Shown: piece after piece, positions 1 to 24,931 of the stretch | Position numbering within the stretch: the stretch's first letter is position 1 | Layout of the letters: every line of letters starts with the position of its first letter | IMG/VR virus record: IMGVR_UViG_3300020411_000048 | Coordinates: 1-24,931 of that record | Strand: one strand, 5' to 3' | Source: a virus | DNA: 24,931 nucleotides | The notes under the pieces: model-generated | Databases searched by the model: none | Told to the model about the DNA's origin: nothing | Seen by the model: only the letters and a program-made list of their open reading frames with translations | Program-made: the position numbers and the translations under genes

Positions 1-197
1 CGTGGAACCATCTTAGGGATGCAGTACGCACTTACATTCTTTTGCATTCGATACCTCTTTATATTCTCCGAATTGCCTCGTCCTTCTTCAATAGCAATGG
101 CAAACTCATTACATCTGTAAATGCTTTCAAACAACATTCTGTTATCAGAAACAGTTTCTCCGCTGACTATTACCACTAATAAGAAGGCTATAATCAT
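1..197 (-). CDS. Partial small exported/membrane protein, runs off the left edge
   Basis: Reading the minus strand from an ATG at 197 gives 65 open codons that continue past base 1, so the 3' end is missing. The product begins MIIAFLLVVIVSGETVSDNR: a hydrophobic stretch of about 12 residues, then a polar region with cysteines in YRCNEF and AYCIPK. This looks like a short signal peptide or membrane anchor with a small secreted domain that may hold a disulphide. The start overlaps the stop of the upstream gene by 4 nt (ATGA), a translational-coupling arrangement. It follows two small membrane proteins, so a role in lysis or at the envelope is possible, but no family is recognised. Being open to the edge and coupled upstream makes it a likely real gene. 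Confidence 0.6.
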   Translation of the reverse strand, partial: MIIAFLLVVIVSGETVSDNRMLFESIYRCNEFAIAIEEGRGNSENIKRYRMQKNVSAYCIPKMVP

Positions 198-655
198 TCA
201 ACGGGGCTGTTCTCCAATACCCACACTACTGCCCAAACACATCCCATAAAAAACACCCATGCGAATGCGATTGTGCCACCAAGTTGTATGTATCCTTTAA
301 TTTCTTTCCTTCTTCTTCTAATCCTTGCAACTTCTTTTTCATGTGCTATACGAGACTCTTGCATCCTAGCTTTAACACTATTATAAAGATCTCCTTGGCC
401 TTGAATCAGGCATATGTCTTTGAATTGCCTGTCAAAATTTTCTAACTGCCTTTTAGCGCTTTCCATAGCAAGAGCTTCTTTATAGGACATCTTGCCAGCT
501 TTGGCTCTTTCTACATCGTTATATTTTTCGGTTGCCTCTCCCCATTTACCAACCAGCCCTTGTAAACTTTTACCATGCCCCGCTGTCTCCTTGAGGGTAG
601 CTAATCCTTCGTTCAGAGCCTTCAGGGCCGACAGAACTGCTGCGACTTCTAACAT
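194..655 (-). CDS. Small membrane protein with a C-terminal TM helix, unknown function
   Basis: The 153-residue product is largely helical and charged. Its first ~25 residues are amphipathic, residues ~60-120 are rich in K/R/E and contain an RIRRRRKE basic patch, and a single strong membrane segment lies at about 124-146, followed by a short tail ending NSPVE. The basic patch before the membrane segment predicts a cytoplasmic N-terminal domain. It lies downstream of another single-TM protein and upstream of a truncated exported protein, at the end of the late operon where holins and spanins are often found. I recall similar proteins in marine phages, always without a known function. Holin, antiholin or inner-membrane spanin are possibilities; none is proven. 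The start sits 6 nt after the preceding stop. Confidence 0.75.
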   Translation of the reverse strand: MLEVAAVLSALKALNEGLATLKETAGHGKSLQGLVGKWGEATEKYNDVERAKAGKMSYKEALAMESAKRQLENFDRQFKDICLIQGQGDLYNSVKARMQESRIAHEKEVARIRRRRKEIKGYIQLGGTIAFAWVFFMGCVWAVVWVLENSPVE

Positions 656-661
656 GGGTCT

Positions 662-844
662 TCACAGGTACCGCGCTAAAAACACTGACGCTAAAATAAA
701 CGGGTAAACTCCAACCGTCACCATAAACAAACTATTCATTCGAGCCTCCATGCGATCCATTCTCGCACTGCCTCGCTCAAGGCGATCTTCTATTGCCTTA
801 AAACGTAACGCACACTCTTTTTCATGGGACGATAAATCACTCAT
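662..844 (-). CDS. XhlA-like/holin-like small membrane protein
   Basis: The 60-residue product has a charged helical N-terminal half (residues 5-36, KAIEDRLERGSARMDRMEAR, coiled-coil-like) and one hydrophobic segment at about 38-57 ending in ARYL. This layout, a short cytoplasmic coiled coil plus one C-terminal TM helix, is that of XhlA/haemolysin-type lysis accessory proteins and of some holins. The gene starts 5 nt after the stop of the glycine-rich adhesin, with no clear Shine-Dalgarno sequence, so it is probably translated by reinitiation. Lysis function is inferred from topology and position only. No endolysin is visible in the window. Confidence 0.65.
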   Translation of the reverse strand: MSDLSSHEKECALRFKAIEDRLERGSARMDRMEARMNSLFMVTVGVYPFILASVFLARYL

Positions 845-849
845 TTACG

Positions 850-1893
850 TTAAAAAACTTCTATTATTTGAACAATAACTAAACCACCGCCGCCAACACC
901 GCTAGTCGTATTTTGACTGTAATTAGCAGCGCCTCCACCTCCGCCGCCCCCTAAAGCCCCAACACCCCCTGATGTAACGATTGCCCCTGTTGCGTTTGCG
1001 CGGCCTCCGCCGCCTGCAAAAAGAGTTGCGGTTGCTATTTCATAGCTAGTATCTGAGCGATTATTCCCGCCAGTAGCACCACCTGCGTATGGAGTGCTGG
1101 CACCATTAGCAGTTACGCCTGAACCAGCAGCATCAAGAATAGAAGGAGTGCCTGTAGACATATCTGATCCGTTCATGCCCGCACCGCCAGTAGACGAGTC
1201 ATTAGCAGAAGCACCCCAAGCGCCACCGCCACCTGTAGACACGCTGTGAGCAGTAGCATTTCCGCTTGCGCCACCTATTCCTGCACCCCCGGTTGCTGAC
1301 ATTCTATTGCTCCCTCCACCATTGGTTACAGCTACTGTGCCAGAAGAATACGCTATACCTTTTATTGCAGGAGCGCCTCCCCCGCTTGCCCCTGCCAATG
1401 GGACAGGAGGAGAGGACTCGCCTGTTGTGACAGTACCAGACCCGCCACCCGTTTCATTGGCTATATTGCCTCCAGTAGCACTGCCTCCTGAAGCGCCACT
1501 AGCCACCGCTACGTCAGAAGCATTTCTAGTTGCTGCACCTGCCCCGCCTCCGCTGGCTGTCATTGTGGTAATGCCTGTACCAGAAAAAACAGAATTATTT
1601 CCAGCGTTGCCAGCCGTAGCACCAACATCAGTTTGTGCAACAGCAGCGCCTCCAGCGCCAACAGTAACGGTGTATGAGACTGAATCACTTAAAGTTAACA
1701 AGCTTGTAACAGTGCCTCCAGCCCCTCCACCACTAGCTGCTGTGCAGCCAGAACCTTTAGCCGCTCCACCACTAGCCCCTGCACCTATGACAGTGACAAT
1801 AGCTTTGCAACCAAAAGGAGGAGTCCAAGAAACAGAATCCGCAAAAACAATCTGTCTAATAAAGCCTTGTCCACCTGCACCTAAAACCGCCAT
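850..1893 (-). CDS. Glycine-rich tail-tip adhesin (receptor-binding candidate)
   Basis: The 347-residue protein has a short N-terminal domain (residues 1-35, with VSWTPPFGCKAIVTVIGAG) and then a long glycine/alanine/serine-rich body with many GGG runs. It ends in a glycine tract followed by the hydrophobic strand GGLVIVQIIEVF. That end is typical of phage glycine-rich domain proteins. The pattern resembles glycine-rich adhesins such as gp38 of T4-like phage S16, where polyglycine helices pack into a sandwich and the loops between them bind the receptor; this is known of that family and inferred here. It lies last in the fibre cluster, right after the second fibre gene, fitting a distal tip protein. 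A good ribosome site (AGGAG, 7 nt before the ATG) supports the start at 1893. Confidence 0.75.
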   Translation of the reverse strand: MAVLGAGGQGFIRQIVFADSVSWTPPFGCKAIVTVIGAGASGGAAKGSGCTAASGGGAGGTVTSLLTLSDSVSYTVTVGAGGAAVAQTDVGATAGNAGNNSVFSGTGITTMTASGGGAGAATRNASDVAVASGASGGSATGGNIANETGGGSGTVTTGESSPPVPLAGASGGGAPAIKGIAYSSGTVAVTNGGGSNRMSATGGAGIGGASGNATAHSVSTGGGGAWGASANDSSTGGAGMNGSDMSTGTPSILDAAGSGVTANGASTPYAGGATGGNNRSDTSYEIATATLFAGGGGRANATGAIVTSGGVGALGGGGGGGAANYSQNTTSGVGGGGLVIVQIIEVF

Positions 1894-1902
1894 AATTTGC
1901 TC

Positions 1903-3054
1903 CTATAAACTGTGCCAGCCAACCGTATCATTCGCGTAAACTAATTGGACAGAATCACCAGAATTTAATGTCCCATCTTCAGCGACAGAATCTATTTTTT
2001 GACTGCCGTTCCTAGCTACAGTGACTGTTCCTGCCCCTGCATTTGAAATTGTTACCGTAGAACCTTCAGAACCAGAAGGAAGTGTATGGGTTAACGCACC
2101 AGAAGCATAGGATACATACTGTCCCCCAGCCACTAAAGTAGTACCTGTAGTTATAGTATCCCACGCAGCATATACATTAGAAGGTATTGTAGCCCAATCT
2201 AATACCCCAGACCCATTTGTCTGTAAGTACTGATCCGCATCTCCGTCATCTGCTGGGAGCGTCAACGTATAATTGCTTGCTATTGTTGCTGGGGCTTGTA
2301 TAGCTACATACTCACCGCCGCTGCTGTCTTGCAACCGCAAATCACCTTGAGCAGTAATATCTACCTGAGTAAAAGAAGCGGCGGCTCCGGGCGTGTTTAT
2401 CGACGTAAAACTTAAAACACCAGAACCATTTGTTTTTAACACCTGCCCTGAACTACCATCGGCTGAAGGTAAGGTAAATGTAAGATTAGATCCAACAGTG
2501 GCTGGAGCCTGTAAAGCTACATATTCGCCCCCAGAACTATCTTCTAATCTTAGATCACCTTGAGCAGTAATGTTCAACTGCGTCAGTGAAGCACTAGTTC
2601 CAGTCTTTACTAAGTCTTCTATCACGGCTAAAGCATCAACTACAGCAGCCCCACCACCAGCACCATCAAGATAAACTATTTTGGTTTTACCCGTAGCAAT
2701 AGTGACTGTGGAACCTGAACCTTGCTTAATAGTTATTGATTGAGAACCCGTGGTAGCATTTTCAATCCACATAACCCTAGACATTTCTGGAGGAGCTATA
2801 GTTAATTCTCTAGTTGCACTTAATGATACACTGCTAGTTACTTTAAAATACATTGCTCTAGCAGGGTCAGCACCACCATCTGCAACAGTTGCTGTAGTAG
2901 TATCGTTAGCATCTGAAGGAAAACAAGCTAGAGTTCCATACCCTAACGCTTCGCCAATTAACTCAAGGTTAGTATTCGTACTAGTACCCCAAGTTCCAGA
3001 TTCATCACCAGTAGTTATTTCTTTAAGGCGAAGATTATTTACATACGTTGCCAT
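1903..3054 (-). CDS. Tail fibre protein with duplicated N-terminal domain and two 71-residue repeats
   Basis: This 383-residue fibre begins MATYVNNLRL. Its first ~140 residues (TSTNTNLELIGEALGYG, ENATTGSQSIT, VYLDGAGGGAAV) match the N-terminus of the 573-residue fibre encoded at 5567-7288, so both probably plug into the same virion site. Two internal repeats follow (residues 161-219 and 232-290), each containing ITAQGDLRL, DSSGGEYVA and TNGSGVL, exactly 71 residues apart. The C-terminal ~90 residues are threonine/glycine/serine-rich beta structure (TVTISNAGAGTVTVARNG). An AGGAG ribosome site lies 7 nt before the ATG. The role is host attachment, inferred from domain make-up and location. Confidence 0.8.
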   Translation of the reverse strand: MATYVNNLRLKEITTGDESGTWGTSTNTNLELIGEALGYGTLACFPSDANDTTTATVADGGADPARAMYFKVTSSVSLSATRELTIAPPEMSRVMWIENATTGSQSITIKQGSGSTVTIATGKTKIVYLDGAGGGAAVVDALAVIEDLVKTGTSASLTQLNITAQGDLRLEDSSGGEYVALQAPATVGSNLTFTLPSADGSSGQVLKTNGSGVLSFTSINTPGAAASFTQVDITAQGDLRLQDSSGGEYVAIQAPATIASNYTLTLPADDGDADQYLQTNGSGVLDWATIPSNVYAAWDTITTGTTLVAGGQYVSYASGALTHTLPSGSEGSTVTISNAGAGTVTVARNGSQKIDSVAEDGTLNSGDSVQLVYANDTVGWHSL

Positions 3055-3069
3055 TTATTTACTCCTAAA

Positions 3070-3564
3070 TTAGCTTGGGGGTGTGGGCCAATCGTTATCG
3101 CCATCAATGTCTGGCCCCGGAGACTTGAGATCAGGCCAGTTAGAATGACTAGGTAAGTCTCGTAACGCCTGACGGTAGGTTTTCCAGTTGTCAGCCAAAG
3201 CCACACCCGTTTCTGCTGCTTTTATGACCATCCAGTCAGTCTCAGCCAGTCGCCTATCTCTTTCTGCTCTTTGAAATGCAGCAAGATTTGCATTCTGAGA
3301 ATTTTTGTAAGTTGTTTTTTCTTCATCTGTTAAGTTAACCAGCCTAACCGTATACACCACACCATCGCTAATGTAAGCGTCTACACGCTCTTGTTTTTGT
3401 GTAGCTGGGTCAAAAGGTAAGCCAACAGTGACAGACATCACATTGTTGTTTTTATACCAATCTGAACTTGGCCCATTTGCTGGAAAGCTGACGTTAGGAA
3501 ATAAGGCTTTAAGTTCTCCAACTTCTTCTATTTCATTGTCAGCATTAATTTTTGCCACTTGCAT
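3070..3564 (-). CDS. Tail fibre assembly / tail assembly chaperone-like protein
   Basis: The 164-residue product has a beta-rich N-terminal part (residues 1-75). Its helical C-terminal module has ERDRRLAETDWMVIKAAETG (101-120), then NWKTYRQALRDLPSH (126-140), and ends DWPTPPS. The pattern R-D-x-L-A-x-(S/T)-D-W ... Y-R-x-A-L-R-D-(I/L)-P ... W-P-x-x-P is the signature of the phage tail-assembly-chaperone (Phage_tail_APC/XkdW-like) and fibre-assembly families. Such proteins either help fibres trimerise or are carried as a fibre-associated module. Its position between the LamG-like adhesin and the second fibre fits that role. A possible AGGA ribosome site precedes the ATG at 3564. Confidence 0.75.
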   Translation of the reverse strand: MQVAKINADNEIEEVGELKALFPNVSFPANGPSSDWYKNNNVMSVTVGLPFDPATQKQERVDAYISDGVVYTVRLVNLTDEEKTTYKNSQNANLAAFQRAERDRRLAETDWMVIKAAETGVALADNWKTYRQALRDLPSHSNWPDLKSPGPDIDGDNDWPTPPS

Positions 3565-3572
3565 AATGCATC

Positions 3573-5567
3573 CTATTTGTCAAAAAACGGTTCTGTAGGC
3601 GGGGTAAAATTGCTGGTGTATCGAGCAAAACGACTGATTCTTAGCTCATCAATGTAACCATCCCACCCGTGGCTAACTGCCGTCATGCTGCTGTACTCGC
3701 CGCCAACGATAAATACGCCGTTTGTGGCGGCAAAAGTATCAGTTGTCGTGTTTGTGGTGCTGCTTGCAGTGCCATTTAAATACAACTTTATGACGTTCGA
3801 TGTGTCTCGAACTAAAGCGACATGGTGCCAAGCACTCGTTGTGAACTCACCACTAGTAAAAGCGTTTCGATAGCCGCCATCCCACCATCGCAACGTACTA
3901 CCGTTTATGCCGACTTCAAGCTCATATTGACCCACGCACCACATGTAGGCGTTGGTTGTGTCATCAGCCCATGCCCAACATTCAATCGTGAACGGGCCAA
4001 CAATGTCCTCTGTGTCCTTTACATGAATAAAATCACCAGTGCCATCTAATGCCAGAGAAGCTGTTCCAAATTTCTTTTGGGCGGTGCTTAATTGAGCATT
4101 ACCGAAGACTTCTACATCGTGATTCGCTGAGCTATCAAATATTGACGCTTTCTCAAAGTGCATCAAAAGGTCGGTGTAAGAAACGGAAGTAGACAGTGAA
4201 GTTGGCACAGTAACAGATGACCCTGTGTACAGCGCGGCACCATCTACGAGCCGTAGATCAGAGAGATATCCTGTGTAATAGTAAGTGGCGATATCGTTAT
4301 AAAACCTACCAATCTCTAGCGCATTAGCTCCGACGCTAGTAATGTTTGTCGTCTCTAAATTTTTAACACCGTTCAAATATCCGTACAGTTTTGAACTGTC
4401 TTTACTAATTGCAAAATGATTCCAACTGTAGAGTTTTGGAGCGCCTATTGTGCTTTGATAAAAACTCCCGCCCGTGCTTTGAAAAATATCTAAATTGCCG
4501 CTATGCATTGCCAGCGTATAATTCATATTAGAAAGATAAGTGCTGCTGCTGGACGTTCCCAAAATACCTGAATAACTACCGTTAGCCTGCGGATAAATCC
4601 AACCGCTGATACTGAATTGGCCTGTCATCGCAATAGCGGCGTTACTCGATATTACGTCATCGCCACTAAAAAATGCTGAACCGCCAGCCGTTGTAACGTC
4701 ATAAGCTTCTGGCGGCGCAAACGGTGAAAAAGCTCGAACTGATGGCGGCATCGTCGTAGCCCCTTGGGGCGTTAAATCCTCATCCGCCGTTGATTTGTCT
4801 ACGAATTGATAATTGTTTGCGGTCAAAAGAATCGTTCCGCTAATTGCTGTTAACGGTGTTGTTGGCGGTGTGAAATTTGAAGTATAAACCGCCGTGCCTT
4901 TTACAACCCTAAAATTGCTTATATACCCGCCAAATAAAAAAGAACTACTGTAGTAGCCGCCCAAGGTAAAACTAACGTCAGTATAGTTTGTTGTCGATGC
5001 TTGGGTTGTTACCGCTGTGCCATCGGTATAAATGGTAATAGTTCCGCTTGATCGAACATACGCTACATGAAACCAAACGCCTTGACCCGGTATGCCAGAA
5101 CTAGAAACTGCTCTCCCAGCAAGCGCACCTGAAGTACCGTAATACAAGTAATATTCATCGTTATAAATTCCCAACCCTAACGCGCCACTTTTATTATCTA
5201 GCGGAGATGCCGTGTACTGGAACAATCCACCATTGTTGGTGTCAGTACGCATTGCCCAAAATTCGATTGTAAAGTCGCCATTTCCGACGGCGGTCATGTT
5301 GTTGGTGTTGGACAAATATCCAGCAGTGTTACCGGGAAACAAAACTGACCAGTATCCATCTGGAATGCTAAATGGGTTAAATGATCCTTGAGCCGCGCCG
5401 TAGTTTGTGAACGTAGGACTGACAGATCCGGCAGTTGCAGCAAAACCGTTCACGCCCCCGTTTGTGCCGTCGAAATGATACAGCCCCGTGACTGTAGCAA
5501 AATCATCGTCTTTTTCTTCTGCTACAGCACCAGAACCCATTATAATTTTGGTAGCAGCAAGACTCAT
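3573..5567 (-). CDS. Triple LamG/concanavalin-A-like adhesin (tail fibre-associated)
   Basis: The 664-residue protein contains three LamG-like (laminin G / concanavalin-like jelly-roll) domains at about residues 72-236, 296-450 and 497-655. Each has the usual core: a GDFTIEFWA-type strand (97-105, 316-325, 524-533), a W-x-H-(V/F)-A strand (WFHVAYVR, WNHFAISK, WHHVALVR), an (Y/L)xNGT or DGT turn and a final (D/N)-(F/L)-R-(V/L) strand. Domains one and three both close with YTSNFTPPT. Such domains bind glycans, so this is probably a host-surface recognition protein. Its ATG shares one base with the stop of the preceding fibre gene (TAATG), so the two are translationally coupled. Lack of a signal peptide fits a virion protein rather than a secreted one. 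Confidence 0.85.
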   Translation of the reverse strand: MSLAATKIIMGSGAVAEEKDDDFATVTGLYHFDGTNGGVNGFAATAGSVSPTFTNYGAAQGSFNPFSIPDGYWSVLFPGNTAGYLSNTNNMTAVGNGDFTIEFWAMRTDTNNGGLFQYTASPLDNKSGALGLGIYNDEYYLYYGTSGALAGRAVSSSGIPGQGVWFHVAYVRSSGTITIYTDGTAVTTQASTTNYTDVSFTLGGYYSSSFLFGGYISNFRVVKGTAVYTSNFTPPTTPLTAISGTILLTANNYQFVDKSTADEDLTPQGATTMPPSVRAFSPFAPPEAYDVTTAGGSAFFSGDDVISSNAAIAMTGQFSISGWIYPQANGSYSGILGTSSSSTYLSNMNYTLAMHSGNLDIFQSTGGSFYQSTIGAPKLYSWNHFAISKDSSKLYGYLNGVKNLETTNITSVGANALEIGRFYNDIATYYYTGYLSDLRLVDGAALYTGSSVTVPTSLSTSVSYTDLLMHFEKASIFDSSANHDVEVFGNAQLSTAQKKFGTASLALDGTGDFIHVKDTEDIVGPFTIECWAWADDTTNAYMWCVGQYELEVGINGSTLRWWDGGYRNAFTSGEFTTSAWHHVALVRDTSNVIKLYLNGTASSTTNTTTDTFAATNGVFIVGGEYSSMTAVSHGWDGYIDELRISRFARYTSNFTPPTEPFFDK

Positions 5568-7288
5568 TACAGCATGTCCTGTCCAGCGGTAAATCCGTAG
5601 TAGTTGGTTCCACCATCCAAAGTAAAAAATACAAACACATCAATATCAGCAGCACCTGTCGATAATGTAGGGGCTGTGTTTCCTGCCCATCGTACTGTGA
5701 CGCTGTTAGTGTTATCAGGCCACGCGATAGTTCTGCTACCTGTACCGTCCTGAACAACTTTTATAATAAAAGATGACACGTTGCCTGAACCAGCATGATT
5801 TGACCAATTAAAAGTATCAATGTCTGACCCTAAAGTAAGTTCAAAAACAGAGCCATCTCTTATATCTAATGCAGCCGTTGTTGATGAGATAGTAGCTGTA
5901 ACAGCTTTCTCTGTAATTGCTGCTTCAAACTTAGGGACACCATTTGCATCAGTAGTGACTACCTTTGATGCTTCTGTCGTTCCTAGTGTAGAAATATCTA
6001 AGTAGTTAAGTTCTGCTGCTGTTGCAGTAACATTAGTTCCGCCAATATCAAGGGTAGTCATACTAACTTCCCCTGCTACAGTTAAAACACCATCTGCTAC
6101 CGTTAATAAATCTGTGTCGTCAGTGTGCCCTATTGTTGTGCCATTGATAATGACATTATCAACAGTCAGAGTTGTTAGTGTGCCTAAAGAAGTAATGTTG
6201 GACTGCGCTGCTCCTGTTACTGTGGCAGCAGTTCCTGAAACATTACCTGTTACATCTCCTGTTAATGGCCCTGCAAAAGCATCTGCTGTTACTGTGCCAT
6301 CAAAGAAAGCATCTTTGAATTCATTGTCAGACTTACCAAGATCAATAATATTATCTGAGCCGGGATACAACGCACCATCTTCAAGGATTAACTGCTTTTC
6401 ATTCCCAGCATAGAAGTTAATCTTGTCAGCGTCTTCAAAATCAATCTTAGTTTCGTCGTCCTCACCGATTTTAATATCGGTAGCAAGCAACGAGGTAATG
6501 CCCGTCTGTGCCGCATCTACGTTTAACGTGTTAGTGCTAAGAGTAACCCCTGTACCCGCCGAAAAGGATGTAGCTGACATGGGTATATTAGACAGAGTGT
6601 TATTAGACGCATTGATTGTTTTGTTAGTCAGCGTCTGCGTGGCACTATCTCCAACCAAGTTACTTGTTGTTACTGGCAAAGTAAGCGTGACATTTCCGCT
6701 GTAAGCAGAATGTGCTGGAGACTTTATTTCAGCGTAGTGAGCATTAGAAGATTCGCAATATAGTTTTATGGTAGAAGGTGCGCCACCTCCATTTTTAACT
6801 GCTATATCGCCTTGTGTAATAATTACGCCATCAGTCGCTGTTCCAATAGTAAAACCGCCACCAACAGAAAGATCAACAAAAGCATCAAGCACTGCCGCAC
6901 CAGAACCAGCACCATCTAGGTAAACAGCCTTTACTCCGCCATTAGCAATAGTGACGTTTGCGCCACTACCTTGGCTGATAATGATAGATTGGCTACCGCT
7001 TGTAGCATTTTCAATAATCTGGAAGCGTTTTATGGTATTCGGGCCAATAGTGATGGTGCAAGCTGAGTCAAGCGTACCTGTATACTTCAGATACATTGCC
7101 CTTGCTTGATCGGTTGATCCATCTGCTATTTCTGAACTATGTGTATCCGCATTAGTTGTAATAGCTTCAGTACCATAGCCTAATGCTTCGCCAATTAACT
7201 CAAGGCTAGTATTAGTAGTATTGCCCCAGTTTGAATCACCGTCTGCTGGCTCTGCTACTCTTAAATTATTTACATATGTTGCTGCCAT
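5567..7288 (-). CDS. Long tail fibre protein
   Basis: The 573-residue product starts MAATYVNNLRVAEPADGDSN. Its first ~145 residues are paralogous to the fibre at 1903-3054 (LELIGEALGYGTEA, ENATSGSQSIIIS, VYLDGAGSGAAVLDA). The shaft then carries typical phage fibre repeats: TQTLTNKTINASNNT, DETKIDFEDADKINFYAG, SDNIIDLGKSDNEFKDAFF, and a TGDVTGNVSGTAATVTGAAQ section. The C-terminal ~110 residues form a beta-rich head (SVFELTLGSDIDTFNWSNHA, then TIAWPDNTNSVTVRWAG) ending YYGFTAGQDML. It is inferred to be the main trimeric side or tail fibre. The gene is sandwiched between a repeat-bearing virion-like protein and the LamG-like adhesin, with which it overlaps by one base. Confidence 0.85.
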   Translation of the reverse strand: MAATYVNNLRVAEPADGDSNWGNTTNTSLELIGEALGYGTEAITTNADTHSSEIADGSTDQARAMYLKYTGTLDSACTITIGPNTIKRFQIIENATSGSQSIIISQGSGANVTIANGGVKAVYLDGAGSGAAVLDAFVDLSVGGGFTIGTATDGVIITQGDIAVKNGGGAPSTIKLYCESSNAHYAEIKSPAHSAYSGNVTLTLPVTTSNLVGDSATQTLTNKTINASNNTLSNIPMSATSFSAGTGVTLSTNTLNVDAAQTGITSLLATDIKIGEDDETKIDFEDADKINFYAGNEKQLILEDGALYPGSDNIIDLGKSDNEFKDAFFDGTVTADAFAGPLTGDVTGNVSGTAATVTGAAQSNITSLGTLTTLTVDNVIINGTTIGHTDDTDLLTVADGVLTVAGEVSMTTLDIGGTNVTATAAELNYLDISTLGTTEASKVVTTDANGVPKFEAAITEKAVTATISSTTAALDIRDGSVFELTLGSDIDTFNWSNHAGSGNVSSFIIKVVQDGTGSRTIAWPDNTNSVTVRWAGNTAPTLSTGAADIDVFVFFTLDGGTNYYGFTAGQDML

Positions 7289-7291
7289 AAT

Positions 7292-7672
7292 TTATGCCGC
7301 TATGTCTGTCCAATTTGGTGTTTGTGATGTACTAATTGCAGCCCAATTTGGTGTTTGTGATGTACTAATTGCAGCCCAATTTGGTGTTTGGCTAGTATCG
7401 ACAATACTCCAAACAGATACATCCCCAACAGATCCTGTACTAACTGTTCCGGTAACTCCTATGGAAATACCACCACCAGCCGTTTCAGTAGTGTTACCAG
7501 CGGTTGCATCAGCTTGTACCCCAGTTACATTAACACTAGTAACGCCATTAACAACTACACTACCTACAGACCCAGAAAGACCAGTAAAAGCTACATTTTG
7601 ACTGTATCCTCCAGAGTTATAAGTCTGGGTTACACTGTTGTAACCCTCAAAAAAGACCGTTACATCAGTCAT
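7292..7672 (-). CDS. Small beta-rich virion protein with a C-terminal 11-residue tandem repeat
   Basis: The 126-residue product is rich in G, S, T and V over residues 1-80 (GLSGSVGSVVVNGVTSVNVT), suggesting an immunoglobulin-like or fibre-like beta fold. It ends in almost three copies of TSQTPNWAAIS followed by DIAA. At DNA level this is a 33-bp tandem repeat. The gene shares one base with the stop of its upstream neighbour (TAATG) and lies just before the long fibre gene. The repeated tryptophan motif may be a docking tail for a fibre or baseplate partner; this is inference. No named family is recognised. Confidence 0.7.
   Translation of the reverse strand: MTDVTVFFEGYNSVTQTYNSGGYSQNVAFTGLSGSVGSVVVNGVTSVNVTGVQADATAGNTTETAGGGISIGVTGTVSTGSVGDVSVWSIVDTSQTPNWAAISTSQTPNWAAISTSQTPNWTDIAA
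7308..7391 (-). repeat. 33-bp in-frame tandem repeat (2.5 copies)
   Basis: Copies occupy 7308-7340 and 7341-7373, with a partial third from 7374 to about 7391. Each contains CCAATTTGGTGTTTG on the plus strand. The two full copies differ only at the second base (GT versus GC at the start), which implies recent duplication. They encode the SQTPNW repeats at the end of the 126-residue protein, and a whole-copy change would keep the frame. Confidence 0.9.
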
Positions 7673-8100
7673 TATGCGATCCTGATAATTGCGCTACTAG
7701 CATCTGCGGTAGGGAAAGTAATTGTAAAATCCCCGGAAGAAGAGGATTTATCAGAACCAAAATCAAGAACTAACACGGCTTTATCAGAAACAGAATCGTT
7801 GTAAATCAACGCGCCTCTAGCTGTAATTGTGGAACTAGAAAACGTCAGATCAGCAAAGTCAGTTAACGCCGTAGTACTAGATGTTGTAGGAGTTACGTTA
7901 GTCAATGCTGCTCCACCAGCGGTGTAACCCGTTCCTGACACTTCATTACTAGTACTATAAGCCGTAGTTCCCGCTCCTAAAGAAGCACTACTCGTAAATA
8001 AAGCCAGCTTAAATGTGTTACCACTACTGTTAGTAAAATTATGTGTTCCTGTCAGTAATTCTTGCTTGAAAGATGTACACATTGCTTGAGTGATAGCCAT
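7672..8100 (-). CDS. Conserved virion-associated beta protein
   Basis: The 142-residue product (MAITQAMCTSFKQELLTGTH, then NTFKLALFTSSASLG, NEVSGTGYTAGG, ALIYNDS and VLDFGSDKSSSSGDFTITFP) belongs to a family I recall from many marine and environmental phages, usually next to adaptor and fibre genes and annotated only as hypothetical or structural. The alternating hydrophobic/polar strands and the small-residue-rich sequence fit an all-beta virion protein. It is joined by one-base TAATG overlaps to the genes on both sides, so it is made in step with them. A role in the tail or fibre attachment site is likely but not shown. Confidence 0.75.
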   Translation of the reverse strand: MAITQAMCTSFKQELLTGTHNFTNSSGNTFKLALFTSSASLGAGTTAYSTSNEVSGTGYTAGGAALTNVTPTTSSTTALTDFADLTFSSSTITARGALIYNDSVSDKAVLVLDFGSDKSSSSGDFTITFPTADASSAIIRIA

Positions 8101-8390
8101 TACAATTTCCTCAATATTTCTGCCATGTCACAGTGACTCTGGCTTAATAATTCATTACAGAGAGTAGTCCTATCGCTTTTTATAGCTTGTTTTAAAGTAT
8201 GTACAATTACGTGATACATACGCTCTCTAAACGCTTCAGCCTGTTGCCTAATAACAGGATCAGCGGTATCAGCAATACTTATAATTTTTGCAACAGCGTT
8301 AGCTGCGAGTTCTTCTGAAGTATGGCCCCTATTCTCAGTAGTTTGCACAGCAATCTCACCGGGAGTCATTTTTATTTCCATATCGAACAT
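8100..8390 (-). CDS. Conserved small helical phage protein, unknown function
   Basis: The 96-residue, mostly helical product contains GHTSEELAANAVAKIISIAD, then PVIRQQAEAFRERMYHVI and a C-terminal half with KSDRTTLCNELLSQ and the end MAEILRKL. The pattern GHT-(P/S)-E-E ... A-K-I-x-S-I-A-D-T-A ... P-x-R-x-Q-A-x-A-F is one I recall from many phage structural operons between adaptor genes; its function is unknown to me. Three in-frame ATGs occur at residues 1, 4 and 8, and the first lies one base after the upstream stop, so the exact start is unsure. A small assembly chaperone or virion component is a reasonable guess. Confidence 0.7.
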   Translation of the reverse strand: MFDMEIKMTPGEIAVQTTENRGHTSEELAANAVAKIISIADTADPVIRQQAEAFRERMYHVIVHTLKQAIKSDRTTLCNELLSQSHCDMAEILRKL

Positions 8391-8391
8391 A

Positions 8392-9018
8392 TTAGGCTAC
8401 TTCCATCTTATACTGCCCTGAACGATAAGCATCTTCTCTCAGTTTGTTATTACCTAAAGTACCTAGCAATGTTAACGCTTCTAAATACATCTGTTGGTAT
8501 AGCTGCACCATATCAGGCTCACCTTTCATAAAACGTATAGCCTCTACTAAAGCACCGTTTAATAACGCGCTATCAAAATCATCACCTAACCAAGAAGTAC
8601 CAGCAGTAACAATAGAAGCAGGGTAGTATCCATAATGAAGTTCTACAGTAAAAGAAGCATTAGGCGTTGGGCCTATGATTAAAGACTCATCTGTAAAATA
8701 AGCGTAGTGTTTTGGAACCCCTGTAGTTGAAGGGTTAGGGTACGCCTCTCTTATAAAATTAACGTCTTTGTTTAGTAAGTATATATACTCACTAGAACTT
8801 TCTATAGCGAGAGAATAAGTCCAAAGAAAATCAGTGGGTAACGTAAGGTACTTATTACCACTAGCTATCGTACCTGTTTGATTTTTACGGAGCGCAGGAA
8901 ATTGAACAGAGTTGTATATTTTCTGTTCAGCTTGTTGCGTAAACAACTCTAACTGAGCGTCTGTAAAAGTAGTCTCGCAAATATCCTGAATATTGGTTTT
9001 CAGGTTTGTGTAGTTCAT
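8392..9018 (-). CDS. Head-tail adaptor / tail connector-like protein
   Basis: The 208-residue product opens with a helical region typical of phage adaptors (TNIQDICETTFTDAQLELFTQQAEQKIYNSVQ). A beta section follows with the GNKYLTLPTDFLW turn, then DESLIIGPTPNASFTVELHY, and the C-terminus is helical (LNGALVEAIRFMKGEPDMVQ). The N-terminal two-helix head, the YLTLP-DF strand and the C-terminal helices match the generic adaptor layout seen in gp11-type connectors of short-tailed phages and in many marine phages. It probably docks under the portal or between portal and fibres. It starts 3 nt after the stop of a 42-codon gene. Confidence 0.7.
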   Translation of the reverse strand: MNYTNLKTNIQDICETTFTDAQLELFTQQAEQKIYNSVQFPALRKNQTGTIASGNKYLTLPTDFLWTYSLAIESSSEYIYLLNKDVNFIREAYPNPSTTGVPKHYAYFTDESLIIGPTPNASFTVELHYGYYPASIVTAGTSWLGDDFDSALLNGALVEAIRFMKGEPDMVQLYQQMYLEALTLLGTLGNNKLREDAYRSGQYKMEVA

Positions 9019-9021
9019 CTA

Positions 9022-9150
9022 CTACGCCATTGGCCCTCGTGCGTATAATCCTTTAGTAGCAGCACCTGTGCCACGTATCTTTACACCTTTAGACTTAGAA
9101 GCCTTCTTCTTAGCCTTCTTCTTTTTCACAGGTTCGTCTTGATATAACAT
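9022..9150 (-). CDS. 42-residue lysine-rich protein with an RGTGAATKG tail
   Basis: The product has a short head (MLYQDEPV), a lysine run (KKKKAKKKASKSKG) and the tail KIRGTGAATKGLYARGPMA. A Shine-Dalgarno-like GGAGA lies upstream of the ATG, inside the 11-nt gap after the zinc-ribbon gene, and the next gene starts 3 nt after the stop, so it fills an otherwise empty gap exactly. The tail resembles the RGxGIAxKG tails of two other basic proteins here. From memory, such short K-rich proteins with RGTGAA tails recur in marine phages. It may bind DNA or RNA, or act as a tag-bearing virion peptide; its function is unknown. Confidence 0.7.
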   Translation of the reverse strand: MLYQDEPVKKKKAKKKASKSKGVKIRGTGAATKGLYARGPMA

Positions 9151-9161
9151 AGGTTATCTCC

Positions 9162-9512
9162 CTAAGTTGTAGTAACAGTTACAGAACCAACACTTGCAGT
9201 TCCAACCAAATCGTTATCTGTTAAGCCAAACGGATCGTTCCCGTTACCTACGGGATACCAACCCCACTGCAAAGCTCGACTACTAGTTAAACTAGCAAAA
9301 TCAGGTCTAGGATCTCTAATAGCTTGTGGGTCATCAACCGGAAACTCTCCTAACCGTAGTTGCGGTTGATCTGGATTCCAACATTCAGGGCAAGCCTTTA
9401 TGTTAGTATCTCGTCCCTTCTCTATTAAATTCTTTAACTCCTTCAGTTTGTAGCGGAAACCGCAAACATCACATTCCGCTATCGCATTTTTAGCAGAAGC
9501 ATACCTAGGCAC
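9162..9512 (-). CDS. Zinc-ribbon small virion-operon protein (GTG start)
   Basis: The 116-residue product has two CxxC knuckles, C14-x2-C17 (CDVCGFRYKLKEL) and C41-x2-C44 (CPECW), spaced as in a rubredoxin-like zinc ribbon. A proline/aspartate-rich linker (DDPQAIRDPRPDF) and a beta-like tail ending VGSVTVTTT follow. The start codon is GTG at 9512, sharing a base with the upstream TAG (TAGTG), and a GGAG site 7 nt before it supports this start. Its place between two adaptor-like genes suggests a structural zinc-stabilised connector part rather than a regulator. I recall similar CGFR...CPEC proteins in marine phages; none has a known role. Confidence 0.75.
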   Translation of the reverse strand: MPRYASAKNAIAECDVCGFRYKLKELKNLIEKGRDTNIKACPECWNPDQPQLRLGEFPVDDPQAIRDPRPDFASLTSSRALQWGWYPVGNGNDPFGLTDNDLVGTASVGSVTVTTT

Positions 9513-10201
9513 TAGATAACTCCAATACGAGGATTCATATAAAAAGACGTTTTTTCTCTATCTTCCGTAGCTGCTAAAGCAAAAGACTCCTCGTAAACTG
9601 TTTTTAACATAGGTACCCTTTCCATCAATTCGGGTACTTTCAAAGCAATATTGTAGGCTAATCCTGCAACCAAACAAGGTAGAAATCTAAAGTTAACATC
9701 AGCAGTTTCTACCCCACTACCAGCGTCCTGTATACGTCGTATACGCCAGTATTTAAGTACATAAGTATCAGTCTTATCAGGCACAGGCCACAAATTAAGT
9801 ACAGGTGCATCCCTACGCCTATCTATCCACATTTGAATAGGTCTTCCCTCAGATAATTTATTAGGAATAGACGAATACGTACTTACGTTAATCCTATTAA
9901 TAGTTAGGTCTGACTGCGTATTAGCATTACCAGAATTAGTCCGTATAACATGCTCAAGTAAGTCGATAGTATCTGCATCAAGTGTGTATTGGGCAGTACC
10001 ATCAACTAAATTGACACTACCCTCTTCTATCGTCCATAGGTTAATTCCACGGTTTTGCCACTCTATAGTGAGTAGATTCATAGACCTACGGGCTGTACGT
10101 AAGTCGTAACCAGAGCGCATTTCTCGCCCAGCACGTTCCCACGCTTCTTCAGCGATTTCAGTGAAATCCATGTTGAACGCGGTAGTGCCTGACGTAGCCA
10201 T
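9512..10201 (-). CDS. Head-tail adaptor-like protein (gp11/gp4-type connector)
   Basis: The 229-residue product has an N-terminal helical domain (FTEIAEEAWERAGREMRSGY, LRTARRSMNLLTIEWQNRGI), the NLWTIEEGSVNL turn leading to a beta section, then VLNLWPVPDKTDTYVLKYWR and a C-terminal helical bundle (FLPCLVAGLAYNIALKVPEL). The order helix bundle, INLWTxE strand, WPxPD hairpin, helices is that of connector/adaptor proteins of short-tailed phages (T7 gp11 and P22 gp4 are functional relatives by position; direct homology is not claimed). It probably forms the ring that closes the portal after DNA packaging. It precedes the zinc-ribbon gene and overlaps it by one base. Confidence 0.7.
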   Translation of the reverse strand: MATSGTTAFNMDFTEIAEEAWERAGREMRSGYDLRTARRSMNLLTIEWQNRGINLWTIEEGSVNLVDGTAQYTLDADTIDLLEHVIRTNSGNANTQSDLTINRINVSTYSSIPNKLSEGRPIQMWIDRRRDAPVLNLWPVPDKTDTYVLKYWRIRRIQDAGSGVETADVNFRFLPCLVAGLAYNIALKVPELMERVPMLKTVYEESFALAATEDREKTSFYMNPRIGVI

Positions 10202-10203
10202 AA

Positions 10204-10563
10204 TTACTTACCTTTCAAAAACGAAACAGCTTGTTTTACTAGCGTGTCCTTGGTTTTCCTACGATCTAGCTCAAGCCCATGCTTACGCATTTCTACCTCA
10301 AGCGCATCCTTACTCATACCTGTAAGCTCTTCCTTAGAAGGCACCTTACGTTTTGCCGTTTTTTTAGGTGCCGCTTTTTTGGGTGCCGCTTTTTTGGGTG
10401 TACTGGGTTGTATTTCCCCTAACTTAACTTCAGCTTGCGCTTTAGTCATAAGGTCAAACACAGTAGCCGTATACGTACCATCTGCATTTTTACTACCTAT
10501 CTGGAAGACGGGTTCTCCAGTACTAGAAAAAACACCATTTTGGAACACTTCTAATTTGCTCAT
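10204..10563 (-). CDS. Basic protein with KKAAP repeats and a SAP-like C-terminal domain
   Basis: The 119-residue product has three parts. Residues 1-50 form a small mixed domain. Residues 57-74 are a histone-like tail with PKKAAPKKAAPKKTAKRK. Residues ~78-117 (KEELTGMSKDALEVEMRKHG, then LELDRRKTKDTLVKQAVSFL) resemble the SAP/HeH helix-extended-helix fold, in which two helices flank a G-(L)-x-x-x-x-x-K turn and bind DNA. It is therefore a candidate DNA-binding or DNA-condensing virion protein, or a factor acting at packaging. It is at one end of the basic-protein island and starts 2 nt after the preceding stop. The SAP call is by eye from a short match and should be held lightly. Confidence 0.65.
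   Translation of the reverse strand: MSKLEVFQNGVFSSTGEPVFQIGSKNADGTYTATVFDLMTKAQAEVKLGEIQPSTPKKAAPKKAAPKKTAKRKVPSKEELTGMSKDALEVEMRKHGLELDRRKTKDTLVKQAVSFLKGK
10366..10400 (-). repeat. 15-bp tandem repeat encoding KKAAP
   Basis: Units of RGGTGCCGCTTTTTT (plus strand) lie at 10366-10380 and 10381-10395 and begin again at 10396. They encode the KKAAP copies of the basic tail. The T6 runs make the array prone to slippage, but whole-unit changes would keep the frame. Confidence 0.8.
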
Positions 10564-10565
10564 AA

Positions 10566-11384
10566 TTACCTCATTTTAGCAGGGCGGAAACCTTTTTTAG
10601 CGATACCCACACCACGAACTTTTGGTTTTGATGCTTTCGCCTTTGTGGTCTTTTTAACAGCCCCACCTTTTTTCATATCTTTTCTACGAGTAAGTCCTCG
10701 TTCCCTATTGAGGTAATCCCGTAAAGATAATCCTGACTTCTCTAACTCTTCTTTGGTAACAGCAGCTTTTCGCTCACCTTTTTTGTCAATGAAAGTACGT
10801 TGCCCTTCCTTTTTTGCCGCCCCAACTGTTCGCTGTGGCCCTGACTTAGGTGGTTTAGGTGGGGTTTTAGGATCAGTAGGGCGTTTAGGTTTACGTGATG
10901 CCGTTACCTTTGTATCTGGCGTTTTTGTTTTTTGCGTTTTCACCCTAGGTGGTGGAGTGCTACCGGAACGATTCTTTTCCCCAGTAGGTATGCCTGTTGC
11001 TGTAGGTTTTGGTTTTTGTTCACTATCTAGTAGGTTTGCCGCCCCTCCGACTACACCTCCTGTGCCAACCACAGCACCCGCACCTGTACGTATTCTTCTC
11101 TTACCCCTAGCCATTTGAGCAGCTTCGTTTTCCGCTCTTCTTGCGGCTTGAGCAGCTTTTTTGTCTACTTGATTGAGAGGCATACGTCCACCTCCCGGCA
11201 TTTTACTGCGCGGAATATCACGAGGTTTTGTAGGTACGTCCCCACCCATACCTGCTTTCTCTTCAGCTTTAGTAACTTTTCTTCTGTTCTTACCCGCTGC
11301 TAAAACTGCTTCACGACCATATTTTTTAGCCGCTTTCGTAAAACCATGACGGGCTAAATAGGCTAATATTGCTGGTAGTGCCAT
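10566..11384 (-). CDS. Large basic low-complexity protein with the shared GVGIAKKGFRPAKMR tail
   Basis: The 272-residue product is strongly basic. Residues 1-45 form a possible helical head (ILAYLARHGFTKAAKKYGRE). Residues ~96-118 are a glycine/valine-rich weakly hydrophobic stretch (TGAGAVVGTGGVVGGAANLL). A long Pro/Lys/Thr linker (PKRPTDPKTPPKPPKSG) follows, then a short helical segment (TKEELEKSGLSLRDYLNRER) and the tail RGVGIAKKGFRPAKMR. The tail is nearly the same as that of the 105-residue EF-hand-like protein at 11879-12196. No enzyme motif is seen. A nucleic-acid-binding or scaffold-like virion protein is the best guess. A strong AGGAG site precedes the ATG at 11384. Confidence 0.6.
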   Translation of the reverse strand: MALPAILAYLARHGFTKAAKKYGREAVLAAGKNRRKVTKAEEKAGMGGDVPTKPRDIPRSKMPGGGRMPLNQVDKKAAQAARRAENEAAQMARGKRRIRTGAGAVVGTGGVVGGAANLLDSEQKPKPTATGIPTGEKNRSGSTPPPRVKTQKTKTPDTKVTASRKPKRPTDPKTPPKPPKSGPQRTVGAAKKEGQRTFIDKKGERKAAVTKEELEKSGLSLRDYLNRERGLTRRKDMKKGGAVKKTTKAKASKPKVRGVGIAKKGFRPAKMR

Positions 11385-11385
11385 A

Positions 11386-11718
11386 TTATTCTCCTACGAA
11401 TAAAGTTTTTTTCCTGCGGGCGTTCATAACAGCACCGCAACCTTTGTGGTGTCTACGCTTTCTAGCGAGTCCACCTCCACTAAATTTAACTTCTGCGGCT
11501 TTAGTATTCTTCACCACAGTTTTACCTTTACTACCCGCCTTCTTCTTTTTCTTAGCAGTACTAGCTCTTTGTTTCTTACTTAGGCTTCTAGCTTTAGCTA
11601 TGGGTAGGCATCGGTCAGGATTCTTCTTATCCTTAGAAGTACCACACTCACCTTTGATCTTCCCATCGGTACCTATACGTACCCACTTCTGATCACGCCA
11701 TTTCTTTAGCTCACCCAT
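11386..11718 (-). CDS. Conserved basic phage protein (WVRIGTDGKI...DRCLP family) with a GCGAVM tail
   Basis: The 110-residue product starts with a conserved block (LKKWRDQKWVRIGTDGKIKG, then GTSKDKKNPDRCLPIAKARS, LSKKQRASTAKKKKKAG, GKTVVKNTK) that I recognise as a widespread marine-phage domain of unknown function. It ends in the basic tail ARKRRHHKGCGAVMNARRKK-TLFVGE. The tail is a GCGAVM-type tag recalled from other small phage proteins. Two conserved cysteines (in GECGTS and DRCLP) and the lysine clusters suggest a small fold with nucleic-acid affinity. The ATG shares one base with the stop of the 52-codon gene upstream (TAATG). Function unknown. Confidence 0.7.
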   Translation of the reverse strand: MGELKKWRDQKWVRIGTDGKIKGECGTSKDKKNPDRCLPIAKARSLSKKQRASTAKKKKKAGSKGKTVVKNTKAAEVKFSGGGLARKRRHHKGCGAVMNARRKKTLFVGE

Positions 11719-11876
11719 TACTTCTTACCTTTAGACCCTTTAGCGTAATTAGGATCTTTACAGTATTTACTAGCTGCCATGTTTGCATAAGCAGAGGGGT
11801 AAGTATCAAACGTCCGTTTTGCCCAAGACTTACCTTTGGCACAAATCTTACCACCTTTCTTATAGTACCTACGCAT
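11718..11876 (-). CDS. 52-residue basic Cys-containing protein (MRRYYKKGG N-tag)
   Basis: The frame gives MRRYYKKGGKICAKGKSWAK followed by RTFDTYPSAYANMAASKYCK and DPNYAKGSKGKK, ending in TAA at 11718-11720. It begins 2 nt after the stop of the EF-hand-like gene and its stop overlaps the next ATG by one base (TAATG), so it fills the gap exactly. The core W-A-K-R-x-F-D-x-Y-P-S-A-Y-A-N-x-x-A-S-K-x-C is a motif I recall from many marine phages and some algal viruses, with no known role. The N-terminal MRxYYKKGG is shared with the 104-residue protein at 12873-13187. Coding status is well supported by coupling and composition; function is unknown. Confidence 0.8.
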   Translation of the reverse strand: MRRYYKKGGKICAKGKSWAKRTFDTYPSAYANMAASKYCKDPNYAKGSKGKK

Positions 11877-11878
11877 AA

Positions 11879-12196
11879 CTACCTCATTTTACAGGGACGA
11901 ACACCTTTTATAGCGATACCCGCACCGCGAACTTTACCGCCTTTTTTGTAGCCTTTTGGCTTCTTCTTGCCACCGACAGCACCGCCTTTCATCATACCCA
12001 TTGGCATCTTGCCACCAACAGCACCACCTTTCATCATACCCATTGGTCTTCTACCACCTCTGGCACCACCTTTAGCACCACCTTTGGTAGTCATACCACC
12101 ACCATACAATTTGACTCCACGGCCTTTAAGAACATCGGCCTGTGTAACCTTACCGTCCTTGTTTAAATCAGGAAATTTACTACCCTTCTTTTTCAT
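11879..12196 (-). CDS. Small basic protein with an EF-hand/dockerin-like loop and the shared RGAGIAIKG tail
   Basis: The product is 105 residues from the ATG at 12196, chosen because GAGG lies 6 nt upstream; the frame is open further to a GTG at 12208. Near the N-terminus DLNKDGKVTQAD is a 12-residue calcium-loop pattern (D-x-N-x-D-G-x-V-x-x-x-D) as in EF-hand and dockerin proteins. The middle is glycine/lysine-rich with two copies of MGMMKGGAVGGK. The end is RGAGIAIKGVRPCKMR, nearly shared with the 272-residue protein. The gene overlaps the end of the 230-residue gene upstream. It may be a calcium-sensitive, DNA-binding or tag-carrying virion component; from memory the layout recurs in marine phages, function unknown. 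Confidence 0.7.
   Translation of the reverse strand: MKKKGSKFPDLNKDGKVTQADVLKGRGVKLYGGGMTTKGGAKGGARGGRRPMGMMKGGAVGGKMPMGMMKGGAVGGKKKPKGYKKGGKVRGAGIAIKGVRPCKMR
11966..12049 (-). repeat. 42-bp tandem repeat (two copies)
   Basis: Units lie at 11966-12007 and 12008-12049 and encode the two MGMMKGGAVGGK(M/K) blocks. The copies differ at only a few bases, suggesting recent in-frame duplication. Confidence 0.85.
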
Positions 12197-12872
12197 CATT
12201 ATCCTCACTATACAAGTTGTTAAATACCCTAGCGGTATCCCATACGTACCCTACATCTTCCTTAGAATTGTAAGTATTCTGGTTTGGTTTGAAGTCTGGA
12301 GCACCTTCTCCTGTTTCAAACCACGCTGGGTGAGTCACTCGCACCCTGTTGTTAGGTAATGCGACTATATTACCAGTGTATTCACCAGCATCAAGAAGCT
12401 CTAACACATGGCTTTGTTTATGTTGTGCGGGATCATCTGCGACTTCACTGTCAGTGTAATCTACTGTGAAATAGTACTTTGCAGGGTAGAACTCACCGTC
12501 AACCTTAGCTATCCAAGGCGCAGGAGTGGCTCTGCTTATTTGATACACCGCATGATGGTGTGACATACAATCCCAAGGTTGTGCGGCCCATACAGGTAAT
12601 TCAGTAGGCCACTCCTCTAAAGGTGTGTCCCCCACTAAAGCTGTTATAGGCATTCTAGCCCACATAGCTCCACCATGTACGTTAGGATCATCAGTGTCAT
12701 ATGACTCACAACCAGTAAATATAACCTGAAAACTAAGGCATCTGTTGGGCATACACGTTACTGCAACAACCATAGCGTGTAGAAACTCACCATGATACCG
12801 CTCATTGTTGACTGTGTACTCTCTACGAACCCACGCCTTAAAATAGGGTATATTCGATTGTAAGTACGCCAC
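12180..12872 (-). CDS. Conserved marine-phage protein, unknown function (GTG start)
   Basis: The 230-residue product (MAYLQSNIPYFKAWVRREYT, NERYHGEFLHAMVVAVTCMP, GGAMWARMPITALVGDTPLE, AAQPWDCMSHHHAVYQISRA, DDPAQHKQSHVLELLD, IVALPNNRVRVTHPAWFETG) belongs to a family I recall as highly conserved in marine phages, always within the structural operon. It has many W, H and C residues (AQPWDCMSHHH is notable for possible metal binding) but no enzyme family I can name. Translation starts at GTG (12872), directly after the upstream TGA, with GGAGA 7 nt before it. The 3' end overlaps the next gene. It is unlike the surrounding basic proteins, being acidic and globular. Confidence 0.75.
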   Translation of the reverse strand: MAYLQSNIPYFKAWVRREYTVNNERYHGEFLHAMVVAVTCMPNRCLSFQVIFTGCESYDTDDPNVHGGAMWARMPITALVGDTPLEEWPTELPVWAAQPWDCMSHHHAVYQISRATPAPWIAKVDGEFYPAKYYFTVDYTDSEVADDPAQHKQSHVLELLDAGEYTGNIVALPNNRVRVTHPAWFETGEGAPDFKPNQNTYNSKEDVGYVWDTARVFNNLYSEDNDEKEG

Positions 12873-13187
12873 TCAACATCTCCACCTTTTACGTGCTTGA
12901 CGTAACCTAGAATTAGGATCTTTAGCTGCTTTAGGAAACTTCTTCATTTGCCCTGCGGAACGAGCACAATAAGACTTACGTCTAGCTGCTCTTTTCCCTT
13001 TAGGCTTTTTCTCCGTAACAGCGGTCTGTAACTTACTACCGGGATTATTCCTACGGTACTTAGCTACACCTTTCTTGGTCATTCCAGCACCCGATTTAGT
13101 GGGGCGTTTATCCCCACTTTTAATCGACATACCTTTCATGCCCGTATCTTTACGGACGGTACCACCTTTCTTATAGTATGTACGCAT
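12873..13187 (-). CDS. Basic Cys-containing protein with the MRTYYKKGG N-tag
   Basis: The 104-residue protein is about one-third Lys/Arg. It begins MRTYYKKGGTVRKDTGMKGM, has a middle block GAGMTKKGVAKYRRNNPGSK-LQTAVTEKKPKGKR, and ends AARRKSYCARSAGQMKK ... RLRQARKRWRC. The pattern PGSKL-x-T-A-V-T ... RRKS(Y/F)CAR ... KRW(R/N)C is a short domain I recall from phages and other aquatic viruses (possibly the DUF6321 group; not verified). The N-tag is shared with the 52-residue protein. It opens the basic island after the capsid-type genes, fitting a DNA-associated virion protein, but function is unknown. Confidence 0.7.
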   Translation of the reverse strand: MRTYYKKGGTVRKDTGMKGMSIKSGDKRPTKSGAGMTKKGVAKYRRNNPGSKLQTAVTEKKPKGKRAARRKSYCARSAGQMKKFPKAAKDPNSRLRQARKRWRC

Positions 13188-13193
13188 AGTACT

Positions 13194-13817
13194 CTAAGAG
13201 AAAAATGTAGTCATGGCAGTAAGGTCTGTAACAGCGGTGAAAGTAACAAACCCACCGTCAACAAACAAAAGACCGTCATCTGGCACATCAGGGTAAGAAT
13301 TAGTACTAGCCCCTGCTACCGTAGCAAACTGCATCTTTATCGTACCTGTGCCAGAACCTTCCCTAAACACAATGGTTGCTGCACCACTACCGTTTACTAC
13401 GTATATACCTCGCAAACGACAACGTGCGACAGATATGACACCACAACAACTAGTACCAGAACCCGCACTAACATTACCCGCTGAAGAACCAGAAGTGGCT
13501 ATCTGAGTCACTGTTTTGAAGAACTTAGTTCCCGTCGCAGTGCCAGAATCAGCCCCTGTAATTACTTCAGTTTGAGCGTCATTAGACTCATCAGTACCAG
13601 TAACAGTAAAAGTAATACCGGAATCGTCAGATGCGGAAAGTATGGTGACATTCCTAGGAGAATCCATAGTAACAGACCCCCCACTAGCTAATGCGCCACC
13701 AATGGTTAAGTTAGCAGCCCCACTAACACTAGCGGCTGTAGAAATACCATCTGGATCTGCGGCAGCAGCAGTTATAAAACTGGATGTTACATCACTACCT
13801 GAACCTTTTAAGGCCAT
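13194..13817 (-). CDS. Beta-rich virion structural protein (decoration/tail-like)
   Basis: The 207-residue product is rich in G, S, T, A and V with alternating strands: DSPRNVTILSASDDSGITFT, GTKFFKTVTQIATSGSSAGN, VYVVNGSGAATIVFREGSG-type segments, and the end GFVTFTAVTDLTAMTTFFS. A CC pair and nearby cysteine (TSCCGVISVARCRLRG) sit in the middle. No named family is recognised. The composition and location just after the capsid gene and another small beta protein suggest a head-decoration or tail-tube-like subunit. A strong GGAGGT ribosome site lies 8 nt before the ATG at 13817, implying high expression as expected for a multi-copy structural protein. Confidence 0.65.
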   Translation of the reverse strand: MALKGSGSDVTSSFITAAAADPDGISTAASVSGAANLTIGGALASGGSVTMDSPRNVTILSASDDSGITFTVTGTDESNDAQTEVITGADSGTATGTKFFKTVTQIATSGSSAGNVSAGSGTSCCGVISVARCRLRGIYVVNGSGAATIVFREGSGTGTIKMQFATVAGASTNSYPDVPDDGLLFVDGGFVTFTAVTDLTAMTTFFS

Positions 13818-13833
13818 AGTAATTTACCTCCAA

Positions 13834-14454
13834 TTAAGACGCTACATCATAGCCGACAACTTCTATTAAAAACCGTCCAGCAGTGTAGGTCGCATCACCA
13901 GTGCCTTGACTGACCAAATACAAATACTGATCCGCTGCTATGTCTCCACCAGCAACCATAGTGCCAGCAGAAGCAGCACCAGCATTAATAATTTGTGTTT
14001 CAGTCAGATCACCAATAGCGGTATCGTTTACGCCAGTACCCTCTGTAGCAGAATACAGATCAATATCTGTACTACCACCAGCAGGAGTCTCTAAGCAAGT
14101 CATCGTTACACCAAAAACAGTGCCTTGGTTAGCGGTAGTTACTCGGCCTATGAATGCTACACCAGAGCCATCTTTACCTATGATGTCTCCAGCAGTTCCA
14201 CCATCTTTCAATCCAGTTAGATCAATCATAATAGACGACTTAACTATGTTGACGTTGGTGCTGACATCGCTTTTTAGTCGGTTAACTTGCGTGACATATA
14301 CAGCAGCAGTGCCTTCTATACCCGCACTACCTGTAGCTTCGGTTGCCCACTTATCCCCACTGGTAACTGTAATAGCACCAGTAGTGGCATTTTTGGAAAC
14401 CATTTGGAACCCTTTCTCTGAACGAACAGGGCCGTTAAAAGTCGTAGTAGCCAT
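13834..14454 (-). CDS. Beta-rich virion protein downstream of the capsid gene
   Basis: The 206-residue product (MATTTFNGPVRSEKGFQMVS, NATTGAITVTSGDKWATEAT, IMIDLTGLKDGGTAGDIIGK, GVTMTCLETPAGGSTDIDLY, GRFLIEVVGYDVAS) belongs to a family recalled from marine phages, placed next to the major capsid gene. The TFNGPVRSE(K/N)GF opening is its hallmark. It is all-beta by eye and probably a virion surface or decoration protein. An AGGAG site lies 6 nt before the ATG at 14454. A stem-loop and a 14-nt palindrome lie in the 74 nt between this gene and the capsid gene. Confidence 0.7.
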   Translation of the reverse strand: MATTTFNGPVRSEKGFQMVSKNATTGAITVTSGDKWATEATGSAGIEGTAAVYVTQVNRLKSDVSTNVNIVKSSIMIDLTGLKDGGTAGDIIGKDGSGVAFIGRVTTANQGTVFGVTMTCLETPAGGSTDIDLYSATEGTGVNDTAIGDLTETQIINAGAASAGTMVAGGDIAADQYLYLVSQGTGDATYTAGRFLIEVVGYDVAS

Positions 14455-14479
14455 TATTATCTCCTGTCTTGGCTAGTGT

Positions 14480-14493
14480 CAGTCCTAGGACTG
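14480..14493. repeat. 14-nt perfect palindrome between capsid gene and next gene
   Basis: CAGTCCTAGGACTG is its own reverse complement, and outer bases extend the symmetry with one mismatch pair (TGTCAG...CTGTCA). It lies between the capsid 3' hairpin and the ribosome site of the next gene, so it could be a second mRNA stem or a protein-binding site. Confidence 0.55.
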
Positions 14494-14504
14494 TCAGGAA
14501 TAAG

Positions 14505-14526
14505 TAGGGGGGTATGACCCCCCCTA
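14505..14526 (-). terminator. GC-rich hairpin just after the capsid gene
   Basis: On the minus strand, TAGGGGGGGT and ACCCCCCTA form a stem of about 9 bp around a 3-nt loop, starting 3 nt after the TAA of the major capsid gene. The bases beyond it (CTTATTCC) are not a true T-run, so full termination is doubtful. Partial termination or 3'-end protection, giving more capsid mRNA than downstream mRNA, is more likely. Confidence 0.5.
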
Positions 14527-14528
14527 TA

Positions 14529-15437
14529 TTATGCTCCGGGTGAACCGAAAATACCAAGCGGATCAGATACACCAAATGAGTATCTTTCTCTCGCCTTGTA
14601 TCGACTATTACCCGTATCGAAGTCAGCATCCATAGACGTTGCCATCGGAGTTCGCACAAAGTGCTTCAGACCGTTAGGTACATCAGTCATCAAGAACCAA
14701 GCATCTGTATCAGTCAGATAATGGTTAACTGTGTATCCACCCGGAATCGCACCATTGCTACGAATCGCGTTGATGTCATTGTCTGCGGTACCTACTCTAC
14801 CCTCTGTCTCCAACAATCGTGTTGCCACAAACTGTAGGTCAGAAGGAATAACGAGCTTAGTAGGTCTAGCAGCAATCAACAAACCACGCTCATCAGTCCA
14901 ACCAGCAATTTGAATGATAGCGGCTTCAAGAGAAGTCTCATTCAAATCAGAGGCTGTAGCTGGGCGGTTTGAGTTCGTACCACCAGAGACTAGCGGGTGA
15001 GCAGTCGAACAAAGAGTTTGTCCGTCACCGTAAGTCGTACCTGCTGCGAAAGCGTTATTAAGGATAGCTGCACCCTTAACTTGCTTCGTGTAAGCCATAG
15101 CACGAGCCAATGCCTTCGTATAACGTGCAGACAGTGAGTCATACAAATTATCTTCTATAGCTTCCTCTGTCACAGAAAAGCCCATTGCAATGGTTTCGTG
15201 TGTATACCGAGCCGTGAAAGTCTCTTGGGCATTGTCATATTCGATGGCAGAGCCTTCGTCTTTAACAGGTGCCGCAGAAAAACCTGACAGCTTGGTTTCT
15301 TCTTCAAAAGAACGATCAGAAGATTCTGTTTCAAAAATCTCTGCATGTTCTTCGCCATATTTGGCGTACTCCAACCCGAACAAAGCGTTCAGTCCGGGCA
15401 GGAGTTCTTTCAGTAATTGGGCGCGTGAAATTGCCAT
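14529..15437 (-). CDS. Major capsid protein (HK97 fold, Mu gpT-like)
   Basis: The 302-residue protein has features of the Mu gpT-type capsid family: an N-terminal arm (MAISRAQLLKELLPGLNALF), a strand-rich E-loop-like area around residues 55-90 (DEGSAIEYDNAQETFTARYT), a long spine helix (EEAIEDNLYDSLSARYTKAL, 91-110), QVKGAAILNNAF (119-130), the GDGQTLCSTAHPLVSGG block (137-153), PTKLVIPSDLQFVATRLLE (192-210), and a C-terminal RYSFGVSDPLGIFG. Length and gene order (after scaffold, before decoration-type proteins) fit. It forms the icosahedral shell. It may be the substrate of the GroES-like protein plus host GroEL. A GGAG site precedes the ATG. Confidence 0.85.
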   Translation of the reverse strand: MAISRAQLLKELLPGLNALFGLEYAKYGEEHAEIFETESSDRSFEEETKLSGFSAAPVKDEGSAIEYDNAQETFTARYTHETIAMGFSVTEEAIEDNLYDSLSARYTKALARAMAYTKQVKGAAILNNAFAAGTTYGDGQTLCSTAHPLVSGGTNSNRPATASDLNETSLEAAIIQIAGWTDERGLLIAARPTKLVIPSDLQFVATRLLETEGRVGTADNDINAIRSNGAIPGGYTVNHYLTDTDAWFLMTDVPNGLKHFVRTPMATSMDADFDTGNSRYKARERYSFGVSDPLGIFGSPGA

Positions 15438-15449
15438 TTTACGTTACTC

Positions 15450-16043
15450 CTATACTCCGGTCGCGTTATCGAATTGATGTCCAGCATTCCACTTCACATA
15501 CGCTTCAGTGAATCCGCCAGAACTATTCTTGGTTTCCTCTACCAACGCTACAATGCGGAAAGGCAATGTATTTGTTGTTGCAGAGGTGTCAGAGATTGCA
15601 CTCTTGGAATTACCAGTAACAGTGCTGCCAGTGTTGTCCACACCAGCTACGTTAGCACCAATATCAGTAATAGCAAGATCGCCAATCGTTTCGCCTGAAG
15701 ATACAACCGCAGCCTTAAAAAGGATGTCGGTTCCATCAGCTACATAAGCCTTAATATCAGAGGCAGCGGTACTAGCAGGGAAATACTGCTTAAAAGTAAC
15801 TTGCTCTGTATTAGGATCTGTAAAGGTACAACCTAAAAAGACACCGATTGGTGTCATGGCAGCATCGAACGTATCACGTTCAACAGTGCCTCCGGTAACT
15901 AGTTTTACTGCGTCCCCATAGAAAATGTTAGTTCCATAGCCACTAGCAATAGAATATTGCCGAGTAGTACCAACAAAAGGGACACCGCTTAACAGTTTTA
16001 CCGGAACCAGCCCGTAAGGGGCATCAATAGTAGGATAAGCCAT
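15450..16043 (-). CDS. Head decoration-like protein
   Basis: The 197-residue product (MAYPTIDAPYGLVPVKLLSG, GTTRQYSIASGYGTNIFYGD, TPIGVFLGCTFTDPNTEQVT, GETIGDLAITDIGANVAGVD, then EAYVKWNAGHQF) matches a family I recall as encoded immediately upstream of the capsid gene in marine phages. The beta-rich sequence, the YGLxPV-x-L-x-GxxF-x-G-x-TRQ opening and its neighbours suggest a capsid-binding cement or decoration protein; the role is inferred. An AAGGAG site lies about 10 nt before the ATG. The start of the capsid gene follows 12 nt after its stop. Confidence 0.7.
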   Translation of the reverse strand: MAYPTIDAPYGLVPVKLLSGVPFVGTTRQYSIASGYGTNIFYGDAVKLVTGGTVERDTFDAAMTPIGVFLGCTFTDPNTEQVTFKQYFPASTAASDIKAYVADGTDILFKAAVVSSGETIGDLAITDIGANVAGVDNTGSTVTGNSKSAISDTSATTNTLPFRIVALVEETKNSSGGFTEAYVKWNAGHQFDNATGV

Positions 16044-16061
16044 TGCTTATTCGCTCCTTAT

Positions 16062-16511
16062 CTAAGTTCCATTACCGAAAGAAACCTTCGTCTTCCTATC
16101 ATTAAATATAGGCATACGAGGATCACTTTCTCTCATAAGGTTGTTATCCACTGATTGCATCTGCGAGTTTGTTTGTGTCTCGTAATAATCATTACGTTCT
16201 TCAACTAACTCAACAGGAGCTTTACAAAGCAGCAAACCACCAATAACTACGTTGTCCTTGAACCTTTCTTGCTCAATGTCAACGAGAGTTATTTCAGGGT
16301 GATCTACAGCTTTCACTGGTTCCCAACCTTCTCGTAATTTAGAGGAAACGTTAGTAGCATCAATAGTCCCACGAGAACTTACACGTATCCAACGAAACGC
16401 ATACCCTTCTTCAGGCTCTGGCGATGGAAGTGTTTCCGGTCGCTGCCAATGCCTTTTCCGAGTTGTTTTTTCTCGTGTTTCTAACTCTCGGTCTAACCGA
16501 TTATCAGCCAT
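16062..16511 (-). CDS. Conserved head-region protein, unknown function
   Basis: The 149-residue product has a charged arginine-rich N-terminus (NRLDRELETREKTTRKRHWQ), a folded middle (GYAFRWIRVSSRG, SSKLREGWEPVKAVDHPEIT, NVVIGGLLLCKAPVELVEER) and a C-terminal part DPRMPIFNDRKTKVSFGNGT. The order suggests a small mixed domain flanked by tails. I recall similar proteins between scaffold and capsid genes in marine phages, function unknown. It may be a minor head protein or capsid-assembly factor. Its ATG overlaps the end of the scaffold gene by 8 nt, so the two are coupled. Confidence 0.65.
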   Translation of the reverse strand: MADNRLDRELETREKTTRKRHWQRPETLPSPEPEEGYAFRWIRVSSRGTIDATNVSSKLREGWEPVKAVDHPEITLVDIEQERFKDNVVIGGLLLCKAPVELVEERNDYYETQTNSQMQSVDNNLMRESDPRMPIFNDRKTKVSFGNGT

Positions 16512-17523
16512 TACTATTCCTCATATCTATTGCAACCTGTTTGGCGTACTGTGCGGGAGTCAACCCTAAACGTTTTGCCAGAACTAATTGTGTTTGCGTT
16601 AACCTAATTTTCTTAGGTGCTGTGCTCCGCGTAGCGGGGGCAACCACGTTGTCTGGTTTTGGTCTTCGAGTTTGCACCTCCTGTGCTTCTACTCCCCCGA
16701 ACAATTCGGGGAATGTGTTTTGCATACGAGAATTTATTTTCTCGTAGTATTCATCGCTACTAACAGTAACATTTTCATTTTCTGTTAACTGTTTGTGTAA
16801 CCCAAGGGCAAAAGCCGTTTCGGGTTCATAGTTTGGATTACCAAACCACGTGTTCTCATTTCTCCATGCTACCGCTTTAGGGTCAGGAGCAGCCTGAGTT
16901 GGCTGTTGTGTAGACGTAGTATCTGATACTTCTACAGGTTCTTCAAGCGAAGTTAAACGTTCGGCTTTTAATTTCGCATTAGTAAATCGTTCTTGAGCAT
17001 TTAACAATGCCTCAGTGTCACCTGATTCGTGAGCTACCTTAAACGCTTCTTTAGCTTGTGAAAGCTCTCCTTCAACACTATGTTTAGCTTGTTCAAATAA
17101 AACTTGCTGGTTGCTACTAACAGTTTCTTGAAGTGCTTTTTTCTCTTCCAATATACCTTGGAGTGCTCTTTCAAGCTCGTCACGCTCTCTTTCAGCCGTT
17201 TCTTTAGCTCTACGCTCATCGTGGTAGCCTTTGCTGAAATGTCTAATGCGTTTTTGCACCTTAGCATTATAGGTTCCAAGTTCTTCTTCAGTGATGTCTT
17301 CAGGCGGTTCAGACGGGGTACGACCCCTGTCGGCTTCTGGGGTGTCATCTACAACCTCTATTTCTGGTTCTATTTCTACTTCGGTTTCTTGTTCTTTTAC
17401 TTGAGTCTCTGTTCCACCAGATAAATCCACCTCTATCTCGCTAGAAGGTTCTATTTCAATCTCCGTGGTAACTTCATTGTCCTCATCGTGAGGAAACTCA
17501 TATTCTACTTTTTGAAATGGCAT
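16504..17523 (-). CDS. Capsid scaffolding protein
   Basis: The 339-residue product is built like a phage scaffold. It has an acidic disordered N-terminus (about residues 1-80; EIEIEPSSEIEVDLSGGTE), a long charged coiled coil (about 95-185; ERRAKETAERERDELERALQ, LEEKKALQETVSSNQQVLFE), a Q/T/A/P linker and a short basic helical end (KKIRLTQTQLVLAKRLGLTP, QYAKQVAIDM) that would bind capsid subunits. Placement between portal-side genes and the capsid gene agrees. It should be lost from the mature head. The start at 17523 has AAGGAG 5 nt upstream. No protease domain is fused to it. Confidence 0.8.
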   Translation of the reverse strand: MPFQKVEYEFPHDEDNEVTTEIEIEPSSEIEVDLSGGTETQVKEQETEVEIEPEIEVVDDTPEADRGRTPSEPPEDITEEELGTYNAKVQKRIRHFSKGYHDERRAKETAERERDELERALQGILEEKKALQETVSSNQQVLFEQAKHSVEGELSQAKEAFKVAHESGDTEALLNAQERFTNAKLKAERLTSLEEPVEVSDTTSTQQPTQAAPDPKAVAWRNENTWFGNPNYEPETAFALGLHKQLTENENVTVSSDEYYEKINSRMQNTFPELFGGVEAQEVQTRRPKPDNVVAPATRSTAPKKIRLTQTQLVLAKRLGLTPAQYAKQVAIDMRNSNG

Positions 17524-17532
17524 GATGACTCC

Positions 17533-17910
17533 TTACGCTCTAGTTATGCCAGAAGGATCAGGAACGACAGCTTCTATAGAATCATCGTTCATAAGACGGT
17601 ACTCAGTACCACCTATCTTAAATCTTGTACCTGAATTAGCACGAAACATAACGTAATCACCTTGTTTACACCAAGCACCTGTGGGGAAACGATCTTTATC
17701 AGAATACGCTTGATCTCCCATGTCTACTACTAATCCAATAATAGACATAATATGCTCTTCGTGCATTGTCCTTGAGGACTTTACAAGGTCACTATCGTCA
17801 TATGTCTCCTTAATATGTGGGAGGGCTACAAGCACTCGATACCCTGCGGGTAAAGGGAGCAACTCTTCCAGTTGTTCATCAGTCAAGATTTCAGCTTCAC
17901 TCATCGTCAT
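17533..17910 (-). CDS. Phage GroES-like (Cpn10) co-chaperonin
   Basis: The 125-residue product aligns by eye with GroES. An acidic N-terminal helix of ~20 residues comes first. Then GYRVLVALP (residues 23-31) corresponds to the first GroES strand, and a polar stretch at ~33-49 (KETYDDSDLVKSSRT) sits where the GroEL-binding mobile loop lies, with DLV in place of the IVL tripeptide. Next come IIGLVVDMGDQAY (GxVxxVG region), CKQGDYVMFRANSGTRFKIG (VGDxVxF strand), and YRLMNDDSIEAVVPDP, matching the GroES end in which a Met-Ser-Glu-Ser-Asp-Ile motif leads to AIV. Co-chaperonins cap GroEL; phage versions such as T4 gp31 adapt the host GroEL to fold the phage capsid protein. It lies between portal and scaffold. 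Start is at 17910 or, two codons in, at 17904. Confidence 0.8.
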   Translation of the reverse strand: MTMSEAEILTDEQLEELLPLPAGYRVLVALPHIKETYDDSDLVKSSRTMHEEHIMSIIGLVVDMGDQAYSDKDRFPTGAWCKQGDYVMFRANSGTRFKIGGTEYRLMNDDSIEAVVPDPSGITRA

Positions 17911-18094
17911 CTTCCATGTAATTGCGCGAGAGGTCTTTTACAGTGCGTATACAGGTGTCCAGACCTCGAATGTAACCTGTAGTCTCTTTGTACTGGGAGA
18001 AATCTTTTGCTCCCCCAGACGCAAGGGATTCTATAGCAGAGTGCTTATCTTCTTCAAACTTTTTAACAAGTACTTGAAATATGGTATCTGCCAT
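17897..18094 (-). CDS. Small helical protein downstream of the portal gene
   Basis: The 65-residue product (ADTIFQVLVKKFEEDKHSAI, ESLASGGAKDFSQYKETTGY, IRGLDTCIRTVKDLSRNYME) is a helical hairpin by eye with an acidic end (EDDDE). Its ATG shares one base with the portal stop (TAATG) and its end overlaps the GroES-like gene by 14 nt, so it is tightly coupled. I recall similar small proteins with GxAxDYxxYxxxxGxIRG cores in phage portal-capsid regions, function unknown. It could be an assembly cofactor of portal or head. Confidence 0.75.
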   Translation of the reverse strand: MADTIFQVLVKKFEEDKHSAIESLASGGAKDFSQYKETTGYIRGLDTCIRTVKDLSRNYMEDDDE

Positions 18095-20541
18095 TATTCT
18101 TTATTACCTTCTTGTAAAATTCGCATAATGTCCATATCGGTAGCAATTTTTGCTTGTTCAGTATCTAAAGCTAATTTTACTCCTGCTTTTCTAGCTTCTA
18201 ACTCTAACTCTTTCTCATCCAACTGAAGTTCTTTTGCTTCTGACAATGCGTCTATAACATCTTTCTGCTCTTTGCGCTTTTGTTCCGCTACTTTCAACTG
18301 TATCTCTGCAGCGTCTTTTTGACCTTTTTGCTGCAATTCTTGCGCTTTCATAGCGAGTTCTTGCTGTTGTATCTGGATTACAGGGTCTTGCGCTTTCTGC
18401 ATGGCTTGCTGCTGTGCAGCCTGTTGCTGATGTTTCTGGGTTAGCTGCTGTCCTGCTTGGGCAACCAACCTAGCTAGAGGTACTTCAACCTCTTTCGGTA
18501 GCTCATCGTTGGGTGCAGGTAACGGTGCTCCCAACTGTTCTTCGATCTGCTGCCTGTATAAGAACCCGTAGTGCTCCATCATATGAGCCTGAAGTCCTGA
18601 CATAATACGCTGTGCCGTAGGACTGTTACCTAAAGCCTGTATGATCATGGGATCGCGCATAAAGGTTTCGTGCGCTGTAATGTGAGCCGCGTGATCCTGA
18701 TAGATAAACGCTTTGAGGGGCTTATTCATCAACGCATTCATGTTCTCACTGATAGGATCTACCGGCTCTGCATCATCAAGAGTTGGTACAAGCTTGTCGG
18801 CGTTCTTTATACCTAACACCTCGATCATCTGCCTGTGTAGCTGTGGCAGGTTGTATATCTGCGGTGCTTGCTGTGCCATCTGCAAAACTGCCTGATACTG
18901 CACTACCCGCTGGGCCATTGTGGAGCTATTCGGATCGCTGACAGGTATGACATCTACCATGTCATAGTCCATCTGCCTTGCACTCATTTCTCCACGGTTG
19001 GGTTGGTACCCATACTCAGCAGGAGCATATGCAGCCATGATAGCCTTGAGAAGCTTAAACTCTTGCTTCATAGCGTAGTGAACACGGGCTTGCACTGCAG
19101 CCATAGGCTTTAGAGTACGTTCTAGCAAGGCCAAGGTAGTACCTACAGGTGCATTAGCCGACATATCAGAGATGTTCATGTCACTAATAGCACCGAGCCT
19201 GCGGCCTTCTTGCGTTATTGTCTCCAAAAGCTTCATTAACGTCTGACTAGGCTCCTTGTAGGGGAGTGTCATAATATTATCTTTGATGCTGCCAGACGGT
19301 ACGTCTACGTCTTTGAACTCTCCCGGTTCTATCGGCGTATCGTCCCCTGCTATGCGTAGCCCACGAGACTTTAGACCACCGGGAAGGTTAGATAGTGTCC
19401 CTGCGTCTACAAGCTGTCGTATGAGGGACGTACCTGCTTTAGCGTACCCCCCTACGATATGTATCAACCCAAGGCCGTAGAAGCCAAATCCCGGTACATA
19501 CACGTAATGTACGAAGTGTTGCCGCTTTAATTGGAGAGGATCTTCCTCATTCCAGTTCCTACGTATGGCTAATACCTTGTTCGTACCCCTTTCTATAGTA
19601 ACTACGTAAGGTTTAGCTAAATCTTCTTCGTCATCTATCCCTTCTATGTTAGTTGTGACATGAATCTCGTAAATAGCGTAACGATCATCGTCTGTCAGCG
19701 AAAATCCATCGTCTTTCGCCTTCTGTTCTTCAATATCGTTGTGATATGCGCGAGGAGCACCCAATTCTTCGTCTTTGTAGAACCCATTGGCCTGTAATCG
19801 CTGTAATTCGTTCTTAGTTTTACGCATAACATGGGTTACACGCTCTGCAGTCTCTATATTAGACGCACCGTAAGGCACAATAACGTCTTCAGCGGGTATA
19901 TAAACTGCAACTTGTCGCCCTAAATTAGGATCATAGTAGACTTTTTTGAACGCAGACCCTGATAAACCAAGGCTATACAACAATCTTTCGTGTTCTGACC
20001 GATATTCAACCATTTTTTCGGTCAATTCGTAGTTCATGTCAGCCCGAACACGGTCAGCGGCCTCCATTTTCTCCTTAGTCTCTTCCCCGATAACCTTAGT
20101 TCGTACTGGGCCAGCAGCGGGGAAGGTTTCACTCATAGATTCAGCTTGGAAACGAATAGCTGATTCGGCTAAAACGTTAGAATATACGCCGCAAGCACCT
20201 TCCCAAGGCTCAGATCGCTCTTCGATATTGAACCCAAGCACCTTCAGACCCTTTACATAAGTCTCTGCCCACTCTTTTCGAGCATCAATGTCGGACTCCA
20301 CAGCTTCAAGAAGGTCGTCAGCTAATATAGATAGCTGATCATCCTCTAAAAACTCCGCTAAATTAGCGTCAAAGCTGGTCATATTGCCTACATTAGCGTC
20401 AGGTATAAGGGTTATCTCCATAGACCCGTCATCCAGTACCACCATTTCTGGATCAACAATTTCTATCTCTAACCCTTCCTCAGACTCAGCAGCTTCTTCC
20501 ATACCTTCTGGTGCTGCGTATAACCCTTTTTCAATAGCCAT
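18094..20541 (-). CDS. Portal protein
   Basis: The 815-residue product has the features of long phage portals: an acidic start, a clip/stem region including WEGACGVYSNVLAESAIRFQ and AESMSETFPAAGPVRTKVIG, a wing with DRYAIYEIHVTTNIEG, the VPGFGFYGLGLIHIVGGYAK-AGTSLIRQLVDAGTLSN helices and ANAPVGTTLALLERTLKPMA. The last ~140 residues (from about 675) are a glutamine/lysine/glutamate-rich coiled coil, probably the barrel or tail that reaches into the head. The portal is the dodecameric ring through which TerL pumps DNA. It follows the HEYRH-motif gene with a one-base TAATG overlap. The length is above that of most portals, largely because of the coiled coil. Confidence 0.9.
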   Translation of the reverse strand: MAIEKGLYAAPEGMEEAAESEEGLEIEIVDPEMVVLDDGSMEITLIPDANVGNMTSFDANLAEFLEDDQLSILADDLLEAVESDIDARKEWAETYVKGLKVLGFNIEERSEPWEGACGVYSNVLAESAIRFQAESMSETFPAAGPVRTKVIGEETKEKMEAADRVRADMNYELTEKMVEYRSEHERLLYSLGLSGSAFKKVYYDPNLGRQVAVYIPAEDVIVPYGASNIETAERVTHVMRKTKNELQRLQANGFYKDEELGAPRAYHNDIEEQKAKDDGFSLTDDDRYAIYEIHVTTNIEGIDDEEDLAKPYVVTIERGTNKVLAIRRNWNEEDPLQLKRQHFVHYVYVPGFGFYGLGLIHIVGGYAKAGTSLIRQLVDAGTLSNLPGGLKSRGLRIAGDDTPIEPGEFKDVDVPSGSIKDNIMTLPYKEPSQTLMKLLETITQEGRRLGAISDMNISDMSANAPVGTTLALLERTLKPMAAVQARVHYAMKQEFKLLKAIMAAYAPAEYGYQPNRGEMSARQMDYDMVDVIPVSDPNSSTMAQRVVQYQAVLQMAQQAPQIYNLPQLHRQMIEVLGIKNADKLVPTLDDAEPVDPISENMNALMNKPLKAFIYQDHAAHITAHETFMRDPMIIQALGNSPTAQRIMSGLQAHMMEHYGFLYRQQIEEQLGAPLPAPNDELPKEVEVPLARLVAQAGQQLTQKHQQQAAQQQAMQKAQDPVIQIQQQELAMKAQELQQKGQKDAAEIQLKVAEQKRKEQKDVIDALSEAKELQLDEKELELEARKAGVKLALDTEQAKIATDMDIMRILQEGNKE

Positions 20542-21434
20542 TAACTATTCCTCATAGCTTTTTTCAATCTATCTAACCAACTTGGCTCTTCACGTTCCGA
20601 TCTATCTAAAAAGCTAGGTTCTTCTATGTTGGTTTTGTAAAAGTTACTTCTTCTAAAATCATCTACTGTCATTCTATCTTTAAACGGTGCATCTTCTTCT
20701 ACTCTCGCTGCTCTACGCCTACCAGTTGAAACAATATTTTGTATGAGCGGTATATTTAATAAAGTCTTAACACTTTGAGATAACTCTTCGAGCGTAGAAT
20801 CTGCCCCTATTGCATAATAAATGGTTTTTGCTTTATCTCTATCAGTTTTGCTTACTAAACGATTGCTATGTATTGCATCACTAAGTAGCTCTACTGACGC
20901 TAGTAATTCTTTTTTATTTTTAGACCCCATAAGATCTTGAAATCTGTTCATTATTTCGCTTGTCCCGAACATTCGGTCTTTATCTATACCTTCAATACCT
21001 TGCCTATGTCTGTACTCATGGGCTTGTATACGAGGATTAGCGTTTTCTACACCAAAAACATTAACAGTGTCTGGGTCTAAAGGAAAATCAACGATTTCAT
21101 AACCTACTTGCATTGCCTTGGTTCGTCCCTCTGGCGCATTTTTAGGAACGTAAATTCCCTTCGTAGGCCACGAACCACCTCTAAAAGTATGTAGTCTAAA
21201 TCTACTTGGGTCTACAAGATCAGCCTCTTCTGGCATACGCGCTTGTACCTCTGATTGAAACCGAATATCTCCCATCTGCATGGAGGCAAGAAACTCCCTC
21301 TGCTGCTGGGGAGACAGCCCAGAAGCGTAGTTACGTAACGAACGGCGACTAGAAGGAGATACCCGCGCTAAATAATTTTCAAGCTCCGGTTCTAATGCTG
21401 TTATACCTTTTTCTTTACCAGAAGCACTAGCCAT
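20541..21434 (-). CDS. Putative zinc metalloprotease-like protein between terminase and portal
   Basis: The 297-residue product carries IQAHEYRHRQG: H139-E140-x-x-H143 is the HExxH zinc-protease signature, followed 17 residues later by E160 (FGTSEIMNRF), a possible third ligand. The N-terminal ~60 residues are helical (SSRRSLRNYASGLSPQQQRE), a beta part follows (RLHTFRGGSWPTKGIYVPKN), and the C-terminus holds a direct repeat, EEPSFLDRSEREEPSWLDRL (271-290). It is tied to TerL and portal by TAATG overlaps on both sides. It could be a head-maturation or portal-processing protease; the motif is visible, the activity is inference. It is unlike the usual ClpP- or U35-type prohead proteases. Confidence 0.6.
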   Translation of the reverse strand: MASASGKEKGITALEPELENYLARVSPSSRRSLRNYASGLSPQQQREFLASMQMGDIRFQSEVQARMPEEADLVDPSRFRLHTFRGGSWPTKGIYVPKNAPEGRTKAMQVGYEIVDFPLDPDTVNVFGVENANPRIQAHEYRHRQGIEGIDKDRMFGTSEIMNRFQDLMGSKNKKELLASVELLSDAIHSNRLVSKTDRDKAKTIYYAIGADSTLEELSQSVKTLLNIPLIQNIVSTGRRRAARVEEDAPFKDRMTVDDFRRSNFYKTNIEEPSFLDRSEREEPSWLDRLKKAMRNS

Positions 21435-22984
21435 TAATAATATCCGCCTCGTTTCTGTTTGAAGTAGCGCATTTCTTCCGGTTCATCTGTCGGTAGACGA
21501 ATGAAGCCCCCCTGTCGGAACCGCATAAGTGCCATAACGGTACTATCCACGAGGTCATCATGGCTCATAAACGGGAACCCTGCAATCTCTTCTATGACCT
21601 CTTCAGCCCATCGTGTTGCAGGCATCCATACCATACCGGATGCTACGATATCTGCAACTGAGTTTAATCTTGCTAGTTTATCACCAGATCCCCTATGAGG
21701 TGTATATTCTTGTACTGGTAGTCCCATACGCCGCATCTCCTGATACAACGCTGTACCTGCACTCTTCTTCTCCACAATAAACGCATCAGGTTCCCAGTCC
21801 CTGTACTCGTCCATCGCCAAGTCCTTTAGCTCTGGAAACTCCAGCCGCTGCTTAATACTGTTAAGCAGAATAATATGGTAGGCGTTCTCGTCCTCGTTCA
21901 TAAACACCCCCCACGTGGTCAGCGCGGTATAGTCAGCGCGATTGTGGGTTTCTGCCGCTGCGTCCAGTGACATGATAATGTACTCACACATAGGTGGATT
22001 CTCATTCCCCCATGACTGCCACCACTCACGTTTAATAAGTGCAGCTTCTTCTGCGGTAGGTTCCTGCTGGTACTGGGCGTTCCACTGGAATGTCGGCATA
22101 GATGCCTTCGTCCGTAGAAGCGCGTTCAAGTCAAAGAACTGAGGCCACAGGGGTTTTTGTACAGGTTTACCTTTCTTATCTGTCAAATCCAGTATCGCTG
22201 GGAACTCCACAATCTCATACTGGTCAGATAGGTCATTATTCACCATGTCCCGTGTCACACGCCCTGTCAGGTCATCCATGTGCCAACGGGTCTGTATAAT
22301 GGCGACACGACCTCCGGGCATCAAACGGGTACGAGCACCAAAGGTAAACCACTCGTAGGCTTTCTCAAATACCTCAAAGTTACCGTTAATCACATCCTGC
22401 TCAGAGTGAGGGTCATCTACCAACAGTAGATCCGCACCCCTACCAGCGATAGAGGAGCCTATACCACAGGCATAGTACTCACCGCCCATACTGGTGTTCC
22501 AACGTCCAGCCGATTTGGAATCAGCGGATAACGCCACAGTAGGGAATATAGACCGATACTCATCAGTCGCAATGAGGTTACGTACCTTTCTACCAAAGTC
22601 TACAGCCAGATCCGTAGTGTGCGACACCATCATCACTTTTTTATTAGGGTTCCGCCCCAGAAACCACGCTGGGAAGTAAATAGATACTAATTGTGATTTT
22701 CCGTGGCGGGGCGGAATATTGACGCAAATCCTGTCTTTGTTTCCTTGCTCTATATCCATGAGCATACGTGCTAATATACGGTGGTGTTTACCCACAATAT
22801 AATCGGGTTGCATACGTTTACAGAACTCGATCAGGTCATTAAACGCAAGCTCATTCTGCTGCCTAGATGATAATTCATCAATAATACGGTCAATCTCAGC
22901 AACTTCTTCAGGAGAGAACGAATCCAAATTATCGAGCATCTGCTGTATCTCTTCTTCAGAGAAATCTAACGCAGCATCAGTCAT
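21434..22984 (-). CDS. terL: Terminase large subunit
   Basis: The 516-residue TerL has an N-terminal ATPase with P-loop IPPRHGKS (residues 90-97), a SHTTD segment (121-125) and Walker B LLLVDDPHSE (186-194, D190-D191). The C-terminal RNase H-like nuclease shows its three acidic sites: D341 in IIMSLDAAAET, E405 in AFIVEKKSAGT and D476/D477 in SHDDLVDSTVMALMRF. The RHGKS P-loop is the form used by the Terminase_6 group. It cuts phage DNA and pumps it into the procapsid through the portal. The gene overlaps the small terminase by 8 nt and the HEYRH-motif gene by 1 nt. Length is normal for the family and all key residues are present. Confidence 0.95.
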   Translation of the reverse strand: MTDAALDFSEEEIQQMLDNLDSFSPEEVAEIDRIIDELSSRQQNELAFNDLIEFCKRMQPDYIVGKHHRILARMLMDIEQGNKDRICVNIPPRHGKSQLVSIYFPAWFLGRNPNKKVMMVSHTTDLAVDFGRKVRNLIATDEYRSIFPTVALSADSKSAGRWNTSMGGEYYACGIGSSIAGRGADLLLVDDPHSEQDVINGNFEVFEKAYEWFTFGARTRLMPGGRVAIIQTRWHMDDLTGRVTRDMVNNDLSDQYEIVEFPAILDLTDKKGKPVQKPLWPQFFDLNALLRTKASMPTFQWNAQYQQEPTAEEAALIKREWWQSWGNENPPMCEYIIMSLDAAAETHNRADYTALTTWGVFMNEDENAYHIILLNSIKQRLEFPELKDLAMDEYRDWEPDAFIVEKKSAGTALYQEMRRMGLPVQEYTPHRGSGDKLARLNSVADIVASGMVWMPATRWAEEVIEEIAGFPFMSHDDLVDSTVMALMRFRQGGFIRLPTDEPEEMRYFKQKRGGYY

Positions 22985-23624
22985 CGTATTCTTCGTCTTC
23001 GTCGTTTATGCCAAGTTCTTCATCCACATCTATATCAAGAACTACGGCATCTTCCACATCTTCTACAACCTCACCCGCTACAAGCTTCTCCAGCTTGCCT
23101 TTCAATTTAGTACGTAGGTCATCTGTGGACTGATGTGTAATAGTTATTTCTGACTTTTCGGAGAATAATCCAACGTCAGATATCTTACCAAGTAACTCCA
23201 ACGCTCTCATACGTATGCGTGGATCATCATTGTCAGATTCTATCAACAGCTTGTTGGTAACTAGGTTGCGTATATGCACAGAACTCTCTACAACAGACTG
23301 CCCGAACTCCTTTAGTATGGCATCAGTCAGCAATAAAGAGGCGGGTGTTAACGTAGCGGCTCGCTTTGATGTCACCTTTTTAGACGTATTTTCAGGGTCT
23401 TCGGCGTAAGCGGCTACTAACTTAGCGGCATTATCCTGATCTTCTTTGGTAGGTTCTACCTCTAGCCCATGCTCCGCCAAATCCATAACGGTATTAGCTG
23501 CGGCATCCGCCCTGTCCTTTAAGTCCAGAATAGGCTCAGATTCGGGGATTTCCACCCCTACCTCGGGTTTGACATGTAATGTCATCAAATGTTCGCAGGC
23601 GTAACCGTAATTCGGTTTATACAT
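22977..23624 (-). CDS. terS: Terminase small subunit (putative)
   Basis: The 215-residue product has a central conserved block (IRNLVTNKLLIESDNDDPRI at 118-137, MRALELLGKISDVGLFSEKS at 139-158, then ITITHQSTDDLRTKLKGKLEK) that I recall from small terminase subunits of marine phages. It ends in a strongly acidic tail, about residues 185-215. Small terminases bind the packaging site and regulate TerL. It is first in the operon, immediately before TerL, and overlaps it by 8 nt. The start is uncertain: neither the ATG at 23624, which directly follows an A7T7 tract, nor the in-frame ATG at 23585 (MTLHVKPEVG) has a clear ribosome site. Confidence 0.75.
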   Translation of the reverse strand: MYKPNYGYACEHLMTLHVKPEVGVEIPESEPILDLKDRADAAANTVMDLAEHGLEVEPTKEDQDNAAKLVAAYAEDPENTSKKVTSKRAATLTPASLLLTDAILKEFGQSVVESSVHIRNLVTNKLLIESDNDDPRIRMRALELLGKISDVGLFSEKSEITITHQSTDDLRTKLKGKLEKLVAGEVVEDVEDAVVLDIDVDEELGINDEDEEYDD

Positions 23625-23639
23625 GAAAAAAATTTTTTT

Positions 23640-23687
23640 ACAAGGGGGGACTTAAAAAGACAAGGGGGGTGCGCCTCAGAAAGGGGG
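23640..23687 (+). repeat. Three AAGGGGG boxes phased about 20 bp apart
   Basis: ACAAGGGGGG occurs at 23640-23649 and 23660-23669, exactly 20 bp apart, and a third AAGGGGG starts at 23681. The spacing of 20 and 19 bp is close to two turns of DNA, placing all boxes on one face, as expected for a multimeric protein such as a small terminase or repressor. Confidence 0.6.
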
Positions 23688-23808
23688 TGGGTAGCTGGAA
23701 CTCAAAATTTTGATGGTCGTTCGTGGGAATTAGTAATACATACGCGGTACATGGAACCAGATGCGGATAAGGGGTGTAGGGGTGCGTATATGTAGCTATC
23801 TATGGCTA

Positions 23809-23836
23809 TTGGCGGCTATTAGTGGTTAAATAGAAT
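23809..23836 (+). promoter_or_regulatory. Possible sigma-70-like promoter for the rightward gene
   Basis: TTGGCG (23809-23814) and TAGAAT (23831-23836) are separated by 16 bp and would give a leader of about 70 nt before the ATG at 23912. The -10 box matches 5 of 6 and the -35 box 4 of 6 consensus bases. No other supported element backs this call, so it is tentative. Confidence 0.35.
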
Positions 23837-23861
23837 CATGTCGCGGCAACGTGACAGCGCG

Positions 23862-23885
23862 TAACCACCACACCTGTGGTAGTTA
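23862..23885 (+). promoter_or_regulatory. Imperfect dyad upstream of the rightward gene
   Basis: TAACCACCACA and TGTGGTAGTTA are inverted copies with one mismatch and a 2-nt centre. The element lies 26 nt before the start codon, so it could be an operator or, if transcribed, a leader hairpin (stem ACCAC/GTGGT, loop ACCT). Confidence 0.45.
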
Positions 23886-23911
23886 CTTAATCTAACTTAT
23901 CGGAGACAGTT

Positions 23912-24871
23912 ATGTCTAAAGGTAAAAAGGTCATTGCTTCCAGACCTACTAAAGGGAAGCGTTATGATGCACAGGAACGTGAGACTCTCGCGAGTCAAAT
24001 TGATACTTGTGTTAAGACCGACGTAGGTAATGCAAAGAACATTGCCGAGGCGGTCAAGGATATGGATGTGCTAAGTCTTATCGGGCCGGATGAGACTAAC
24101 CCAAATAAGCTTTTTGGTTACAAGCCATCGCAGATCCGCCACACTGCAGATACCTACAGGGCTGTACGTTGTTCAATGAAACTGTCGATTCTAGAACACT
24201 CTGGAAAGTATGAACGGACCAGAGAACTACTAGAAGAAGTGGTTAAGTTTTTCAACACGTCGGGCAAGAAAAACCCGTGCAGTCAGATGCTGGTAGCGAA
24301 AACCGAAGGTAATGTTATCAAACAGGAATTGCATGATAATGCCACCGAGGGATTCGTTGAGGTCTGGAACCGTAGCAGCAATCTACAGATAACTCTGGCA
24401 GAGTTAAAAAAAGATTATGGTGATTTACAAAAGCACGCTGATACGAAAATTGGCAGATGGGCCGAACTAGTGGCGAAACGTACTACCATACTGGAAGATC
24501 AGGATGTGCATACTACGTTACAAGGTCAGCCTGTAACTCTTACAGGGCAACGTGTAGAAACCTACGCTGACCCGATCTGCAGGGCATACTTTGAAGCCAT
24601 CGAGGCCGACAAGGTAAAAGAGGCCGAACGCAGACGCAAGCTTACTGACAAGCAAAAAGGTTTAGATTCTATAAAATCTGAGATCGAGAAGATCGATACT
24701 ATTATTGATCAGCTTGACGGTGGTAAGCCTGCCATTGGCAAATGGACAGACGACAGTTCGATTGCCATATGTGATGCATGGCGAGGTGTTAAGTTTGCTC
24801 TTCAGATCGTGGAAGAATCCATGAAAGAAGGTAAGACAGTAACAGCCGCCCAGATGAAAAAGTCTAAGTAG
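23912..24871 (+). CDS. Rightward gene of unknown function with coiled-coil segments
   Basis: This 319-residue protein is the only plus-strand gene. It has a basic N-terminal tail (SKGKKVIASRPTKGKRYD), a helical middle with YKPSQIRHTADTYRAVRCSM and REL-LEEVVKFFNT, a charged helix near 160-180 (ITLAELKKDYGDLQKHADTK), a second charged helix at about 228-265 (AIEADKVKEAERRRKLTDKQ) and a lysine-rich end. No family is recognised and no catalytic motif stands out. A GGAG site 6 nt before the ATG and a strong terminator right after the stop make it a self-contained transcription unit, divergent from the virion genes. An early, regulatory or DNA-associated role is possible; this is speculation. Confidence 0.8.
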   Translation: MSKGKKVIASRPTKGKRYDAQERETLASQIDTCVKTDVGNAKNIAEAVKDMDVLSLIGPDETNPNKLFGYKPSQIRHTADTYRAVRCSMKLSILEHSGKYERTRELLEEVVKFFNTSGKKNPCSQMLVAKTEGNVIKQELHDNATEGFVEVWNRSSNLQITLAELKKDYGDLQKHADTKIGRWAELVAKRTTILEDQDVHTTLQGQPVTLTGQRVETYADPICRAYFEAIEADKVKEAERRRKLTDKQKGLDSIKSEIEKIDTIIDQLDGGKPAIGKWTDDSSIAICDAWRGVKFALQIVEESMKEGKTVTAAQMKKSK

Positions 24872-24886
24872 TCTGGCAATTAAAAA

Positions 24887-24916
24887 GGGAGTCACTTCGG
24901 TGGTTCCCTTTTTTTT
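24887..24916 (+). terminator. Strong intrinsic terminator with a UUCG tetraloop
   Basis: GGGAGTCAC (24887-24895) pairs with GTGGTTCCC (24900-24908), including two G-T pairs, around the loop TTCG closed by C-G, an exceptionally stable RNA loop. Eight T residues follow (24909-24916). It lies 15 nt after the stop of the rightward gene. Confidence 0.9.
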
Positions 24917-24931
24917 GGCCCAAAAGAAACC

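What the first reader, a model, noticed from the sequence alone, without database searches (positions are those of the whole stretch)
20541..21434. HExxH zinc-protease-like protein coupled between large terminase and portal
HEYRH at residues 139-143 is a metalloprotease signature, with E160 as a possible third zinc ligand. The gene shares single bases with terL and portal on either side, so it is co-translated with the packaging motor. No usual prohead protease is seen in the operon. It may be a new class of head- or portal-maturation protease, or a former protease turned structural.
Basis: partly seen in the sequence, partly recalled or inferred. Interest (0 to 1): 0.65.

Follow-up and report, generated by a model that had tools for sequence, protein, structure and literature searches.

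The report
Zincin-like cargo between terminase and portal
A marine phage carries, between its DNA-packaging motor and portal genes, an optional gene for a probable zinc-dependent protease that most close relatives lack, so it is more likely an accessory protein (perhaps carried in the particle and injected into the host) than a protease needed to build the phage head.

Summary
The 297-aa gene (20541-21434, minus strand) has HEYRH at 139-143 and overlaps terL and portal by one base each. The zinc-site reading is supported: in 23 aligned sequences (relatives 24-45% identical), H139, E140, H143 and E160 are 4 of only 8 invariant positions; an AlphaFold2 model (pLDDT 80) gives strands, then the HExxH helix, then the E160 helix, in zincin order. 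However, no profile library and no fold search links it to a known peptidase.

The maturation-protease reading is not supported. None of the 78 closest terL relatives with a readable junction (terL 83-93% identical) has this gene, and six 55-62 kb relatives lack it anywhere; most join terL directly to portal. The site is a variable slot: 52 of 155 sampled loci carry something there, falling into 44 clusters. These include five other clusters with HExxH (0.07 expected by shuffling), a PcfJ protein and an LPD23 polyvalent protein. Many share a short Gly-Gly C-terminal tail.

Best reading: a small, unprofiled zincin-like protein in an interchangeable cargo slot, probably a virion-delivered or late accessory protease, similar in kind to polyvalent-protein MPTases. 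Catalysis, packaging and target are untested.

The parts
20541..21434 (-). 297-aa HEYRH (zincin-like) accessory protein
   Evidence: ORF and translation; family of about 30 loci; dN/dS 0.17-0.22 for five of six pairs of relatives, 0.67 for the near-identical L111/L114 pair
21006..21020 (-). HEYRH motif, residues 139-143 (predicted Zn ligands H139 and H143, general base E140)
   Evidence: invariant H, E, H in 23 rows; lies in helix 134-145 of the model
20955..20957 (-). E160, predicted third Zn ligand
   Evidence: invariant in 23 rows; lies in helix 158-169
21207..21212 (-). D75-P76 of the conserved N-terminal block (P76 invariant in A7; D75 invariant in A3)
21432..21436 (-). TAATG overlap of terL stop and gene start
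20539..20543 (-). TAATG overlap of gene stop and portal start
21434..22984 (-). terL (516 aa), upstream neighbour
   Evidence: phrog_38 E 8e-106, Terminase_6C
18094..20541 (-). portal (815 aa), downstream neighbour
   Evidence: phrog_1216 portal E 1.6e-32

Best explanation
The gene encodes a small zincin-like metallopeptidase: an N-terminal helical region, a beta-sheet, an active-site helix with HEYRH and a second helix with E160, so that H139, H143 and E160 would hold a zinc ion and E140 activate water. It is an accessory protein inserted at a variable cargo slot between terL and portal, made late together with the packaging genes. Most likely it is packed in the head or delivered with the DNA and cleaves itself or a host or competitor protein, as proposed for MPTase domains of phage polyvalent proteins. 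Shown: sequence, residue conservation, accessory distribution, slot variability, purifying selection. Predicted: fold and metal site. Inferred: proteolysis, late timing, packaging, target.
For: H139, E140, H143 and E160 are 4 of 8 invariant columns in 23 rows; the other four are D56, F59, P76, G93. Members found only by the N-terminal pattern Q[MHQ][GSA]D[FI][ER]FQ keep HE[YFI]xH and E (L119-L132, L143). AF2 model with 23 rows: pLDDT 79.6, pTM 0.75, strands 79-127, then helix 134-145 (HEYRH), then helix 158-169 (E160), the element order given for polyvalent MPTases in PMC5512222. Gene absent in 78 of 78 closest terL relatives with a readable junction and in six 55-62 kb records. Slot contents: 103 empty, 52 occupied of 155; 44 clusters, 5 of 42 non-family clusters with HExxH against 0.07 expected, 0 of 500 shuffles reach 5; LPD23 in L176; PcfJ in DSL-LC04. 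C-terminal GG tail on 20 of 44 slot clusters and on six family members. dN/dS 0.17-0.22 in five of six pairs.
Against: No Pfam or PHROG family reaches significance for P0001, no PDB sequence match, and Foldseek finds no zincin (best E 0.8 in PDB, 0.2 in BFVD). Model coordinates could not be read, so the geometry of the three ligands is unchecked. The usual small residue three after the gluzincin Glu (E/HxxA/F/T/S/G, PMC7213743) is not kept (mostly N, Q or I here). The window protein itself lacks the GG tail seen on other slot proteins. Packaging in virions is not shown for any slot protein. Profile-profile comparison with the other HExxH slot families aligns only the motif. The slot sample is redundant and partly drawn by similarity.
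Confidence: 0.55

Rival explanations
1. Late-made zincin-like protease that stays in the producing cell (host protein turnover, superinfection exclusion or help in lysis) and is not packaged.
For: In L120, L121, L130 and L122-L128 the family sits beside or near an M15 endolysin-like gene; the window protein has no GG tail.
Against: Neighbouring slot contents look like polyvalent, injected-type proteins (LPD23, PcfJ, very large HExxH proteins); six family members carry the same tail as unrelated slot proteins.
Confidence: 0.25
2. Head- or portal-maturation protease specific to this lineage.
For: Position next to portal, and zincin residues.
Against: Absent in 78 of 78 closest relatives with a readable junction and in six 55-62 kb relatives whose portals are about 73-74% identical; the slot is filled by unrelated proteins in others; the family also occurs away from the portal junction.
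Confidence: 0.07
3. Metal-binding but non-proteolytic protein: the zincin core serves as a structural or DNA- or protein-binding module.
For: In ArdC the metalloprotease activity is not needed for its function (PMC7213743); no significant fold match.
Against: The general base E140 is invariant along with the ligands, which a purely structural zinc site would not need.
Confidence: 0.1
4. Chance HExxH in an unrelated helical protein.
For: No match to any peptidase profile.
Against: 0.26% chance per shuffle in P0001 and invariance across 23 rows at 24-45% identity, including the HEYSH, HEFNH and HEIGH forms.
Confidence: 0.03

Closest known systems
Zincin-like MPTase domains of phage and plasmid polyvalent proteins (Iyer et al. 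2017, PMC5512222)
   Same: HExxH helix followed by a Glu helix after a beta-sheet; carried by terminase-portal phages as accessory cargo; slot neighbours include LPD23 and PcfJ proteins.
   Different: Small (297 aa), mostly single-domain; no Pfam MPTase-PolyVal match; own conserved block (Q..D..F, DP, G) before the motif; the paper passages read do not describe a terL-portal slot.
ArdC gluzincin domain (PMC7213743)
   Same: HExxH plus Glu on the next helix; acts in the recipient cell in conjugation.
   Different: No ssDNA-binding N-terminal domain detected; Glu-helix small residue not kept; no sequence match in the PDB.
HTVC023P-type pelagiphages and relatives (HTVC023P, HTVC027P, 023Pt_psg01, DSL-LC04)
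   Same: Same terL, portal, GroES, capsid order; non-conserved genes between terL and portal.
   Different: Their slot genes are unrelated in sequence; terL only 45-47% identical; no HEYRH family member found by tblastn in the phage collection.
Prohead proteases (serine-protease types; own knowledge)
   Same: Encoded near portal and capsid.
   Different: Serine proteases without HExxH; conserved with their capsid, unlike this gene.

Membership tests
Gluzincin-type zinc metallopeptidase | HExxH on an active-site helix | tested here: met
   invariant H, E, H in 23 rows; model helix 134-145
Gluzincin-type zinc metallopeptidase | Third ligand Glu on the next helix | tested here: met
   E160 invariant; helix 158-169; spatial contact not measured
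Gluzincin-type zinc metallopeptidase | Glu-helix motif (E,H)xx(A,F,T,S,G) | tested here: not met
   N, Q, I or L at that position in most members, T in a few; definition from PMC7213743
Gluzincin-type zinc metallopeptidase | Zincin fold recognised against solved structures | tested here: inconclusive
   element order fits, but Foldseek PDB has no hit at E below 0.001
Gluzincin-type zinc metallopeptidase | Zinc bound and peptide bond cleaved | not testable with these tools
   needs purified protein
Polyvalent-protein MPTase | Match to a polyvalent MPTase or LPD profile | tested here: not met
   no significant Pfam match for family members; PF18818 search of the record empty, with no positive control ringing
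Polyvalent-protein MPTase | Multidomain protein | tested here: not met
   297 aa, mostly one domain; L116, L118 and L143 add a shared C-terminal module
Polyvalent-protein MPTase | Packaged and delivered into the host | not testable with these tools
   needs virion proteomics
Head-maturation protease | Present with its capsid and portal in all close relatives | tested here: not met
   0 of 78 closest relatives with a readable junction have it; six 55-62 kb relatives lack it
Head-maturation protease | Cleaves scaffold, capsid or portal | not testable with these tools
   needs N-terminal mapping of virion proteins

The most novel reading that the evidence does not exclude
The terL-portal junction of this broad group of marine podovirus-like phages is a dedicated slot for interchangeable virion-delivered effectors that share short C-terminal tags (GG-hydrophobic tail, or a 90-aa module) acting as a head-loading signal, and the HEYRH family is a new peptidase family using that slot.
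Probability: 0.3. Interest if true: 0.75.

Novelty: new variant of a known kind. Interest (0 to 1): 0.5.

Why it matters
If right, a fixed address in abundant marine phages marks proteins that are likely delivered into hosts, so effectors can be listed by position rather than by homology. The HEYRH family would be a peptidase family not covered by the Pfam or PHROG profiles used here. The shared tails make a testable guess at a head-loading signal outside T4-like and phiKZ-like systems.

Tried and rejected
Head-maturation reading: rejected by distribution. Chance motif: rejected by conservation. The first AF2 run with 3 rows was poor (pLDDT 48) and is not used. tblastn of P0001 and three divergent members in annotated phages: no match. 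Genome-contig scan: no relative among 102 pattern matches. Weak Pfam hits (DUF7639 E 0.0015, DUF6973 E 3.7e-4, Tox-MPTase2 E 0.08) are below their cut-offs; DUF6973 lies in the C-terminal module, not in the zincin part. LEEL at 215-218 was considered as an alternative third ligand (as in ArdC-like EEL motifs, own knowledge) but is lost in L119, L120 and others. The first hhalign run used a wrong (global) setting and was repeated locally: only the motif aligns. Apparent HExxH-less relatives L144, L147 and L152 are joined to the family only through the C-terminal module, and L046 only through a 17-aa tail, so they do not contradict conservation. Ascertainment: part of the family was found by the pattern HEYRHRQ; the conservation claim for H/E/H rests on the members found by the other pattern and, for E160, on all.

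Full report
What is in the window. The window is a 24.9-kb uncultivated virus record. On the minus strand it reads: a weak terS candidate (22977-23624, phrog_51 E 0.07), terL, the gene in question, portal, a 65-aa ORF, GroES-like, an acidic coiled-coil-like protein, two small proteins, major capsid protein and later tail-region genes. The gene is an open 297-aa frame with HEYRH at 139-143. Both junctions are TAATG, so it shares one base with each neighbour.

The gene is optional. terL of the window finds 80 IMG/VR loci with 83-93% identical terL. In 78 of them the start of portal can be read (77 by tblastn, L042 by its ORF). In 74 nothing lies between: terL runs into portal directly or within about 15 bases. 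L003, L009, L046 and L067 carry other, unrelated genes there. None carries this gene. The empty junction is often the same TAATG (for example L002, L005, L007), so the overlap is the ancestral coupling and any inserted gene can inherit it. Six records of 55-62 kb with terL 84-86% identical (L014, L018, L025, L039, L041, L060) have no family member anywhere. They have portals 73-74% identical, so heads are built without this gene. This excludes a general maturation role and leaves only a lineage-specific one, which I judge unlikely.

It belongs to a real family. Homologues were found through portal neighbours (L082, 38%) and then by pattern scans: about 30 loci, most between terL and portal (window, L082, L111, L112, L114-L116, L118, L119, L143, and L110 just before portal), others upstream of portal (L133-L137), between an M15 endolysin-like gene and a terL (L122, L124), beside such an endolysin (L120, L121, L130), or downstream of portal (L131, L132). 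Five of six pairs have dN/dS 0.17-0.22; the near-identical pair L111/L114 gives 0.67 on few changes. Alignment A7 (23 rows, 24-45% identity to P0001) has eight invariant columns: D56, F59, P76, G93, H139, E140, H143, E160. Part of the family was fetched with a pattern containing HEYRHRQ, which would bias H/E/H; but L119-L132 and L143 were fetched with an N-terminal pattern and still have HEYRH, HEYSH, HEFNH or HEIGH, and E160 was in no pattern.

Fold. With 23 rows AF2 gives pLDDT 79.6 and pTM 0.75: helices 16-64, strands 79-82, 93-96, 105-110, 113-118, 123-127, helix 134-145 with HEYRH, helix 158-169 with E160, then a helical tail. This is the order described for zincin MPTases in polyvalent proteins (N-terminal helix, sheet, HExxH helix, Glu helix; PMC5512222). 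But Foldseek finds no solved or viral structure at a useful E-value, I could not read the coordinates, and no Pfam, PHROG or PDB sequence match is significant. The residue three after the Glu that is small in gluzincins (PMC7213743) is mostly not small here. So 'zincin-like' is well supported by residues and element order, not by fold recognition.

The slot. Portals of more distant relatives were used to sample other genomes. Of 155 loci with both terL and portal, 103 slots are empty and 52 occupied (sample redundant, and family loci were drawn on purpose). The 66 slot proteins fall into 44 clusters. Five of the 42 clusters outside the family have HExxH where shuffling expects 0.07 and never gives more than 2 in 500 trials: L067 HELDH, L105 HEAAH, L167 HEIQH, L176 HEGQH, L160 HEILH. 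L176 also has LPD23, a polyvalent-protein domain, and DSL-LC04 has a PcfJ protein there. Local profile comparison between the window family and the others aligns only the motif, so these look like separate zincin-type proteins. 20 of the 44 clusters end in a short Gly-Gly-hydrophobic tail; among other ORFs the strict pattern is found in 11 of 884, several of which also lie just upstream of portal, and in HTVC027P and 023Pt_psg01 the strict tail appears only on a slot protein (part of 023Pt_psg01 not covered). The window protein lacks the tail; six family members have it. A second, 90-aa C-terminal module joins HExxH members L116, L118 and L143 with HExxH-less slot proteins L144, L147 and L152.

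Mechanism. Shown: optional gene, constrained sequence, zincin residue set, variable slot with many HExxH and polyvalent-type proteins. Inferred: late expression with packaging genes, loading into the head, delivery with DNA, and cleavage of itself or a host protein. PMC5512222 proposes both self-processing and host-directed roles for such domains; nothing here tells which. A late intracellular protease that is not packaged is the main rival.

Known or new. It may work like polyvalent MPTases but fails two of their defining features (profile match, multidomain build), so I do not file it as a member. The family and the slot with shared tails were not found in the papers searched, which is weak evidence of novelty, since the library is open-access only and the searches few.

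Noticed in passing
terL-portal slots of L003, L009, L046, L067, L105, L119, L164, L173, L176, L181, L195, L204, L210, L212, L213, L223; also L133-L137: Unrelated slot proteins share a short C-terminal tail of the form GG[ILVMR][AVGMRTS]x[LMI], almost absent from other ORFs. Possible head-loading signal.
   Followed up: partly
L118, L116, L143, L144, L147, L152 (C-terminal 90 aa): A C-terminal module is shared by HExxH and non-HExxH slot proteins; weak DUF6973 match in L118.
   Followed up: partly
window 17533-17910 (-): GroES-like co-chaperonin gene between portal and capsid genes, also in HTVC023P, HTVC027P, DSL-LC04, Pag-Yong1 and Caulobacter phage RW.
   Followed up: no
window 10566-11384, 11879-12208 (-): Nearby Lys/Gly-rich proteins end in near-identical tails (KKGG...RGxGIAxKGxRPxKMR).
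   Followed up: no
window 16504-17523 (-): Acidic, coiled-coil-like 339-aa protein between GroES and capsid genes, phrog_28737 of unknown function; candidate scaffold.
   Followed up: no
window 23912-24871 (+): 319-aa ORF on the opposite strand upstream of the terminase genes, no significant family match.
   Followed up: no
L009:3466-4473: 335-aa slot protein without any family match, ending in the same kind of tail as L003, L046 and L119.
   Followed up: no

Follow-up and report, generated by a model that had tools for sequence, protein, structure and literature searches.

Conserved C-run arrays and a predicted late promoter next to a terS-like gene in uncultured phages: a candidate packaging site

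Organization of the locus

The window, that is, the whole stretch of DNA analysed here, comprises all 24,931 bases of the virus record IMGVR_UViG_3300020411_000048. Its minus strand carries the structural genes, which run up to the gene for the terminase large subunit (terL) and a 215-codon frame at 22977-23624 encoding a terminase small subunit-like protein (terS). From terS leftwards the main frames have a single reading direction, and a gene on the plus strand opens the other arm. The two arms are separated by a divergent control region of about 300 bp, to which a series of G-run boxes belongs. Read in the sense of terS, the order is palindrome, array 2, TATTACTAAT block, array 1, sigma70-like promoter and terS. 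The features are, by coordinates in the window:

21434-22984, minus strand: terminase large subunit, terL (phrog_38, E 8.4e-106; Terminase_6C and 6N)
22977-23585, minus strand: terS-like gene, its start shifted to the probable Met14; the open frame extends to 23624
23590-23607, minus strand: conserved leader motif CGGTTA..CCTGCGA, which precedes the terS start and is seen in relatives
23616-23643, minus strand: sigma70-like terS/late promoter, predicted from sequence, with a layout common to many relatives
23644-23649, minus strand: array 1, -35-proximal box, GGGGGG as written and CCCCCC in terS sense; present in close relatives
23664-23669, minus strand: array 1, middle box, CCCCCC, aligning with the best conserved C-run of the relatives
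23683-23687, minus strand: array 1, outer box, CCCCC inside CCCACCCCC; on the plus strand GGGGG, then TGGG
23716-23743, minus strand: conserved TATTACTAAT block between the arrays, 67% mean pairwise identity in 52 elements
23771-23782, minus strand: array 2, CCCCTACACCCC
23861-23886, no strand assigned: palindrome GTAACCACCACACCTGTGGTAGTTAC, before the divergent gene
23912-24871, plus strand: fast-evolving divergent gene of 319 aa, first of the other arm, without a PHROG or Pfam match at E<=0.001

The terS gene and its relatives

The location of the boxes next to the small terminase gene, as the earlier note had it, stands; the annotated gene start probably has to be moved. In an alignment of 30 rows, over ranges picked by us, at least 90% retain Met14, and many distant tblastn matches of terS open at residues 9-14, so the gene probably begins at 23585 rather than at 23624. 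The first codons of the 23624 start overlap the promoter-like -10. As to identity, 29 of 30 terS members match phrog_51, 'terminase small subunit', weakly at E<=1, the best at 0.0017. The predicted structure is poor (pLDDT 57, pTM 0.34): a clear DNA-binding fold was not seen in the model, and structure searches gave generic helical matches only. The protein had no match in phage records, nor in genome contigs when searched with its six peptide patterns.

Among viral contigs relatives are plentiful. One scan with the 215-aa protein confirmed 399 terS relatives, the best 80 of which were taken further, as were the best 80 of at least 598 relatives from a scan with terL. Pattern scans, one contributing 41 stretches, enlarged the set of loci. 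In one locus (L114, record G019) the terS match contains a single in-frame TAG.

Phased C-runs at a single locus

Three AAGGGGG boxes begin at 23642, 23662 and 23681, in steps of 20 and 19 bp as previously noted, and neither strand of the window holds another copy. A total of three is ordinary (2.5 expected; 43 of 100 shuffles reach three or more). Their clustering is beyond chance: neither 2000 shuffles of 23590-23912 nor 300 of the whole window produced three AAGGGGG in a stretch of 45 bp, or three G5/C5 runs spaced 18-22 bp apart. The further G-runs reported in 23769-23782 are the GGGG at 23771-23774 and the GGGG at 23779-23782, which make up array 2, and the A7T7 tract beside the boxes lies at 23626-23639.

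Related phages keep the boxes, and the proposals made for them in the earlier note thus do not fall for want of boxes in relatives. Most of 143 loci with a placeable terS have C-runs upstream, in terS sense, and few G-runs; the exceptions include short upstream stretches and some mis-placed starts. A profile of the element matched 263 times, with 207 matches well covered and 87 non-redundant at less than 85% mutual identity. These 87 elements are strongly biased to one strand, holding 402 runs of C4 or longer in terS sense versus 19 of G4 or longer. Array 1 in relatives consists of C5-6 boxes at steps of about 20 bp. In the 77 of 87 relatives with a recognizable anchor, intervals between the ends of successive C-runs form two peaks, one of 19-21 bp (58 of 143 intervals) and one of 5-8 bp (53 intervals), so that the term 'helically phased' used earlier holds as a description of spacing.

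The array occupies a single locus. Pairs of C5 runs 10-18 bases apart adjoin terS in 10 of 11 records, the remaining one (G006) having a weaker form in place of a strict C5 pair; elsewhere the loose pair pattern occurs as single pairs, except for one tandem repeat in G001. This tandem repeat, at 6005-6078 and away from terS, contains C5 runs. The three-box array was not found near terL of five distant isolates, and no relative among isolates was detected by DNA in 50,697 phage records. Searches of open-licence literature gave no title or abstract opening about the control element. Familiar in its architecture, the element is new as a family of sequences.

Conserved islands in the control region

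Conservation of the control region comes in islands. Across 52 loci, array 2, the TATTACTAAT block, array 1, the promoter and the leader have mean pairwise identities of 57-67% (array 2, 62%), as against 32% for the spacer that separates array 2 from the TATTACTAAT block. In 120 terS and 118 terL sequences, synonymous sites are close to saturated, at 1.03-1.52 times expectation; the islands are therefore maintained by selection. The constraint does not clearly extend into terS, whose first 8 codons stand at 1.33. Within the gene, codons 129-144 (about 23201-23154) have a synonymous conservation ratio of 1.4-1.5, above the rest of terS, and are perhaps a second DNA signal.

Conserved intergenic blocks might also encode a structured RNA, either a leader or a non-coding RNA, in place of a DNA site. 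We consider this highly improbable, as RNAalifold placed 0 consensus pairs in 22 sequences in terS sense, Rfam gave no match at E<=1 on either strand, and the arrays stand upstream of the terS promoter.

A predicted late promoter next to array 1

Immediately after array 1, in the direction of terS, lie the hexamers TTGTAA (-35, 23643-23638) and TATAAA (-10, 23621-23616). Their 16-bp spacer is within the 16-18 bp of sigma70-type promoters and contains most of the A7T7 tract. By its sequence this would be the terS/late promoter. In many relatives the same place is taken by TTGNNN or TTTACA, followed after 16-18 bases by a hexamer resembling TATAAT, with array 1 either touching the -35 or standing about 20 bp away. 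Promoter scores of at least 9 were obtained in 39 of 87 elements against about 15.3 expected from shuffles, and 38 of the 87 best matches fall at four adjacent offsets. The mean score exceeds that of shuffles modestly (8.5 vs 7.8), and it is the recurrent position that argues for a promoter.

To evaluate which neighbour the islands follow, similarity of each island was correlated with that of the flanking proteins over 52 loci. Partial correlations with terS are 0.24 for array 1, 0.27 for the TATTACTAAT block and 0.22 for the promoter, values reached in 1, 0 and 1 of 300 permutations, respectively; with the divergent protein they are 0.08, 0.09 and -0.09. The leader tracks terS and the divergent protein about equally (0.13 and 0.14), and array 2 tracks neither of them clearly. 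Linkage can account for part of such co-variation.

These results bear on the earlier suggestion of an operator controlling both divergent units. A promoter and operator role is well supported by the -35 and -10 that follow array 1 and by the divergent arrangement, the nearest frame of at least 130 residues pointing away from terS in all of 55 loci. The idea of control over both units is only half right: variation in array 1, in the TATTACTAAT block and in the promoter goes with terS, and it is a separate palindrome that varies with the divergent gene.

Transcription control might be all there is to the element. In the main rival to the packaging reading set out below, which we regard as a real though lesser possibility, a regulator of phage or host origin acts on the C boxes and turns a single late promoter on, as an early-to-late switch, or off, and packaging has no part. 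Like the sites of an activator, the boxes are helically spaced and lie close upstream of the -35, the co-directional frames from terS leftwards could all be served by one promoter, and the arms diverge at every one of the 55 loci. One late promoter per genome would likewise explain why the array is single. Against this, conservation continues upstream of the -35 for about 140 bp, array 2 included, a long stretch for one operator, and no regulator was found. The explanation nevertheless accounts for most facts almost as well as the packaging reading does.

A replication origin is an improbable alternative, suggested by iteron-like C boxes with an A/T tract at a single locus where the early and late arms meet. 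In one relative (G004) the early arm encodes DNA polymerase A, a SNF2-like helicase, a PD-(D/E)XK nuclease and a VWA/DUF2201 protein, with weaker matches to MoxR-like and primase-like proteins (DUF927/primase-like protein); the polymerase and the primase-like protein would suit an origin. The GC skew passes from negative to slightly positive at the control region, as it might at an origin, but in the window skew tracks coding direction and is hence not independent evidence. The A/T tract is accounted for as promoter spacer, and no initiator was found.

Contig ends and the question of cos

The earlier note had offered the boxes as a pac or cos site. In a lambda-type cos, with its cosB, repeated terminase sites lie upstream of terS, and a fixed staggered cut at the boxes would here produce the virion ends. 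The position beside terS is as expected for such a site. In contrast to a lambda-type cos, neither the long contigs nor a circular map end at the element. Ten long contigs of 53.8-62.3 kb were examined: no end of theirs lies closer than 1.6 kb to the array, and an exact terminal repeat is absent from all ten and from the window. One relative (G013) opens with terL codons 5-319 and closes with codons 303-516, and this overlap implies a circular map of about 60.7 kb broken inside terL. Among terL contigs (the best 80 of at least 598), 57 of 80 start more than 1 kb upstream of terL.

Contig starts are nonetheless in excess at array 1, and on one side. Among the 80 terL contigs, nine have their start 600-799 bp upstream of the gene, against about 4.4 expected from the local rate. 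Of the 41 stretches with the array 1 pattern, eight end within 70 bp upstream (seven contig ends and one 10-base scaffold gap) and none within 600 bp downstream, the starts thus piling up in array 1 on contigs that hold the terS side. Of 266 loci, at least 38 (on 35 contigs) have their start inside the element or shortly before it, and two have their end there; this count lacks at least five of the eight stretches just named. Contigs of the opposite side show no such accumulation: of 118 loci with the TATTACTAAT block, only 2 end on the terS side at a distance of 150 bp or less, and one of these is the same scaffold gap. Contig 3300029787_003861 consists of two pieces with 10 bases absent at array 1, which we read as a scaffold gap bridged by read pairs.

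The one-sided excess could reflect a packaging start, poor assembly through the C-runs, or sampling: C-runs may break assemblies, and contigs that lack the terminase genes are rarer in the collection. Fixed cos ends are unlikely, because most contigs run through the element. Of the two proposals, the cos half is accordingly unlikely, the excess of starts at array 1 having raised our estimate of it slightly, and the pac half is plausible from the layout.

A candidate pac overlapping the late promoter

In the pac of the Bacillus subtilis phages SPP1 and SF6 we find the closest counterpart. SPP1 pac overlaps the terS promoters and the gene start and holds three sets of direct repeats, and its DNA is thought to bend round TerS (PMC6316719, PMC4737164). 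A title cited in the former paper adds that terminase represses its own synthesis (PMC6316719). The element described here likewise lies at or just upstream of terS, overlaps the terS promoter as predicted computationally, and has direct repeats and bendable DNA; headful packaging of a circularly permuted genome, a property of SPP1 and SF6, may be shared. There are differences as well. The box sequences are not those of SPP1/SF6, TerS binding and a cut are predictions here, and the one-strand C5-6 runs go unmentioned for SPP1 in the available text of PMC6316719 and PMC4737164.

Given the match in layout with SPP1 pac and the reported self-repression of terminase, we favour, tentatively and at a little under even chances, an SPP1-like candidate pac that overlaps an autoregulated terS/late promoter. 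The boxes would be several copies of a protein-binding site within a cis-region present at one locus, and this region would fire the terS/late operon and most likely also mark the packaging start. A protein, most likely TerS, would occupy one DNA face along the C-box arrays, at steps of about 20 bp, and the A7T7 tract in the promoter spacer would facilitate bending. While TerS is scarce, the promoter would be open and late genes made; once accumulated, TerS would cover the arrays, shut its own promoter and pass the site on to TerL, which would make the first cut; headful packaging would then proceed along the concatemer. The sequences themselves show the conserved islands, the strand bias, the spacing, the single locus, the promoter-like layout and the co-variation with terS; we infer TerS as binder, autorepression, cut and headful packaging. 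The DNA-binding domain of SF6/SPP1 TerS barely prefers the box repeats (PMC4737164), and the boxes here therefore need not be TerS sites. Also weighing against this reading are the poor terS model, the behaviour of array 2 and the leader in the co-variation, the lack of a strict C5 pair in G006 and that of a three-box array in the five distant isolates. The circular map of G013 fits headful packaging, and the excess of contig starts at array 1 would fit a packaging start, as it would equally fit assembly trouble.

As a candidate packaging start and late promoter, the element is a mappable landmark for a large group of uncultured phages, and it lets termini and packaging direction be tested from reads.

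Palindromes of the early arm and the divergent protein

Most relatives hold a palindrome between array 2 and the divergent gene, of a sequence other than that in the window. Palindrome scores of at least 8 occur in 42 of 71 relatives and in none of 71 shuffles. Of 24 loci, 23 have additional copies on the early side, at a density of 0.68 per kb, and two have them on the late side, at 0.02 per kb. Tested on other loci, these palindromes gave 38 matches in 185 comparisons, partly because relatives share types. Three genomes have 10 (G012), 9 (G013) and 5 (G010) palindrome places, and their palindromes are unmatched in three other genomes at the limits used; G009 shares the half-site of G013 with one extra base in the centre, beyond the reach of the search pattern. 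In four genomes 21 of 30 copies are intergenic versus 545 of 2000 random positions, and 11 of 30 lie within 60 nt before an ATG frame versus 145 of 2000. The short loops suggest a DNA operator, with an RNA hairpin as a possible alternative.

Palindrome similarity follows the divergent protein: over 42 loci the partial rank correlation is 0.27, reached in 0 of 999 permutations, versus 0.10 with terS (146 of 999). The divergent proteins are hypervariable, with 132 distinct sequences falling into 17 BLAST groups, the largest of 81. The gene for this hypervariable protein adjoins strongly conserved DNA.

Repeated sites of this kind recall the operators and stoperators of cluster A mycobacteriophages, which also occur in multiple, lineage-specific copies along part of the genome. 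The cluster A sites are 13 bp long, lie mostly in one orientation and number up to about 30 per genome (PMC6550527). In contrast to these asymmetric sites, those found here are palindromic and nearly confined to the early side. Cyanophages A-1 and N-1 likewise have a repeated, mostly intergenic motif, suggested by its authors as possible stoperators (PMC4916379); that motif is asymmetric with an 11-bp core, as opposed to the palindromes here. The lineage-specific palindrome repeats are stoperator-like and potentially new.

A broader reading, possible but unlikely in our estimate, would make the locus a hub that joins the terS-tracking C-box region, as candidate pac and autoregulated late promoter, to a palindromic early-gene or immunity regulon. 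Each lineage would have its own operator, in up to about 10 repeats along the early arm, read by the hypervariable first divergent protein (the 23912-24871 product in the window). Less expected than the C-box element, the palindromic regulon merits its own study. If it is real, stoperator-like, lineage-specific control would reach beyond the phages for which cited work describes or suggests it, and a natural collection of operator/regulator pairs would be available.

For the divergent protein of the window, peptide patterns found no relative in viral contigs; tblastn on the retrieved loci gave two (L001 and L005), and BLAST grouped six loci with it. A member of cluster 1, the largest group (L075), yielded a confident all-helical model (pLDDT 93), which had no Foldseek match at E<=0.001 in the PDB or in viral models. 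With VIA-align its best Z was 4.8, and residues 60-113 aligned with a sigma-factor domain (Z 4.4, rmsd 2.6, 51 aligned) and with a putative DNA-binding protein (Z 4.3, rmsd 2.6, 53 aligned), a likeness that is no more than a hint.

Two minor observations in the window concern other sites. Directly after the divergent gene, at 24881-24917, GGGAGTCACTTCGGTGGTTCCC followed by a T run has by eye the appearance of an intrinsic terminator. Just after the capsid gene, at 14507-14524, G6 and C7 runs face each other and likely form a hairpin.
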